64,000 bases of DNA from a bacterium (lineage in GTDB: Bacteria > CAIWAD01). The stretch lies in NCBI GenBank assembly GCA_030429345.1, contig JAUIFJ010000009.1, positions 62,001-126,000 of the forward strand. Reading direction: 5' to 3'. A program made the position numbers and the translations under genes. The notes beneath the pieces were generated by a model, which searched no databases, was not told the DNA's origin, and saw only the letters and a list, made by a program, of their open reading frames with translations. Numbering within the stretch: the first letter of the stretch is position 1; the number at the start of each line of letters is the position of its first letter. Of the stretch, positions 1 to 64,000 are shown piece by piece.

Positions 1-885
1 CTGCTGGCGTCTCACAAGCCAGCGCCCGCAGAGCAGCAGGAAGATCAGCACGGTCAGCGTGTCGAAGTAGATCTCGCCGGAACCGCGGATCGTGTTCCAG
101 CTGCCCCAGAGGAAGCCCGCCAAAACGCCGATCGTGATCGGCAGGTCCATGTGCAGGCTGCGCGCCCTCAGCGACGCCCAGGCGCCGCGGTAGAATTCCA
201 GGCCCGACCAGGCGACAGCGGGCAGCGTGAAGAGCAGGCTGATCCAGCGGAAGTAGACGCGGAAGGAATCGCTCATGCCGCTGAAGTGGCCGCCGTAGAG
301 GCTGAAGGCGATCAGCATCACATTTCCCGCGGCGGCGCCGGCGATCGCGATGCGGATCAGCAGGCGGCGGTCCTCCTGGCGGCGCGCCTCCTCGACGGCG
401 CTTCCCCTCCAGGGGTGCGCCGGATAGCCGAGCCGGTCCAGGAAGGCGGCGATGCCCGCCAGGTTCTGCTCCGCCGGGCGCCATGTAACACGGGCGCGGC
501 TGCGGCGGATGTCGAGCAGGCACTCCTCGACTCCGGGAATGCGCAGGGGCACCTTCTCCACCAGCCAGACACAGGCCGCGCAGTGCACGTTCTCCAGGTA
601 GAACTCGGTCTGCATGCGGCCGCCGGGCAGGGGGCGGCACCAGGTCTCCTGGAAGGTCGGATCATCGAAATCGGAATAGCTGCGATCGCTGGTTCGCGCC
701 GGGCGGGCATCGCCTGTGCGCTCCCGCACGTCGTAGAAGGCTTCCAGGCCTTCCCCGTGGATTACCTGGTATACGGTCTCGCAGCCTCCGCAGCAGAACT
801 GGAGCTTCTCCCCCGGCCGCCGAAGATCCGCGGGAACCTCCAGGCCGCAGTGGGAACAGGGCACATGCCCGGCGGGGCTACTCAT
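1..885 (-). CDS. ccoI: Heavy-metal translocating P-type ATPase, CcoI/FixI-like, N-terminal part (3' end beyond window)
   Basis: Minus-strand translation from ATG at 885: MSSPAGHVPCSHCGLEVPADLRRPGEKLQFCCGGCETVYQVIHGEGL...FYLENVHCAACVWLVEKV (CxxC metal-binding motifs), then TM helices; located in a cco cluster. Confidence 0.85.
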   Translation of the reverse strand, partial: MSSPAGHVPCSHCGLEVPADLRRPGEKLQFCCGGCETVYQVIHGEGLEAFYDVRERTGDARPARTSDRSYSDFDDPTFQETWCRPLPGGRMQTEFYLENVHCAACVWLVEKVPLRIPGVEECLLDIRRSRARVTWRPAEQNLAGIAAFLDRLGYPAHPWRGSAVEEARRQEDRRLLIRIAIAGAAAGNVMLIAFSLYGGHFSGMSDSFRVYFRWISLLFTLPAVAWSGLEFYRGAWASLRARSLHMDLPITIGVLAGFLWGSWNTIRGSGEIYFDTLTVLIFLLLCGRWLVRRQQ

Positions 886-1645
886 CCTCGCAGCAGGGAG
901 CCACGAAGGTATCACCGGCGGGCCTGGCCTCCTCGCCGTCCACGACCACGCGGGGCGTGATGCCCGAGAAGCGTTCCGGTTCGATGCCCGCGCGCTGGTA
1001 TACGGTCACCAGGCCCATGCAGAGAACGGCCACCGCGCCGATCACGGGCAGGTGGCGACGCAGGGGCCCCGCCAGCTTCTGGATGCCGACCCCAAGGGCC
1101 AGCATCACGGGAAGCGTGCCGGTCCAGAAGGCGCCCATCACGAGCGCTCCCTGCCAGGGACTGCCGGTGCCGGCGGCGGTGATCACGAAGGCGTAGAGCC
1201 AGCCGCAGGGCAGCAGGGTGCTGGCCAGGCCGAGAGCCAGCGCGCGGAAGAGCGGCGGTTTCTCCCGCATGCGGGCGAAGAGCTTCTGGAACCAGCGTCC
1301 GCCGGCGCTGCCCATCAGGCCCCTCGGCAGAAGGGTGATGCCGAAACGTGCGACAATCACTCCCAGTCCCCAGAGCACCATCAGCGAACCGGCGAGGATC
1401 GCCGAGAAACGCATCACGCCCGCCGCCTCGCCGGCGATGTTGATGGCGTGGCCGGCGATTCCGGCCAGCGCGCCGAGTCCGGTGTAGGACAGCAGCCGCC
1501 CCAGGCTGTAGAAGGCGTGGCCGAGCCATTGCTTCTCCCGGCCTCCCTCGGCGGCATAGAACACCAGCAGCGGACCGCACATGCCCGCGCAGTGGGGACT
1601 TCCGATCAGGCTTGCGCCCAGGACGGTCGCCAGCAGGGCAGACAT
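878..1645 (-). CDS. Sulfite exporter TauE/SafE family membrane protein (cco-cluster type)
   Basis: MSALLATVLGASLIGSPHCAGMCGPLLVFYAA..., multi-TM; overlaps ccoH stop (ATGA). Confidence 0.85.
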   Translation of the reverse strand: MSALLATVLGASLIGSPHCAGMCGPLLVFYAAEGGREKQWLGHAFYSLGRLLSYTGLGALAGIAGHAINIAGEAAGVMRFSAILAGSLMVLWGLGVIVARFGITLLPRGLMGSAGGRWFQKLFARMREKPPLFRALALGLASTLLPCGWLYAFVITAAGTGSPWQGALVMGAFWTGTLPVMLALGVGIQKLAGPLRRHLPVIGAVAVLCMGLVTVYQRAGIEPERFSGITPRVVVDGEEARPAGDTFVAPCCEDE

Positions 1646-2127
1646 CAGTTCCTCCCGACCAGGACGGGGCCCAGGTCCAATCGCCTTGTTGCGGTAAAGA
1701 GCTCCTCGCCGCGACGGGCCTGTAGACGAAACTCCCACAGTCCCGGCCGGTTGCCGGGGAAGTCCGCGTGATACAGACTGTCGTCGAAGGCGAGCCGCAG
1801 GGTCTTGCGCCGGTCGCTGAGCGCGTTGTGGAAGGCTTCGACCTCCACCTCCGCGTCGATCACGAGGCTCTTGCTGGAATCCCGCAGCACGGCCTGCAAC
1901 CGCGGGGCGTCTTCGCCCGGCTGCAGCTCCAGCTCCAGCTGCCAGCCCAGCGCGCGGCTGGCCGCTTCCAGCTCGACACGCTCGTCCCAGTGGATCGCCT
2001 TCTCGTAGTAGTCGGGCTCGACGGCCACGGCGCTCGATCCGGTGGACTTGATGAGCATGACCACGTTCATCACGACCACCGGCAAGAGCAGCGCCGGCAC
2101 GGCCAGGATCCAGAGTCTGCCTTTCAT
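1645..2127 (-). CDS. ccoH: FixH/CcoH family protein
   Basis: Single N-terminal TM, EPDYYEKAIHWDE motif typical of FixH, position between ccoG and safE. Confidence 0.85.
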   Translation of the reverse strand: MKGRLWILAVPALLLPVVVMNVVMLIKSTGSSAVAVEPDYYEKAIHWDERVELEAASRALGWQLELELQPGEDAPRLQAVLRDSSKSLVIDAEVEVEAFHNALSDRRKTLRLAFDDSLYHADFPGNRPGLWEFRLQARRGEELFTATRRLDLGPVLVGRN

Positions 2128-2139
2128 GTGCTCCCTGCT

Positions 2140-3549
2140 TTACTTGGGTCCCAGCAACTTGTAGTCGGTCCGCTTGAGGAATGTCAGGGAATCCCGCACG
2201 GTGAAGACCGCTGGAACCTCCCCTGTCACCGCGGCCTGCCCGAAGAGCCCGGCATCCGTGATCACGAAGACGGCCGCGGTCTCGGTTTCGCCGGGCCGCA
2301 CGCGGATCGGGTTCATCGGCGCCACCAGTTCCCCGGCCGGTTCGGCCAGCTCGATCCAGAAGGGACGCTCGAAGGATTCTCGATTCGTGATGCGCAGACG
2401 CACGCTGTTGGATACGCGCTCTCCCCCGTCCAGCACCGTGTAGGGCGCACTCAAGCCCCGCAGCACCTTGACTTCCGCCGATTCGATGCCATGCAGCTTG
2501 AAGCCCAGCAGGCTCAGCGCCAGGACGAGAATCAGCGGGTAGAAGATGAGACGCGGACGAATGAATTCGCTGCGCCCGTGTTCCAGTTCGTTCTGGCTGG
2601 AATAGCGGATCAGTCCCCGCGGCTTGTCCAGCTTCTCCATCACCTGGTCGCAGGCGTCGATGCACTGGGTGCAGTTGACACATTCCATCTGCAGGCCGCG
2701 GCGAATGTCGATCCCCGTGGGGCAGGTCTTGACGCACGCGCCGCAGTCGATGCAGTCACCGTAGTCGGTTTCCGGGTTCCGCTTCCGGTCGCGGGTCGTC
2801 CCGCGTGATTCACCGCGTTCATGATCGTAGCCCACGATGAGGGAATTGCGGTCCAGCAGCACGCTTTGGAAGCGTCCGTAGGGACAGGCCACAATGCAGG
2901 TCTGTTCGCGGAACCAGGCAAAATCCACGAAGATCAGCAGCGTAACCGCGGCCATCACGAGGAAGCCGCCCGGGTGTTCCACTGGCGACTGCTGCATCCA
3001 CTGGAAGAGCTTGTCGATGCCTACCCAGTAGGCCAGGAAGGTGTGAGACAGGAATGCAGCGATTCCCAGAAAGGCGATGTTCTTCATCGCGCGTCGCAGT
3101 CCGCCGCCTTCGCGATCCAGGCGTCGCTGCTTTTCGGGGCCACCTTCGAAGAGTGTCTCGATGGGACGGAAAAGGAATTCCAGGTAGACGGTCTGGGGGC
3201 AGGCCCAGCCGCACCAGACACGGCCGAAAAGGGCCGTCAAGAGGAAAATGCTGATCAGCACCGAAAGCATGAACAGCATCAGCAGAATGGTGTCCGTCGC
3301 CAGAAAGGTCTTGCCGAAGAGGGTGAACTGCCGGTTGGCCAGGTCCAGCAGCATGAGGGGTTTGCCGTTCAGCTTCAGGTAGGGAATCAGGCTGAAGGCG
3401 AGAATCAGGAACCAGGCCAGCACACGGCGCGCCTGCCAGAAGCGCCCCTTGAACAGGCGGGGCCTCATGTAGCGGCGGCGGCCGTCATCGTACATGGTGG
3501 ACAGGACTTCGGGGGGCTTCCCCGCGGCTCCGCCGGATGAAGTGCTCAT
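2140..3549 (-). CDS. ccoG: Cytochrome c oxidase accessory protein CcoG (polyferredoxin-like)
   Basis: TM protein with CIDCGACVKTCPTGIDIR and CVNCTQCIDACD 4Fe-4S motifs. Confidence 0.93.
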   Translation of the reverse strand: MSTSSGGAAGKPPEVLSTMYDDGRRRYMRPRLFKGRFWQARRVLAWFLILAFSLIPYLKLNGKPLMLLDLANRQFTLFGKTFLATDTILLMLFMLSVLISIFLLTALFGRVWCGWACPQTVYLEFLFRPIETLFEGGPEKQRRLDREGGGLRRAMKNIAFLGIAAFLSHTFLAYWVGIDKLFQWMQQSPVEHPGGFLVMAAVTLLIFVDFAWFREQTCIVACPYGRFQSVLLDRNSLIVGYDHERGESRGTTRDRKRNPETDYGDCIDCGACVKTCPTGIDIRRGLQMECVNCTQCIDACDQVMEKLDKPRGLIRYSSQNELEHGRSEFIRPRLIFYPLILVLALSLLGFKLHGIESAEVKVLRGLSAPYTVLDGGERVSNSVRLRITNRESFERPFWIELAEPAGELVAPMNPIRVRPGETETAAVFVITDAGLFGQAAVTGEVPAVFTVRDSLTFLKRTDYKLLGPK

Positions 3550-3667
3550 CGGTCGTTCCTTGTGTTGAAAAGCGGTTGGTCCACACCTCCCGGCTTTTCC
3601 GGTCGCCCCTCCCTGTAGAAGGGGCCGCCCCTAGGGACGGCCCCGGTTGCGTCGGTCAGCGGCGATG

Positions 3668-4225
3668 CTATTCGTAGAGATCGCCTTCGGGGGCCTTCGG
3701 ATTCTCCGGCGTCGTGCCCCGCAGGGTCAGGACGAAGGCGGCCACGTTCTCCAGTTCCTCGGCGGTCAGGAGCGGCTCCCAGGCGATCATGCCTTTTTCG
3801 ATGACGCCCTTCTTGATGGTGTGCATCACGCCGTCGGGGCTGCCGTCCGAGTTCTTCCAGTAGTTGTCGCACAGATTCGGTCCGATCAGTCCGCCGCCGT
3901 CGTTCGTGTGACAGGCGGCGCACTTGGACACGAAGATCTCGCGGCCGGCGCCGACGCGCTCGCTGTCGGAGGTCAGCGCGAAGAGGGCGTCGCCGCCCAG
4001 GGTCTGGACGCTCTTGGGCTTGCTCGCCTCGAAGGCCGCCATGTCCGACTCGTAGGAGTCCAGCACGCCGGGCTTGCCCAGGATATGAAACCAGACGAAG
4101 TAGATCGCCGAGAACACCATCGAGGCGTACCACAGGAATTTCCACCAGCCGGGAAGAGGATTGTCATACTCCTTGATCCCGTCGTAATCGTGATCCAGCA
4201 ACTGGTCCAGGATTTCCTTGCTCAT
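3668..4225 (-). CDS. ccoP: cbb3-type cytochrome c oxidase subunit III (CcoP), short mono-heme form
   Basis: MSKEILDQLLDHDYDGIKEYDNPLPGWWKFLWYASMVF N-terminus; one CxxCH (CAACHTNDGGGLIGPNL). Confidence 0.9.
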   Translation of the reverse strand: MSKEILDQLLDHDYDGIKEYDNPLPGWWKFLWYASMVFSAIYFVWFHILGKPGVLDSYESDMAAFEASKPKSVQTLGGDALFALTSDSERVGAGREIFVSKCAACHTNDGGGLIGPNLCDNYWKNSDGSPDGVMHTIKKGVIEKGMIAWEPLLTAEELENVAAFVLTLRGTTPENPKAPEGDLYE

Positions 4226-4431
4226 TCTCGCGCTCCGCTTTGGCGTGTTGCTTGCTCTTCATTCAGGGTGCCGTCCTGCAGCGGGGTCGCCGCCGCAGCG
4301 TCCATGGCTTCCCGGTCCCTGCGAAACAGGGTGATCAGGGCGACGACTCCGAAAACGACCAGGAAGATCACCAGGCCCCGCTCGGCCCAGGTCGCCAGAT
4401 CCGCGTGCCCCATGATGTCGCTGAGTCTCAT
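4222..4431 (-). CDS. ccoQ: Small CcoQ/FixQ-like membrane subunit
   Basis: 69 aa, one TM helix, between ccoNO and ccoP, overlapping both neighbours by 4 bp. Confidence 0.7.
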   Translation of the reverse strand: MRLSDIMGHADLATWAERGLVIFLVVFGVVALITLFRRDREAMDAAAATPLQDGTLNEEQATRQSGARE

Positions 4432-6602
4432 CGGCCGGCCGTATCGCCGGAATGGATGTCGGTACCCAGGCGCTGCAGGTAGGCGATCAGGGCGACAATG
4501 TCCTTATCGGCCAGATCCGGTCCGCCCTGTGCCACGATCTCGTCGGCAATCTGCTTCGCCTGGTCGCGGGCCACCTGCTCCGCATTGTTGACCACGTCGC
4601 CGTAGGGCACGCCCAGCATCAGCAAAGCGTCGATGCGAGGCTGAATGGTCTCGTAGTCGATGTCGTTCTCCGCCAGCCAGGGGTAGGGCGGCATGATCGA
4701 CTGCGGCGTCGTGCTGCGCGGCTCTTCCATGTGCCGCACGTGCCAGAGGTGCGGATACTTTCCGCCGATGCGGTGCAGGTCCGGCCCGATGCGGCGGCTG
4801 CCCCACTGGAAGGGACGATCGTAGACGAACTCGCCGGGCTTGCTGTATTCGCCGTAGCGCTCGGTCTCGTGACGCATGGGGCGGATCATCTGGCTGTGGC
4901 AGTTGTAGCAGCCTTCAGCGACATAGAGGTCGCGCCCGTAGTTCTCTAGCGGGGTGTAAGGCTTGACGCTGGCGATGGTCGGCACATTGGACTTGATCAG
5001 GAAGGTCGGGATGATCTCGAAGAGCGAAGCCGTGGCCACGGAAATGGCAACCCAGACCGTGAACAGCACGCCCTTGCGCTCCCAGATGCGGTGCCAGGCC
5101 AGGCTCGTGGTCCAGGCAATGGCGCCACGCCCTTCGCGTGGAGGATCCAGTTCGCTGCCGTCGCCGATCAGGGCCGGGGCTTCGGCTTCGGGATCTTCCA
5201 GCTTGGCCGGGGCCATGCGCATGGTCATGATCATGTTGACGCCGGCAAGAATGGCGCCCGTGATGTAGAGAATGCCGCCCAGGGCGCGCACCATGTACAT
5301 GGGCATCAGCTGCATGACGGTTTCGACGAAATCGGGGTAGGCCAGGCGGCCGGTGGCGTCAAAGGCGCGCCACATCAGGCCCTGGGTCACGCCGGCGCTG
5401 TAGATGGCGACGATGTAGAGCAGAATGCCCACCGTGCCCAGCCAGAAATGCAGCTCCATCATCTTGTGGCTCCAGACCTTGCCTGTCTTGTACAGGCGAG
5501 GCAGCAGCCAGTAGACCATGCCGAAGGCCAGGAAGCCGTTCCAGCCCAGAGCGCCGCTGTGCACATGGGCAATGGTCCAGTCCGTGTAGTGCGACAGGCT
5601 GTTGACGCTCTTGATGGAAAGCATGGGGCCTTCGAAGGTCGACATACCGTAGAAGGTCACGGCGACGACAAAGAACTTGAGTACCGGATCCGCGGCGACG
5701 CGATCCCAGCGACCGCGCAAGGTCAGCAGGCCGTTGATCATGCCGCCCCAGGAAGGCATCCAGAGCATCAGGCTGAAAAGCATGCCCAGGGTCGAGGCCC
5801 ATTCGGGCAGCGCCGTGTAATGCAGGTGGTGAGGTCCGGCCCAGATGTAGATGAAGACCAGCGACCAGAAGTGCAGAATCGACAGCTTGTAGCTGTAGAC
5901 CGGCCGGTCGGCGGCCTTGGGCAGGAAGTAGTACATGAGCCCCAGAAAGGGCGTCGTCAGGAAGAAGGCGACGGCATTGTGCCCGTACCACCACTGCATG
6001 AAGGCATCCTGGACGCCGGCGTAGAGGCTGTAGCTCTTGAACATGAGCGCCGGCAGGGCCAGGTTGTTGAAAATGTAGAGGATGGCAATGGCGATGATGG
6101 TCGCGATGTAGAACCAGATGGCCACGTAAAGGTGCCGTTCGCGGCGCTTGGCCATGGTGCCGAAGAAGTTGATCGCGAAGACGACCCAGATGAGGGCCAC
6201 GGCGATGTCAATCGGCCACTCCAGCTCCGCGTATTCCTTGGACTGGGTGATGCCAAGGGGAAGAGTGATCGCCGCGCTGACGATGATCAGCTGCCAGCCC
6301 CAGAAGTGGATCTTGCTCAGCAGGTCGCTGAACATTCTCGCCTTCAGCAAACGCTGGGTGGAGTAGTACATACCGGCGAAGATCGCGTTGCCCGCGAAGG
6401 CGAAAATGACCGCGTTGGTATGCAGCGGCCGTAGACGGCCAAAGGTCAACCAGGGAAGGTTGAAGCTGAGTTGCGGCATGAACAGCTGGAAGGCGATGAT
6501 CACGCCGACCAGCATGCCGACGATGCCCCAGATGACCGTTGCCCCCGTGAACAGCCGGACGACGGCGTCGTCGTAGCGGAAGCGCTCAATGCGTTGTTCC
6601 AT
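4428..6602 (-). CDS. ccoNO: cbb3-type cytochrome c oxidase, fused subunits I and II (CcoN-CcoO)
   Basis: One 724-aa ORF: CcoN (WYGHNAVAFFLTTPFLG, THAHVHSGALGW-type region) followed by CcoO with CYNCHSQMIRP. Confidence 0.95.
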   Translation of the reverse strand: MEQRIERFRYDDAVVRLFTGATVIWGIVGMLVGVIIAFQLFMPQLSFNLPWLTFGRLRPLHTNAVIFAFAGNAIFAGMYYSTQRLLKARMFSDLLSKIHFWGWQLIIVSAAITLPLGITQSKEYAELEWPIDIAVALIWVVFAINFFGTMAKRRERHLYVAIWFYIATIIAIAILYIFNNLALPALMFKSYSLYAGVQDAFMQWWYGHNAVAFFLTTPFLGLMYYFLPKAADRPVYSYKLSILHFWSLVFIYIWAGPHHLHYTALPEWASTLGMLFSLMLWMPSWGGMINGLLTLRGRWDRVAADPVLKFFVVAVTFYGMSTFEGPMLSIKSVNSLSHYTDWTIAHVHSGALGWNGFLAFGMVYWLLPRLYKTGKVWSHKMMELHFWLGTVGILLYIVAIYSAGVTQGLMWRAFDATGRLAYPDFVETVMQLMPMYMVRALGGILYITGAILAGVNMIMTMRMAPAKLEDPEAEAPALIGDGSELDPPREGRGAIAWTTSLAWHRIWERKGVLFTVWVAISVATASLFEIIPTFLIKSNVPTIASVKPYTPLENYGRDLYVAEGCYNCHSQMIRPMRHETERYGEYSKPGEFVYDRPFQWGSRRIGPDLHRIGGKYPHLWHVRHMEEPRSTTPQSIMPPYPWLAENDIDYETIQPRIDALLMLGVPYGDVVNNAEQVARDQAKQIADEIVAQGGPDLADKDIVALIAYLQRLGTDIHSGDTAGR

Positions 6603-6751
6603 GATCCCTCATCCCTTAGACCTGTTGCGACAACTACCCTGCAGCCGGATTCCACCGTCAAATGAGGCCTGTGGCCGGTGTGCTCGGTGGATTTCAGCGT
6701 GTGTTTTCAGCAGAGACGCCACAAGTACAGGATTTAGGCATCTCAGCAGTT

Positions 6752-6763
6752 TGACTTAAGTCA
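6752..6763. promoter_or_regulatory. Perfect 12-bp palindrome TGACTTAAGTCA, candidate FNR/CRP-type operator
   Basis: In the ccoNO-crp divergent intergenic region, context TTGACTTAAGTCAC. Confidence 0.5.
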
Positions 6764-6891
6764 CGTTTCGGGAACTACCATATTCAAGACATACTTGATA
6801 CTTTCGGCTTTGCATCCAGCGTAGCGCTTTTGACCCTGTCGCGGGGCAAAGCACGCAGCAGAATCTGCAGAGTCCCCAAACAGGAGAGCCA

Positions 6892-7629
6892 ATGGGCGGC
6901 AACATGCGAAGCGCCTTTCCGGATTGCGACGGCCCCTCCGGTTGCCTCAGTTGTTCTGCCCTCAGCTACTCCGTCTGGAACCACCTGACCGAATCGGACC
7001 TGGATTTCCTCAACGATCACAAGAAGACCCGCCGCTACAAACCCGGTCAGATCATTTTCTTCCAGGATGATCCCTGCTACGGTGTCTATTGTATTGAAAA
7101 CGGCCTGGTGGCCCTGCGGAAGACCGACGAACAGGGCCGCAGCGTCATCGTCCGCCTGGTGCATCCCGGTGAAACGGTCGGCTACCGCACCTTCTTCGCG
7201 GGTGGCAACTTCACTTCCAGCGCCGAATCCCTGGGCGCCTGCCGCATCTGCTTCATCGAGCGAAGCGTCCTGGAATACCTGCTGGATCGCAACAAGGAGG
7301 TAATGCGCGAGTTCACCCGCCAGCTGGCCAACGAACTGAAGCGCAGCGAAGAGGACATGCTCTATCGCTCCACCTTGCCCGCCCGCAACCGCCTTGCGCA
7401 TCTGCTGCTGAACCTGGTGGCCCACGCGGACCTGGAGCTGAAGCGCAAGGACCTGCGCTGGGAACTGCCGCTCAGCCGCCAGGACATGGCCGCCATTCTG
7501 GGGATCCGGCCGGAGACCATTGCCCGCACCCTGCATACTTTCGAGAACGAGGGCATCGCCTTTTTCGAAGGGCGCAAGGTCACCGTCCCGGAACTGGGAC
7601 GCCTGGAGGCGGAGGCCGAAGAGCTCTAG
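6892..7629 (+). CDS. Crp/Fnr family transcriptional regulator
   Basis: cNMP-binding-like fold sequence plus HTH LSRQDMAAILGIRPETIARTLHTFENEG; N-terminal Cys cluster CDGPSGCLSC. Confidence 0.93.
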   Translation: MGGNMRSAFPDCDGPSGCLSCSALSYSVWNHLTESDLDFLNDHKKTRRYKPGQIIFFQDDPCYGVYCIENGLVALRKTDEQGRSVIVRLVHPGETVGYRTFFAGGNFTSSAESLGACRICFIERSVLEYLLDRNKEVMREFTRQLANELKRSEEDMLYRSTLPARNRLAHLLLNLVAHADLELKRKDLRWELPLSRQDMAAILGIRPETIARTLHTFENEGIAFFEGRKVTVPELGRLEAEAEEL

Positions 7630-7656
7630 CGGGCGCGACAACTCTCGACCTGCACA

Positions 7657-7690
7657 AAACGGGCACGACATCCACATGTCGTGCCCGTTT
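7657..7690. terminator. Bidirectional intrinsic terminator between convergent crp-like and fahA genes
   Basis: 15-bp perfect stem AAACGGGCACGACAT / ATGTCGTGCCCGTTT, 4-nt loop, T-rich flank. Confidence 0.85.
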
Positions 7691-7753
7691 GGTTTTCTGT
7701 CCATCAGCCGGGGTCGATCGCGATCGACCCCTACGTGTCGGTGGACATCATCC

Positions 7754-9040
7754 CTAGATGGCCGGGAGGATCGTCCCCTCCACCTCGCCGAAGCCGATGC
7801 GGTGATCGCCCTTCCGGCAGAAGCCCTGGATCACAATGGAATCGCCGTCCTGCAGGAACTTGCGCTCCTGGCCGTCGGGCAGGGCAATGGGCTCGCTGCC
7901 GCGCCAGGTCAGCTCGAGCAGGCTGCCGTAGCTGCTCTTCTCCGGTCCGCTGATCGTGCCGGAGGCCATCATGTCCCCGGGATGGATGTTGCAGCCGGTG
8001 ACCGTGTGATGCGCGAGCTGCTGGCTCACGTTCCAGTACAGGTGGCGGAAATTGCTGCGGCAGATGGTGTGATACTCCGCCATCCGTGCCGCCTTCAGTC
8101 CCACCTCCAGCTCGATGTCCCAGGTGCGGGCGCCGCTCGAACGCAGGTAGGGCAGGGGCTGCACCTCGTCCTGCGCCGGCCCTTCGCAGCGGAAGGGCTC
8201 CAGGGCCTCCAGCGTGATCACCCAGGGCGAGATGCTGGTGCCGAAGTTCTTGGCCAGGAAGGGGCCCAGGGGCTGGTACTCCCACTTCTGGATGTCGCGG
8301 GCGCTCCAGTCGTTGACCAGCACCATGCCGAAGATGTGCTGCTCGGCCTTCTCCACCGGCACGCGCTGGCCCAGCTCCGTGGCCGGTCCCCCGACCAGGA
8401 AGCCCATTTCCAGCTCGATGTCCACCAGCCGGCTGGGGCCGTATACCGGCGCATCGGCTTCCGCGGGCAGGGTCTGGCCGCAGGGGCGATGCAGCGGAGT
8501 GCCGCTGACGACGACGCTGCTGGCGCGCCCGTGATACGCCACCGGCAGATGCAGCCAGTTGGGCATCAGGGCGTTCTCCTTGCCGCGGAACATGATGCCC
8601 ACGTTGGTCGCGTGCTCGCGGGAGGAGTAGAAGTCCGTGTAGTCGCCGATGCGCGCGGGAAGCTGCATGCGCACGTCCTTGTGATGCAGCAGAACGCGCC
8701 CGCGCAGGGGAACGTTGTCACGCAGCTCGGCGTGATCCGAACGCAGCAGCTCGCTGATCCGTTCGCGCGCTTCCACCCAGGCGGGCCGGCCCAGGGCCAT
8801 CAGCTCGTTGAGCGCGTCCCGGCGGAAGACCTTCCGCCCTCGCAGGTGCGGCCCCTGGAAGAAGCCCTCTTCTTCCAGCGCGCCAAGGTCGAGCACCTTG
8901 TCGCCGATGGCCGTGCCCACGCGGGCGTCGCCACCGTCGGCCGGCCGGAAGATTCCGAAGGGCAGGTTCTGGATCGGAAAGGGACTGTCCGGCGCCACGT
9001 CGACGAAACTGCGAAGGGCCGGATCACAGGTGTGATGCAT
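7754..9040 (-). CDS. fahA: Fumarylacetoacetase
   Basis: MHHTCDPALRSFVDVAPDSPFPIQNLPFGIFRP...; LVNDWSARDIQKWEYQPLGPFLAKNFGTSISPWV. Confidence 0.95.
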   Translation of the reverse strand: MHHTCDPALRSFVDVAPDSPFPIQNLPFGIFRPADGGDARVGTAIGDKVLDLGALEEEGFFQGPHLRGRKVFRRDALNELMALGRPAWVEARERISELLRSDHAELRDNVPLRGRVLLHHKDVRMQLPARIGDYTDFYSSREHATNVGIMFRGKENALMPNWLHLPVAYHGRASSVVVSGTPLHRPCGQTLPAEADAPVYGPSRLVDIELEMGFLVGGPATELGQRVPVEKAEQHIFGMVLVNDWSARDIQKWEYQPLGPFLAKNFGTSISPWVITLEALEPFRCEGPAQDEVQPLPYLRSSGARTWDIELEVGLKAARMAEYHTICRSNFRHLYWNVSQQLAHHTVTGCNIHPGDMMASGTISGPEKSSYGSLLELTWRGSEPIALPDGQERKFLQDGDSIVIQGFCRKGDHRIGFGEVEGTILPAI

Positions 9041-9167
9041 GGGGGGATTCCCTCTGGTTATGGGTTCGGCGATTCTCTTGGTGTCCTGCTCGCGCAAAGA
9101 TCGCGATGGAACACAGAACGCGGAGAATTCAAGTCTGGTTCTTGTCTGTCACTCAACCCGCAGGGCG

Positions 9168-10133
9168 TCAGGACGCGGACCCGTTGCCGGGCAGCAGATC
9201 GATCTCGCGCAGGTCGTCCAGGGGTTCGTCGAAACTGCAGCTGCCGTAGCTGGTGGCAAAGTCCCTGCGGAGGCGTCGTACGCGATCGATGCCCACGCGC
9301 CAGCCCCGGTAGCCCAGCGAGTTCTCTTCGAGCACGAAGTCCGCGGGATCTTCGCAGAACAGCACCTGCTCCAGCTCGGCGCTTTCCAACCCCAGTTCGC
9401 GGGCCAGGATCGAGGCCAGGAAGACATTGACGAAGCCGTGCATGCGCGCGCCCAGGCCCTCATTCATGTGACGAAAGGGGTGATGCAGGCCGGCGGTGAA
9501 TTTCATTGGGGTTTCGGCCCGCGCGCAGGCATGAATCGCGGCGGCCACTTCTTCGACGGCAGGAAACTGTTCCGGCTTGACCCCTCCGCAGCGAAGCTTG
9601 AAGCCCGCCGGACGCACACCGGCAAAACTCTCGTTGAAGGAGGACAGGCTGGCGGCGATCCAGGCATAATCCCTGGCGGACGCCCAGGGAAACTCGTACC
9701 AGGGCCGGAACTCGTTGCCCAGCCGTTCGGAGACGCTTTTCAGCAGAAAGCGCAGGTCCTTTTCCCCTTCGAGCGGGGGAAGCTTCAGTTCGATCACATC
9801 CGCCTGCAGGCGTCCCTGCTGGATGGCCGGAGTACGGCGCAGGAGCTGCAGATCCCCTTGCAGCTTGTCGAGGAATCCGGCCGGATCGTTCCCGCCTCCG
9901 CAGAGCACGGACAGCGAGAGGCTCTGCTTCAGGTCCCACTCGGAACTGAGCTCCTCGAAGGTCGGCACCAGGGCGCAAGGCAGAATGAAGCGTCCCAGGA
10001 TCCAGCGTTCAGGGCGGGAGATGTAGCGGCGAAAATTCCCCGCCGCCTCGTCCAGGGCGAGTTCGGCGGGCGGAAAGAGACCGGCATAGTCGATCAACCC
10101 TTCCAGCAGGGCTTTCATTCCGGGATGATTCAT
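9168..10133 (-). CDS. Conserved hypothetical protein
   Basis: MNHPGMKALLEGLIDYAGLFPPAELALDEAAGNFRRY...; long codon-biased ORF. Confidence 0.75.
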   Translation of the reverse strand: MNHPGMKALLEGLIDYAGLFPPAELALDEAAGNFRRYISRPERWILGRFILPCALVPTFEELSSEWDLKQSLSLSVLCGGGNDPAGFLDKLQGDLQLLRRTPAIQQGRLQADVIELKLPPLEGEKDLRFLLKSVSERLGNEFRPWYEFPWASARDYAWIAASLSSFNESFAGVRPAGFKLRCGGVKPEQFPAVEEVAAAIHACARAETPMKFTAGLHHPFRHMNEGLGARMHGFVNVFLASILARELGLESAELEQVLFCEDPADFVLEENSLGYRGWRVGIDRVRRLRRDFATSYGSCSFDEPLDDLREIDLLPGNGSAS

Positions 10134-10242
10134 GAGTTCAGCTTTCGCTAGCAATCCTGGGATCCACCTGGCCGAGGCAGTTTCACACGGAATCCTGTCC
10201 GGCCACTGAGTGTAGTGAAATGTGCCAAGGCTGCCGGTCCCA

Positions 10243-10271
10243 ATAAAAAAGCCCGGCACTTGGCCGGGCTT
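10243..10271 (-). terminator. Intrinsic terminator downstream of bacilliredoxin gene
   Basis: AAGCCCGGC-N5-GCCGGGCTT stem followed on the minus strand by a T6 tract. Confidence 0.85.
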
Positions 10272-10288
10272 CAGAAGGGTCGATCCTG

Positions 10289-10816
10289 CTAGCCGTCGAA
10301 ACGGGGCACCTTGCTGCCGCACTTGCGGACGAAGGTCAGGCCTTCGTAGGTCTCCCTGGGAATGGAGGGCCCGTCCGCGGCACAGTGCTCATTGAACAGG
10401 GTCACCAGCTTGCCGGCCACCTGTTCCGCCGTGCACTTCTCGATGTCCTGGCGGTGCAGGATGCCGGCCGGCTCGCCGTCCTTGAGCAGCACCATGCAGG
10501 GCGAACTGGGCGGCATGGGATGCATGTGCTGGCGGAAACGGTCGACAGCGCCTTTTTCCATGCCGGCGAAAATGGCTTCCATGCGGTCGGGAATGCGCTC
10601 GTTCTGCAGGGCCAGGGCGGCTCCCGGGCGAGCATTGCCGGCCGCGCAGCCGCAAACGCTGTTCAGCATGATCAACGTGGTGCCGCTCTTCTCGGCGAAG
10701 GTCTTGTCCACGTCCTCGGCACTCAGCAGATCGCGGAAACCGACGGCGCGCAGCTCTTCGCGCATGGGCTCGACAGCGACCGGATCGTAGTTGGGTGTAT
10801 CCATTGTAATCATCAT
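10289..10816 (-). CDS. BrxA/BrxB (YphP/YqiW) family bacilliredoxin
   Basis: LNSVCGCAAGNARPG CGC redox motif and PPSSPCMVLLKDGEPAGILHRQDIE. Confidence 0.9.
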   Translation of the reverse strand: MMITMDTPNYDPVAVEPMREELRAVGFRDLLSAEDVDKTFAEKSGTTLIMLNSVCGCAAGNARPGAALALQNERIPDRMEAIFAGMEKGAVDRFRQHMHPMPPSSPCMVLLKDGEPAGILHRQDIEKCTAEQVAGKLVTLFNEHCAADGPSIPRETYEGLTFVRKCGSKVPRFDG

Positions 10817-11143
10817 GTCCCCCTGGTCAACGGGTTTGCTTGCCGGGCAACCGGATTCGGTACCCGGGGTGTCCTGTATCGAAGTTAGTCAAAACGAAGT
10901 CCGGGGCAAGCCGTCCGGTTCCCCGCCGACCGAAAAATCGTACTCCTGGTGGAAAAATCTGTCAGACCCTTTTTCCGGGATCCGGCAGCAGAGCATTTGG
11001 TTTACTTTGTCAGGGCGTCAGCCCTCGAGAGATCCGATGCCAATGCCCCGGAGCCCCTCCATATGGAAGCCAAGTCCGCCGATACCCCCTGAGAGGCACC
11101 GCCAGCGAAAACAAAGACCGGTCCTAGCCGACACACCAGCCGA

Positions 11144-13375
11144 ATGAGGAAAGCCATGATCGACGTGCTGAATCGCCTGAGTTCCGAAGATTCCACCCGG
11201 AACGGTTCCGAGGAAGTCCTCGACTTCGCCGCCTACCTGGACCTGGTCCGGCGAGAACCCTGGATCACGCGCAATACCTCGCAGCTCCTGCATGACATGA
11301 TCCTGCGCAGCGGGGTGGAGCACAGCATCCAGCCCGGCAAACCGGTCACACATCGCTACGAGTTCTTCGATGACGGCGGACAGGTCGGCCCCTATGTGGT
11401 CTTCGGCCAGCAGAAGGCCAAGGAGAACCTGGTCGAGAAATTCGACAACGCCAGCCGGGGCGCCGAAGCGGCGAAACGCCTCTGGATCCTGCTCGGCCCT
11501 CCCGGCAGCGCCAAGTCCCGCTCGATGGACGGCATCAAGACCGCGCTCAACCGCTACAGCGCCTCGGAAGAGGGCAAGACCTTCACCCTGCTGCTGCCCA
11601 CCGTCGACGAGCGCCTGAAAGACCGCGCGCTCTTCGAGGAGAACGGCGTGTACTACCTGCAGAGCCCGATCTTCGAGCGCCCGCTGCAGGCCGTCCCGCT
11701 GGAACAGCGCGCCGCCTTCAGCGCCGCGCTCAACGACAAGCTCGACGAGGACAGCGTGCGGGGCTTCCTCGCCGACCATCCGCACTACGACGACATCTTC
11801 CGTGTGACAATCGACGGACGCATCTCGCCCTACAGCGAGTTCGTGATGCGCCAGTTCGTCAGGGACCGCGACCTGGGTCCCGGCGAGATCTACAAGTACC
11901 TCAAGGTGCGGCGGATGATCTTCGACCCGAGCACCAAGAACGGCATCGGCTCGTATACGCCCCGCGACGAGAAGAGCCAGGAGGCGGGCTCGCTGGTCGG
12001 CAACATCGACTACAGCCTGCTGCCGCGCTTCGGCAGCGAGAGCCATCCGCTGGTCCACGACTACAAGGGCGAGCTCTGCGCCGGGGCCAACGGCTTCGTC
12101 GAGATCCACGAGATCCTCAAGCTGAGCGACAAGTTCCTCTACGAGCTGCTCTTTGCCACACAGGACCGCTTCTTCAAGCCGGAAGGCCAGGCCCCGATCC
12201 CCTTCAACGGCGTGATCATCGGTCACACGAACTTCCACGAATACAACATGTTCCAGGAGAACCGCAGCTTCGAGGCCCTGCGCAGCCGCACGACCTTCAT
12301 CGAGATGCCGCTTTCCGTGAACTTCAAGGAAGAGGAACGGATCTACAGCCACACCTACTCCAACGAGGGGCGGGAGTGGCACAAGGGCCGGCGCCACCAG
12401 GCGCACGTGGCCCCGCACAGCCTGCAGCTGCTGAGCCTGGTCGCCGCCATGTCGCGGCTGTATGCCAGCAAGCAGAACCCCAACCTGAGCCTGCTGCAGA
12501 AGGCGCTGATCTACGCCGGCCGCGCCGACAGCGGCGTGGACAACAACATGGCCAAGGTGGTCCTGGACGAGTTCCAGTTCGTCAAGCCCAGCGAGGGCAC
12601 CTTCGGCCTGGATCCGCGCTTCATCCAGAACGTCTTCGAGAAGACCGAGCACTTCCAGATCAGCGAGTACGCCGCCAACATCCAGAAGCTGCAGGCGGAG
12701 AACGGCGACCAGGCGATGATGGCCTCGATCGCCCTGCAGAATCCCTGCGTCTCGCCGCTGGACCTCTACGTCAGCGCCGAGAACATGCTCAAGGAGTCCT
12801 ACGCCGCGCAGAAGACCACGCTGAGCCACTACGTCGAGCGCATCCTGCCCCAGGCCAAGAACTGGATCTTCGGGCAGATCGCCAGCGATGTATACAGCGC
12901 CATCCTGCGCGACGACAGCGTGATCGAGACGACCTGGAAGAAGTATACGGACCACGTCCGCGCATACGCGCACAACACGACCGTCAAGCATGATGTGACA
13001 CAGGCCGACGCCCAGCCCGACGAGAAGTTCATGCAGACCATCGAGCAGTACCTGGGCGTGCCCGAAAAGGACGTCTTCCGCAAGGAGCTCTCCGACGCCA
13101 TCGCCAGCGTGAGCCACCGCGTGCTGCTTTCCGACGAGCCCAGCTACCAGAGCGCCATCAAGCGCTATGTCTTCGAGAACGAGTTCAAGTCCGGCGAGAA
13201 CATGAAGCTGCTGGGCTGGATCAAGAGCGGCACCAGCCAGGCCAATGTCAACTCGAAGGAGCAGGAGCAGCTCAACGCGACCGTCAAGTACCTGATGGAC
13301 ACGAAAGGCTATTGCGGCAAGTGCGCCTTCCAGGCGCTGACGATTACCGCCAATGCCTCGAGCATCGTGATCTAG
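11144..13375 (+). CDS. prkA: PrkA family serine protein kinase / AAA+ protein, paralogue 1 (start may be ATG at 11156)
   Basis: EPWITRNTSQLLHDMI, Walker A GPPGSAKS, YeaG/PrkA-like architecture; neighbours are yeaH and spoVR. Confidence 0.92.
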   Translation: MRKAMIDVLNRLSSEDSTRNGSEEVLDFAAYLDLVRREPWITRNTSQLLHDMILRSGVEHSIQPGKPVTHRYEFFDDGGQVGPYVVFGQQKAKENLVEKFDNASRGAEAAKRLWILLGPPGSAKSRSMDGIKTALNRYSASEEGKTFTLLLPTVDERLKDRALFEENGVYYLQSPIFERPLQAVPLEQRAAFSAALNDKLDEDSVRGFLADHPHYDDIFRVTIDGRISPYSEFVMRQFVRDRDLGPGEIYKYLKVRRMIFDPSTKNGIGSYTPRDEKSQEAGSLVGNIDYSLLPRFGSESHPLVHDYKGELCAGANGFVEIHEILKLSDKFLYELLFATQDRFFKPEGQAPIPFNGVIIGHTNFHEYNMFQENRSFEALRSRTTFIEMPLSVNFKEEERIYSHTYSNEGREWHKGRRHQAHVAPHSLQLLSLVAAMSRLYASKQNPNLSLLQKALIYAGRADSGVDNNMAKVVLDEFQFVKPSEGTFGLDPRFIQNVFEKTEHFQISEYAANIQKLQAENGDQAMMASIALQNPCVSPLDLYVSAENMLKESYAAQKTTLSHYVERILPQAKNWIFGQIASDVYSAILRDDSVIETTWKKYTDHVRAYAHNTTVKHDVTQADAQPDEKFMQTIEQYLGVPEKDVFRKELSDAIASVSHRVLLSDEPSYQSAIKRYVFENEFKSGENMKLLGWIKSGTSQANVNSKEQEQLNATVKYLMDTKGYCGKCAFQALTITANASSIVI

Positions 13376-13388
13376 GAAGGCGTGAGGC

Positions 13389-14444
13389 ATGGCTGACCGC
13401 ATCAACAGCAACGAGTCCGAGGGCGCCTTCAACGAGTTCATCGAGGATCGCCTCGAGGACCTGGTGGAGAACATCCTCAACGACGGCAATCTGGATACCC
13501 GCGGCAGCGAGGTGATTGTCGACATGGAGGACATCCAGCCTCCGACCTTCAGCTACGGCGACGGCGGCCAGGGCGGCGGCAAGGGCCAGGGGCCCGGCGC
13601 CGACGGCGAGCAGATCAGTTTCGGCCTGCCCTTCGACCAGCTGATGGAGCTGGTGGCGAAGAAACTCAACCTGCCGGACCTTGTGAAACAGGGCCAGGGC
13701 CGGATCAAGGAAGTGTCCTACGAGTTCAAGACCTTCGGCACCACCGGCGTGATCCTCGACAAGAAACGCACCTTCCGCCGCGCCCTGCGCAGCAGCATCG
13801 GCATGGGCAGCTACTCCCCGGAAGAGGAGAAGTACGACGTCCTGATCCGCCGGCGCGACCGCCGCTTCAAGCTGCCCGAGCGGGTCGAGAAGCCGCGCTT
13901 CCGCGCTGTCGTGTTCTACATGGGCGACATCTCCTACTCGACCTGGGGCGAACGCCTGGAGCTCGAGAAGCGCCTGGTCCAGTTCATCCACCACTGGCTG
14001 GACTGGAACTACGGGCCGGGAAACGTGGAACACCGCTTCTTCGTACACGACGCCGAGGCCTACGAGGTGCAGGCCGAGCAGTTCTACAACGTGAGCAATG
14101 CCGGCGGCACTCGGGCCTCGATCGTCTTCGACCTGGTCTCCAACGTGGCCTTCAACGAGTACGACACGGAATCGACCAACTTCTACGGCTTCTACTTCGG
14201 CGACGGCGAGCTCTTCGACGACGACGCGCGGGAGATCACCTCGATCCTCGAAGAGCGCATGCGTCCCTCCTTCAACCGCATCGGCCTCGTCGAGGTCAAG
14301 CCCAGCCGCGCCAGCCACCTGAACAAGCTGGTCGGCGAGACCTTCGCCAACGACCGCGTGATCCGCCTGTGCGACATCCGCGAGAAGAACCAGACGGTGG
14401 AGGTGATCAAGAAGCTCTTCGGAGGCGCCCGTGCGGAGCACTAG
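13389..14444 (+). CDS. yeaH: DUF444/YeaH family protein with vWA-like MIDAS
   Basis: YeaH-like; VVFYMGDISYSTWGE (DxSxS), SNAGGTRAS. Confidence 0.9.
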   Translation: MADRINSNESEGAFNEFIEDRLEDLVENILNDGNLDTRGSEVIVDMEDIQPPTFSYGDGGQGGGKGQGPGADGEQISFGLPFDQLMELVAKKLNLPDLVKQGQGRIKEVSYEFKTFGTTGVILDKKRTFRRALRSSIGMGSYSPEEEKYDVLIRRRDRRFKLPERVEKPRFRAVVFYMGDISYSTWGERLELEKRLVQFIHHWLDWNYGPGNVEHRFFVHDAEAYEVQAEQFYNVSNAGGTRASIVFDLVSNVAFNEYDTESTNFYGFYFGDGELFDDDAREITSILEERMRPSFNRIGLVEVKPSRASHLNKLVGETFANDRVIRLCDIREKNQTVEVIKKLFGGARAEH

Positions 14445-16053
14445 GACAGATCCCGCCATCTGGGAGCTCGAGCAGCGCATCAAGTACTGGGCCGACGAGT
14501 TCGGCCGCACGCTGCCGGAAATGCGCTTCTTCATTCTCGAGGGCATGGAATTCGCCTCGCTGCTCGAGAAGAAGGTCTACCCGGTCAGCCCGATCAACAT
14601 CTGGGAAGGCAAGAGCATGGTCTCGCGCCGCTACCGGATCCAGGAGGGACTGGAAAGCAGCATCTACTACGAGGTGGTGCAGACGGGGAACCCTTCCTAC
14701 GGCTACCTCAACGACACCAATTCGCCGATGATGCAGGCCTCCGTGATCGCCCATGTGGTCGGCCACTGCGAATTCAGCGAACTCAACGTGATGCACGACT
14801 CGGACGAGGACCGCACCGAGCGCGTGATGCACATCTGCCGCAAGGTCGACCTGGGCCGCCGGCAGATGGGCGACCTGCACTACACGCGCTACTGGAATGC
14901 CGCCGAATCCGTGATCGACCTGATCTCTCCCAACTCGCAGTACAACCTGGCGCGTTCGGTGGACACGGACGCGCACACGATGCGCGCCCAGGAGGACCCC
15001 GGGGAGGCCGAGGAGCGCGAAGGCCCCTACCGGCCCTTCGACTCGACCCTCGACGCGCTGATGGTGCTCGAGGATCGCCAGAGCGCCTTCGAGCGCGAAA
15101 TCCGCCAGCGCCAGAGGCAGGAGACCTTGAGCCGCCGCGGCTACAAGCTGCGCGCCCCCTGCCAGGACGTGCTGGGTTTCCTGCTGCACTATGCCCCGGC
15201 GACCCCGGGCGAGCAGAGCGTCCTGGAGTACATGTATACGACCCACAAGACCCACGACTTCGTGATCCGCACACAGATCATGAACGAGGGCTGGGCCATG
15301 TACTGGGAAAACGAGATCATGCACAAGCTCTTCGCCGAAAGGGCGGTGGGCGACATCATCGACTACTGCCGCGTCTTCGCCGGCGTGTGCTACCCGCGGC
15401 CCTGGTTCCAGCGCAATCCCTACCACCTGGGCTACAACATGTGGCAGCACATCAAGCAGCTCTACGCCGACGGCAAGGTCAGCCTGGAGTACGCGGAGGA
15501 AACGGATCTCGACCGAAGGAGCAGCTGGAAGAAGCCCGACGGCAGCGACCCGCTGAAGCACCTGGAACACCTTGTGCGCACGGTGACCGACTACGAACTC
15601 CTGCGTCGCTTCCTGACGCCGGAACTGATCCACGAGTTCCACCTGAACCGGCTGCACAAGCGGATGGCGCAGCGCATGGGCATCAACCCGCGCGATGTGG
15701 TACAGGAAGACGAGCAGCACGTCTGGCTCGACCCGGTGCCGGTGAAGAACGAGATGCTGAACTTCTTCACCCATTTCTACCGTCCGCGGATCTATCTCAT
15801 CGATACGGACTTCCAGGACGGCGGCCTGCTGCTCTTCCACCGCAACGACGGACGGAAGCTGCGCGAGGAGTGGATCAAGCCCACCCTGCGCAACCTGAAC
15901 ATGATCTGGAAAGCGCCGGTCGCGCTGATCTCCGGCACGACCCTCTACGGCTTCACCGCGAACACCTACAAGGAGACCGCCATTTCGGAAGTCTCCTTCG
16001 AGCAGGTCGCACAACGCCTGCAGCGCGACGAGAAGCCCTTCAACATCGGGTAA
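14431..16053 (+). CDS. spoVR: SpoVR/YcgB family protein (GTG start)
   Basis: GHCEFSELN, NEGWAMYWENEIMHKLF, RNPYHLGYNMWQHIKQ; overlaps yeaH 3' end. Confidence 0.95.
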   Translation: MRSTRTDPAIWELEQRIKYWADEFGRTLPEMRFFILEGMEFASLLEKKVYPVSPINIWEGKSMVSRRYRIQEGLESSIYYEVVQTGNPSYGYLNDTNSPMMQASVIAHVVGHCEFSELNVMHDSDEDRTERVMHICRKVDLGRRQMGDLHYTRYWNAAESVIDLISPNSQYNLARSVDTDAHTMRAQEDPGEAEEREGPYRPFDSTLDALMVLEDRQSAFEREIRQRQRQETLSRRGYKLRAPCQDVLGFLLHYAPATPGEQSVLEYMYTTHKTHDFVIRTQIMNEGWAMYWENEIMHKLFAERAVGDIIDYCRVFAGVCYPRPWFQRNPYHLGYNMWQHIKQLYADGKVSLEYAEETDLDRRSSWKKPDGSDPLKHLEHLVRTVTDYELLRRFLTPELIHEFHLNRLHKRMAQRMGINPRDVVQEDEQHVWLDPVPVKNEMLNFFTHFYRPRIYLIDTDFQDGGLLLFHRNDGRKLREEWIKPTLRNLNMIWKAPVALISGTTLYGFTANTYKETAISEVSFEQVAQRLQRDEKPFNIG

Positions 16054-16055
16054 CC

Positions 16056-18548
16056 ATGAGCGAACGCTTCGACGCGCGGGATGTCCTGCGCTACTACCGC
16101 AAGAAGACCATGCGCTTTTCGGCCTTCGTCGACCTGCTGATCGAGAAGCCGGAAGACGTGCTGGTAACCAGCTCGCAGCTGATCGACAACGCCATCGGCC
16201 ATTTCGGCTTCGACGTTGTCGTACGCTCGGGCGAGCCGGTGGTCAGCTACCGCATCTTCAAGGACCTCTTCTCCGGCGGCGTCAATGCCGTCTTCGGCCA
16301 GGAATTCTGCATCAAGAACATCGTCGAGGTGATCGAGTCGGTGGGCAAGGAAAGCGGCCCCAACCGCGGCCTCGTGCTCGTCGGTCCGCCGGCCTCCGGC
16401 AAGACCAACATCGTCGACCTGATCTCGATGGCGCTCGAGGAGTACACGAAGGAAAAGGACGTTCACCTCTACACTTTCTTCTTCGAGTTTCCCGGCGACG
16501 ACGGCAATGTGGTCGAGCTGCGGACGAACTTCATCCACAATCCGGTGCTGCTCTTCCCGACACTGCTCAATCGCGAGGAGGGCATTACGCACCCTCGGCA
16601 GCAGCTCTTCGAGCACATCAACGCGCGCCGCACGGAGGACACGCGCTTCCAGGTGCCGACCTTCTTCCAGAATGCCTTCCTGGACAAGCGCAGCTTCGAC
16701 ATCCTCGAGGACCTGCTGCACAACCCGCGCAACGAGGGCAAGTCCTTCTACGACATCATCGAGGAATACGTCCGCGTCGAGGAGATCGAGTTCAGCAACG
16801 CCCAGGCCCAGGGCATTGCCAACATCGACGACATGAACCAGCTGCGCAGCCACATCCGTCCCGTCGAGCTCGGGCGCGAAGCCATGGAGATTGTATCACG
16901 TCACCTGAGCAGCTCCCGCGTATACCAGTACCAGGGCGCGATCGTCAGCTCGAACCGCGGCCTGCTGCACATCCACGACGCCTTCGGCCAGGGAGGGCCG
17001 CAGGCGGAGATGGAGTACAAGCCGCTGCTGATGCTGCTCGGATCGGGCCGCGTCAGCTCCGAGTCCACGCAGACGCCGATCGACAACACGGTGATCGTCA
17101 CGACCAACATCGACGAGATGGAACTGCTCGAGAAGCAGCTCACCTCCAGCAAGCTGATGGACCGCATCCAGAAGATCCCGGTCAACTACCTGCTGGACAC
17201 CAACTCGGAAATGGACATCCTCAAGCGCGACATGAGCGTGATGCGCGAGAAGTACGACATGGATCCGAACCTGCTCAGGATCGCCGCGTACTACAGCGTG
17301 ATGACGCGGTTGCGCCCCCCGCGCCGCAGCCAGTTCCCGCCCCAGTGGTCGGAAGAGAAGCAGCAGCTCTACCGCTCGATCACGCCAGAACAGAAGCTCT
17401 TCATCTTCAGCCACCAGTCGGAGGATCCGGTCAACACGATCCGGCGCCTGCCCCACTGGCACCCCTTCCGCAACGAGGCCCTGCGCCTGGGCCTCGACAT
17501 CCACGACACGGAGAAGCTCCAGGAACGGATCGTGCGCCATCCGGCCTCGATCTCGCTGGAGGAGTCGGGTCTCTTCACTCGGGACCAGCTCAAGCTGATC
17601 GACGATGCCTTCATGCGCGAGTTGTGGAACGAGCACTATCCCGACGAGGGCAAGTCGGGCATCAGCATTCGCCAGCTGCAGAACATCATGCGCTCGACCA
17701 TCGCCGCCAGCGACGGGCGCAAGGTGCATGTGGGGACCTTCCTCAGCATCATGCTGCGCACGCTGCAGGAGGGCGCGGGGCTGCATCACTGGATGGCCGA
17801 CAGCCACGGCGGTCCCGACGAGCTCCCGATCCCGGCCCGCCAGGTCGGCGGCCTGGAGTTCCTGGAGGGCGAGGGCGACTATCATGATTTCTCCGGCCTG
17901 CTGAAGGTCGTGCGGGCCTTGTACTACAACATCATCCGCAAGGAGATCACGGTGGCCCTGGTCGACCGGGACCCGGAGCAGATCGAGCTCGACCTGCGCC
18001 GCTACATCCAGCACTGCCTGCTGGCCCTGGCCAACGACAACAAGGCCTTCTCGCACATCATGGTGCCGCGCTTCACCTTCATCGACCCGGGAAGCGGCAT
18101 GAAGGTCGATCGCCCGGACATGAACTACATGGCCAGCGTCGAGAAGGTCATTTCGACCAGCGAAGGCGCGGTGACCTTCCGCCGCAAGGTGGCCGAGAAG
18201 TTTCTCGACCTGCAGAACTCGGGGGAACTGGGCATTCCGCAGGACAAGACCGCCGTCACGTCGCGCCAGGACAACCTGCTGGCCTGTTTCGCGCGCGAGT
18301 ATACGACCATGCTGTCTCACCGCAAGTCGGCGGAAGACATCAACGTGACGGAGCTGGAAGAGGCCTTCTACCAGAAGCGCAACGCCCCGGCCAAGTACCA
18401 GGGCTACGCCTCGAAGGTGCGCAACATGGTCGAGTCCGTCCTGGACAACATGGTGGTGCGCTACCACTACAGCCGCAAGATCGCCCTGGACACGGTGGTC
18501 TTCGCCCTGCGCAAGGAGATCGTCGACCTGGGCGACATCATCAGCTAG
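16056..18548 (+). CDS. PrkA family serine protein kinase / AAA+ protein, paralogue 2
   Basis: MSERFDARDVLRYYRKKTMRFSAFVDLLIEKPEDVLVTSSQLI..., Walker A GPPASGKT; 830 aa; starts 2 nt after spoVR stop. Confidence 0.9.
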   Translation: MSERFDARDVLRYYRKKTMRFSAFVDLLIEKPEDVLVTSSQLIDNAIGHFGFDVVVRSGEPVVSYRIFKDLFSGGVNAVFGQEFCIKNIVEVIESVGKESGPNRGLVLVGPPASGKTNIVDLISMALEEYTKEKDVHLYTFFFEFPGDDGNVVELRTNFIHNPVLLFPTLLNREEGITHPRQQLFEHINARRTEDTRFQVPTFFQNAFLDKRSFDILEDLLHNPRNEGKSFYDIIEEYVRVEEIEFSNAQAQGIANIDDMNQLRSHIRPVELGREAMEIVSRHLSSSRVYQYQGAIVSSNRGLLHIHDAFGQGGPQAEMEYKPLLMLLGSGRVSSESTQTPIDNTVIVTTNIDEMELLEKQLTSSKLMDRIQKIPVNYLLDTNSEMDILKRDMSVMREKYDMDPNLLRIAAYYSVMTRLRPPRRSQFPPQWSEEKQQLYRSITPEQKLFIFSHQSEDPVNTIRRLPHWHPFRNEALRLGLDIHDTEKLQERIVRHPASISLEESGLFTRDQLKLIDDAFMRELWNEHYPDEGKSGISIRQLQNIMRSTIAASDGRKVHVGTFLSIMLRTLQEGAGLHHWMADSHGGPDELPIPARQVGGLEFLEGEGDYHDFSGLLKVVRALYYNIIRKEITVALVDRDPEQIELDLRRYIQHCLLALANDNKAFSHIMVPRFTFIDPGSGMKVDRPDMNYMASVEKVISTSEGAVTFRRKVAEKFLDLQNSGELGIPQDKTAVTSRQDNLLACFAREYTTMLSHRKSAEDINVTELEEAFYQKRNAPAKYQGYASKVRNMVESVLDNMVVRYHYSRKIALDTVVFALRKEIVDLGDIIS

Positions 18549-18600
18549 CGCCCGTCCCCTCCTCCGGCGCGCTCGTGATCCAGACAGGGGGTACGGGCGC
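18548..18600 (+). repeat. Inverted repeat immediately 3' of prkA-2 (possible RNA hairpin/terminator)
   Basis: GCGCCCGT (18548-18555) / ACGGGCGC (18593-18600), plus CCCC/GGGG inside. Confidence 0.4.
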
Positions 18601-18736
18601 AACCCTCTTCGCCGCGAACCGGACCTGGACACCGGTGCAGCGGGCTTTCTCCATCAGGTCTTCCGTGCATGTAGTATCCTTGGGACGACACACGAAAAGC
18701 CTTCCTCGGCCTGACTCACGAACCGAAAGCGGATTC

Positions 18737-19237
18737 ATGGACTCCCTGCAAATCGTACTCGTTCCCGCGAAAGAGGATGTCCGTCGCTGGAAAGCGGTCC
18801 CCCTGCTGCTTCGAAAGGGCTCCCGGGGGATCGAACTGCTCGCTTTCGAACATCCGCTGGCAGGGCGGCAGCTGGTCAAGGGCGGACTCAAGAAGGGCGA
18901 AAGCCTGTGCGCGGCCGCCCTGCGGGAACTGCAGGAAGAGTCCGGTATTCGCGGCGATGTATACAGAGAAATCGGCTGGTGGGAATCCGGCTACAGGGGA
19001 CAATTATGGGGCTTCTGCCGGGTCGAAACTCCCAAAGGACTGCCGGATCGCTGGAAGTACTACACCAAGGATGGCGGAGGACTCTGGTTCCACTTCTTCT
19101 GGCAACGGCTGGAAGGGGACCTGAAAGGGGACTGGCACCCGGTCTACAGGCGAGCGATCAAACGCGTCAAGAACTTGTGGCGTGAGGGATTGCTCGACTC
19201 GAAAGCCGATGCAGGCCCGTCCTTTATCGATCCCTAG
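18737..19237 (+). CDS. NUDIX hydrolase
   Basis: GGLKKGESLCAAALRELQEESGI Nudix box. Confidence 0.88.
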   Translation: MDSLQIVLVPAKEDVRRWKAVPLLLRKGSRGIELLAFEHPLAGRQLVKGGLKKGESLCAAALRELQEESGIRGDVYREIGWWESGYRGQLWGFCRVETPKGLPDRWKYYTKDGGGLWFHFFWQRLEGDLKGDWHPVYRRAIKRVKNLWREGLLDSKADAGPSFIDP

Positions 19238-20181
19238 GAGCGGATTGTGATCAGTTCTTCCAGTACCTGCAGCGTTGTTTCGGCGTCCGGCAGAATGCGC
19301 GCCTGGACCGCCATCAGGGTTTGTTCGTAGCTCAATGCGCCTGCCCCGCCCACCAGAAGCAGACGTTCTCCGCGGAGGCGCTCGCCCAGGTCCCGCAACT
19401 GGCGATGCGTAGCCGGATCGTCTTCCGGATAGACCAGACTGAGGCCCACCATGTCGGCGCGATACTGCCTCGCCGCGTGTTCGATATCCATCGCCGGCAG
19501 GTCCGGCCCCAGGTAGAGCACATTGTAGCCCACCGAGACGGCAACCGTCGCCGCCAGGATTGCGCCCAGTTCGTGTCGCTGGCCGGCCGGTGTCGTCACC
19601 AGTAGCCGCGGCGCTCCTTCTTTTTCCCGCTGATCCGCGATCAACCGGTTCAGCGCGTGGATCACGAGCGTGGAGGCCATGTGTTCGTGGTATGGGCGAA
19701 TGGAGCCGTTCTGCCACAACTCTCCGATGCGCAAGGCAAGCGGCGACAGCAGGCCGTGAATCAGTTCCGCGGCGCCCAGTCGAACCTGGGCCTGGCTGAC
19801 CACCGTCTGCAGGGCCTCCGGGTCCAGTTCCTTGACCGCTTTCAAGGCGGAGGACAGCATGCGGTCCGCCAGATTCACCGGCATTGGAGTCAGGGCAGGG
19901 CGTGAGACGCTTTCATCCTCGAGGATCATCTCTTCCAGCTGCTCCTTGTTCATGCGGGCAATATCCCCGATGCGGCGGCCATTCTGCGTGGCTCGCCGAA
20001 GAAGAAGCAGGTGCTCGATATCGTCGTCGGAATACAGGCGTCTTGCGGTGGGGGTCCGTTCTGGATCGACAAAGTCATAGCGTTTCTCCCAGACACGAAG
20101 GACTTCTGGAGTCAAGCCGGTGCGCAGGGCGACGACTTTGATGGGGTGACGCTTAGTTTGGCTGCTGGTGTCGTCAATCAT
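19234..20181 (-). CDS. carH: MerR-type HTH plus cobalamin-binding domain regulator (CarH/LitR-like B12 photoreceptor)
   Basis: N-terminal MerR HTH; WQNGSIRPYHEH (W-x9-EH) and HELGAILAATVAVSVGYNVLYLGPDLP B12-binding signature; divergent from photolyase. Confidence 0.9.
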   Translation of the reverse strand: MIDDTSSQTKRHPIKVVALRTGLTPEVLRVWEKRYDFVDPERTPTARRLYSDDDIEHLLLLRRATQNGRRIGDIARMNKEQLEEMILEDESVSRPALTPMPVNLADRMLSSALKAVKELDPEALQTVVSQAQVRLGAAELIHGLLSPLALRIGELWQNGSIRPYHEHMASTLVIHALNRLIADQREKEGAPRLLVTTPAGQRHELGAILAATVAVSVGYNVLYLGPDLPAMDIEHAARQYRADMVGLSLVYPEDDPATHRQLRDLGERLRGERLLLVGGAGALSYEQTLMAVQARILPDAETTLQVLEELITIRS

Positions 20182-20187
20182 GGCAGT

Positions 20188-20216
20188 AGAATATCTTTCT
20201 GTTCAGAAATTGTCAA
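20188..20216 (-). promoter_or_regulatory. Sigma70-like promoter for carH-like gene
   Basis: Minus strand TTGACA-N17-TATTCT; predicted TSS falls at or near the ATG. Confidence 0.7.
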
Positions 20217-20236
20217 GGCCAATCACCGAACATGGC

Positions 20237-20266
20237 TTGACAAATTCAATTTTGTTCACGTTTATT
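20237..20266 (+). promoter_or_regulatory. Sigma70-like promoter for photolyase operon
   Basis: TTGACA at 20237-20242, about 18 nt spacer, TTTATT -10-like element. Confidence 0.6.
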
Positions 20267-20275
20267 GTGAACAAA
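20251..20275. promoter_or_regulatory. Inverted repeat TTTGTTCAC-N7-GTGAACAAA, candidate CarH-like operator
   Basis: Perfect 9-bp arms overlapping the -10 of the photolyase promoter. Confidence 0.65.
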
Positions 20276-20332
20276 TCATAGACAAAAAATCCCATGCTCC
20301 CAGAGAACTGCAGACCGAAAGATGGACCGCAC

Positions 20333-21799
20333 ATGAAAAGCTTGCACTGGTTCCGGGCGGACCTGCGATTGCTGGACAACCCCGCGCTCACCCAGGCCTG
20401 CCGGGACGGCAGCAGGGGGGTGCATGCCGTGTTCTGCATTTCGCCGGAACAATGGATGAAGCACGACTGGGCGCCGGCCCGGGTCGACTTCCTGTTGCGG
20501 AACCTGAAGGATCTCTCTGCGAGGCTTGCACAACGGGGCATCCCCCTGCATGTGATCACAACCCGAAGCTTTGCCGATCAGCCCCGCTCCATCCTGCGCC
20601 TGATGCGCGAAACGGGCTGCCATGCCCTCTACGCCAACCGGGAATACGAATGGAACGAGGTCCGGCGCGACCGGCAGGTGCATCGACTGCTGAAGGACGA
20701 GGGCCTGCCCTGCCACTGGGTTCACGACCAGGTCCTGCGCGCTCCCGGAACCGTTCTCACGGGCAAGGGCGAGCCCTACACCGTGTACTCGCCCTTTCGC
20801 AGAAAAGTGATCGACTTCCTGCAGCAGGAAGACGGTGTGACGCCGCTCCCCGAGCCTGCCGGAGCTGCAGGCCCCGTGCGCGAGGGGGACCCGGTGCCCT
20901 CGCAGCTGCCGGGCTTCCACTGCCCCGAACACATTTCCCGCCTCTGGCCGGCCGGAGAGCGCACAGCGCTGGAGACCCTTGCATCCTGCCTGAAAGGAAA
21001 ACTCTCCGCATACAAGGAGGAGAGGGATTCCCCGGCGGCCGATGCGACCAGTCGCCTCTCTCCGGCCCTGGCACTGGGCCTGTTGTCCCCACGGGTCGTG
21101 CTGGATCGGGCCACGCGGGCAAACAGGGGCCTGTACCACAAAGGGAACCCGGGGCTGGACACCTGGATCAACCAGCTCCTCTGGAGGGAATTCTACCGCC
21201 ATGTGATGCATGGCTTCCCGCGCGTCAGCCGCAACCGCAGCTTCCGGCCGGAAGGAGAGTACATTCCCTGGCGCGACGCTCCCACAGAACTGGACGCCTG
21301 GCGGGAAGGCCGGACCGGCGTGCCGATCGTCGATGCCGGCATGCGCGAGCTGGCAGGAAGCGGCTGGATGCACAATCGCCTGCGAATGATCACGGCCATG
21401 TTCCTTAGCAAGAACCTGCTCATCGACTGGCGGGAGGGCGAAGCGCACTTCATGCGCCACCTGGTGGACGGGGACCTGGCGAACAACAACGGCGGCTGGC
21501 AGTGGTCGGCCTCCACCGGAACGGATGCCGCGCCCTACTTCCGCCTCTTCAATCCCTGGACGCAGGGCAAGCGCTTCGATCCCGAGGGGCGGTATACAAA
21601 AACCTGGCTTCCCGAACTGGCCGATGTGCCAGCGGAAGCGCTGCATGACCCGACCGCCCTGCAACTCTGCAGGCCCAAGGGATATCCGCCCCCCATCGTG
21701 GATCACAGCTTCTCCCGCGACCGCGCGATCCGTGTTTTCCGTCTGGCGCTGCAGCAGGGCAAGGAGCACAGCAAGCAGCGCGCAAAGGCAGGCGGATGA
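20333..21799 (+). CDS. phr: Deoxyribodipyrimidine photolyase
   Basis: MKSLHWFRADLRLLDNPALTQA...; TGWPIVDAGMREL-like TGVPIVDAGMREL, WRDFYR-like WREFYRHVM, WQWSASTGTDAAPYFRLFNP. Confidence 0.95.
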   Translation: MKSLHWFRADLRLLDNPALTQACRDGSRGVHAVFCISPEQWMKHDWAPARVDFLLRNLKDLSARLAQRGIPLHVITTRSFADQPRSILRLMRETGCHALYANREYEWNEVRRDRQVHRLLKDEGLPCHWVHDQVLRAPGTVLTGKGEPYTVYSPFRRKVIDFLQQEDGVTPLPEPAGAAGPVREGDPVPSQLPGFHCPEHISRLWPAGERTALETLASCLKGKLSAYKEERDSPAADATSRLSPALALGLLSPRVVLDRATRANRGLYHKGNPGLDTWINQLLWREFYRHVMHGFPRVSRNRSFRPEGEYIPWRDAPTELDAWREGRTGVPIVDAGMRELAGSGWMHNRLRMITAMFLSKNLLIDWREGEAHFMRHLVDGDLANNNGGWQWSASTGTDAAPYFRLFNPWTQGKRFDPEGRYTKTWLPELADVPAEALHDPTALQLCRPKGYPPPIVDHSFSRDRAIRVFRLALQQGKEHSKQRAKAGG

Positions 21800-23277
21800 C
21801 GACACCTGGCAAAGGACGGGTCCTGGTGACCGGCGCGACGGGCTACGTAGGCGGACGCCTTGTGCCGCGCCTGCTCGAGGCCGGCTACCGCGTGACCTGC
21901 ATCGTCCGTGATCCAGGGAAGCTGGAAAGCCGCCCCTGGAGCGGGGACAAGCGGGTTCTCGTCCTGCGCGGAGACGCGGCGGACCCGGAAAGCCTCACCC
22001 GCGCCATGCAGGGCTGCCGCTACGCCTACTACCTGATCCACAGCATGCTCGTCGCGGGCACGGCCTATCGGGACCAGGATCGCGCCCTGGCCCAGGCCTT
22101 CGCCACGGCAGCCGAACGCAGCGGGATCGAAGGCATCGTCTACCTGGGCGGACTGGGAGAAACCGGCGGCGGGCTCAGCGAGCACCTTGCATCACGACGA
22201 GAAGTCGAAGAGGCGCTCTCCTCCACCTCCGTACCGGTCACGGTGCTCCGCGCGGCGATGATCATCGGCTCCGGCTCCGCCTCCTTCGAGATCCTGCGCT
22301 ACCTGGTCGAACGGCTGCCGGCCATGATCACGCCGCGCTGGGTCTCGACCCGCGCGCAGCCGATCGCCATCCGCGATGCCCTGCACTACCTGGTGGCCTG
22401 CCTGGAGCACGAAGAGACCACCGGGCGCACGCTGGACATCGGGGGGCCCGAAGTCCTCAGCTACAAGGAGCTGATGCACCAGGCCGCCGAGGTGATCGGT
22501 CTGCGTCGCCGCCTGATCCTCCCCGTGCCCGTGTTGACTCCCGAATTGAGTTCGCTCTGGATCCATTTCGTGACACCGGTTCACCGCGACATTGCCCGTC
22601 CGCTGGCCATGGGCCTGCGCAACCAGGTGGTCTGCCGCAACGACGACGCCCGGCGGCTGATGCCGCACGCGCTGCTTTCGCCGCGCCAGGCCATGGAGGC
22701 CGCTCTCGGCCGCATGCAGCTGGGCCAGGTGGAGACCAGCTGGAGCGATGCCGGCGCCATTCCGGGCGACCCCGACTGGGCCGGCAAGACCGTCTTCGAG
22801 GATCGACGGGAGCTTCAGGTGGATGCGACACGCGAGCAGGTCTTCGGCGCAATTTCACGGATCGGAGGGAGTCAGGGCTGGTACGCGGCGAACCTGCTGT
22901 GGAAGCTGCGGGGCATGCTGGATCGCCTGGTCGGCGGCCCCGGACTCAGCCGCGGCAGACGAAGCAGCAAGAGACTGGCCTATGGAGACGCGCTGGACTT
23001 CTGGCGTGTCACGGCACTGCAGGAAAACCGCCGACTGCAGCTGAGAGCCGAAATGAAACTGCCCGGAGACGCCGTGCTTGAATTCGAGGTCCTGGACGGA
23101 TCGACAGCCAACCGGACCACCTTGAGACAGACGGCGCGCTTCGCGCCGCGGGGGCTCGCCGGACTGCTCTACTGGTACGGGGTCCTGCCCCTGCACAACC
23201 TGGTCTTCGGCGGCATGATCCGCAGCCTGGCCCTTTCCGCGAAGCAGGAACCACTGAATGGAGTACAGCATGCCTGA
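21796..23277 (+). CDS. SDR/NAD(P)-dependent epimerase-like protein with C-terminal DUF2867-like region
   Basis: VLVTGATGYVGGRLVPRLLEAGYRVTC; ATGA overlap with phr. Confidence 0.88.
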   Translation: MTTPGKGRVLVTGATGYVGGRLVPRLLEAGYRVTCIVRDPGKLESRPWSGDKRVLVLRGDAADPESLTRAMQGCRYAYYLIHSMLVAGTAYRDQDRALAQAFATAAERSGIEGIVYLGGLGETGGGLSEHLASRREVEEALSSTSVPVTVLRAAMIIGSGSASFEILRYLVERLPAMITPRWVSTRAQPIAIRDALHYLVACLEHEETTGRTLDIGGPEVLSYKELMHQAAEVIGLRRRLILPVPVLTPELSSLWIHFVTPVHRDIARPLAMGLRNQVVCRNDDARRLMPHALLSPRQAMEAALGRMQLGQVETSWSDAGAIPGDPDWAGKTVFEDRRELQVDATREQVFGAISRIGGSQGWYAANLLWKLRGMLDRLVGGPGLSRGRRSSKRLAYGDALDFWRVTALQENRRLQLRAEMKLPGDAVLEFEVLDGSTANRTTLRQTARFAPRGLAGLLYWYGVLPLHNLVFGGMIRSLALSAKQEPLNGVQHA

Positions 23278-23728
23278 ACGGGAACTGCGGACCGAGATCC
23301 GCCTGCCCAGGCCCCAGGAGGAGGTCTTCGCCTTCTTCGCGGATGCCGGAAACCTGGAAGCGATCACGCCGCCCTGGCTCAACTTCCGCATTGTCACACC
23401 TCAGCCGATCCACATGGAAGCCGGCACGCTGATCGACTACAAGCTGCGCATTCGCGGCCTGCCCATGCATTGGCGCACGCGCATCAGCGCCTGGGAACCG
23501 CCCTTCCGTTTCGTGGACGAGCAGATCCGCGGCCCCTACCGCACCTGGATCCACGAACACACCTTCGAGGCCGATGGCGACGAGACCCTTGTCCGCGATC
23601 ATGTGCGCTACGACATGCCCTTCCTCTTCCTGCTGGACCGTTTCATCGTCCGCCCGGACGTGGAGCGCATTTTCGCCCACCGGGAAAAGCGCATGCGCGA
23701 GCTCTTCCCGAAGCTGGAACGGGCCTAG
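23270..23728 (+). CDS. SRPBCC family (START-like) protein
   Basis: LPRPQEEVFAFFADAGNLEAITPPWLNF...; overlaps SDR 3' end. Confidence 0.88.
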   Translation: MPERELRTEIRLPRPQEEVFAFFADAGNLEAITPPWLNFRIVTPQPIHMEAGTLIDYKLRIRGLPMHWRTRISAWEPPFRFVDEQIRGPYRTWIHEHTFEADGDETLVRDHVRYDMPFLFLLDRFIVRPDVERIFAHREKRMRELFPKLERA

Positions 23729-23773
23729 CCGGGCCGAGCGGATTCTCTATCTTGGCCATTTCCCGCGCTCGAC

Positions 23774-24313
23774 GTGACGGGGACAAGAACGGAGTCCGCA
23801 TTGCAAAGTTTTTTCTACCCCTCGTTGGTAGTGGTTTCCTACCTCTTGCTCTCGCGCCTGGTGGCCAAGGCCATCCAGCGGGCCGGCAGCCGGCGGGATG
23901 TAAGACGCTACCGCGTCTTGTACATCACGCGCACCCTTCAGATCCTGCTGGGGCTGGTCTTCCTTACGCTCCTGTTCTTCTCTCTCGGGATCCGTTTCGA
24001 GCAGGTCTCCCTGTTCCTGGGGTCGATCTTCGCCGTCATCGGCATCGGCTTGTTCGCCCAGTGGTCGATCCTGAGCAATATCACCGCCAGCCTGGTGATC
24101 TTCTTCGGCTTTCCCTACCGCATCGACGACCGTGTGGCCATTGTGGAAGGGACGGAGCACATCGAAGGGGTGATCGAGGAGATCACCCTGTTCCATGTGA
24201 TCCTCCGCCGAGGCGAGGACCGGATCACCTATCCCAACAACCTGATCCTGCAGAGACCCGTGATCCGCCTGCCGAAAGGCGAAACCGACCTGCAGGACCA
24301 CCGGGAAGACTAG
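23774..24313 (+). CDS. Small MscS-family mechanosensitive channel
   Basis: TM segments then FGFPYRIDDRVAIVEGTEHIEGVIEEITLFHVILRRGEDRITYPNN. Confidence 0.85.
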   Translation: MTGTRTESALQSFFYPSLVVVSYLLLSRLVAKAIQRAGSRRDVRRYRVLYITRTLQILLGLVFLTLLFFSLGIRFEQVSLFLGSIFAVIGIGLFAQWSILSNITASLVIFFGFPYRIDDRVAIVEGTEHIEGVIEEITLFHVILRRGEDRITYPNNLILQRPVIRLPKGETDLQDHRED

Positions 24314-24325
24314 GACACGCCCGCC

Positions 24326-25762
24326 ATGACGAAGAATTCGCGCTTGACGATCGGCAGCGAGGAGTGGTGCACGCTGCCGGAACTTGGAATCCCCGCCATC
24401 AAGGCCCGTGTCGACTCCGGCGCCAAGACCAGTTCGATCCACGCCTTCAACATCCAGACCTTCCGCCGCAAGGGCGCCAGCTGGGTCAGTTTCGAAGTGC
24501 ATCCGCTGCAGAACAACCGGCGCGTCTCCATCCGCTGCGAACGTCCCGTGGTGGACAAGCGGATCGTCAAGAGCTCGAGCGGAATCAGCGAGACGCGCTA
24601 CGTTGTTGTCACACGCATCAAGCTCGGGCCGGAGACCTGGGATATCGAGCTGACCCTGGCCAACCGCGACTCGATGGGCTACCGCATGCTGCTCGGCCGG
24701 GAAGCGATGAGCGGCCGCATGATGATCGATCCCGGCTCCAGCTTCTGCCAGGGCGTCGTGGACAAGGAACGGCTCCGCGAGGTCTACGGCGAACGGCGCG
24801 TCGAGCACAGCGGTCTCCAGATCGCCGTCCTGGCAAGCAATCCCGAGCTCTATTCCAACCAGCGGATCCTCGAGGCCGGCGAGGAACGCGGACACACGAT
24901 GCGCTTCCTGGACATCAAGCAGTGCTACATGAAGCTTGACGCCGACAATCCCGAAGTCCACTACCGGGGCGGCATGGTGCTCGACGAGCTGGACGCCGTG
25001 ATCACCCGCATCCGCCCCAGCCTGACCTTCTACGGCTGCGCCCTGGCCCGCCAGTTCGAAAGCATGGGCGTGCTGACGATCAACAGCTCGGCGGCGGTGA
25101 CACAATCCCGCGACAAGCTCTTCTCCCTGCAGCTGATGCTGAAGAGCGGCATCAGCATTCCGACCACGGGCTTCGCCAACTCGCCCATGGACACCAACGA
25201 TCTGATCGACATGGTCGGCGGAGCCCCGCTGATCGTCAAGCTCCTGGAAGGCACCCAGGGCCGTGGCGTCGTACTCGCCGAAACGCGCAAGGCGGCGGAT
25301 TCGGTGATCAACGCCTTCAAGTCCCTGCGCGCCAATCTGCTGGTGCAGGAGTTCATTCGAGAAGCCGGCGGCAAGGACCTGCGCTGTTTCGTGATCGACG
25401 GCAAGGTGGTGGCGACCATCGAGCGCACGGCGGCCCCCGGGGAGTTCCGCGCCAACCTGCACCGCGGCGGCTCGGCCTCGATCGTCAAGATCAGCACGGA
25501 GGAGCGCGCGCTGGCGCTCAGGGCGACGCGCGTCCTGGGGCTGAAGGTCGCCGGTGTAGACATCATCCGCAGCAACAACGGCCCGCTGTTGCTGGAGGTC
25601 AACTCCTCGCCGGGACTGGAGGGGGTCGAGTCGGCGACCGGCAAGGACATTGCATCACGGATGATCCTGGCCATCGAGAAGAAGCTCGGCTGGAAACGAA
25701 GCCTGGGCAAGCCGGTCAAGGACGGCGTCGGCAAGGCGGCGTTTCCGCGGACCTCCTCGTGA
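24326..25762 (+). CDS. Fusion of RimB-like (retropepsin-like/'ATP-dependent zinc protease' family) domain and RimK-like ATP-grasp ligase
   Basis: N-terminus [16 protein letters not shown] plus MLLGREAM; C-terminus RimK-like [29 protein letters not shown]. Confidence 0.88.
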
Positions 25763-26610
25763 TCACGCGGTTGCAGCGTCTGCTGGCGCGCCGCTTGCAT
25801 GCCCTGCGTCACAACCGGCGCCAGCTGGAGAAACTCGCTCTTGCGCCGCACCCGGAAGCCGGCCGGCTGGCCCAGGTGCTGCTGCAGGTGCTCAACAAGG
25901 GCCTGCCGCCCGAGCTGAAGAGGGTCGAGCAGCACAGGCAGGAACTCGTCTCACAGACACGAAGCGCGGAAATCCTGGATCACGGCGCCGGAAGTCCGGA
26001 GCTGGGCCTCAGCCGCGAGCAGATGGAAAGCGGCCGCCTCGTGCAGGAGGACCTGGCCCAGTTGGCGCGGGGCAGCAGCGTCCCGCCGGCCATGGCGCGT
26101 CTGCTCTATTCCCTGGGCAGGACCTTCCGCCCGACCACAAGCCTGGAGCTGGGAAGCTGCATGGGCCTGTCCGCCTGTTGCATCGGTCTGGGACTGCAGG
26201 AGGGTTCGCGTGATTCACGGCTGCTCAGCATCGAGGGCGACCCGACGCTTGCCGGGATTGCCCGCGCAAGCCTGAAGGCCTGTCGCGTCCGCTGCGCCGA
26301 GATCCGCCAGGGAACCTTCCAGCAGGTCCTCGCCGACTGGCTGCCGAAGGCCCCGCCCGTCGATTTCCTCTTCAACGACGGCGTACACGAAGAGCACACG
26401 GACTGGGAGCTGACGACCCTTGTGCTGGAGCACATGCCCGACAATGCCCTGCTGCTGCTGGATGACATTGACTGGTCGCCGGGCATGCGCCGTTTCTGGA
26501 AGCGGATCAAGGAACACGAACGCGTATCGCTCAGTGTCGACCTCTTCCGCTCCGGCCTTCTGCTGACCGGCCCTCCCGGCGCCGGGCATTTCCGCATTGC
26601 CATCGACTAG
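25759..26610 (+). CDS. Class I SAM-dependent methyltransferase (O-methyltransferase-like)
   Basis: [50 protein letters not shown] overlap with upstream gene. Confidence 0.8.
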
Positions 26611-26673
26611 ACCTGCATGATCCTGCTGCGCCTGCATGGTGTAGCCGTATCACGGCATCGCGCTCCCATCACA

Positions 26674-26699
26674 GTCATTCCCGCCTTCGCCGGAGTGAC
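26674..26699. repeat. Imperfect inverted repeat GTCATTCC...GGAGTGAC between convergent genes
   Basis: 7/8 paired arms around CGCCTTCGCC; resembles the dispersed GTCATTCCCGC...-type repeats of many genomes. Confidence 0.4.
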
Positions 26700-26713
26700 G
26701 TGCCTAAGAACTC

Positions 26714-27574
26714 CTACCAGTTCCAGACCAGGTTGAGCATCGGGAAGAGGAAGAAGGAATCTCCCGTCTCGTAGGGCATGAGCAGGCCCAGGTCGACACA
26801 GAAGCGCTTGCCGTAGAAACGCGGCCCGGCGCCCAGGACCAGGTTGCCGCCGGGCAGGAGGTAGTTCTCGCTGAGCAGCGTGATGCCCGGGCGCAAGGCC
26901 CATTCCCCGCCCAGCAGGAGCGCGGGATGGTCGGCCAGGCCGCCGTCGACAACGCCGTAGCCCAGGCCCGCGTGCAGGGCCGCGCGCTCCGTGCCTTGAC
27001 TGAGCACGCCGAAGAGAATCCCCGCGCTGCTTTCCCCGTCCAGGGTGGCGAAGCCCAGAGCGCCAAGCGCCAGTTCCAGCTCATCCGTCTTCAAGGCCCG
27101 CCACTTGGAGGTCAGCCAGAACAGCCGGCTCCCCTCGTCTCCGACCGCCAGGAAGGGCGTCCCCCCGGAAAGGAGCAGATTGTCCGTGAGACCATAGCCG
27201 ATGAAGGGGATCACGAGCTCGAAAAGGGAGGCATAGCCCTTTCCCTTCGGCAGCGTCCGCGCCGTCGGGCCGAAGAACAGCCGTGTCGTGTTCGGATCGA
27301 AAGGCCTCTCGGATCCTGCGTCGGCGGCCGGGGAGATGGTTCGCAGATCCTTGCCGTCAATCCACAGCTCCGTGCCGCCCGTAAGACGGAAGAGGAAAGG
27401 ATCGCCCCCCGCAAGCACGCGACCGAAGAGCACGCTGCCGTCCTGCAGTTCGAGTCGCTGCAGGGTCGTGTCCGCAGCAACCGTCTGCGAAGAAGTGCCC
27501 GTCTCGGCATGCAGGATGCCCGGCCAGAAGGCCAGCAGAAGCAGCAGCAGGGCGGCGGGAAGTTGACCGCGCAT
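26714..27574 (-). CDS. Secreted/outer-membrane hypothetical protein
   Basis: Signal peptide MRGQLPAALLLLLLAFWPGILHAE; barrel-like repeats; C-terminal aromatic (WNW). Confidence 0.75.
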   Translation of the reverse strand: MRGQLPAALLLLLLAFWPGILHAETGTSSQTVAADTTLQRLELQDGSVLFGRVLAGGDPFLFRLTGGTELWIDGKDLRTISPAADAGSERPFDPNTTRLFFGPTARTLPKGKGYASLFELVIPFIGYGLTDNLLLSGGTPFLAVGDEGSRLFWLTSKWRALKTDELELALGALGFATLDGESSAGILFGVLSQGTERAALHAGLGYGVVDGGLADHPALLLGGEWALRPGITLLSENYLLPGGNLVLGAGPRFYGKRFCVDLGLLMPYETGDSFFLFPMLNLVWNW

Positions 27575-28140
27575 CAGGCCTGCTCGTAGGCCTGCTTCAG
27601 CAGGACGGCCAGCTCCTTGTCCACCTGTGAGACATCCTCGATGCGCACGCAATGGCTGCACATGCCGTTGAAGGGCTTGCCGTCCCCCAGGCGATCGGAG
27701 GCGGGCGCGTCCTTGTAGTTGAGCCCCAGGTCGATACGCGTCTTCGTGGCAGGCTTGATGATGGCGAACTGCTTGCTGCGGCGCAGGCTGACATAGGTCT
27801 TCTTCGGGGAGATCTCCACGTCCTTGCCCAGCTTCGCCGCTAGCGCGGACAGCTTGTCGTACAAAGGCCTGAGGCCCGCTTTCGCTCCGGCATACTGCGC
27901 GGCCACCAGGTCGTCGCCCGCCGCCGGACCGCCGGCGGCCTGCTCGCGGTAGAGCATCGAAATGGTGTTGGCGAAGCCGTGGGTCAGGCCGTGTTCGCTC
28001 TTCAGCAGCTTGAGGATCTCGCCGTGCTTTTCCAGGCCGCTCTTCTTCAGCAGGCGGATCCATTGCTCGAGGCTCTTGCCGGTCTTCTCCGGCATGTTGC
28101 CGATCATCGCCTGCAGCTGCTTGTCGACCGTGTTTGCCAT
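27574..28140 (-). CDS. DUF4287/DUF5655 domain protein
   Basis: MANTVDKQLQAMIGNMPEKTGKSLEQWIRLLKKSG... and YVSLRRSKQFAIIKPATKTRIDLGL. Confidence 0.82.
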   Translation of the reverse strand: MANTVDKQLQAMIGNMPEKTGKSLEQWIRLLKKSGLEKHGEILKLLKSEHGLTHGFANTISMLYREQAAGGPAAGDDLVAAQYAGAKAGLRPLYDKLSALAAKLGKDVEISPKKTYVSLRRSKQFAIIKPATKTRIDLGLNYKDAPASDRLGDGKPFNGMCSHCVRIEDVSQVDKELAVLLKQAYEQA

Positions 28141-28162
28141 GCCCGTTCCTCCTCTTTTCTCT

Positions 28163-28654
28163 CTATAGCTCGCGGGGGACCTGGAAAAGCTCCAGGCTGC
28201 CGCTGCCTGGGCGGATCTCATTCCATTGTCCGATCTCCAGGTGGATCACGGCCATTCCGCATGTGGGCACGTTCCCGATCCTCTCGGAACACAGCCCGTT
28301 GAGAAAGTCCGTGATCCCCGGATTGTGCGCCACCAGGCCGACACAGGAGCAGTCCTCCGGAAGCGCCTTCAGCACGCGCAGCATCCGGGCGCTTTCCGCG
28401 CCGTAGAGTTCCGGCAGCAGCTCCAGCGGGGGCAGCGGCGCGGGCAACTCTTCGCGAAGGGCCCGGGCCGTCGTCTGCGCGCGCAGAGCCGGGCTGGACA
28501 GCAGGGATTCCATGCGCCAGTCGAAGCCCGCCAGAAAGCGCCCCATGGCCGGGGCATCCTTCATTCCGCGTTCATTGAGCGGGCGATCGAAGTCGCGCAT
28601 GCCGGGTTCGCTCCAGCTGGACTTGGCGTGGCGTACAAGGATCAATCGTTTCAT
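28163..28654 (-). CDS. sixA: Histidine phosphatase family protein, SixA-like
   Basis: MKRLILVRHAKSSWSEPGMRDFDRPLNERG (RHG motif). Confidence 0.92.
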   Translation of the reverse strand: MKRLILVRHAKSSWSEPGMRDFDRPLNERGMKDAPAMGRFLAGFDWRMESLLSSPALRAQTTARALREELPAPLPPLELLPELYGAESARMLRVLKALPEDCSCVGLVAHNPGITDFLNGLCSERIGNVPTCGMAVIHLEIGQWNEIRPGSGSLELFQVPREL

Positions 28655-28729
28655 GAACGGCCCTTCCGATGTTCGGCCTCGCTGTCTGAAAACGGGAATA
28701 TGCACAAGCAGGGCCGCAAGAGGAAAAAG

Positions 28730-28758
28730 AAAGGGGGCGATTCGAAATCGCCCCCTTT
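28730..28758 (-). terminator. Intrinsic terminator after VIT-vWA gene
   Basis: 12-bp stem AAAGGGGGCGAT / ATCGCCCCCTTT, T-rich on minus strand. Confidence 0.85.
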
Positions 28759-28766
28759 CGCGCGCA

Positions 28767-31142
28767 TCATTTCCAGCTGGGCTGTCCCCGCTTTCGTCGG
28801 GGCTGTCTTGCCGTGGCCTTGCTGGCGAGCAGCCGTAGCTCGATGGCCTGCCACAGGCGGAAGAGGCTTTCCCGGGTCAGGCCCTCCGGGTCGTCGAGCA
28901 GCTGGCGTACATCCGCGTTTCCGGCCAGGGAACGCTTGCCGAGCAAGTCCACGAAGAACAGGAGGCAGGGGACGACTTCGTCACGCAGTGCCCACATTCG
29001 CTCCGCGTCCATGTCGGACAGCTCGCTCAGGTGACTCATGGGGTTGTAGTAGAGCTTGCTCTTTCCCTGCCGCCTCAGCGGAATCTCGTCCATGGCGGGG
29101 ACCATGTCTGGCTGGATCTGGTCCAGGGCCGGGTTCAGGCAGAAGCGTGACTCGAAACGGACAGGGGAATCCATTCTGAGCAACCGTTTCACGTGCTGTC
29201 TCGTTGCGGACATGCTCATCGTCTCATGAACTGCCTGTGTGACCTCATATTCCTTCCCGATCCGAATGCTGTTTTCCTCGTCCACTGCCAGGAAGGCCGT
29301 GAAGCGGCACAGCACCTGCCGTTTGCAGGACAGGTCGACGATCCGCTTCTCGAGCCCCTGGCGGCCTTCCTCGTCGTTGTAAGGCAGGGCGTCGTAGGCG
29401 ATCTGCCAGTCCGCCAGCGTGCGTTTGGCGTGCAGGGGCAGGACCAGCCGGGGATCCCCCGTCGCCGACTGCAGCACGAGCTCGATCTCTTCCCCGTCCA
29501 GGCGTCGCGCGCGCAGCATCAAGGGTTGTGTGACGGACGCGGGCAGCCAACGACCGGCCACGCGGAAGGGGCGTCCCGGCACCAGTGGCGGAAGGGAGAC
29601 ATCGCCGCTCTCGAGGCCCTCGCCGACAAGGCGGGCCTCGCGGAGCACTCCCCGCGCGAAGGCTCCGGCGATCGCGGAGAGCGCGTGTTCGCGATCCGTT
29701 GGCGCATTGATCTGCGCCAGCTCGCCTCCTGTTTCACGGACCAGGCGCGCCAGCAGGCCGCGGTTCAGCGACTGGTCGACCCCAATCACGTAACACGGGG
29801 CCGGATGCTTCAGGCCGCGCACTCTTGCCAGAATCCGGCGTTCGTCTCCCACCTGGGCATCTGTCAGCAGAAAGATGGCCTGCTCGCGGGCGCTTCCTCC
29901 CTGCTGCCGACGCAGTTGATCCAGCTTCTCCCAGGTGGAAGCCAACAGGGACCCGAGTTCCGTGCCGCCCCGGGAATTCAGGGTCTTGAGGAATCGGCGC
30001 GCGCGCTTCAGGGTGCTCTTGTCGATCTCGGCAAAGGCCAGGGGGTCCTCCCGATCGAAAGCGCCTTCCGCCCGGTGGTCGAAGGCGAGCAGCGCAAGGC
30101 GGTCGCCGGGCCGCAGCATGTCGAGCAGATCTGCGGCACAGTCCCGCGCCGCCTGGATCTGCCAGCCACCCATGCTGCCGGAACGGTCGACCAGCAAGAC
30201 CACGTCCCGCGGCGGTGGCGCTTCATCGCTTTCGGGCACTACGATGCTGGCCAGGAAGTGTCCCTTGTCCTCGCCCTGCTCCACGACGCGCAGGTCTCCC
30301 TGCAGGGCATCACGCGGAAGCTCCCAGCGGAGGATCAGGTCACGCTCCGGAGCGGTCACACGATCCGCGAGCACGAAGGACCGGCCCTCCGGGCTGGTGT
30401 CACACACCTCACATTCCTCGAGCTCGAGAGAGGCCTGCGGCTCGACTCCTTCCGGCAGGGTGCCGTCCGCCAGGGTCAGCCGGAAGCTTGCCTCGATGGG
30501 GTTGGGCATGCCGGGCAGCAGGCGGGGAGGGCTGATCCGGCTGCCTTCGGGCACAAGGTCCGTGTCCGGCGCGTGCCCGGTTCCCGATGGATCACCGGGA
30601 AGGGGCCGGCCAGGGATGTACTTCTCGCCGCAGACCAGCGGAAAGCGCCAGACCGCTTTCCGGTCCTCGACGGGCAACTCCTCGACCAGCTCCAGTTCGG
30701 TCTCGACTTCGCAGGTCGGGGGAATGTTGCCCAATTCCAGGGTGAAGGTCTCGCCGGCTTCCTCCTCCAGCAGGGCGCTCGTGTGCCCCTTGGCGATGGC
30801 TTCGTCGTGCTTCTCCAGGGCCTCGCCCCGTTCGAGCACCTTGCCCTGGATGATCCGCCCGTCGGCTTTCAGTCGAAAGGAGGTCACGGCCGCCTCGGAG
30901 GGCAGGGGAAAGGTGTAGACAGCCCTCAGCGGCGTTTCGTGAAAGTTTCGGAATCGTGTGACAACCAGTGTGCGGGCATTCAGGCCCTCGATGCGGGAGC
31001 TCACGGAAAGCCCGCGCACGGGGAGCGCCTCGAGCTCCTCCCCGTCTTCGGGCGAATCGATGAGCAGGCGCCCGAACCCCTTGGCCTGCCCGGGGGGCTC
31101 CGGAAGGCATGGATCATCGATCAACGGCAGTGTGCGTGTCAT
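28767..31142 (-). CDS. VIT and vWA domain-containing protein
   Basis: VSSRIEGLNARTLVVTRFRNFHETPLRAVYTFPLPSEAAVTSF (VIT); DVVLLVDRSGSMGG, GGTELG, LLTDAQVGDE (MIDAS). Confidence 0.93.
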   Translation of the reverse strand: MTRTLPLIDDPCLPEPPGQAKGFGRLLIDSPEDGEELEALPVRGLSVSSRIEGLNARTLVVTRFRNFHETPLRAVYTFPLPSEAAVTSFRLKADGRIIQGKVLERGEALEKHDEAIAKGHTSALLEEEAGETFTLELGNIPPTCEVETELELVEELPVEDRKAVWRFPLVCGEKYIPGRPLPGDPSGTGHAPDTDLVPEGSRISPPRLLPGMPNPIEASFRLTLADGTLPEGVEPQASLELEECEVCDTSPEGRSFVLADRVTAPERDLILRWELPRDALQGDLRVVEQGEDKGHFLASIVVPESDEAPPPRDVVLLVDRSGSMGGWQIQAARDCAADLLDMLRPGDRLALLAFDHRAEGAFDREDPLAFAEIDKSTLKRARRFLKTLNSRGGTELGSLLASTWEKLDQLRRQQGGSAREQAIFLLTDAQVGDERRILARVRGLKHPAPCYVIGVDQSLNRGLLARLVRETGGELAQINAPTDREHALSAIAGAFARGVLREARLVGEGLESGDVSLPPLVPGRPFRVAGRWLPASVTQPLMLRARRLDGEEIELVLQSATGDPRLVLPLHAKRTLADWQIAYDALPYNDEEGRQGLEKRIVDLSCKRQVLCRFTAFLAVDEENSIRIGKEYEVTQAVHETMSMSATRQHVKRLLRMDSPVRFESRFCLNPALDQIQPDMVPAMDEIPLRRQGKSKLYYNPMSHLSELSDMDAERMWALRDEVVPCLLFFVDLLGKRSLAGNADVRQLLDDPEGLTRESLFRLWQAIELRLLASKATARQPRRKRGQPSWK

Positions 31143-31204
31143 ACAAAATCTCCTTGTCGTACAGGTATTGCTCTCTCTATCCATTCAACCGGAATGTGTC
31201 AACG

Positions 31205-31822
31205 TCATTCGCTCTTCGGATCCTTCCCTTTCCGGATCAGCTGCTGCCGCAGCACCTGCCCGGCGCGCGAGAGGGCGGCGGCCACGGTTTCCGGGTCCAG
31301 GTCCTTTTGTGAATCGACCAGGAGATACAGGCCCGGCCCAAGGCGCGTGACCGAAGGGGGCGCGCTTTCCGCGGAATCTTCAACCGGCCGGACAGCTTCA
31401 AAAAGGGGCGTGGCGCGCTGCGGGTTCGGGAAGCCCTGCTCCATCTCCTGCAGCGGCTCCGCCTTCGTCGGCCGTGCCCAGGCCCGCTCCCGGCGGCGTC
31501 GCAGGCTCCTGTCCGGATCCCCGCTCAGCTGCAGTCCTTCATTGAATCCTTCCTCTCCGGCTGCCTGCCGAGCCAGCAAGCCGCGAATCTGCTCCAGGCT
31601 CATGCCGCGCGCTTGCAGCCGGCGGATCTCGATCACCTGCCGCAGGTGCGCCTCGCCGAAAAGGGGTTTGCGCCCATCCCAGGCCAGCGGCGGATCCAGA
31701 AGCGCCTGGGCTCGATAGAATCGCAGGGTCCGCTCGCTGAGCGCGCGCTCTTCAGCGCCTTCGTTCTGCAATTCCCGGCAGGCGAGTTCGGCAAGGTCCT
31801 GTTGCGTCCATGGGGGCTTCAT
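31205..31822 (-). CDS. MerR family transcriptional regulator
   Basis: LSERTLRFYRAQALLDPPLAWDGRKPLFGEAHLRQVIEIRRLQARGMSLEQIRGLL. Confidence 0.88.
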   Translation of the reverse strand: MKPPWTQQDLAELACRELQNEGAEERALSERTLRFYRAQALLDPPLAWDGRKPLFGEAHLRQVIEIRRLQARGMSLEQIRGLLARQAAGEEGFNEGLQLSGDPDRSLRRRRERAWARPTKAEPLQEMEQGFPNPQRATPLFEAVRPVEDSAESAPPSVTRLGPGLYLLVDSQKDLDPETVAAALSRAGQVLRQQLIRKGKDPKSE

Positions 31823-31841
31823 CGAGTGTCCTCTTTTCTTC

Positions 31842-31888
31842 ACTGTCACATGACAGTAACAGTACTGTCACTAACTGTCAAGTGACAG
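31842..31888. promoter_or_regulatory. Operator array: two palindromes of CTGTCA-N2-TGACAG plus an isolated ACTGTCA half-site
   Basis: ACTGTCA-CA-TGACAGT (31842-31857), ACTGTCA (31864-31870), CTGTCA-AG-TGACAG (31875-31888); overlaps a minus-strand TTGACA element. Confidence 0.75.
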
Positions 31889-32002
31889 CGGCCGGTTTCC
31901 GCAAAGAATTCTCGAATGGCGCATCGATCCGGGAGATCCGCAAGGGCGGCAGGTTGCTTGTAATTGACTTGTGGTTTGTGTGGGAGTGAAGGTGAAAGGA
32001 AG

Positions 32003-32839
32003 CTAGCCCAGTTCGAGCACCGAAAAGCGCTTGATCAGGCCGAACTGGTCGGAATGCAAGGGGCGCAGGCCGTTCCAGCGCTGGATGATGCTGCGCTCGC
32101 GTCGGCGGTGGGTATCGTCGAGCAGGATGCGGCAATCGGCGGCCAGCCGTTGGCCGACAACGGGGAGCAGGCCGAATCGCTCCCCGGTGCTTTTTCCGGG
32201 AGGCCCGTCGCAGACGACCATGCGGTACTCGGACTCGCTCGGCAGGGAGGAAATGTCGTACCAGTCGAAGTCGCCGTAGGAGCGCAGTGGCGCATGCAGC
32301 ACGGTCGTCGTGTGAAGGCGATGGTGTCGTACAATCTGCCGCATGTGTTCCGCCCAGTCCGGATGATGCTCGAGCACATGCACGGGCACTCCGTGCTTCT
32401 GTCCCAGGACCCCCAGAAGCAGTGTCGACATGCCGGATCCGCATTCCAGGACAGGCCCGGGATTGCGAGCCACATGGCGCGCAATGTGCTTCAGCAGCCG
32501 CAGGCTCGCCGAATAGCCCGGATTCATCCAGGCCCAGGAAAGCAGGCCCAGCTTCAAGTAGGACGGCGCGTGCCCGCGGGGAGTCGCGGCCAGCAATCGT
32601 CGGACAAGGGGCAGGCTTCGGGATTTCAGGCGGCGCTCTAGCAGCACTCGTCGGCCTTTCACAACTGGGACTGTTCCAAAGAATGGAAAAGCCTGTTTGA
32701 ATTCGGTAAGGTGTTGCACTCCCGCTTCGGCCGGAAAGCGGGGGGCACAGCGATGCACTCTCACAGCTTCAGAAGGAGTTCCTATGCGCAGCATTCTGCC
32801 TGTCCTCTTGCTGGTTCTTGGCTTGGCAGGCCTCTCCAC
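32003..32839 (-). CDS. Class I SAM-dependent methyltransferase-like protein (start uncertain)
   Basis: GPVLECGSGMSTLLLGVLGQ, VHVLEHHPDWAEHM, YRMVVCDGPPG. Confidence 0.78.
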   Translation of the reverse strand: MERPAKPRTSKRTGRMLRIGTPSEAVRVHRCAPRFPAEAGVQHLTEFKQAFPFFGTVPVVKGRRVLLERRLKSRSLPLVRRLLAATPRGHAPSYLKLGLLSWAWMNPGYSASLRLLKHIARHVARNPGPVLECGSGMSTLLLGVLGQKHGVPVHVLEHHPDWAEHMRQIVRHHRLHTTTVLHAPLRSYGDFDWYDISSLPSESEYRMVVCDGPPGKSTGERFGLLPVVGQRLAADCRILLDDTHRRRERSIIQRWNGLRPLHSDQFGLIKRFSVLELG

Positions 32840-33824
32840 CGCGGAATCCGTCCAGGGCGAGATCCGGATGCAGTTCGACCTCTCGGCCCATTCGGCGGAT
32901 CAGCCCACCGACCTTTGGATTCCCTATCCGGTGAGTGACGCCAATCAGACCATCTCCCACGTCCGCGTCGAGGGCGACTACGATGCTTCCGCCGTGTATA
33001 CGGACCGCAAGCACGGCACGCCCATGCTGCACGCCCGCTGGAATGCCGGCAGCGAGGGCCGTATGCTGCACCTGGCCTTCCACGCCGAGCGGGAGGCCCA
33101 GCGCATCGAGAACCTCAAGGATCCGCGCGCCGACTGGGATCCCGCCGACTACGCCGTCTACCTGGAAGCCACCGGCCTGGCACCCTTCAACAAGGAGATC
33201 ACCGGGCTGGCGAAAGAGATCACGAAGGGAAAGAAGGGCGTGCTCGAGAAGGCGCGCGCCGTCTACGACTGGACGGTCGAGAACACCTACCGCAACCCGG
33301 ACACGCGCGGCTGCGGCAGCGGCGACGTCTGCAAGCTGCTCGAGGATCCGGGAGGCAAGTGCGCCGATATCAGCAGCGTATACATCGCCCTGGCGCGCGC
33401 CGCCGGAGTGCCCTGCCGCGAGGTCTTCGGCATTCGCATGGGCCGTGACGAGTACCAGGACATTTCCACCTGGCAGCACTGCTGGGCCGAATTCTACCTG
33501 CCCGGCAAGGGTTGGATTCCGGTGGATCCCGCCGATGTGCGCAAGGCCATGCTCAAGGAGGACATCGAGCTGGACAATCCGCGCACGGATGAGCTGCGCG
33601 CCTTCTTCTGGGCCGGCCTGGACGCCTACCGCATCCGCCTCAGCGAAGGCCGCGACCTGCAGCTCGCGCCGCCCCAGCAGGGAGAGGCGATCAACTACCT
33701 GATGTACCCCTACGCCCAGATCGGCGGAACGACCCTGGATTGGCTGGATCCCAAAAGCTTCCAGTACCAGATCGAATACAGCCGCGACGGCGGATACGGG
33801 CTGGCGGCCCCTTCGGGCAACTAG
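32784..33824 (+). CDS. Secreted transglutaminase-like (cysteine protease fold) protein
   Basis: AGAAGGAG SD; signal peptide; GKCADISSVYIALARAAGVPCREVFG, WQHCWAEFYLPGKGWIPVDPAD (C-H-D triad). Confidence 0.92.
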   Translation: MRSILPVLLLVLGLAGLSTAESVQGEIRMQFDLSAHSADQPTDLWIPYPVSDANQTISHVRVEGDYDASAVYTDRKHGTPMLHARWNAGSEGRMLHLAFHAEREAQRIENLKDPRADWDPADYAVYLEATGLAPFNKEITGLAKEITKGKKGVLEKARAVYDWTVENTYRNPDTRGCGSGDVCKLLEDPGGKCADISSVYIALARAAGVPCREVFGIRMGRDEYQDISTWQHCWAEFYLPGKGWIPVDPADVRKAMLKEDIELDNPRTDELRAFFWAGLDAYRIRLSEGRDLQLAPPQQGEAINYLMYPYAQIGGTTLDWLDPKSFQYQIEYSRDGGYGLAAPSGN

Positions 33825-33848
33825 TCCCTGACCCTGTAGACAATCGAG

Positions 33849-33884
33849 CGCCCGCGGCCGGACCCCTTTCGCCGCGGGCGTTTT
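33849..33884 (+). terminator. Intrinsic terminator
   Basis: CGCCCGCGGC / GCCGCGGGCG perfect 10-bp stem followed by TTTT. Confidence 0.88.
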
Positions 33885-33887
33885 CTC

Positions 33888-35024
33888 TCAGGGCAGGATG
33901 GTCAGGCGTCTCACATCCCGGTGACGGCCGTCGCTGAGCGAGCACAGGTAGAGGCCGCCGGCCAGGCCGGAGGCGGAGAGCGCAAATTGGTGTTCGCCCG
34001 CAGGCATCCGGCCCAGGGCGCGCTGCAGGACAAGCGCTCCCCGCAGGTCATGAAGGCGCAGCGTGACCGGAGCCGGCGCGGGCAGGCGGAAGGCCAGGGT
34101 GGTGGCGGGATTGAAGGGGTTCGGCCACAGGCCCAGGATGCTCAGGCTTTCCGGCAGCGAGTTGAGACCCGGCTCCAGGCCGGTCCCGGCCTCGCGAAGT
34201 ACGACCGCGTTGGGGCGCAGCAGCCCTCCCGCTCCGCTGGCCACGAAGGCGCCCAGGGACGTCCCGTCCGGCGAGTATCGTCTCACGCTGCTGTCCTGGC
34301 CGTTGCCGACCAGGATGTCGCCGCCGGGCAGGAAGGCCACGCCTTCCGCCGAACCAAGCCCGGTCAGGAAGTCGCCCTGGTAGAGGCCCTCGGAATTGAA
34401 GCGCTTGACCGCCGTGCCGTTGTAGTCCACGACCAGCAGATCGCCCGCCTCGTCGAACCAGATATTGGTCGGCCCGAGAAGATCCGTGCCGACGAGGATC
34501 CCGTCATCCGAGCCGTCGGTGTTGAATCGTCGCACATGGTCCCCGTTGTAGGACGACACATGCAGCCGTCCCTCCGCGTCCCAGTCCAGCCCGATCGACG
34601 CACCCACGCCTGCCTGGGTGAAGGCGCCGAGAGGAGTGCCGTCCAGCTCGTAGCGCAACACGAGCCCGTTGCCCGACCATTGCAACACATAGAGCAGGCC
34701 GTCGGCGCCGATCTTCATGCGTGTCGGACCGGAGATGCCGGTGGCGAAGTTGTTGATGTACTCGCCGGACTCCGCATCATGCCGCGTGATGCGTCCGCTG
34801 TTGAGATTCGAGATCAGCACCACGCCCTGGTCCTCGAGAAAAAGGATATCCTGGGGCCAGGCCAGTTCGCTGTCGATGAAGGTCTGCGGATTCTGCCCGT
34901 TGGCATCCACGCGCAGGATCTGCCAGGGGGGAGCATCGAAATTGCCGGCGTCGCTGATGTAGACGGAGAAGTCCTGGGCGAAGAGCAGTACCGGAAGCAA
35001 CAGAAGGAAGAGCAAAGTGCGCAT
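33888..35024 (-). CDS. Secreted NHL/SMP-30-like beta-propeller with C-terminal T9SS-type sorting domain
   Basis: Signal peptide MRTLLFLLLLPVLLFAQ; propeller repeats; C-terminus GLWPNPFNPATTLAFRLPAPAPVTLRLHDLRGALV...GGLYLCSLSDG. Confidence 0.88.
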   Translation of the reverse strand: MRTLLFLLLLPVLLFAQDFSVYISDAGNFDAPPWQILRVDANGQNPQTFIDSELAWPQDILFLEDQGVVLISNLNSGRITRHDAESGEYINNFATGISGPTRMKIGADGLLYVLQWSGNGLVLRYELDGTPLGAFTQAGVGASIGLDWDAEGRLHVSSYNGDHVRRFNTDGSDDGILVGTDLLGPTNIWFDEAGDLLVVDYNGTAVKRFNSEGLYQGDFLTGLGSAEGVAFLPGGDILVGNGQDSSVRRYSPDGTSLGAFVASGAGGLLRPNAVVLREAGTGLEPGLNSLPESLSILGLWPNPFNPATTLAFRLPAPAPVTLRLHDLRGALVLQRALGRMPAGEHQFALSASGLAGGLYLCSLSDGRHRDVRRLTILP

Positions 35025-35283
35025 GAGCTGGCGTCTCCTTGTATGTACACGATTCATTCGCTGCGTTTACGGCAGCCGACAGAATGGAAGGGGCATAGGT
35101 GTCTGCGAAATCTGTCGTGCTGTGTAGAAAACCGGACTTAGAATGGAGGGCAGCTTTGCGCTTTCCTGCCGTTTGCACCAATCCTGACAAAAGCAAATCG
35201 TATGCCAATGACCGGGGCACGGCAACGCGGAGAAATCGCCCTGTTCGAGAAGGGACGGGTGAAGTAGCTGCAATAAAACGGAA

Positions 35284-35327
35284 GAAGCCGGCCCACGCGC
35301 ACAGGGAATGCGCATGGCACCGGCTTC
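35284..35327 (-). terminator. Hairpin downstream of ric, probable terminator (minus strand)
   Basis: GAAGCCGG / CCGGCTTC outer arms, GCGCA / TGCGC inner arms, then TTCCGTTTTATT on minus strand. Confidence 0.5.
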
Positions 35328-35408
35328 AGTATCGAGAGTCTTTGTGTACGGCAGGATGTTCCCGGCGGCAGGGTCCCGGAACAGGGTGCATCACATCGTC
35401 TACTCTAA

Positions 35409-36104
35409 TTACTCCCCTGCCGCCTGGACGGCAGCCTTTTCAAGCGCTCGCGGGAAGAGAATGTTGTTCTCCAGGTGAATGTGCTCGTGCAGGTCCTTTT
35501 CCAGTTCGGCGAGACCGTGCCACAGGGCGCGCCATGTGTTGCATGCGCCTTCAGGCACCACATAGTCATCGCAGAGCCTGCGCAAGGTCCGGAGCGCTTC
35601 ACCCGCAGCCTCGTGTTCATGCACAAGTTCGTCGATGGCATCTCCCGCCTGATCGCCGGCGGACTGGAGAACGAGGGGAAAAAGACGCTGCTCCTCGTCC
35701 TGCATGTGCGACTCCAACTCCTTGCGCAGCCCGTCGAAGACATCAACCAGCGCCTGGAACTTCTCCGGGTCCCGTCCACCGTGGGCGCGAAGGACCTTGC
35801 GACACATCCCGTCCAGGCGCGGCAGCTCCTCGCGAAGCGGTCCGTGATAGGTGGCGAGAATGTGTCCGATCAGGATCGGGAGGGGCTCCCGATCCCAGCG
35901 CACCGTTCCGACACTGGTTCCGGCAAGCACATGCTGTATCTCATCGAGCACCTGGTCGACGGGGATCTCCACGGCGGCGCAGGCTTCCTTCAAGGGCAGT
36001 CCCCCACCACAGCAGTAGTCGATGCCGTGACGAGCGAAAACGCGTGTTGCGAGAGGGTACTCCGCGGCCACTTTGCCGACGGGAGTGAGTTCATTGAAAG
36101 ACAT
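35409..36104 (-). CDS. ric: Iron-sulfur cluster repair di-iron protein (Ric/YtfE/ScdA)
   Basis: YPLATRVFARHGIDYCCGGGLPLKEAC (DUF542) plus hemerythrin-like His/Glu motifs. Confidence 0.93.
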   Translation of the reverse strand: MSFNELTPVGKVAAEYPLATRVFARHGIDYCCGGGLPLKEACAAVEIPVDQVLDEIQHVLAGTSVGTVRWDREPLPILIGHILATYHGPLREELPRLDGMCRKVLRAHGGRDPEKFQALVDVFDGLRKELESHMQDEEQRLFPLVLQSAGDQAGDAIDELVHEHEAAGEALRTLRRLCDDYVVPEGACNTWRALWHGLAELEKDLHEHIHLENNILFPRALEKAAVQAAGE

Positions 36105-36119
36105 GTTGCGATCCTTGCT

Positions 36120-36749
36120 TCATTCGATGGTTGGAGACTGGGTGTTGTCTGTTACACAGGGCTGGAGCAAGCGGCAGAGAGACTGGAGCGCTTCCTCGCG
36201 GAACTCCGGGCCCGGGCGATGCGACGCCCTGGAAGAAGCGCTTTCAATGAGCAGGTGAATCGTGCCCAGCACCGGCACCAGCAGAAGGCGCGCTTCGATG
36301 TCCCTGCGCACCTGCCCCTGCTCCATCCCCTCCCTGAGCGCCGCGAGCACAAAAGACCGTGTCTGTCGTACCGTGTGACGAATTGAGGCGCGCGCTTCAT
36401 CCGGCAGGCACTGTTCAGCCTCCTCGGAACGGAAAAGCCAGGCCAGGCCGGCGTCTTCCCGGACAAGGGCAATGCGATTCCGCGCCAGTTGAAGTATGCG
36501 TTCCAGGGGTTCCGCCTCCCCTTCCGGAATACTGGCCATCATGCGCTCGACGGCGAGGGCCACCGCCGCCTCGAGCATGGCCTCCCGGTTCGGGAAATGC
36601 CGGAACAGGGCGCCGCTGGTCAGCCCAAGTTCGCGGGAAAGCCTTGTCGTGGTCAAGGCTGTAATTCCTTGACTTCCAAGTAGATCCAGAACGGCGCGGG
36701 CCGTTTCCCGTCGACGTTCGCTTCCGGTTTTCCGGGTTCGAGTGCTCAT
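36120..36749 (-). CDS. TetR/AcrR family transcriptional regulator
   Basis: ARAVLDLLGSQGITALTTTRLSRELGLTSGALFRHFPNREAMLEAAV. Confidence 0.92.
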   Translation of the reverse strand: MSTRTRKTGSERRRETARAVLDLLGSQGITALTTTRLSRELGLTSGALFRHFPNREAMLEAAVALAVERMMASIPEGEAEPLERILQLARNRIALVREDAGLAWLFRSEEAEQCLPDEARASIRHTVRQTRSFVLAALREGMEQGQVRRDIEARLLLVPVLGTIHLLIESASSRASHRPGPEFREEALQSLCRLLQPCVTDNTQSPTIE

Positions 36750-36760
36750 GGGCTGATTGT

Positions 36761-36776
36761 AAGTAAGTTCTTACTT
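36761..36776. promoter_or_regulatory. Palindrome AAGTAAG-TT-CTTACTT, candidate TetR operator
   Basis: Perfect 7-bp arms, 11 bp upstream of the TetR start codon. Confidence 0.75.
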
Positions 36777-36820
36777 TTAATCAAGCGCACAGGAATCCGT
36801 TCCCGCACCCCCTCGGGAGT

Positions 36821-37408
36821 TCATGCCGGGCCGGTCTCCTTTTCCTGTCGCGCCGCCAGCTCGATGAAATCCGCCTGTTCGCGGATCTTGCGGTACTCGT
36901 TGAGGACCAGGCGACGCCAGGAAATCCAGGTGGCGAAGGACAACAGCAAGAGGACCGCAGTTCCCGAGAATCCCAGGTACAGGCTCCAGCTCTTCTCCGG
37001 GAAACGGGCAATCAGGAGCACATCGAGGGCAAGGGCGATCAGGAACCAGTTGACCGCCCAGCCGCGGCAGATGCGCATGCGGCTGCGCCCGTACTCCAGC
37101 AGATCCGAGAGACGTTCCGAGTGGGTCAGGATCAGGCGCCGGTCCCTGTAATACTCGGCGCGGCTCTTGAAGGAGGCGGACAGGAAGCCTTCGCCCCACA
37201 GTTTCTCGAGCAGCATGTCGGAAAGGCGATCCATGACGATGCCGAGCACGTAGACGAATGCCAGCACGGGGAGCGCCACGGCCGGCTGCAGGATCTGCTC
37301 GAGAACGCCCTTGTCCACGCCGATGAGGGCAAGCACCAGCAGCACGACCCAGGCGGTGGCACCGACCCCGATCACGATCAGTTCGACAAAGAGATTGGTT
37401 GTGCTCAC
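36821..37408 (-). CDS. Conserved membrane protein of unknown function
   Basis: Four or more predicted TM segments, codon-biased ORF. Confidence 0.7.
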   Translation of the reverse strand: MSTTNLFVELIVIGVGATAWVVLLVLALIGVDKGVLEQILQPAVALPVLAFVYVLGIVMDRLSDMLLEKLWGEGFLSASFKSRAEYYRDRRLILTHSERLSDLLEYGRSRMRICRGWAVNWFLIALALDVLLIARFPEKSWSLYLGFSGTAVLLLLSFATWISWRRLVLNEYRKIREQADFIELAARQEKETGPA

Positions 37409-37433
37409 GCGAAGCCTCCGTGTTGCATCACAC

Positions 37434-38333
37434 TCATGCGCTTCCGCCCGGCTTCAGCGTGCCGCCCCGGGACTGCAGTCCGGCCATGCCTTCCCAGACC
37501 CGCTCTTCCACGTCGTCGACGAAAAGCTGCAGGTGCGGGAAGGGGATCTGGATCCGCGCGGCGTCGAGGGCCAGCTTGGCCGCCTCGATCACGGCGACGT
37601 ATACGGCGGGTTTGTCCTTGCCGTCCTCGACCCAGACGCGGATCTCGAGGTTGACGCTGGAATCCCCCAGCTCGGTGAACACGACGGCGCTTTCCTGGTG
37701 CGGCGACAGGTCCGGAATGTCTGTTACGGCTTTCAGCAGGACCTCGCGGGCCTGGGCCAGGTCCTCCTTGTAGGCGATGCCCAGCGGTACATCGATGCGC
37801 ATCGCCCCTTGCTTGCTGTAGTTCTCGAGCGTGGCGTCAATGATGCGCTTGTTCGGTATCACGACGAAAGTGTTGCGCACGGTGCGGATCCGCGTGCTGC
37901 GCAGCGTGATCTCCGAGACCTGGCCGAACTCGCTTTCGGTCTCGATCCAGTCGCCGACGGCAAAGGGCTTGTCGACGAAGATCAGGATGCCGGCGATCAT
38001 GTTGGCCACCGAATCCTGGGCGGCGAATCCCAGGGCGATGCCCGCCACACCCAGACCGGCCAGCGCGGTCGCGATGTTGAAGCCCAGCTGGTCTGCCGCC
38101 ATCACCAGCGAGGCCAGCAGGGCCACATAGCGCAGGAGCCTGTCGACCAGCAGGACGCGGATCTCCTCCTGCACCTCCATGCGCGCCAGGGTCAGCTGCA
38201 GCGGCCGACGCACGAGCTGGAAGAGCAGCCAGCCCAGCAGGAGAATCAGCAGTGCCGCCAGTACATCCGGCAGATACCCGACGACCTTTGTCGCCAGCGT
38301 CTTGAAGTCCAGAAACTCTTCCAGGCGCTCCAT
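37434..38333 (-). CDS. MscS family mechanosensitive ion channel
   Basis: LGVAGIALGFAAQDSVANMIAGILIFVDKPFAVGDWIE...VVIPNKRIIDATLENYS. Confidence 0.93.
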   Translation of the reverse strand: MERLEEFLDFKTLATKVVGYLPDVLAALLILLLGWLLFQLVRRPLQLTLARMEVQEEIRVLLVDRLLRYVALLASLVMAADQLGFNIATALAGLGVAGIALGFAAQDSVANMIAGILIFVDKPFAVGDWIETESEFGQVSEITLRSTRIRTVRNTFVVIPNKRIIDATLENYSKQGAMRIDVPLGIAYKEDLAQAREVLLKAVTDIPDLSPHQESAVVFTELGDSSVNLEIRVWVEDGKDKPAVYVAVIEAAKLALDAARIQIPFPHLQLFVDDVEERVWEGMAGLQSRGGTLKPGGSA

Positions 38334-38368
38334 GGGAAACCCCCGTTCGTGCTACACGCTGTCGATGG

Positions 38369-38731
38369 CTATTCGTCGCGGTGGACCGTATCCGGCGAGA
38401 AGGCCGGCAGGCAGACGGCGACATACTCCGCGCCTTCCGGGCCGGGAGTGCTGTAGCGGATCCATTCTCCCGCATCGGTGATCACGGCCTGTCCGGCGCG
38501 CACGCTCAGGGTTCCCCCTTCGTGTTCCACCTGCAGGGTTCCTTTCAGCACCAGCGTGATCTCGCGGAAGTCCGGACGCTGGCCGGGCTCGACCCAGCCG
38601 GAAGGCGAGACCATGCGGGCCACGCTCAGGCCTTCGTCTTTCGTGTTCACCCGGCCCACGTACTCCTCGATCCGTTTCGGTTTCGTGCCTGCGGAATCGA
38701 TCACGGAGGGACCTTCAATCATTCTGGGCAT
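38369..38731 (-). CDS. Cupin domain protein
   Basis: REITLVLKGTLQVEHEGGTLSVRAGQAVITDAGEWIRY. Confidence 0.83.
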   Translation of the reverse strand: MPRMIEGPSVIDSAGTKPKRIEEYVGRVNTKDEGLSVARMVSPSGWVEPGQRPDFREITLVLKGTLQVEHEGGTLSVRAGQAVITDAGEWIRYSTPGPEGAEYVAVCLPAFSPDTVHRDE

Positions 38732-38803
38732 GTCGCGCTCCTTCCAGCGTGTGATGCATGGGTATCCGCCGCCATCGGGAACGCGTGGCGGCAGCAATCT
38801 CTC

Positions 38804-39586
38804 TCATTCTTCTTCCGGCATCTCCGGCAGGTCCGAGTACGGCACATCCAGGGCAATGCCGAAGTGCTCCTCCAGCGCGTCCAGATATCCGGGTGCGTCC
38901 GGAAACTGGATCACGCTCATATCCGGACCGCGACCCATCGTGCAACGGCGATCCTGCAGCCTCAGCATGCCGTTCTCCCTGCGGATCACGGCAATGCGCA
39001 TGCGCGTGAAGTGGCTGTCGGGGTGGGTCGAGGTGTAGTGGTTCCCGTAGACGATGTCCATCGGCACGACGGGCATGCAATCCAGGCTGTAGAGGTCGAT
39101 CCAGTCCTCGTCCTCGCGAACCTGCAGCAACAGGCCCAGCGCGTGTCCACGCATGCGGTAGCTGTCCCTGCCGCAGCGTGTCACAGTGCCTTCCTCAAGG
39201 GGAAGCGGGCAGGGCGGGGTCCTGGAGCCGAAGCCCGTATCCACCAGCCAGGTGCGTCCCGCAAGGGTGACCCCAGTCACCTGGTGGCTGCGCCCCGTGG
39301 GTTCTCCATGCAGGTGCACGCGCGCCAGCAAGGGGCGCGCCTCGAAGCCGGCTGCCTGGAGGGCGCGCAGGAAGAGCCCGTTGAGCTCGAAGCAGTAGCC
39401 GCCGCGCCGGCCGCGGAGCAGCTTGTCCACCTGGGCCGCGGGGTCCAGGTCGATTCCCCGACCGAGCAGGATGTCGAAGTTCTCGAAGGGGATGCTCTGC
39501 AGCTGGGCAAACTGCAGCTCGGCCAGGACATCCTGGCAGGGCCTGCCCGGAGTGGATACGCCGATGCGCGAGCAGTACTCGTCCAT
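38804..39586 (-). CDS. Arylamine N-acetyltransferase family protein
   Basis: RRGGYCFELNGLFLRALQAAGF catalytic Cys motif; IPFENFDI; WLVDTGFG. Confidence 0.9.
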   Translation of the reverse strand: MDEYCSRIGVSTPGRPCQDVLAELQFAQLQSIPFENFDILLGRGIDLDPAAQVDKLLRGRRGGYCFELNGLFLRALQAAGFEARPLLARVHLHGEPTGRSHQVTGVTLAGRTWLVDTGFGSRTPPCPLPLEEGTVTRCGRDSYRMRGHALGLLLQVREDEDWIDLYSLDCMPVVPMDIVYGNHYTSTHPDSHFTRMRIAVIRRENGMLRLQDRRCTMGRGPDMSVIQFPDAPGYLDALEEHFGIALDVPYSDLPEMPEEE

Positions 39587-39745
39587 GGGAAAGCTCTCCC
39601 CGGACCCTTCATGCCGTGTTGTGCGGATCATGCGGGAGTATACCACTTCGCGGCCCATGCCGACCACGGGAATCGACGGCCGTCCAGATCCAGCACAATG
39701 CGGTCAGGCGTGTACACCGCCCCCGCCGAAAGAGGGTTTCGGCGT

Positions 39746-40534
39746 CTACCCGGACGACCCGGCCTGGATGCCTTCTTCGGCCAGCAGCTGCAGCAGCCGG
39801 AAGAAGGCCTCGTTCGATCGGATCGATGCGGTTTCCGCCAGGGTGTGGTAGCCCAGCGTGGGAATCTGCAGTGTCGCGCCCTGGACGCTGCCGGCGCTGG
39901 CCGCGATCACGCGTCCCATTTCCGTGCTGCCCACGGAACGCGGCGGAGTGCCCGGCTCCGCGCGGCGGTCCAGCTCCTCGATGTAGCGATCCTTGTAGAC
40001 GAAACTCAAGCCTTCGCCGCGACAAAGGGTTTCCAGGCGTTCCTGCAGCGCCGGATCGAAGGCCGCGTTGGCGTCCCGCGTTCGCAGCACAAGGTCCGGC
40101 AGGTCCTGTACGCCGGCCTCGGCGAAGGGGCTGGTATCCACGACGATCAACTGTTTGATGGGCGTGTCACGCCTGCGGATCCACTCCATCAGGAAGCGCC
40201 AGCTGCTGCCCGACTCCTCCTGCGCCGTGAAACAGGCTGTCCCGCGGAAACCGTGGTCGAAAAGGTGGACCAGGTGCGCCACCGTCAGCACGTTGTCCAG
40301 CTGGCCGCTGAGCGTCTCCTCCCCGATCGTGAGACGATCGGTGAAGGCGACCGGCGTGCCCGGCACCAGGTGCTCCAGGCCCTGGATCTCGAAGATGGCG
40401 TTGTTGCGCCGCTCGCGGAGGAAGGCCCGGGAATCGGGGGTCGACTCCGGCGCGTGGATTCCGTGACGGTCCGCGCCTTCCCCGGGCAGCGGACATCCTG
40501 CAGAAAGTACGAAGCACGGTCGAGTAATCGCCAT
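39746..40534 (-). CDS. M42/M20-like aminopeptidase-family protein, short N-terminus
   Basis: LDNVLTVAHLVHLF, TACFTAQEESGSSW, VVDTSPF, TLGYHTLAETASI. Confidence 0.68.
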   Translation of the reverse strand: MAITRPCFVLSAGCPLPGEGADRHGIHAPESTPDSRAFLRERRNNAIFEIQGLEHLVPGTPVAFTDRLTIGEETLSGQLDNVLTVAHLVHLFDHGFRGTACFTAQEESGSSWRFLMEWIRRRDTPIKQLIVVDTSPFAEAGVQDLPDLVLRTRDANAAFDPALQERLETLCRGEGLSFVYKDRYIEELDRRAEPGTPPRSVGSTEMGRVIAASAGSVQGATLQIPTLGYHTLAETASIRSNEAFFRLLQLLAEEGIQAGSSG

Positions 40535-40540
40535 GCAATC

Positions 40541-43195
40541 CTAGCCCGCCGTGAACCAGTAGCTCAGCTTGAGCGCCACCAGGTTGTCGCCGGCAATCGA
40601 GAGGGCGTCGAAGGGGTCCGGCACGCGGTCGGGGGATTCCGTCGCGCGGAACTTGCCGCGGTCCTGCTGCCAGATGAAGTAGAAGGAGCTGCCCAGCCGC
40701 CAGTCCCAGCGGACGACGACGTTCGAGCGCCAGCTCCCGAACTCGAAGTCGTCACGACGAACCTGCAGGGGGTCTCCGGAAGGCGTCGTCTCGGGCAGGG
40801 TCCAGGTTCCCTCTTCCCGTGTGACAACTCCCATATCGGCGTAGCGCCGCACGATGTCGCTGCGCGCCCCGAGTGCCCGCCCCGGGTCCGAATAGCGGAT
40901 GCTCGCCTGGAAGGGCTCCACGTAGAGTTCGAAGCGCAGGCGGGGATTCACCGTGTAGCGGACACGCGTGTTGAGCTTGATCTCGCGATAGTCCAGGCGG
41001 GCGAAGAGCACGCGCTCGCCGCCTTGTGTGTCATAGCGTCCCAGGTACTGCAGGGGCTGCACGTCCCGGGTCCAGCCCGGATTGATGCGGAACTCCCAGT
41101 GGGGATTCGGGCGCAGGCGGGTGAAGAACCAGTGGTCCATGGACAGGCGTCCGTCCGTTCCCCAGTTCATGCTGCCGCCCCAGGAAACGGAATTGGGATC
41201 CTGCAGCTGCGCGCTTTCCACCGAGTACCAGGCGCTGTTGCCGGCGCGCGTGGCCAATGTAATTCCTCCCCTGCTCAAATGGTCGCTGTAGGCGCCGAAG
41301 GCGTGATGCACTCCGCCCTCCAGGGTCCAGAAGTTCCGGAACTGCCCCCAGCCTTCCAGCTCCGTGCCGCGGCTGGTGGGCAGCCCGCCGAAGTTCCAGG
41401 CCGCGTAGGCGTCCCACTCCACGTTCCAGCGGCGGAAAAAGCCCTGTCCGCGATTCTCTTCCCAGGAGATCTCGGCCCAGGCATCCACGTCGTCCGCGCT
41501 GCTCAGGCTGCCAAGGTCGTTCAGTTCGAAGCCCGGGGATTCGGCCTGGGTGCCCAGCCACCAGTTGAGGTGCTCGCCGCCCGGCTTCCCCAGTTCCAGG
41601 TTGGCCGCCCACCCGGACAGGGTCGTCCGGCCCGGATCATAGTGCACGTGATCCACGTCAGGACGCTGGTAGTAGCGCGCGCTCGATCGCTGCAGGCGGG
41701 CAATCACCGTGCTGTCCCCCTCGACGCGGCTGCCGCCCCACCAGCCGGCGAGCTGGTAGTCGCCGTCCTTGAATCGCCAGAGTCCGTCAACGCCGCCGGA
41801 AAAGGCGTTCTCCGTATACTCCTCGCGCAGGGGGACGGAATCGTCCAGGTCCCGGGCAAGCCCCGTGAGCGACACGCCGAAGAGCGAACCGCTCTTGCCG
41901 AGTTCCTGCTGCAGGCGCAGGACCGCGGATCCGGCGCGCGGTTCGACGAGGGTTTCCCCGTATTGCCTGCCTGCGCCGTCGGCGTTGTAGGTCTCCGCGC
42001 TCTCCTCGTCGGTCAGCGCGGCGAGCACGCCGATGGAGGTGCCGCCCGGCAGGCGGCCGGTGACCTTGGCCGCGCCCAGGATCGTCGTGTTCCGCGGCAC
42101 GTCGGCGTGTGTCACGGAGTCCGGCAGGTTGACCCGCGGCTGAGAGCCGATGCGCCGCGAATAATAGTAGCGCGGTCCGCGCCCCCGCAGCAGGGCGTCT
42201 CCCTCCAGGAAGAAGGGGCGCCGTTCGCTGAAGAAGGTCTCGAAGGCGCTCAGGTTGACTTCGGCGGGATCCGCCTCCACCTGGCCGAAGTCGGGATTGA
42301 TTGTCGCGTCGAGGGTCAGGTTCGGCCCCAGCCCCATCTTCAGGTCGCCGCCGATTCGCTGTTCGCCGTTGATCCTGTCTACAAAAGGATCGGCGTCGTC
42401 CGGATGCGCCGGCATGAAGGCCTCGCCGGCCATATAGGGCAGGAACTCGAAGCGCTTCGAGGGGCGGATGCCGCGTATACCGCGCAGCTCGCCGAAGTGG
42501 GAGGACCAGCCGGTCATCGATCGCGGGATCATCACCCAGTAGTCCTCCGCGTCGCGCTCGGGAGTCCAGCGGTCGATCTGCAGGCCCCAGACCTGCTCGT
42601 CTACATCATTGAAGCGCAGCTGGCTGAAGGGAATCCGCGCCTCCACCACCCAGTGGTCCTCGTGGATGCGCGTGCGTGTCTCCCAGTTCGGATTCCAGCT
42701 CATCACCTGGTTGTACTCCTCGTCCTCCGGTGTATACCAGTCCACCTGCACGCCGGAGGTCATGGTGCCGAAGGTGTAGCCCGTGCGACGATCGTGGAAG
42801 CTGTCGAAAGTGATGAAGAGCCCCTGGTTCTGGCCCATATCGTCCCGCGGACTCAGGCGGGCGTCGATCCGCCCGGTCAGCGGCGTCCAGAGGCGGGCGC
42901 CGATATACAGCGCATTCTCGTCGAAAAAGAAGGCGACTTCAGTCGCTTCGGCACCGTCCACCCCCTCCTCGGGATCCTTCTGCGTCATTTCGCGGATCCA
43001 GGCCGCTCGCCGCCAGGCCCCCTCGTCGAGTCGGGCGTCCACCTGCATGCGCTCGCCCTCCTCCAGCTGGATCGCCTGTGCCACCGGGCGCTCGGTACCG
43101 GCAACATGGGCCTGGGCAAGCGCAGTAAAACATAGATTTAGACCAGTCAACCACAAGAAAAAGCCGGGAGTCGTGTGCAGGCGGGGATCAATCAT
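40541..43195 (-). CDS. DUF5916 outer-membrane protein with CBM9-like N-terminal domain
   Basis: DARLDEGAWRRAAWIREMTQKDPEEGVDGAEATEVAFFFDENALYIGARLW; LNPDFGQVEADPAEVNLSAFETFFSERRPFFLEG. Confidence 0.9.
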   Translation of the reverse strand: MIDPRLHTTPGFFLWLTGLNLCFTALAQAHVAGTERPVAQAIQLEEGERMQVDARLDEGAWRRAAWIREMTQKDPEEGVDGAEATEVAFFFDENALYIGARLWTPLTGRIDARLSPRDDMGQNQGLFITFDSFHDRRTGYTFGTMTSGVQVDWYTPEDEEYNQVMSWNPNWETRTRIHEDHWVVEARIPFSQLRFNDVDEQVWGLQIDRWTPERDAEDYWVMIPRSMTGWSSHFGELRGIRGIRPSKRFEFLPYMAGEAFMPAHPDDADPFVDRINGEQRIGGDLKMGLGPNLTLDATINPDFGQVEADPAEVNLSAFETFFSERRPFFLEGDALLRGRGPRYYYSRRIGSQPRVNLPDSVTHADVPRNTTILGAAKVTGRLPGGTSIGVLAALTDEESAETYNADGAGRQYGETLVEPRAGSAVLRLQQELGKSGSLFGVSLTGLARDLDDSVPLREEYTENAFSGGVDGLWRFKDGDYQLAGWWGGSRVEGDSTVIARLQRSSARYYQRPDVDHVHYDPGRTTLSGWAANLELGKPGGEHLNWWLGTQAESPGFELNDLGSLSSADDVDAWAEISWEENRGQGFFRRWNVEWDAYAAWNFGGLPTSRGTELEGWGQFRNFWTLEGGVHHAFGAYSDHLSRGGITLATRAGNSAWYSVESAQLQDPNSVSWGGSMNWGTDGRLSMDHWFFTRLRPNPHWEFRINPGWTRDVQPLQYLGRYDTQGGERVLFARLDYREIKLNTRVRYTVNPRLRFELYVEPFQASIRYSDPGRALGARSDIVRRYADMGVVTREEGTWTLPETTPSGDPLQVRRDDFEFGSWRSNVVVRWDWRLGSSFYFIWQQDRGKFRATESPDRVPDPFDALSIAGDNLVALKLSYWFTAG

Positions 43196-43482
43196 GAGGG
43201 ATTCCTGTCTGGGGGCATGGACGCGAATCTGGTTGTGGATCTGATGTGTGAAGGGGATTGGACAGGGAGAAAGCGGATTGGTTACAAGCGAAGGCCTGGG
43301 CGACCGGCGACAGAAACCCCTTGCCTGCAGCAGCGACCCTTACATCGATGTCCCGTCCGGCGACGCGCTCGATAGGAATCGCCTCGAGTTCGGCGTGCCT
43401 CTGCCGGGAAACTCAGGCCCGATGCGCTCTCCCGGGTTCCTGCGCCGTATACGCCGCATGGTTCCAATGCCTCGAAGGCCGG

Positions 43483-44700
43483 CTAGTATTCGACAACGGC
43501 TTCGAGCTGGTACCAGGCGCTGCCGAGGATCAGGGGGAAGCGGGCGCTTGTCTGCGCGGTTTCCGAGACCAGCTCGAATGCTCCACCGGGCATGGGCGAA
43601 CCATAGACACGGTAGCCCGTGGCATGGGGAACCGGGTTCCACGAAAGCTCGACCGCGGAACCGTGATACTCGATGTCGAGGTGCGGAAACTCCATCGACC
43701 CCATGTCGGGAGCCGGCCCGCCGTAGCCGCGGGGATCCAGGTCGAGCAGCGTGTCGCCCTCCAGGGCAAGGAAGGCGGTCCCCGCATCGATGCAGCGCGA
43801 GGTGGATCGAAGTGTATACAAATCGTCACCGGGATCGCTGAAGGCCGGAGGATAGCTGATGTTCCCTTCGCCCCAGAAGATCTCGCCGTTCCCGTTGGTC
43901 ACGATCCCGTTGTGGATGTTGCTGTAGTACACGGATACCGAGCAGGAATCCTGCTGCGCGCTGAACTCGATGGCCGGGTTCGATACGCGCTCGTCGAAGA
44001 TGCAGTTGACCAGGACGGGATGGCAGTCGTTGTCAAGGTACATGCCGACTTCGTCCAGGCCGTTGTCCACGTTCGTCACGTTGATCAGCAGCGGGCTGGA
44101 ACCATCCTCGCAGTAGATCCCGCCCCCGTTGCCGGTGAGCCAGTTGCCGTAGATCGTGACCTGCCGCAGGATCGGGCTGGAACCGCCCCCGCAGTAGATG
44201 CCCGAGCCGCGTCCGGTCGTGTGGTTGTTGCGGACGATCACGTTCTCGATGACGGGCGCGGCTCCCAGGTGGCAACAGATGCCGCTGCCCTGGCCGGTGG
44301 CCTGGTTCTCCTGCACGATCAGGTTCTGCAGTCGCGGGCTGGCGTTGTATACGGCGATTCCTCCCGCCAGGTTCGTATGCTGGCCGTTCTGCAGGGTGAA
44401 GTTCTTCACGAGAGTCGAGGTGTCGATCAGGCTTTCCTCATGATAGCCGAACTGGATCACCGACCACCACTCGTAGCCGTCGATGATGCAGGTGCGCATG
44501 TCCTCCCCGATGAGCCGGATGCCGTTGACCTCCGGCCAGACCAGGATCTCGTAATACATCCCGGCCGCGACAAGGACCGTATCGCCGGGTTCGGACTGGT
44601 TGAGCGCTGCCTGTATCGTGCTCACATCCTCGGGCACGCGCCGCGTGGTGGCTGGCAGCGTCTGGCAGGTCAGCAGCAGGAGAAAAAGATAGACATGCAT
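43483..44700 (-). CDS. Secreted right-handed beta-helix protein with Fn3-like C-terminus
   Basis: Signal peptide; VPEDVSTIQAALNQSEPGDTVLVAAGMYYE; repeated GSGIYC/GGIYCE turns; AVELSWNPVPHATGYRVYG. Confidence 0.88.
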   Translation of the reverse strand: MHVYLFLLLLTCQTLPATTRRVPEDVSTIQAALNQSEPGDTVLVAAGMYYEILVWPEVNGIRLIGEDMRTCIIDGYEWWSVIQFGYHEESLIDTSTLVKNFTLQNGQHTNLAGGIAVYNASPRLQNLIVQENQATGQGSGICCHLGAAPVIENVIVRNNHTTGRGSGIYCGGGSSPILRQVTIYGNWLTGNGGGIYCEDGSSPLLINVTNVDNGLDEVGMYLDNDCHPVLVNCIFDERVSNPAIEFSAQQDSCSVSVYYSNIHNGIVTNGNGEIFWGEGNISYPPAFSDPGDDLYTLRSTSRCIDAGTAFLALEGDTLLDLDPRGYGGPAPDMGSMEFPHLDIEYHGSAVELSWNPVPHATGYRVYGSPMPGGAFELVSETAQTSARFPLILGSAWYQLEAVVEY

Positions 44701-44915
44701 GTGCCCACCCCGGGTAGAACAAAGGAACAACGGCATACGGGCAGCACTCGCTGCCCGATGGCGACAGCCTGAGGATAGGGAACCAGGGTGGCGAAGGGTT
44801 GATGCAGGTCAACCCCTGGAGGAACCGGAGCCGGCGTGATGCAGGATGCCCTGAAGACTTCGCGGGCACGCGCGGAATGGAAGAATGGCAGGACATTGGA
44901 AGGAGAGCTCCTCCC

Positions 44916-45761
44916 CTACCTTGCCGCCCGCCTCAGCTCCACAGCCCGCGGGACCCCCTTCTTGTCCGGATGCCGAAGGGCATGGCGGATCAGCGCCTTG
45001 CGCTCTGTAGTCGCGCCTTCCAGCCACTCCTCGCAGGTATCCAGCAGCAGTTCAGGATTGTCCTTGCCGATGTCGCCCAGGTGGTTGGCGACGCTGCGTC
45101 TCACATAGGGCGAGGGGTCGTCGCGCAGCTGTTCCAGAATCGGCAGGCAGGGACGGGGATCGGCGATGAAGACGCGCAGGCGCTTCCCCCAGGGCAGCCG
45201 GGGGCGCGGTCCTTCCGTACACAGGCGTCTCACATGGGGATCCGGATCCTTCGTCCAGTCTTTGAGCACGGCCAGGGTGCGCTCCGTCTGCTCCTCGAGA
45301 AAGGGGCGGATCGAGAACTCGGAGGTGAAACGACGGGTCAGTTCGTAGAGTGCCCGCATGGCCGGGTCGAAGGGGTCCCGTCCGGCATTGTCCTTCGCCT
45401 GTCGTCCGTGTGACGCCACCAGTGCGCCGTGCGGCAGGTAGAAGAAACCGGCCAGGCCATTGTCCTCCGTCTGCTCCAGGGGCGGAGTAAGGGATGCCAG
45501 CAGCAGCTCGGCGGCTTCCTCGAAGGGACGGTCCAGCACCTGCCAGAGCGCCTCGCCGATGTGCTCGCCGCGAGCCATGATCCCCAGGGGCTCCAGGCCG
45601 TCCTGTGCCACGCGGGAAAAGCGGTCGACGGGAAAAGAGGGGTCGGCCAACCTCAGGTTCGCGGCCATGGCATCGATGGCGGCCTGGCCCAGCAGGGTGT
45701 ACAGCGGCACGCCCTTCTCGATGGCTCTCGGCGCGGGGGGCAGCTCGGGTTTCGGGGACAA
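44916..45761 (-). CDS. DNA alkylation repair protein-like HEAT-repeat protein (AlkC/AlkD superfamily)
   Basis: PHVRRLCTEGPRPRLPWGKRL, SPYVRRSVANHLGDIGKDNPELLL, RHALRHPDKKG. Confidence 0.9.
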   Translation of the reverse strand: MSPKPELPPAPRAIEKGVPLYTLLGQAAIDAMAANLRLADPSFPVDRFSRVAQDGLEPLGIMARGEHIGEALWQVLDRPFEEAAELLLASLTPPLEQTEDNGLAGFFYLPHGALVASHGRQAKDNAGRDPFDPAMRALYELTRRFTSEFSIRPFLEEQTERTLAVLKDWTKDPDPHVRRLCTEGPRPRLPWGKRLRVFIADPRPCLPILEQLRDDPSPYVRRSVANHLGDIGKDNPELLLDTCEEWLEGATTERKALIRHALRHPDKKGVPRAVELRRAAR

Positions 45762-45794
45762 GGGGACTCCGGATCTCTGGTGAAGAACCGGAAG

Positions 45795-46916
45795 CTACGG
45801 CCGGGGCGGGACATTCGCCGGATCTTCCGGAGTCCCGGAAGTGCGCGATGGTTCCGCGATCCGCATGCCCTTTGCCCTCTTGCGCCACTTCCGGCGGGCC
45901 AGGGCGCGCATGTCCTGGACGTTGTCGGTCTCGTCTACAATCTCCAGGCCCATCAGGGTCTCGATGATGTCCTCCAGCGTCACCAGGCCGTCCGTGCCGC
46001 CATGCTCGCTGACGACCAGGGCCAGGTGCTGCCGCTCTTCCAGGAAGCGCTCGAGCAGCGCCATCAGGGACAGGCTCTGCGGCACGACAAGGATCTCCCT
46101 GCGCAGGGCGGACAGGGGCCTGGCGCCGTCTCCCCCGGCAGATTGGGCCAGCACCTCGTGCTTGAGCACGACGCCGGTGATCTGGTCCACGTTCTCCCGG
46201 TAGATCGGCAGGCGGGAGAAGGGTGTTTGTGTTACGGTAGGCAAGGCGTCGTCGACGGACTCGTCCTCCGGGAGGGCCGTCATCACCGTGCGGGGAGTCA
46301 TGATATCTGTCACACGCAGGGAGCCGAAGCGGAAGAGATTGTGGACGATCCGGTACTCGCGCAGGTCGACCGTGCCGGATTGCAGGCCGGCGGAGGCCAT
46401 CGCCACAAGCTCCTCCCGGGAGAAGACATGGCTCGCCTTCCCCCTGGACAGCAGGCGTGTGACACGCTCCGACAGCCAGACCACGGGGTAGAGCACGATG
46501 ACCAGCAGATTGACGAAATGCGCTGTCGGTCCGGCCAGCCGGGCCCAGTAGACGGCGCCGATGGTCTTGGGCACGATCTCGGAGAGGAAGAGGATCAAAA
46601 GGGTCATCACGGCCGAGAAGAGACCGAACCAGGCGCTGCCGAAGACGACCATTGCCTGTGCGCCGGCACCGATGGCGCCGACCGTGTGCGCGATCGTGTT
46701 CAGCGTCAGGATCGCCGCCAGTGAACGGTCGATGTTGTCCTGCTTGAGCCGCTTCAGCAGGGCGGCCCGTTTCGGCCGATGCTCCTTCTGGCTTTCGATC
46801 CAGGAGGGCGTCAGGCTGAGCAGAACCGCTTCCGCGATCGAGCAGAGAAAGGAGAAGCCGAGCGCCAGAAGGATGTACGCCAGCAGGAGCAGGAACTCCG
46901 GGCCGGATGGGTTCAC
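45795..46916 (-). CDS. CNNM/HlyC/CorC family (DUF21 plus CBS) transporter-like protein
   Basis: DUF21 TM domain; VTDIMTPRTVMTALPEDESVDDAL; VSEHGGTDGLVTLEDIIETLMG. Confidence 0.93.
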   Translation of the reverse strand: MNPSGPEFLLLLAYILLALGFSFLCSIAEAVLLSLTPSWIESQKEHRPKRAALLKRLKQDNIDRSLAAILTLNTIAHTVGAIGAGAQAMVVFGSAWFGLFSAVMTLLILFLSEIVPKTIGAVYWARLAGPTAHFVNLLVIVLYPVVWLSERVTRLLSRGKASHVFSREELVAMASAGLQSGTVDLREYRIVHNLFRFGSLRVTDIMTPRTVMTALPEDESVDDALPTVTQTPFSRLPIYRENVDQITGVVLKHEVLAQSAGGDGARPLSALRREILVVPQSLSLMALLERFLEERQHLALVVSEHGGTDGLVTLEDIIETLMGLEIVDETDNVQDMRALARRKWRKRAKGMRIAEPSRTSGTPEDPANVPPRP

Positions 46917-47068
46917 GATTGGAACTCCTTGTTCTGAAGTTGCTTGCCTCCGGAAGATCCCTGCAGGAAGGGATGCGGCTTCCTTCGATCCCCACGACCG
47001 GAAGCGAGGAAAGACAGGATACCCGCCAGAGCTGCAGGAGGTTTCCCCCCTATGTAGTTATGGCAGGA

Positions 47069-47434
47069 TCATTCCGCCAGCAGGGCCAGCATGACCAGAC
47101 GTCCATCCGGATCCCGGAAGGTCACGCAGTGTGTGGGATTGCCCTCCGCATCCGTCGGGCCGCTGTTCCGGATGTCGCTGGCGCCGGATTTCCGGATGTG
47201 CTCCAGCGCGGCGGGGAAATCGTCCGTGGCCAGGGTCAGCCAGGGCTTGTCCCACATCTCGTCCCCGTTGTGCGGCACGACGGCGATCGTCGCCCCCTCG
47301 CTCTTGTCCTGGAAGGTGCAGTAGAAGTCGTGATCCTCGAGAGTCGCGCTATCTCCCAAAACCGTGCTGAAGAAGTCCTTCAACCGGGCCGTCTCGGGAG
47401 TCGCAAAAGTGAACTGGGCAATGACGATTCTCAT
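47069..47434 (-). CDS. VOC family protein
   Basis: FTFATPETARLKDFFSTVLGDS...PTHCVTFRDPDGRLVMLALL. Confidence 0.85.
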   Translation of the reverse strand: MRIVIAQFTFATPETARLKDFFSTVLGDSATLEDHDFYCTFQDKSEGATIAVVPHNGDEMWDKPWLTLATDDFPAALEHIRKSGASDIRNSGPTDAEGNPTHCVTFRDPDGRLVMLALLAE

Positions 47435-47491
47435 GGTGTGACTCCCTGGTTGGTGAATGGACATTCGGTCTTTCGGTCGTGCCCTGGCGAA

Positions 47492-48121
47492 TCACTCGGA
47501 TGAAGGAAGCAACTCCAGTGCTCTCTTGTAGTCTTCAAGCAGGTTCGCCTCGCGCCACCAGAGGGAGTTCACTCCTTCGTAGAAGCCCTTCACATAGGTC
47601 AGCGGATTCGGCTCGGAAAAGTCGACCAATGACAGGGTCCCGGAAAAGTGGCTCACAACTTCCCGGTAGTCCTCCTGCTGGGAGTAGCATTGGCCCAGGG
47701 AAAGGACCAGGCTGTAGTCCATGTCCCGCAGTATGCCTGTGCTTTCGGCGGTTTTCCAGGCCGCCCCCTGCAGGCGGGCAGGCTGCCACATGCCACCCTC
47801 CCGTGTGTACAATTGCTGCAACAGCGATTCCAGGCTGTCGACGTCGGTTTGCGGTCCGCCGGGAAGCAGTGCCTTGCGCATGATGTCCAGGGTCTTGCCC
47901 TGGTAGGCGTGTGACTCCTGCAGGACCGCCCGGTTGGCATCGATCTCGTGGCGGATGCCCTGCAGAGAGCGCGCGACAAGGTCCGCCGTGCGTCGCGCCT
48001 CGCGCCATTCGTTGACCAGCAGAGCCAGCAGCACGGCCAGCACGATCGAGAAGATCTCCAGCGCCACGGCGGTTGCCGGAAAGGACTCGCGGAAACGGCG
48101 GAAGCGGCTGGTTCTCGACAT
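47492..48121 (-). CDS. Hypothetical single-TM protein
   Basis: TM VALEIFSIVLAVLLALLVNEWREARR followed by a helical domain. Confidence 0.7.
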   Translation of the reverse strand: MSRTSRFRRFRESFPATAVALEIFSIVLAVLLALLVNEWREARRTADLVARSLQGIRHEIDANRAVLQESHAYQGKTLDIMRKALLPGGPQTDVDSLESLLQQLYTREGGMWQPARLQGAAWKTAESTGILRDMDYSLVLSLGQCYSQQEDYREVVSHFSGTLSLVDFSEPNPLTYVKGFYEGVNSLWWREANLLEDYKRALELLPSSE

Positions 48122-48212
48122 GGCTCCTCCGGCCTTCGCTAGTGTCGTGATCCCGGGAGGACCGGATAATGCAGCTGGCTGCCCACTCCCGGGCCTGTGG
48201 CCCTTTGTCGCT

Positions 48213-48740
48213 TCAGCAATCGTGACTCCAATCGCTACGCTCGGCCAGCCCCAGCGCCAGCGCTCCGACCCAGGGCTGAAGGTCGGGGGCTTCGCCCAGG
48301 AGCTCCTGGAGCGCACCGCGCACCTGCTCGCGGTGCGCCGTTCCGTGATGCAAAGCCTGAAGCAGGACCACGCTGGCCCGGCACCGATAGGCGCCCTGGT
48401 CGAGTTGCAGGCCGGACTCGAGATCGATGCCGAGCGCCAGTCGTTCTTCCCAGCGACTCAAAGTCCGAACAACCCGCTCATCCAGTTCGCTCAGGGAGGG
48501 GAGCGGGTCGGGGTCTGCATCCGGATCCGCCCACTCGGGGCGCTCTCCCCCAAGCAGGGCCAGGTAGTGTGCATCACAGGCAATCGTGTGGGCCAGGGTG
48601 GCATGAAGGCTCCCGTATCCGCGAACCGGATGCTGGAGCCGCTCTCCCGGAAGATCCTGGCAGGCCCGGATCAGTTCTCGGGTCGCCCAGGCCTGGTGCC
48701 GGAAGGCTTGCAACAGGAACTTGTCAAGTGGAAGGGGCAC
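48213..48740 (-). CDS. DinB family protein (GTG start)
   Basis: HQAWATRELIRACQDLP, GSLHATLAHTIACDAHYLALL, LLQALHHGTAHREQV. Confidence 0.87.
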   Translation of the reverse strand: MPLPLDKFLLQAFRHQAWATRELIRACQDLPGERLQHPVRGYGSLHATLAHTIACDAHYLALLGGERPEWADPDADPDPLPSLSELDERVVRTLSRWEERLALGIDLESGLQLDQGAYRCRASVVLLQALHHGTAHREQVRGALQELLGEAPDLQPWVGALALGLAERSDWSHDC

Positions 48741-48742
48741 AG

Positions 48743-49219
48743 CTACTTCCTCACTGGTACATAGATGTCCAGCTCCGCCTCGTCCCCCTTGTGAAATCGC
48801 TCGTCGTACCACTCGATGACGGGGCCATCCGCCTGCCGGTAGCCGGACTTCGGCAACCATTCCTGGTGAATGCGGCGGAAGGCTTCCGGAATGCTCTGCG
48901 GCATGGGGCCGCGCGCCGTGAAGACCGCGAAGGTGGCCGCCGGAACCGTGCGACACACCATGTCCGCAGGCAGCGCTGTCGGCGGATCCGCCTCGGCGGC
49001 GATCAAGTAGCTGAAAGCGCCGCTCGCGTCCCCATCCAGGCAGATCCCCAGTAGCACATCTTGTCTCGTGCGCCCGGGAATGCGATCAATCCCGCCATCC
49101 TGGATCACACGATCCCAGAAAGCGGGTATCTCGCTCTGGCTGCGGTTCTTCTCTGTTGTCGTACGAAGTTCGAATCCTATGACCTGGAAAGAGTCCAGGT
49201 CGACCAGACGGGGTTCCAT
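48743..49219 (-). CDS. GyrI-like / AraC effector-binding domain protein
   Basis: MEPRLVDLDSFQVIGFELRTTTE..., ATFAVFTARGPMPQSIPEAFRRIHQEWLPKSGYRQADGPVIEWYDERF. Confidence 0.88.
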   Translation of the reverse strand: MEPRLVDLDSFQVIGFELRTTTEKNRSQSEIPAFWDRVIQDGGIDRIPGRTRQDVLLGICLDGDASGAFSYLIAAEADPPTALPADMVCRTVPAATFAVFTARGPMPQSIPEAFRRIHQEWLPKSGYRQADGPVIEWYDERFHKGDEAELDIYVPVRK

Positions 49220-49389
49220 GTTTCTCAGTCCTGAAATTCACTGTGGGTGGCTGGGAACACGATCGCTGCCATGGCTTCCTGGCACTTGATCCAGGAAACA
49301 GGCGACAACTTGTGAATCCTGCAGTTCCGGCACAAGGCGAATCGGAATCCTGCTCGACTCGTAGTTCATGACGATCTTCTTGGCTCACA

Positions 49390-50433
49390 TCACCAGGGTC
49401 CTTCCCTGGTCACATTGACGAAGTCCTGTCCGTCGTAGCGGTAGACGCCCATCCAGCCGTGGAACCAGTGCCGGCCGCGATCGTCCTGGAAGACCCCGTG
49501 TACGGCGCTGCTTCGCAGGCCCTGCTCCTTGCCGAAGAGCGTAAAGGAGTTCCCGTCATAGCGGTAGACGCCGGCATTCTCGACGGGAAACCACAGGGCG
49601 CCGTCCCGGTCGGCGGTGATCCCGTAGATCTCGCTTCCTTCCAGGTCGTATCGCTGGCTGAGGTTGACATAGGTCTCGCCGTCGAAGTGGTACAGTCCTT
49701 CGTAGCGGGTCGAGATCCACAGCTCGTCGTTCTCGCCCAGGTGGATGCCGTTGACATACATCGTCGTGTCACGATCCAGGACCCGAAAGGGCCTGCGCTC
49801 CTCGCCATCGACCACGGTGACCACACCTTCGCCGATGAACCACAAACGGCCCTGGCGGTCTTCCAGGATGCCGTTGACCATGGCCGGGCCGGAGACGCCG
49901 CGCCCGCGATCCCGCTTCCCCGGCGGCAGGGCGAAGGCGTGGAAGCGGTTCCCGTCGAACCGGAAAGCGCCATCGTAGGTGCCGGCCCAGAGCCGGCCGC
50001 GACTGTCGCGGAAGAGGTTCCAGACGTCCGTGCCGGTCAAACCGTCTTTCCTCGAATAGGATCGAAAAGTCTCACCGACGTGGCGTGTGATTCCCAGGTC
50101 GTGGGCAAACCACAGGGTGCCGTCCGGGTCCTCGTGGATCGCGCGGACGGTGACCGCTTGTGTTTCATGTATTTCCAGGTAGACCAGCGAGTCCCCGTCG
50201 TAGCGGGCCACGCCTCCTTCGCCGGCGAACCAGAAATACCCCTGCCGGTCCTGGTGCACGCTGCGTACGACTCCGCTGATCTGCTTGTCCCACAAATCCG
50301 TGAAATACTCGTCCAGTTCGGATTCGGCCTTCGCGGCTTGTGCTCCATCCATGATAGGCGCGGGACTCTCTGTGCTGCAGCCGGCCAGCAGGGTCAGCAG
50401 GAGCAGGATGCCCAGGGGTCGGCTAGCGTTCAT
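49390..50433 (-). CDS. Lipoprotein with two-component-regulator-type beta-propeller repeats
   Basis: LLLLTLLAGCS lipobox; repeats DRQGYFWFAGEGGVARYDGDS, DPDGTLWFA, DSRGRLWAGTYDGAFRFDG. Confidence 0.87.
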   Translation of the reverse strand: MNASRPLGILLLLTLLAGCSTESPAPIMDGAQAAKAESELDEYFTDLWDKQISGVVRSVHQDRQGYFWFAGEGGVARYDGDSLVYLEIHETQAVTVRAIHEDPDGTLWFAHDLGITRHVGETFRSYSRKDGLTGTDVWNLFRDSRGRLWAGTYDGAFRFDGNRFHAFALPPGKRDRGRGVSGPAMVNGILEDRQGRLWFIGEGVVTVVDGEERRPFRVLDRDTTMYVNGIHLGENDELWISTRYEGLYHFDGETYVNLSQRYDLEGSEIYGITADRDGALWFPVENAGVYRYDGNSFTLFGKEQGLRSSAVHGVFQDDRGRHWFHGWMGVYRYDGQDFVNVTREGPW

Positions 50434-51055
50434 TCCAGCCCTTCCCTGCGGTGATCCGCTCGCGGCATTTCTCGATGCGCGAGCGGCGGGTGGCGGCCTG
50501 TTTCGCGCCGTTGAAGTGCAGCAGATAGCCACGCTGCCGGCCGGGGGTCAGGGCCAGGAAGGCCTTGCGCAGGGCGGCATCCGCGGTACAGGCTTCGTGC
50601 AGCTCCTGCGGCCATTCCGGATCCGCAACCTGCCCCGTATCCCGGCGTGCGCCGGAAGCCTCGACGCGAAGCGCCTCCCGCACATACTCCGCGATCATGT
50701 CGTGGGCCGAACGGGCCTCTGTCAGCGACTGGAAGCGCATGTAGCGCGTAAAACGCGAGTTCTTTCCCGGTGGAACCAGGACTTGCCGGGGATCCCTCAT
50801 TTCCGCGCCACGGAAGAAGGACAGCGTGACACTCTCCTTCAGGGCGCTCAGCATGACGATGTTGCGGCCATTCATCGTGTAGCAGGGAGAGCCCCACTTG
50901 ATCTGCTCGTCCAGGCCGCACTGCTGCAGCGTATCACGCAGGGACTCCAGCACGGCCTGCCAGGGCACGACCTTGCACTGCGGCGTGCCGCCGTACTCGC
51001 AGCGGCCGCAGCCATCCTGCAGATACTCGTTTACGGATCCAGGCTTGCGGGGCAT
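50423..51055 (-). CDS. DUF1801/YdeI-like domain protein
   Basis: IKWGSPCYTMNGRNIVMLSALKESVTLSFF; LHEACTADAALRKAFLALTPGRQRGYLLHFNGAKQAATRRSRIEKC. Confidence 0.87.
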   Translation of the reverse strand: MPRKPGSVNEYLQDGCGRCEYGGTPQCKVVPWQAVLESLRDTLQQCGLDEQIKWGSPCYTMNGRNIVMLSALKESVTLSFFRGAEMRDPRQVLVPPGKNSRFTRYMRFQSLTEARSAHDMIAEYVREALRVEASGARRDTGQVADPEWPQELHEACTADAALRKAFLALTPGRQRGYLLHFNGAKQAATRRSRIEKCRERITAGKGWNER

Positions 51056-51069
51056 CCGCCCTCCCTTGT

Positions 51070-51495
51070 TTATCCAGTTTTACCCGAGAACTTTTCCTCG
51101 ACATGCCGGGCAAAACGGTCAAGGATCGCCTGCCAGCCCAGTCTCTGCTGCTCTGCCGTGTGCACGTCCTCGGCTTCGAAGGACTCTTTCACGGACACAC
51201 CATCGGTGTTTTCTGTGAACTCGATGCGCACCTTGCGGCCGTCCGTCATTTCGTACTCGATCAGCGCCATCTCTTGGATCCGCGTATACCTTCCCTCGAA
51301 ATCGAACCCCATCGAGCCGTCTCGCGCCTCCATGCGGTAGCAGAATCGCTCTCCGACGCGCAGGTCGCTCGTCGCATGCGGGCAGCACCAGTCCTCGCTG
51401 GCCGCGTTCCAGCAGCAGATGTCCTCCGGCGTGATCCAGGCCTGCCATGCTGCCTGAAGTGGTGCCTGGACTCGGGTTTCAATGGATATCCACAT
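51070..51495 (-). CDS. SRPBCC/AHSA1-like domain protein
   Basis: ISIETRVQAPLQAAWQAWITPEDICCWNAASEDWCCPHATSDLRVG. Confidence 0.9.
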   Translation of the reverse strand: MWISIETRVQAPLQAAWQAWITPEDICCWNAASEDWCCPHATSDLRVGERFCYRMEARDGSMGFDFEGRYTRIQEMALIEYEMTDGRKVRIEFTENTDGVSVKESFEAEDVHTAEQQRLGWQAILDRFARHVEEKFSGKTG

Positions 51496-51525
51496 CTGAA
51501 CACCTCCCGTTCGGTTGTTCTCGCG

Positions 51526-52224
51526 TCAGTCCATGTAGAGCGCTTCGGGCAGACTCCCGCTGTTGTACGGCCCGAAGAGCCGCTGGCGCCCGCTGCGCCA
51601 GTCGCGGCCGTATACCGGGTCGTCCGGGCGCTCCACCAGGAAATAGAGCGAGTCTGCCAGCGGCGGCAGGAGCCAGTCCACCGGCTCTCCCAGCCGGCGG
51701 GGCGGGAACTGCTTCGAGCCGAGGGCGACCGGTTCCCCATTCGGTCCGGTATACGGCAGACCGAAAAACAGGGCGATGCGCACCTCGCCTATCGGGGCTT
51801 TCGGCGCGGCATGCAGGTCAAACCCGTGTTCGACGACATGCGGGCGCAGATCCACCTCCCCCAGTTCGATCCGGCCCATGTGATCCACTGCGGGCAGGGC
51901 TTGGCCCTCCAGGCACAGCAGTTCGTATCGGATTCCCGTAGTGAAGGTAATCCGAACCAGGCTGTCCTCGAACGTGTCCTCGAAGAGTCCGTGCTCATCG
52001 AAGAAGGACCAAGCATCGTAGTGTTCGCCCGCTTTCCCCTGCAGAGTGGCAAGTATCTCGACTCCACGACTCCCCTCGCCCTCCGGCAACACCACACGTC
52101 CTGACAGGACCTGTGAGCCGGACCACGCTCGGGGGACTTCCCCGCCAGTGGATGCCGAAAGCGTTTCGTGGGACGGAATCGACAGCAGGAGCAGGAGTGC
52201 CAGGGCAAGAAGAGCCTGCCTCAC
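51526..52224 (-). CDS. Secreted hypothetical protein (GTG start, uncertain)
   Basis: Signal-like RQALLALALLLLLSIPSHETLSA. Confidence 0.65.
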   Translation of the reverse strand: MRQALLALALLLLLSIPSHETLSASTGGEVPRAWSGSQVLSGRVVLPEGEGSRGVEILATLQGKAGEHYDAWSFFDEHGLFEDTFEDSLVRITFTTGIRYELLCLEGQALPAVDHMGRIELGEVDLRPHVVEHGFDLHAAPKAPIGEVRIALFFGLPYTGPNGEPVALGSKQFPPRRLGEPVDWLLPPLADSLYFLVERPDDPVYGRDWRSGRQRLFGPYNSGSLPEALYMD

Positions 52225-52238
52225 ATGGAAGGGGCATC

Positions 52239-52766
52239 TCACCGGCCGCGACCTTCGGCTTCCCGCGTGTTCGCCAGGCGGACCGCGGAAAAGCATGATG
52301 GATAGTCCTTGACGATTTCCTGGTACTCCTGCAGCAGCTGTTCTTCCGCGCGGCCGCCCAGCCTCAGGGCGACGGCCAATGCATGCAGGCGCCCGAGGCA
52401 GGCTTCGCGTTCAGCCACCCCGCGGGCCAATCCCAGTTGCTGGATCAGTCCGGTGGAAAGCGAAGCCGTCGCCGTGAAGGCCGCCACGATCCAGCAGGTC
52501 AGCGGCCAACTGGAGGCCACGGCCTCGCCACGGGCAGCGGCGGATCCGGCAAGCGCCGTGGCCACGGTCCCGGTCAACAGGGCGAGCAGCAGCAGGAAGC
52601 GATGCTGGCGACGCGTTCTGGCCAACTCCTTGCCGATCACCGTGTCGGCCTTGTCCAGGGCAGGTTCCAGATGCTGTGTCTCACTGTGCGCCAAGGGAGG
52701 TCCTCCAGGATGGACTGCGCCAACCGGCAGCGTGTCGAATGAACTCTCTGCCGTTCTACGAACCAT
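52239..52766 (-). CDS. Hypothetical membrane protein (start uncertain)
   Basis: Two TM segments, codon-biased ORF. Confidence 0.55.
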   Translation of the reverse strand: MVRRTAESSFDTLPVGAVHPGGPPLAHSETQHLEPALDKADTVIGKELARTRRQHRFLLLLALLTGTVATALAGSAAARGEAVASSWPLTCWIVAAFTATASLSTGLIQQLGLARGVAEREACLGRLHALAVALRLGGRAEEQLLQEYQEIVKDYPSCFSAVRLANTREAEGRGR

Positions 52767-53047
52767 GAATGTGCCAGAGTCCGCTTCGTCCTGCAATGAC
52801 TGGTTCACGGCAGGGAAATCGCACAGCGGTCCCGGACAGGGCCTGTTTCAGGAGGATCACGCGCCGCGTTTCACGCTGCACGCCGGCAATAGGGGCCGTC
52901 CAGGGCGCAGTCCTACAAGGAGCCGCACGTGTTCCGCAGAAGCCCGAAGGCGAGGGGCGCGCGGCGGGAGCATCGAGCCGGGACGCTACGGGCGAAGTCC
53001 TGCTCGCCAATGGAACACCGTACGAACCGGACGGCCCCTGCAAGGCT

Positions 53048-53695
53048 TCAGCCCGTTTCTTCCAGAAGGAAGCGGCCCGCCGGAGTCTCGAAGTCGACTC
53101 GCGCCGGATTGGCCTCGCAAGGCCTGTCCAGCGGCATCCAGGCGCGACCAAGTCGCGGCAGCAGCAGGACGCCCTCGAAATCCCCGCACCAGTAGAAGTT
53201 TCCGTGACGCGAGGCTTCCCCGAGCAGGCGGATGCCGTACTGCCCCACCAGGGCGTCTCCGCGCGCAAGCGGATCCCGGCAGGGCAGGCCGATCTCGTTC
53301 AGGCGGATCACATCCTGAATGCCGAAGCTCTCCTGCTCGGGATGGCCAAGTGAGGGGCGTTCAATGAATTCGGCCACATTGCCGTCGGCATCATGGAAGT
53401 ATACGGCGCGCCCATTGCCGAAGTCGACGATCCTCTTTCCCTGCCAGGGCAGCGGCTCCAGCTCGCGCTCGTCCAGGAAACGGATCACGGCGGCCAGGCA
53501 GCCTGGCGGGATCAGGAAGCAGTAGTGGTAATACCAGGAGCGATCGGCAGCGCGGAAGCACAGCTCGGTCTCACCGCATCGCACCTTGAGCAGATCCGGC
53601 TGCATACGCTCGACCGGAAAGCCGAGCACATCAGCAAAGAAGGACTGCTGGGCATCCAGCCGTGGACTGGACAGGGTCAGGGAGTGGATCTTCAC
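53048..53695 (-). CDS. VOC family protein
   Basis: LSSPRLDAQQSFFADVLGFPVE..., GRAVYFHDADGNVAEFIER. Confidence 0.9.
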   Translation of the reverse strand: MKIHSLTLSSPRLDAQQSFFADVLGFPVERMQPDLLKVRCGETELCFRAADRSWYYHYCFLIPPGCLAAVIRFLDERELEPLPWQGKRIVDFGNGRAVYFHDADGNVAEFIERPSLGHPEQESFGIQDVIRLNEIGLPCRDPLARGDALVGQYGIRLLGEASRHGNFYWCGDFEGVLLLPRLGRAWMPLDRPCEANPARVDFETPAGRFLLEETG

Positions 53696-53761
53696 TTGGG
53701 CCTTTCAACCATGCGTACCTTGGTGGACACGTTCCAGCACTCCGCAGCACCCTGCAAGCAT

Positions 53762-54298
53762 TCAGGCGCCGGGGGACGAGATCCATTCGTAGACGAGTGT
53801 GCCCTCTTCCGTTTCCAGCTCCTTCACGAAGCGCAGCCCCGACTTGAGCAGCACCCTGCGCGAGGCTTGGTTCTGTCGGGCGACGGTCGCGATCACGCGC
53901 CGCATGCCGTGTTCGCCTCGTCCGTACTCCAGCAGGGCCGGAACGATCTCGCTGGCGTAGCCCTTCCCCCAGTGCCTGCGCAGGAAGGCGTACTTGACCT
54001 CCGGCTCCGATTGGCCGCCGGGATGGACCAGGCCGCAGCAACCGGCAATCCCGCCCGTGGAACGCTCGACGATGACGAACATTCCGTAGCCGCGTGTCCG
54101 GTAGTTGGCCTGTGTGACCTCCATCCAGCGCTGGCATTCTTCCCGACGGATCGGCCGGCCGTCATCGACCCAGCGCGCGCCCTCCTCGTCCGAGTAGATG
54201 GCGTAGATCGCCTCCAGATCCTGCGGAATCCAGCGCCGACACAGCAGGCGGGCAGTTGTGAAGAGGGATTCCCCGCCCATGTCACAAGCCTGGCTCAC
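53762..54298 (-). CDS. GNAT family N-acetyltransferase
   Basis: LLCRRWIPQDLEAIYAIYSDEEGARWV, IAGCCGLVHPGGQSEPEVKYAFLRRHWGKGYASEIVPALLEYG. Confidence 0.93.
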   Translation of the reverse strand: MSQACDMGGESLFTTARLLCRRWIPQDLEAIYAIYSDEEGARWVDDGRPIRREECQRWMEVTQANYRTRGYGMFVIVERSTGGIAGCCGLVHPGGQSEPEVKYAFLRRHWGKGYASEIVPALLEYGRGEHGMRRVIATVARQNQASRRVLLKSGLRFVKELETEEGTLVYEWISSPGA

Positions 54299-54636
54299 GA
54301 TGAGGGTGCATCCCCCCGTGGGGAACGGAGATCCAGCACGCTATAGTGGCGGCATACAGGATCCCAGCGGCTGAGCACCGTCTGGGCTTCCTCCGGCACA
54401 TAGGCACGGGCATAGTCCTCGCCCTGGAAGCGGATCACGCTCTCCAGCGAGTCGAAGGTGATCTGGGTCACGAACTCGACCTCCGCATCGTGATCCAGGC
54501 GCAAGACCTCGAAGCTCCTGTAGCCGGGAATCTTCCGCTTCTCGATGCCCGGTATCACGCTGTCCCGCAGGACCTTCCAGTAGGTGTCGGCATTCTGCGG
54601 GGTTGTCCAGCCGTGCCAGACGCGCTTGATCGCCAT
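54295..54636 (-). CDS. Antibiotic biosynthesis monooxygenase-like (dimeric alpha/beta barrel) protein
   Basis: RVWHGWTTPQNADTYWKVLRDSVIPGIEKRKIPGYRSFEVLRLDHDAEVEFVTQITFDSLESV. Confidence 0.8.
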   Translation of the reverse strand: MAIKRVWHGWTTPQNADTYWKVLRDSVIPGIEKRKIPGYRSFEVLRLDHDAEVEFVTQITFDSLESVIRFQGEDYARAYVPEEAQTVLSRWDPVCRHYSVLDLRSPRGDAPSS

Positions 54637-54668
54637 AGGGTCTCCTGTAGTCCATCTGCCTGCAAGGG

Positions 54669-56282
54669 TCATTTCACGTCGATCACGAAGGTGCCGTCCC
54701 AGTCTGCCGGGACGCCCTGGGCCCTGAAACGCTCGCAGCGCTCGAGATACAATCGCGCCGGCTGGTCGCCGGGAACCTGGACCAGGAAGCGCTGGAACAT
54801 CTCCGCGGCCTTCTCGAACTCCTGCACCTGGTACAGGGAAATGGCCTGCTCGAACTCCTGCCGCGAGCGCAGCTTGCTCTGGCGCACGGGTTCGGGGTCG
54901 CCGCTGAAGAGCTCGTAGATCACGGTCGGTTCCTGGCGTCCCTTGACCTTGACGCGATCGATGAGCCGCATGGGCACCAGGTCCGGCTCCTCGATCTTGC
55001 GGTGGATGTTCTCAGTGAGCAGGATGTCGACGCCGTAATACTTGGTCAGGCTCTCGATTCGGGCCGACAGGTTCACCGCGTCGCTGATCACCGTACCGTC
55101 CATGCGGTTGCGCTCGCCAACCGTGCCCAGACGCAGCAGCCCGCGGTGAATGCCGATGCCGATGCGCACAGGCGAGCTGGGGCTTCCCTTGCCGGAATGC
55201 TGGTTGAACTCCGCCAGCGTGGCCTGCATGTCGGCGGCGGCCTGGACCGCGTCGTTGGCGTCCTCGAAGAGCGCCATCATGCCGTCCCCGTAATACTTGT
55301 CGATGAAGCCGCGGTTCTTGCGGATCACGGGCCCCATGGCGCTGAAGTAGGAATTGATGAACATGAAGTTCTCTTCCGGGGACATCTCCTCCGAAAGCTG
55401 CGTGAAGTTGCGGATGTCGGAAAAGAGCACGGTCATCTTCTTTTGCACACTGTCACTCAGTTCCACGTCGACGATGGTCTGCTTTTCCAGGTAGCCGAGG
55501 AATTCGTGCGGCACGAAGCGCCCGTAGGCGGCGTTCGTGTTGGAGAGCATCGAGATCGAGGCGCGCAGGGCGTTGATCACGAGGAAAAGAATACCCAGTC
55601 CGATGATCGTGATCCCCAGCATCACGCCCAGGCTGGTGCCCCACTCGCCGAAGGCCGCCTGCTTGGTGGCGCCGACCGGAAAGATCACTTCCCGCACTCC
55701 GCGCACGTCGCCGATCTTCCAGTCGCGCTTCGTGCTCGCCGGGTGGGAATTGTGGCAGTCGACGCAACTCTGCTCCATGATCAGCGCCTTGCTGTATCTC
55801 ATGGAAGGGCGGCCCTGGTAATCCTCGAAACGCACGAAGGGCTTCGTCGGATCCTCCGCGAAGCGCAGCGTGGCCAGGGCCTGGCTTTCGTACTCGTCCC
55901 GCGGACCGCCGTCCTTGCGTGTCTTGAAGGGAAAATCGCTGTAGAGCCGGTTGGAAATGCCCAGCTCGGGGTTGGTCATCGCGTTGGCCAGTTCGATGCT
56001 GAAGGTCGCAGGAAAGGGAATCGCGCCTTCGGTCTTCGTGTAGTCGTCGATCGGCGTGATGCCGACATCCTTGAGTCGTGCGACAACCTCCGAGCTGTAC
56101 ATGGAGTGCACACGCTCAAGCGAACTGACATAGGTCTCGACGTACTTCAGGCTCAGCTTGCGGTTGACCCGGTCCGTCAGGTAGAGCATGTTGCCGAAGA
56201 TGAGAATCATCCCCAGCGCGAAAAGAGTGCCGGTGGAGGCGATCGGGTACCGGTGGAGAAGGTTCAGCAATCGGGTGAACAA
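54669..56282 (-). CDS. Adenylate/guanylate cyclase with N-terminal Tll0287-like (DUF3365) CxxCH sensor region (TTG start preceded by AGGAGG)
   Basis: MEQSCVDCHNSHPAS; cyclase VLFSDIRNFTQLSEEMSPEENF, KYYGDGMMALFED, ISDAVNLSARIE. Confidence 0.9.
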   Translation of the reverse strand: MFTRLLNLLHRYPIASTGTLFALGMILIFGNMLYLTDRVNRKLSLKYVETYVSSLERVHSMYSSEVVARLKDVGITPIDDYTKTEGAIPFPATFSIELANAMTNPELGISNRLYSDFPFKTRKDGGPRDEYESQALATLRFAEDPTKPFVRFEDYQGRPSMRYSKALIMEQSCVDCHNSHPASTKRDWKIGDVRGVREVIFPVGATKQAAFGEWGTSLGVMLGITIIGLGILFLVINALRASISMLSNTNAAYGRFVPHEFLGYLEKQTIVDVELSDSVQKKMTVLFSDIRNFTQLSEEMSPEENFMFINSYFSAMGPVIRKNRGFIDKYYGDGMMALFEDANDAVQAAADMQATLAEFNQHSGKGSPSSPVRIGIGIHRGLLRLGTVGERNRMDGTVISDAVNLSARIESLTKYYGVDILLTENIHRKIEEPDLVPMRLIDRVKVKGRQEPTVIYELFSGDPEPVRQSKLRSRQEFEQAISLYQVQEFEKAAEMFQRFLVQVPGDQPARLYLERCERFRAQGVPADWDGTFVIDVK

Positions 56283-56519
56283 CTCCTGCCTCCTTGTATC
56301 ACATGAGTCGAAACGTGTCTGCCGGCCGGTCGCCGGATGGGTCGGGTAGCGCGCTGTGTCCTGCCGGCCGAATGCCCGGTTGATGCCGGCATCCTGCCAG
56401 AGTGCCGAAGACTGCCAAGTTGTGCAAGGGAAAAGAGGAAAGGGAAAGAAATAGAAGAACAATCCCGGCCTGGCGGAAGCCTGGTGGCAGAGCCCCGGCC
56501 GGGGCGGATGCCGGTGGGC

Positions 56520-57890
56520 TCACATGGCCTGCGCCGTCTTGCGGGCCTGCTTCACCTTGTACATCTCGTTGTCGGCCCGGCTGAGCAGTTCTTCAAGGGG
56601 GATTCGGTCCGTGGGGGCCTGCACGATCCGGCCCAGGCTGAAGCTCAGGGGATAGCGGCGCTCCGGGTCCGCATTCGCGAGCTCCTGGGCCAGGTTGAGG
56701 CGCTCAATGACCACGTCGCATTCGCTCTCGCTGCCGTTGGCGAGCACGGCGAACTCGTCCCCGCCGATGCGCGCCAGCACATCGCTTTCGCGGATGTTGT
56801 CGCGCAGCACCTGGACCACCTCGCAGATCAGCTCCGATCCGCTCTCGTGCCCCAGCGTGTCATTGACCTGCTTCAGGCCGTCTACATCGACATAGAGCAC
56901 CGAGACGTATTCCTGTGATCGCCTCGCCTCGAGCAGCTTCTGCCGGCCATGCAGCTTGAGGCCGCGCAGGTTGTAGGCCCGCGTCAGCTCGTCTCTCAGC
57001 GATACATCCCGCAGGCGAATCTCCAGCAGGCTGATGCGCCGCGCCAGCAACAGCACGATCAGGATCATTCCCGTACCCGAGAGCACAGCCGTCACCGCCG
57101 CCGCATTGGAGATCGCCATCTGACCGATCTCGACAAGGCGCGCCTGGCCGAGGACGATCAGGTAGGTGATCACCACGCCGAAGGGCAGGGCGATGCGCGC
57201 TGTATCACCGGCGATTCCGAGCTGGACCAGGATCGCGTAGGAGCCGAAGGGCGCCCGGCGTACGGCGAGAATGTAGAACAGCAGCCCGATGGAAAGCAGT
57301 GTCTGCGGCGAGAGCAGGATGCTCGGGGAAAGCCGAACGAACTCGATCGCATTGAAGAAGTAGCCCGCGGCGAAGAGCAGGCACAACATAAGCGTCGCAA
57401 GCAGCGCCAGGTCCAGCAGGTGTCCCAACCAGTCACGGCGCCTGGGGTGTACCATGGCGGCGGCCGCCAGCAGGAACAGGCCCGCGAGGGACTGCAGCGA
57501 GGTCGGGACGACATGGGAGCGATACGTATCCGCCACGAGCGCGGGACCGACACGCGCCGCGCCGAAGACGAGCAGCTCCACCACTCCAGCAACGCAAAGA
57601 CCCAGGCACAGAACGGCGAACAGGCGGGACACGGCGCGCTGGCGAGGCCCCGCTTCCGGCCGGCTCAGCGCCAGTGCCGCTCCCAGCAGCAGGAGATTCA
57701 AGGCTGTCGTCGCCTGCATTTCCGCCCAGCCCGCGGGTAGCGCGGAGGCGAGCGACGGAATCTGCCAGGCCAGCAGGACCAGGCTGCACAGGGCGACTAC
57801 GAAGGCCAGAGCGGCCTTGCCCGCCCGGCAGAACCGCTCCACTGCGCGCGTGTCCAGCACGGCCTTTGCTTCGTATGTGTAGGAGTTCAT
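56520..57890 (-). CDS. GGDEF diguanylate cyclase with N-terminal membrane region
   Basis: RESDVLARIGGDEFAVLANG (intact GGDEF, RxxD I-site 5 residues upstream). Confidence 0.93.
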   Translation of the reverse strand: MNSYTYEAKAVLDTRAVERFCRAGKAALAFVVALCSLVLLAWQIPSLASALPAGWAEMQATTALNLLLLGAALALSRPEAGPRQRAVSRLFAVLCLGLCVAGVVELLVFGAARVGPALVADTYRSHVVPTSLQSLAGLFLLAAAAMVHPRRRDWLGHLLDLALLATLMLCLLFAAGYFFNAIEFVRLSPSILLSPQTLLSIGLLFYILAVRRAPFGSYAILVQLGIAGDTARIALPFGVVITYLIVLGQARLVEIGQMAISNAAAVTAVLSGTGMILIVLLLARRISLLEIRLRDVSLRDELTRAYNLRGLKLHGRQKLLEARRSQEYVSVLYVDVDGLKQVNDTLGHESGSELICEVVQVLRDNIRESDVLARIGGDEFAVLANGSESECDVVIERLNLAQELANADPERRYPLSFSLGRIVQAPTDRIPLEELLSRADNEMYKVKQARKTAQAM

Positions 57891-58179
57891 TCGGGCGATT
57901 CCCTCTTCGAGATTCTCCCGACGGTCTGAAGGAGGTTTCGGACTGGCAGGAGCCATACTGGAGTATTCGAAAGAGAGTATCGAGCGCCCCTGCGAGCGCA
58001 TTTAGCCATTGGGGCCGCAGCCGCCGCATGTAGTACGGGCCGATCTGGCAGGATCTGGTCCGGTCAGCATCCGTCATGCCTGCGGCCCCGCGCTTTCCCC
58101 GGATTCGTTCGCTGGTCGTCTCGGATCCAGCGAAAAGGAAAAGTGTACTACTGGTCGATGCTACTGTCTGCCGGGCCTG

Positions 58180-58530
58180 TCAGCTGCGCAGGATGCTTTC
58201 CATCTTCTTTCCGCGCGCCAGCTCGTCGATCAGCTTGTCCAGCCAGCGGATCTGCTGCATCAGGGAATCCTTGATCTCCTCGACCCGGATCCCGCAGACG
58301 ACGCCACGGATTTTCCCGGTGTTCGGATGCATGCGCGGCGCATCGGCGAAGAAGGCCTCGAGATCCTTCCCCTCGTCCAGCACCTGCTGCAGCCCCTTCT
58401 CGTCATAACCCGTGAGCCAGAAAATGATCCGGTCCACCTCCTGCTTCGAGTATCCTTTGCGCTCGGCCTTCTTGATGTAGGCTGGGTAGACCTTGGCGAA
58501 GGGCATGGCATAGATAGTGTGCCGGTCCAT
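58180..58530 (-). CDS. DUF2200 family protein
   Basis: HTIYAMPFAKVYPAYIKKAERKGYSKQEVDRIIFWLTGYDE. Confidence 0.9.
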   Translation of the reverse strand: MDRHTIYAMPFAKVYPAYIKKAERKGYSKQEVDRIIFWLTGYDEKGLQQVLDEGKDLEAFFADAPRMHPNTGKIRGVVCGIRVEEIKDSLMQQIRWLDKLIDELARGKKMESILRS

Positions 58531-58587
58531 GAATTGCCTCTTTGTAGACGGCGGTTTGAATGTGTCGGAGCGCCCGGCAGGGAGCAC

Positions 58588-59541
<954 letters not shown>

Positions 59542-59583
59542 GTACTTTCTCCCGATGCTTGTGTGCTGTCGACTGGAAATCGC

Positions 59584-60834
59584 CTAGGCTTTCTCTGCGG
59601 CGGCCAGCAGTTTTTCAGCCCTGCCGAGAACTGCGTCATGCAGTTCCATTGCCAACTTCTCATGGAACACGGCGGCGGAGTCCCGGACACCGTCAACCCG
59701 GGCTGTAACCTCGCCACAACGCTGCGTGATGCGAGACTTCAGGAGCGACCACGCCAGGCTGTTCTGTCGCGCCAGCTTCTTCCAGTCGGCACCCTCGAAG
59801 GCCCGGATAGACCTTGCATTGCCCAGTTTCATGGCAGGCTGCGAAGACAACCCTGGCCAGTGAATCGTTGACACCAGGTCGTAGAGCGGCGCGAAAACCC
59901 TCTTGCCGTCTTCATAGAGGAAGGAGTAGTTCTTGGAGTGCGCATCCGCGTTGCCGATGATCCAATTGAAGATCAAGGCGTCCAGAAAACGTGGCAGATC
60001 CTTCACCGCCGCGGTGGACCAGGACCGGATCAGGGCAAGACAATCCTGGATCGTCGCCCCGCCCTCCTGCTGGTACTTCCGGGCCGGATGATGTCCCAAT
60101 GCCTGGCAGAAGTCTTCCTGATGTATACGCTGCAAATGGCCATCCGGCAGGAGTCTCCTGTCGTAGCGCTCCACCACGAGGCAGGGGATCTTCCCGATCC
60201 TGCGATATGCGACACCGGGCACCTGCATGCCGATCGACCGTGCCAGGGTCATGCAGAACCATTCGTTGAGCGCCAGACCTGGATAGTGGCCCGGCTCCGG
60301 TTTCAGGATATGGGTACTCGGCGTCTGCTCAAGCGGCAAGTGCAGGCCGCCGTCACTCAGGATCACGGGAAGCTTGTCCCGTGCTCCGGCAAGGGACAGG
60401 CGCACACCCTTTTCTCCGGCCAACAGGGGGCGTTGCGGCAACTCGGCCAGCAGGCTTTCCAGGCTGCTGTCACTCAGCAAGCGTCTCGTAGACGCTCCCT
60501 CATGGGCGATCTCCTGCCCGGCAGACAACACACTGACAGCGCCCGCACAATCGCCTCCCAATGCCCGCAGCAGAGCCATGTCGTTTGCATCACTGAATCC
60601 CAGGTTCCTGGCAATGATCCGTCGCGTTTGCTCTTCAGGCAATACGCCTGCAAAGAAGGGCAGGGTCTGCTTCGTGGGGAATCGTCCCGGCTGCCGCGGC
60701 AGGGAGCGAGACAGGGGAATCGCATTCCGGGCCTGCAGCCAGGCATCCGTATACTCGAACTCCATCTGCCCCGGTTCGTCTTCGATCAGGGCACCGACAA
60801 GGTCTCCATGGAGCAGGACCTGGAGCCTATTCAT
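59584..60834 (-). CDS. hipA: HipA-family serine/threonine kinase toxin
   Basis: PFFAGVLPEE, LSLAGARDKLPVIL, IGNADAHSKNYSFLYEDG...LYDLVST. Confidence 0.95.
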   Translation of the reverse strand: MNRLQVLLHGDLVGALIEDEPGQMEFEYTDAWLQARNAIPLSRSLPRQPGRFPTKQTLPFFAGVLPEEQTRRIIARNLGFSDANDMALLRALGGDCAGAVSVLSAGQEIAHEGASTRRLLSDSSLESLLAELPQRPLLAGEKGVRLSLAGARDKLPVILSDGGLHLPLEQTPSTHILKPEPGHYPGLALNEWFCMTLARSIGMQVPGVAYRRIGKIPCLVVERYDRRLLPDGHLQRIHQEDFCQALGHHPARKYQQEGGATIQDCLALIRSWSTAAVKDLPRFLDALIFNWIIGNADAHSKNYSFLYEDGKRVFAPLYDLVSTIHWPGLSSQPAMKLGNARSIRAFEGADWKKLARQNSLAWSLLKSRITQRCGEVTARVDGVRDSAAVFHEKLAMELHDAVLGRAEKLLAAAEKA

Positions 60835-61063
60835 GTGAAGCACCCCTTCTCTTCCCTGTTTCCAGGTCTTCGAAGACCAGTCTCAGGCCGCAGGCCTGAA
60901 GCACCTGCAGAACCTTCCCGATCTGGCAGCTGGGTTTCCCTTTTTCCAGATCCACAAGAAAGCGGACACCTGTCCCGCTGGCCAGGGCCAGATCCTTCTG
61001 CGTCGCACCCAGTTCCTTGCGTCTCCGGCGAATCAGAGTGCCCAGGTCTTTCGCATTCTGCAT
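60827..61063 (-). CDS. hipB: HipB-like XRE antitoxin/repressor
   Basis: IRRRRKELGATQKDLALASGTGVRFLVDLEKGKPSCQIGKVLQVLQACGL; overlaps hipA by 8 bp. Confidence 0.93.
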   Translation of the reverse strand: MQNAKDLGTLIRRRRKELGATQKDLALASGTGVRFLVDLEKGKPSCQIGKVLQVLQACGLRLVFEDLETGKRRGASHE

Positions 61064-61067
61064 GAGG

Positions 61068-61225
61068 TTCCCGATCGGTAAAATTGTCCGTGCGTGGGTG
61101 GAATCGTGATGGATTTCTTCCCGATCGGGAATCTATTGCATCGCTCAGTGATCTCATAGAGATTCCTGAGCGGGAAAGTTTTGTAAAGAAGCGGTTGTCG
61201 GCAAGGGTTGCTTCCCGATCGGGAA
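61068..61225. promoter_or_regulatory. Four HipB-type operators, consensus TTCCCGATCGGGAA
   Basis: 61068-61081 TTCCCGATCGGTAA; 61118-61131 TTCCCGATCGGGAA; 61163-61176 TTCCTGAGCGGGAA; 61212-61225 TTCCCGATCGGGAA; spacings 50, 45, 49 bp. Confidence 0.88.
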
Positions 61226-61291
61226 ACGCCCATCAGGACGGACCCTGCCCTCGCGCGACACGGATCCGTAGACCCACCTGAATGGCCTCGC

Positions 61292-61759
61292 TCACGCCCT
61301 TTCTCCCGGCTTCGCCTCCAGGCGAGCATCTACTGCCGCCTTCAGCGCCCTCGGCTCGTCACTGCCGATGCGGTACACGCGTCCACGCATTGTCCGCAGT
61401 TCGACCGCCTGGAAGCCGGAGACATTGTAGAGCCAGCCATGGCGGATCTTCTTGATTCCCCAGCCGTTCCACCAGTGGTTCTCGACCAGGGCCGTCTCAC
61501 GCACATCCTCCAGGGGAATGCGCTTGCGGATCAGCCCGATGCCGAAACGAAGGCGGATCTCGTCCCGTGTGACATGTACTCCAAGGCTATGGAAAAGTGG
61601 AAACAGGAGCAGTAGCGGCACACAGGGAAGAAGCATGCCGGCGGCATCCTCGACTCCCGTGGCCCAGAGGGTCGTCGCGAAGAGCGCGAAGAAGAGAAGC
61701 ATCCCCAGCAGGATCCATCTCACAGTCGTGCCGGGCTGGACGTGGTTGTAGTCACTCAT
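61292..61759 (-). CDS. Membrane protein with PH-like domain, unknown function
   Basis: Two TM segments then LGVHVTRDEIRLRFGIGLIRKRIPLEDV. Confidence 0.7.
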   Translation of the reverse strand: MSDYNHVQPGTTVRWILLGMLLFFALFATTLWATGVEDAAGMLLPCVPLLLLFPLFHSLGVHVTRDEIRLRFGIGLIRKRIPLEDVRETALVENHWWNGWGIKKIRHGWLYNVSGFQAVELRTMRGRVYRIGSDEPRALKAAVDARLEAKPGERA

Positions 61760-62132
61760 TCGACTTCCCCGCCTGGTAGAGCGCGATCCGGTTCCCTTCG
61801 CAGTCCTCGAACTCGGCGACGATGCCGCCATCCTCGAGGATCTTGGCGGGGTAGAGGATCGGGCACCCCGCCTCTGTCACACGCTCCAGCACGTCGTGGA
61901 TGCGCTCCACCGTGAAATAGAGGATCGGCCCCTGCTTGCCGGGAACGTATACATCACCCTCCGCCAGGGCGCCGCTTGCTCCTGCACCTTCTCCGCCGGC
62001 CGGAAAGAGGGCCATGGCATAGCCATCGATCGTCCGCGGCTCGAGCCGGACCTGGAAGACCCGCTCGTAGAACGGGACCGCCCTGGCCAGGTCCGCCACC
62101 GGGATCTCGAAGTAGTGTACGAACGCGGGCAT
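61752..62132 (-). CDS. VOC family protein (glyoxalase-like)
   Basis: VHYFEIPVADLARAVPFYERVFQVRLEPRTIDGYAMALFP...GGIVAEFEDCEGNRIALYQ. Confidence 0.92.
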   Translation of the reverse strand: MPAFVHYFEIPVADLARAVPFYERVFQVRLEPRTIDGYAMALFPAGGEGAGASGALAEGDVYVPGKQGPILYFTVERIHDVLERVTEAGCPILYPAKILEDGGIVAEFEDCEGNRIALYQAGKSNE

Positions 62133-62308
62133 GCTCCCCTCCGGTTGCGCTTCGATCTTCGAATGCTGGGTGCAACTTTGCGTTTCGGGGTCTATTCTAG
62201 AAGAGCAAGGTTCGCCATACTGTCGCCATCCGGTCCGCAACCGCCCGATTGCCCGCGCGGCAGGCGGATCCGGCGAGGCAGGCAGACACACAGCTTCAGC
62301 AGGTTCCC

Positions 62309-63526
62309 ATGAACGTTCTCATGCTCTCCCCGGGCTTTCCCGTCGAACAGCCCTTTTTCACCCGCGGCCTGGCCCGGCGCGGACACCATGTCATCGGCCT
62401 GGGCGACCAGCCGCAGCATGACCTTCCCCCGGTGGCGAAGGAAAGCCTGGCCGCCTATGTGCAGGTGGCCAGCTTCACGGACGAGGAGCGGGTGCTCGCG
62501 ACGGTGGCCGACATCCACCGCAAGGCACACATCGACCGCGTCGAGTGCACCTGGGAGCCCTACATGGTCTTGGCTGCCCGCATGCGCGAGATGCTGGGCC
62601 TGCCCGGAATGACCGTCGCGGAAACCATTCCCTTCCGCGACAAGGAACAGATGAAGCGCGTGCTCGACCGCAAGGGCATCCGCACACCGCGGCATTTCAG
62701 CACGACCCAGGCAAAGGGCGTGCGGGAGGCTGCCGCGGAAATCGGCTATCCGATCTGCGTCAAGCCGATTGCCGGCGCCGGCTCGGCGGACACCTACCGG
62801 GTCGACAGCGCCGAGCAGCTGGAAGAGATCCTGCCGCTGCTCGGCCATGTGCCGGAAGTCAGTGTCGAGGAGTTCATCGAGGCCGACGAGTATACCTTCG
62901 ACACGGTCTGCGTCGGCGGCGAGATCAAGTATTTCAATATCTGCCGCTATCGTCCTCGGCCGCTGATCGGCAAGACCAACGAATGGATCAGCCAGCAGAC
63001 CGTCGCCATGCGAGATGTGATGCACCCGGACCTGGAGTCCGGCCGGCAGATGGGCCAGGCCGTGATCCAGGCCCTGGGCTTCAAGGACGGATTCACCCAC
63101 ATGGAATGGTACCGCCAGGCAAGCGGCGAGGCCGTCTTCGGGGAGATCGCCGCGCGGCCGCCCGGAGCGAACACGGTGGACCTGATGAACTTCGCCAACG
63201 ACTTCGACGTGCACGAAGGCTGGGCCGAGGCGGTCACCGAAGGCTCCTTCAGCCAGCCGATCCGCCGCAGCTACAACGCGGCAAGCCTCTTCAAGCGGGC
63301 CCAGGGCCAGGGGCGGATCCGCCACATCGAAGGGCTGGACGCCCTGATGGCCGACTACGGCGAGCACCTCTGCGTGGTCGACCTGCTGCCTGTTGGCGCA
63401 CAGCGGCGGAACTGGAAGCAGACCCTGCGCTCCGACGGCATGATCATCGGGCGGCACCCGGACTATGCCACCCTCTGCGAGATGATGGACGACATCGGCA
63501 TCCGCCTGCAGATCTACGCCGAGTAG
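62309..63526 (+). CDS. ATP-grasp domain ligase
   Basis: MNVLMLSPGFPVEQPFFTRGLARRGHHVIGLGDQ; YPICVKPIAGAGSADTYRV; VSVEEFIEADEYTFDTVC; GEIAARPPG. Confidence 0.88.
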   Translation: MNVLMLSPGFPVEQPFFTRGLARRGHHVIGLGDQPQHDLPPVAKESLAAYVQVASFTDEERVLATVADIHRKAHIDRVECTWEPYMVLAARMREMLGLPGMTVAETIPFRDKEQMKRVLDRKGIRTPRHFSTTQAKGVREAAAEIGYPICVKPIAGAGSADTYRVDSAEQLEEILPLLGHVPEVSVEEFIEADEYTFDTVCVGGEIKYFNICRYRPRPLIGKTNEWISQQTVAMRDVMHPDLESGRQMGQAVIQALGFKDGFTHMEWYRQASGEAVFGEIAARPPGANTVDLMNFANDFDVHEGWAEAVTEGSFSQPIRRSYNAASLFKRAQGQGRIRHIEGLDALMADYGEHLCVVDLLPVGAQRRNWKQTLRSDGMIIGRHPDYATLCEMMDDIGIRLQIYAE

Positions 63527-63547
63527 GCGGGAAGCGTGAGACAAGCC

Positions 63548-64000
63548 ATGAGCCTGCCGGAAGGAATCCGCTCCATCGATGGCGTCTGCGAGCTGCAGAG
63601 CCATGCAAGCCCCGGCGCCGAAGACCGCCGCCCGGACCCGTTCATCGAGCTGCCGCACGGGGCGACCCGGCGCTCCGACTACGACCGGCTGCGCGCCCGG
63701 CTCTCGCCGGAGCTGCCTCCAGACCTGATCGACTACTTCTTCGTCAACACGGATGTCGGTTCCTGGGAGTACGCCACGCAAGTGGCCCGGCAACTGACGA
63801 AATCCGCGGCCGCGGGTGCGCCACTGAAGGTGCTGGTCGCGCGCTGCCTGGTTCCGCGGGCCTTCATCGACACCAACCGCGTGATCCAGGCCGGCAGAAG
63901 CGAGGCGAAGGAGGCCGGCCTGAGCACGGCCACGGCCGAGTACATTCGCGAAGAGGCGGATGCCCGCCTGCTGCACACGCTGCACGCGCAGTATCACGCC
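63548..64000 (+). CDS. N-formylglutamate amidohydrolase-like protein, N-terminal part (runs off window; GTG at 63536 is an alternative start)
   Basis: DPFIELPHGATRRSDYDRLRARL...VPRAFIDTNRVIQ. Confidence 0.6.
   Translation, partial: MSLPEGIRSIDGVCELQSHASPGAEDRRPDPFIELPHGATRRSDYDRLRARLSPELPPDLIDYFFVNTDVGSWEYATQVARQLTKSAAAGAPLKVLVARCLVPRAFIDTNRVIQAGRSEAKEAGLSTATAEYIREEADARLLHTLHAQYHA

Follow-up and report, generated by a model that had tools for sequence, protein, structure and literature searches.

A conserved bacterial operon pairs two divergent PrkA proteins with DUF444 and SpoVR and may encode a two-component AAA+ machine

Gene organization of the operon and its surroundings

The window (the whole stretch of bacterial DNA analysed, 64,000 nucleotides) contains four genes on the plus strand in the order PrkA-A, DUF444, SpoVR, and PrkA-B (Table 1), whose junctions are, in this order, a 13-nt gap, a 14-nt overlap (DUF444/SpoVR), and a 2-nt gap. 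The open reading frames (ORFs) agree to the base with the coordinates, shared direction, and tight junctions described in an earlier note on this DNA. This arrangement is not a chance one, because it is conserved in 21 further genomes, and the operon is thus confirmed as a genuine four-gene unit. The 4.24 Mb genome that contains the window has only these two PrkA genes and one SpoVR gene, and a scan of three genomes of the same family detected no PrkA in any of them. A scan for sigma54-like promoters gave no excess above chance, and no plus-strand sigma70-like promoter was found upstream of prkA-A. The gene immediately upstream is divergent and encodes a Disulph_isomer (PF06491) family protein (cf. 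bacilliredoxins). Downstream of the operon are genes for a NUDIX protein, for a regulator of the MerR type that carries B12-binding domains, and, in divergent placement, for a DNA photolyase; this neighborhood is suggestive of a light-responsive B12 regulator.

Table 1. The four operon genes and neighboring features, in window coordinates
Feature	Position	Strand	Length	Basis
Disulph_isomer family protein (divergent)	10289..10816	-		PF06491
PrkA-A	11144..13375	+	743 aa	ORF + Pfam PF08298 + PF06798
DUF444/YeaH-like vWA protein	13389..14444	+	351 aa	ORF + Pfam PF04285
SpoVR-like protein	14431..16053	+	540 aa, GTG start	ORF + Pfam PF04293
PrkA-B	16056..18548	+	830 aa	ORF + Pfam
NUDIX protein, MerR-type regulator, DNA photolyase	18575..21799			

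Features of the four encoded proteins

Both outer genes encode proteins in which AAA_PrkA (PF08298) is followed by the PrkA C-terminal domain (PF06798) above the curated cut-offs (25 bits each), the arrangement that defines the PrkA family: the two domains score 172 and 113 bits in PrkA-A, and 61 and 63 bits in PrkA-B. Neither protein reaches the YeaG equivalog NF011999 of NCBIfam (124 and 24.6 bits, respectively; cut-off 576 bits), and neither matched the BchI/BchD or MoxR AAA+ models in Pfam and NCBIfam at E values up to 0.01. In the alignment, PrkA-A has the Walker A motif GPPGSAKS (K124), the Walker B motif GFVEIHE (E323), a sensor-1 GHTN, and a C-terminal CGKC; PrkA-B has the Walker A motif GPPASGKT (K116), the Walker B motif GLLHIHD (D308), and a sensor-1 TTN, and it retains the Arg that follows sensor 1. 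The earlier distinction of two PrkA proteins by size and Walker A motif is borne out by these data. The two proteins share 28% identity across 142 aligned residues; they are remote, ancient paralogues and not products of a recent duplication. PrkA-B is strongly diverged overall from other PrkA proteins. No relative of PrkA-B was found in plasmid sequences.

The solved structure nearest to PrkA-A is 9xip, entitled "Serine protein kinase" (E=2.8e-73); the PDB contains 30 chains of one PrkA in three entries. An AlphaFold2 model of PrkA-B built on a 3-sequence alignment had a mean pLDDT of 38 and was left out of the fold search. PrkA/YeaG, YeaH, and SpoVR are stress and sporulation proteins with a wide distribution, and published PrkA work concerns single proteins whose kinase or protease activity is disputed. 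The earlier note had termed the two proteins "PrkA-type AAA+ kinases"; the Pfam matches uphold the PrkA and AAA+ part of this description, whereas the kinase part is doubtful (PMC13001217). Under another reading, PrkA-A and PrkA-B would act as Ser/Thr protein kinases, with each other or SpoVR and DUF444 as substrates. This follows the historical annotation and one report that terms E. coli YeaG a eukaryote-like Ser/Thr kinase (PMC4664914); however, the kinase activity of Bacillus anthracis PrkA is negligible in vitro, as is its protease activity, and the C-terminal region lacks a kinase P-loop (PMC13001217). We therefore regard this reading as very improbable.

The DUF444 protein scores 138 bits in Pfam (cut-off 27) and 166 bits against its best NCBIfam equivalog (cut-off 388). 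It has an intact set of residues, DISYS (D180-S184), T241, and D272, that is invariant in three window-type copies and that we read as a putative MIDAS. A search of solved structures with this protein gave no match. The SpoVR-like protein scores 140 bits in Pfam (cut-off 27) and 76.6 bits against NCBIfam PRK11767 (cut-off 679); its HVxGH and NEGWA motifs are conserved, and its GTG start agrees with the alignment of homologues. Its matches among solved structures were short and to designed TIM barrels only, and were judged to be due to chance. The AlphaFold2 model of this protein (4 sequences) had a mean pLDDT of 44 and was likewise left out of the fold search. In B. subtilis, SpoVR crosslinks to RNA in vivo (PMC12456014).

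Comparison with known PrkA systems

The first three genes of the window operon have the same order as the classical operon of Rhizobium etli, in which CH02817-CH02815 comprise prkA, a gene for a vWA protein, and spoVR (PMC3188799). The classical sets, such as yeaGH plus ycgB in E. coli and prkA/yhbH/spoVR in B. subtilis, have no second PrkA in the operon, whereas in 22/22 copies of the module described here a diverged PrkA is the fourth gene. The proteins themselves are also distant from the classical ones: identity between PrkA-A and classical PrkA is only about 25-29%, and none of the four window proteins comes near the NCBIfam equivalog cut-offs of the classical set.

Paired PrkA genes have a precedent, which the earlier note had mentioned and which proved to be real: in all haloarchaea sequenced by 2011, linked PrkA pairs occur with DUF444 and SpoVR (PMC3102087). 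As in the window, two different PrkA genes are linked to DUF444 and SpoVR; however, as judged from the published description, the haloarchaeal PrkA genes are adjacent to each other, whereas in the bacterial window they flank the DUF444-SpoVR pair. Searches of the open-access literature, in which few subscription journals are covered, found no description of a bacterial four-gene module with outer PrkA genes or of the Glu/Asp division reported below. Thus, the pairing of PrkA with DUF444 and SpoVR was already known, while the Walker B regularity and the bacterial arrangement with outer PrkA genes may be new.

Distribution of the four-gene module

Including that of the window, we found 22 copies of the module with all four genes, and the order is A-DUF444-SpoVR-B in every one (22/22). 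Seven copies are of the window type, which spans at least three phyla and in which, where compared, PrkA-A is 74-77% and PrkA-B 55-63% identical; the remaining 15 form a second lineage that is highly divergent. PF06798 detected PrkA in 63 of the 383 genomes of a broad sample, mostly as one classical PrkA each. Besides the window's genome, this sample holds the divergent form of the module in G106, G309, and G174, in the last of which it is spread across two overlapping contigs. A scan for PrkA-B in one genome per species (85,462 species), which relies on exact short peptides and so misses diverged copies, returned two close relatives, both with the four-gene order: SMYC01000078.1, from an Acidobacteria metagenome-assembled genome (MAG), at 59%, and JAJRWL010000134.1, from a Gammaproteobacteria MAG, at 55%, where the start of PrkA-A is cut by the contig end. 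A search with a B profile found one further copy in Acidobacteriota (G582), and within the phylum of G309 a further search added three window-type copies (G1070, G1248, and G1271) and 12 complete copies of the divergent type. In G1282, the module is interrupted by a contig end. The earlier note had allowed for a phylogeny in which the second PrkA is a sporadic, unlinked, recent duplicate; the results ran against it, as the linkage is conserved and the paralogues are ancient.

A split module of the second type was seen in G1180 (L148 and L149), where PrkA-A and DUF444 are in one place and SpoVR and PrkA-B are at a contig end, with a detached C-terminal piece of PrkA-B near the former pair. This reflects either a rearrangement or a misassembly.

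The four genes share a common history

In Acidobacteriota, the A-type and B-type profiles match the identical two of 347 genomes. Each of the four genes favors the same quartet tree, which groups the window with G582 against G383 with G384, and topology tests on the concatenated quartet alignment reject both alternatives (AU p 0.001 and 0.009). No flanking gene is common to the four window-type copies compared. Given that the gene trees agree while the flanks of these four copies differ, we conclude that the four genes are inherited together. Moreover, the quartet tree departs from the taxonomy, which would join the two Acidobacteriota; therefore, the four genes have probably moved jointly between phyla, with the caveat that MAG contigs may be misbinned. 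No extra PrkA was found in genomes with an unbroken module, so the module seems to substitute for the classical set in the genomes that carry it.

Walker B residues divide PrkA-A from PrkA-B

At the catalytic position of Walker B, all complete copies of PrkA-A have Glu (22/22) and all complete copies of PrkA-B have Asp (22/22), the position being assigned through alignment, not structure. Window-type and classical PrkA proteins do not have the usual preceding Asp. PrkA-A shares this Glu with every classical PrkA that is readable at the position. The PrkA-A proteins of the second lineage have a canonical DE (GGGIHFSDE), and the PrkA-B motif is GLLHIHD in the window type and NNGIYALMD in the second type. 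Across phyla, the B proteins retain three motif residues, namely the Lys of Walker A, the Asn of sensor 1, and the Arg that follows it, which argues that PrkA-B is not a decayed gene.

An active/impaired pair of subunits predicts a conserved Glu/Asp split, and the idea that the two PrkA proteins form a hetero-oligomer is thereby strengthened; together with the fixed four-gene order, the split suggests a mixed molecular machine. There are familiar parallels in BchI/BchD (magnesium chelatase), CbbQ/CbbO, and MoxR/vWA, in which an active AAA+ ring acts on a target protein together with a degenerate AAA+ subunit, a vWA adaptor, or both. These systems are analogous only in how they would work, as they belong to another AAA+ family and PrkA has a C-terminal domain of its own. 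On this model, to which we give about an even chance, the locus is a co-inherited set of four genes whose products make up a two-component AAA+ machine, in which PrkA-A hydrolyses ATP, PrkA-B is impaired, and DUF444 couples the pair to SpoVR. The Glu-type PrkA-A would be the ATP-hydrolysing subunit, and the Asp-type PrkA-B would bind ATP and hydrolyse it slowly or not at all, although Asp in place of Glu might still support catalysis. PrkA-B may join PrkA-A in a mixed ring, or serve as a regulatory or client-positioning subunit. The DUF444 protein, with its vWA/MIDAS features, would link the ring to its target as an adaptor, and SpoVR, as effector or client, would be what the machine remodels or delivers. 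By analogy to YeaG/PrkA, the machine may function in stress or the stationary phase. B. anthracis PrkA forms oligomers upon addition of ATP (PMC13001217).

The Walker B Asp of every module B, and the divergence of PrkA-B from other PrkA proteins, would also fit a paralogue without enzymatic activity that acts as a client or inhibitor by capping or blocking the ring of PrkA-A. However, the retention of Walker A, sensor 1, and the Arg across phyla is unexpected if nucleotide binding is irrelevant, and we consider this explanation unlikely.

Asp-type PrkA proteins outside the module

Outside the module, a lone, diverged second PrkA, standing apart from DUF444 and SpoVR, occurs in 11 of the 383 genomes in addition to a classical PrkA, and it is Asp-type in 10 of the 11; the exception, L057 from G190, is on a long branch. 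These stand-alone proteins share the Walker B Asp with PrkA-B, but they differ in being unlinked to DUF444 and SpoVR and in usually having a classical PrkA elsewhere in the genome. In a tree calculated without the Walker B columns, from which L057 was excluded, the Asp-types are on one side of a branch (support 93/79; 94% of bootstrap trees). In a larger tree, window-type B joins the stand-alone Asp-types (95/95), the long branches of the second lineage come together, and the placement of second-lineage B is unsettled. Thus, a single change would account for the Asp-type on the smaller tree, while the larger one allows for two origins. Judged by these sequence comparisons, PrkA-B is a member of a wider "Asp-type" subfamily that is found mostly in genomes also holding a Glu-type.

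The pairing has exceptions. Three Acidobacteriota genomes (L122, L123, and L124) have an Asp-type PrkA and no detected Glu-type, and the fragmented genome G1296, whose sole PrkA match is Asp-type by score (residue not read), is probably a further case. A strict rule that an Asp-type is always partnered by a Glu-type was therefore rejected: the pairing is a strong tendency, strict only within the module, and an Asp-type protein is not necessarily one half of a pair, because some occur without a detected Glu-type.

These findings bear on an alternative in which one operon serves two machines: PrkA-A would work with DUF444 and SpoVR in the classical manner, while PrkA-B would form its own homo-oligomer on another client and be merely co-transcribed. 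The diverged, mostly Asp-type paralogues that lie away from DUF444 and SpoVR are in line with it, and the three Acidobacteriota genomes imply that Asp-types can act alone; on the other hand, within the module A and B are always together, with a fixed order and a shared history. We hold this alternative to be possible though doubtful. The two-component machine can also be extended, tentatively, to the whole family: PrkA would comprise two ancient subfamilies, a hydrolysing Glu-type and an ATP-holding Asp-type, which jointly form a heteromeric AAA+ motor, with the module as its hard-wired form and an unlinked Asp-type beside a classical PrkA as the same design in trans.

Since it always combines an intact with an altered PrkA and encodes YeaH and SpoVR alongside, the module offers a self-contained four-protein set for reconstitution. 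The residues whose swap bears on the question of a mixed AAA+ ring are E323 and K124 of PrkA-A and D308 and K116 of PrkA-B.

Additional observations on PrkA proteins

The neighborhood of the Asp-type gene in L122, L123, and L124 is conserved and of a housekeeping kind (BamD-like protein, ribulose-phosphate epimerase, and ATP synthase A), and sensor 1 is altered in some of them. A C-terminal CxxC was weighed as a further hallmark of the Glu-type and dropped, as it is absent in 22 Glu-types and present in 4 Asp-types. A third divergent PrkA type (L060, L061, and L062) is Glu-type and single copy, with frames of 581-674 codons; it lies close to a SpoVR-like gene and, in one of the genomes, to a DUF444-like gene as well. 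Several genes for classical PrkA, with lengths of about 1058-1104 codons (L031, positions 1-2298, and also L021, L029, L033, L039, and L040), carry an apparent intein that interrupts the sensor-1 motif, with the junctions VGH/SVAGDTPI and NVVCHN/TNEPE. PrkA-like genes are also present in phage records H42-H55, from Thermus phages (phiYS40, TMA, phiLo, and others) and uncultured huge phages, where several are annotated as serine kinase.
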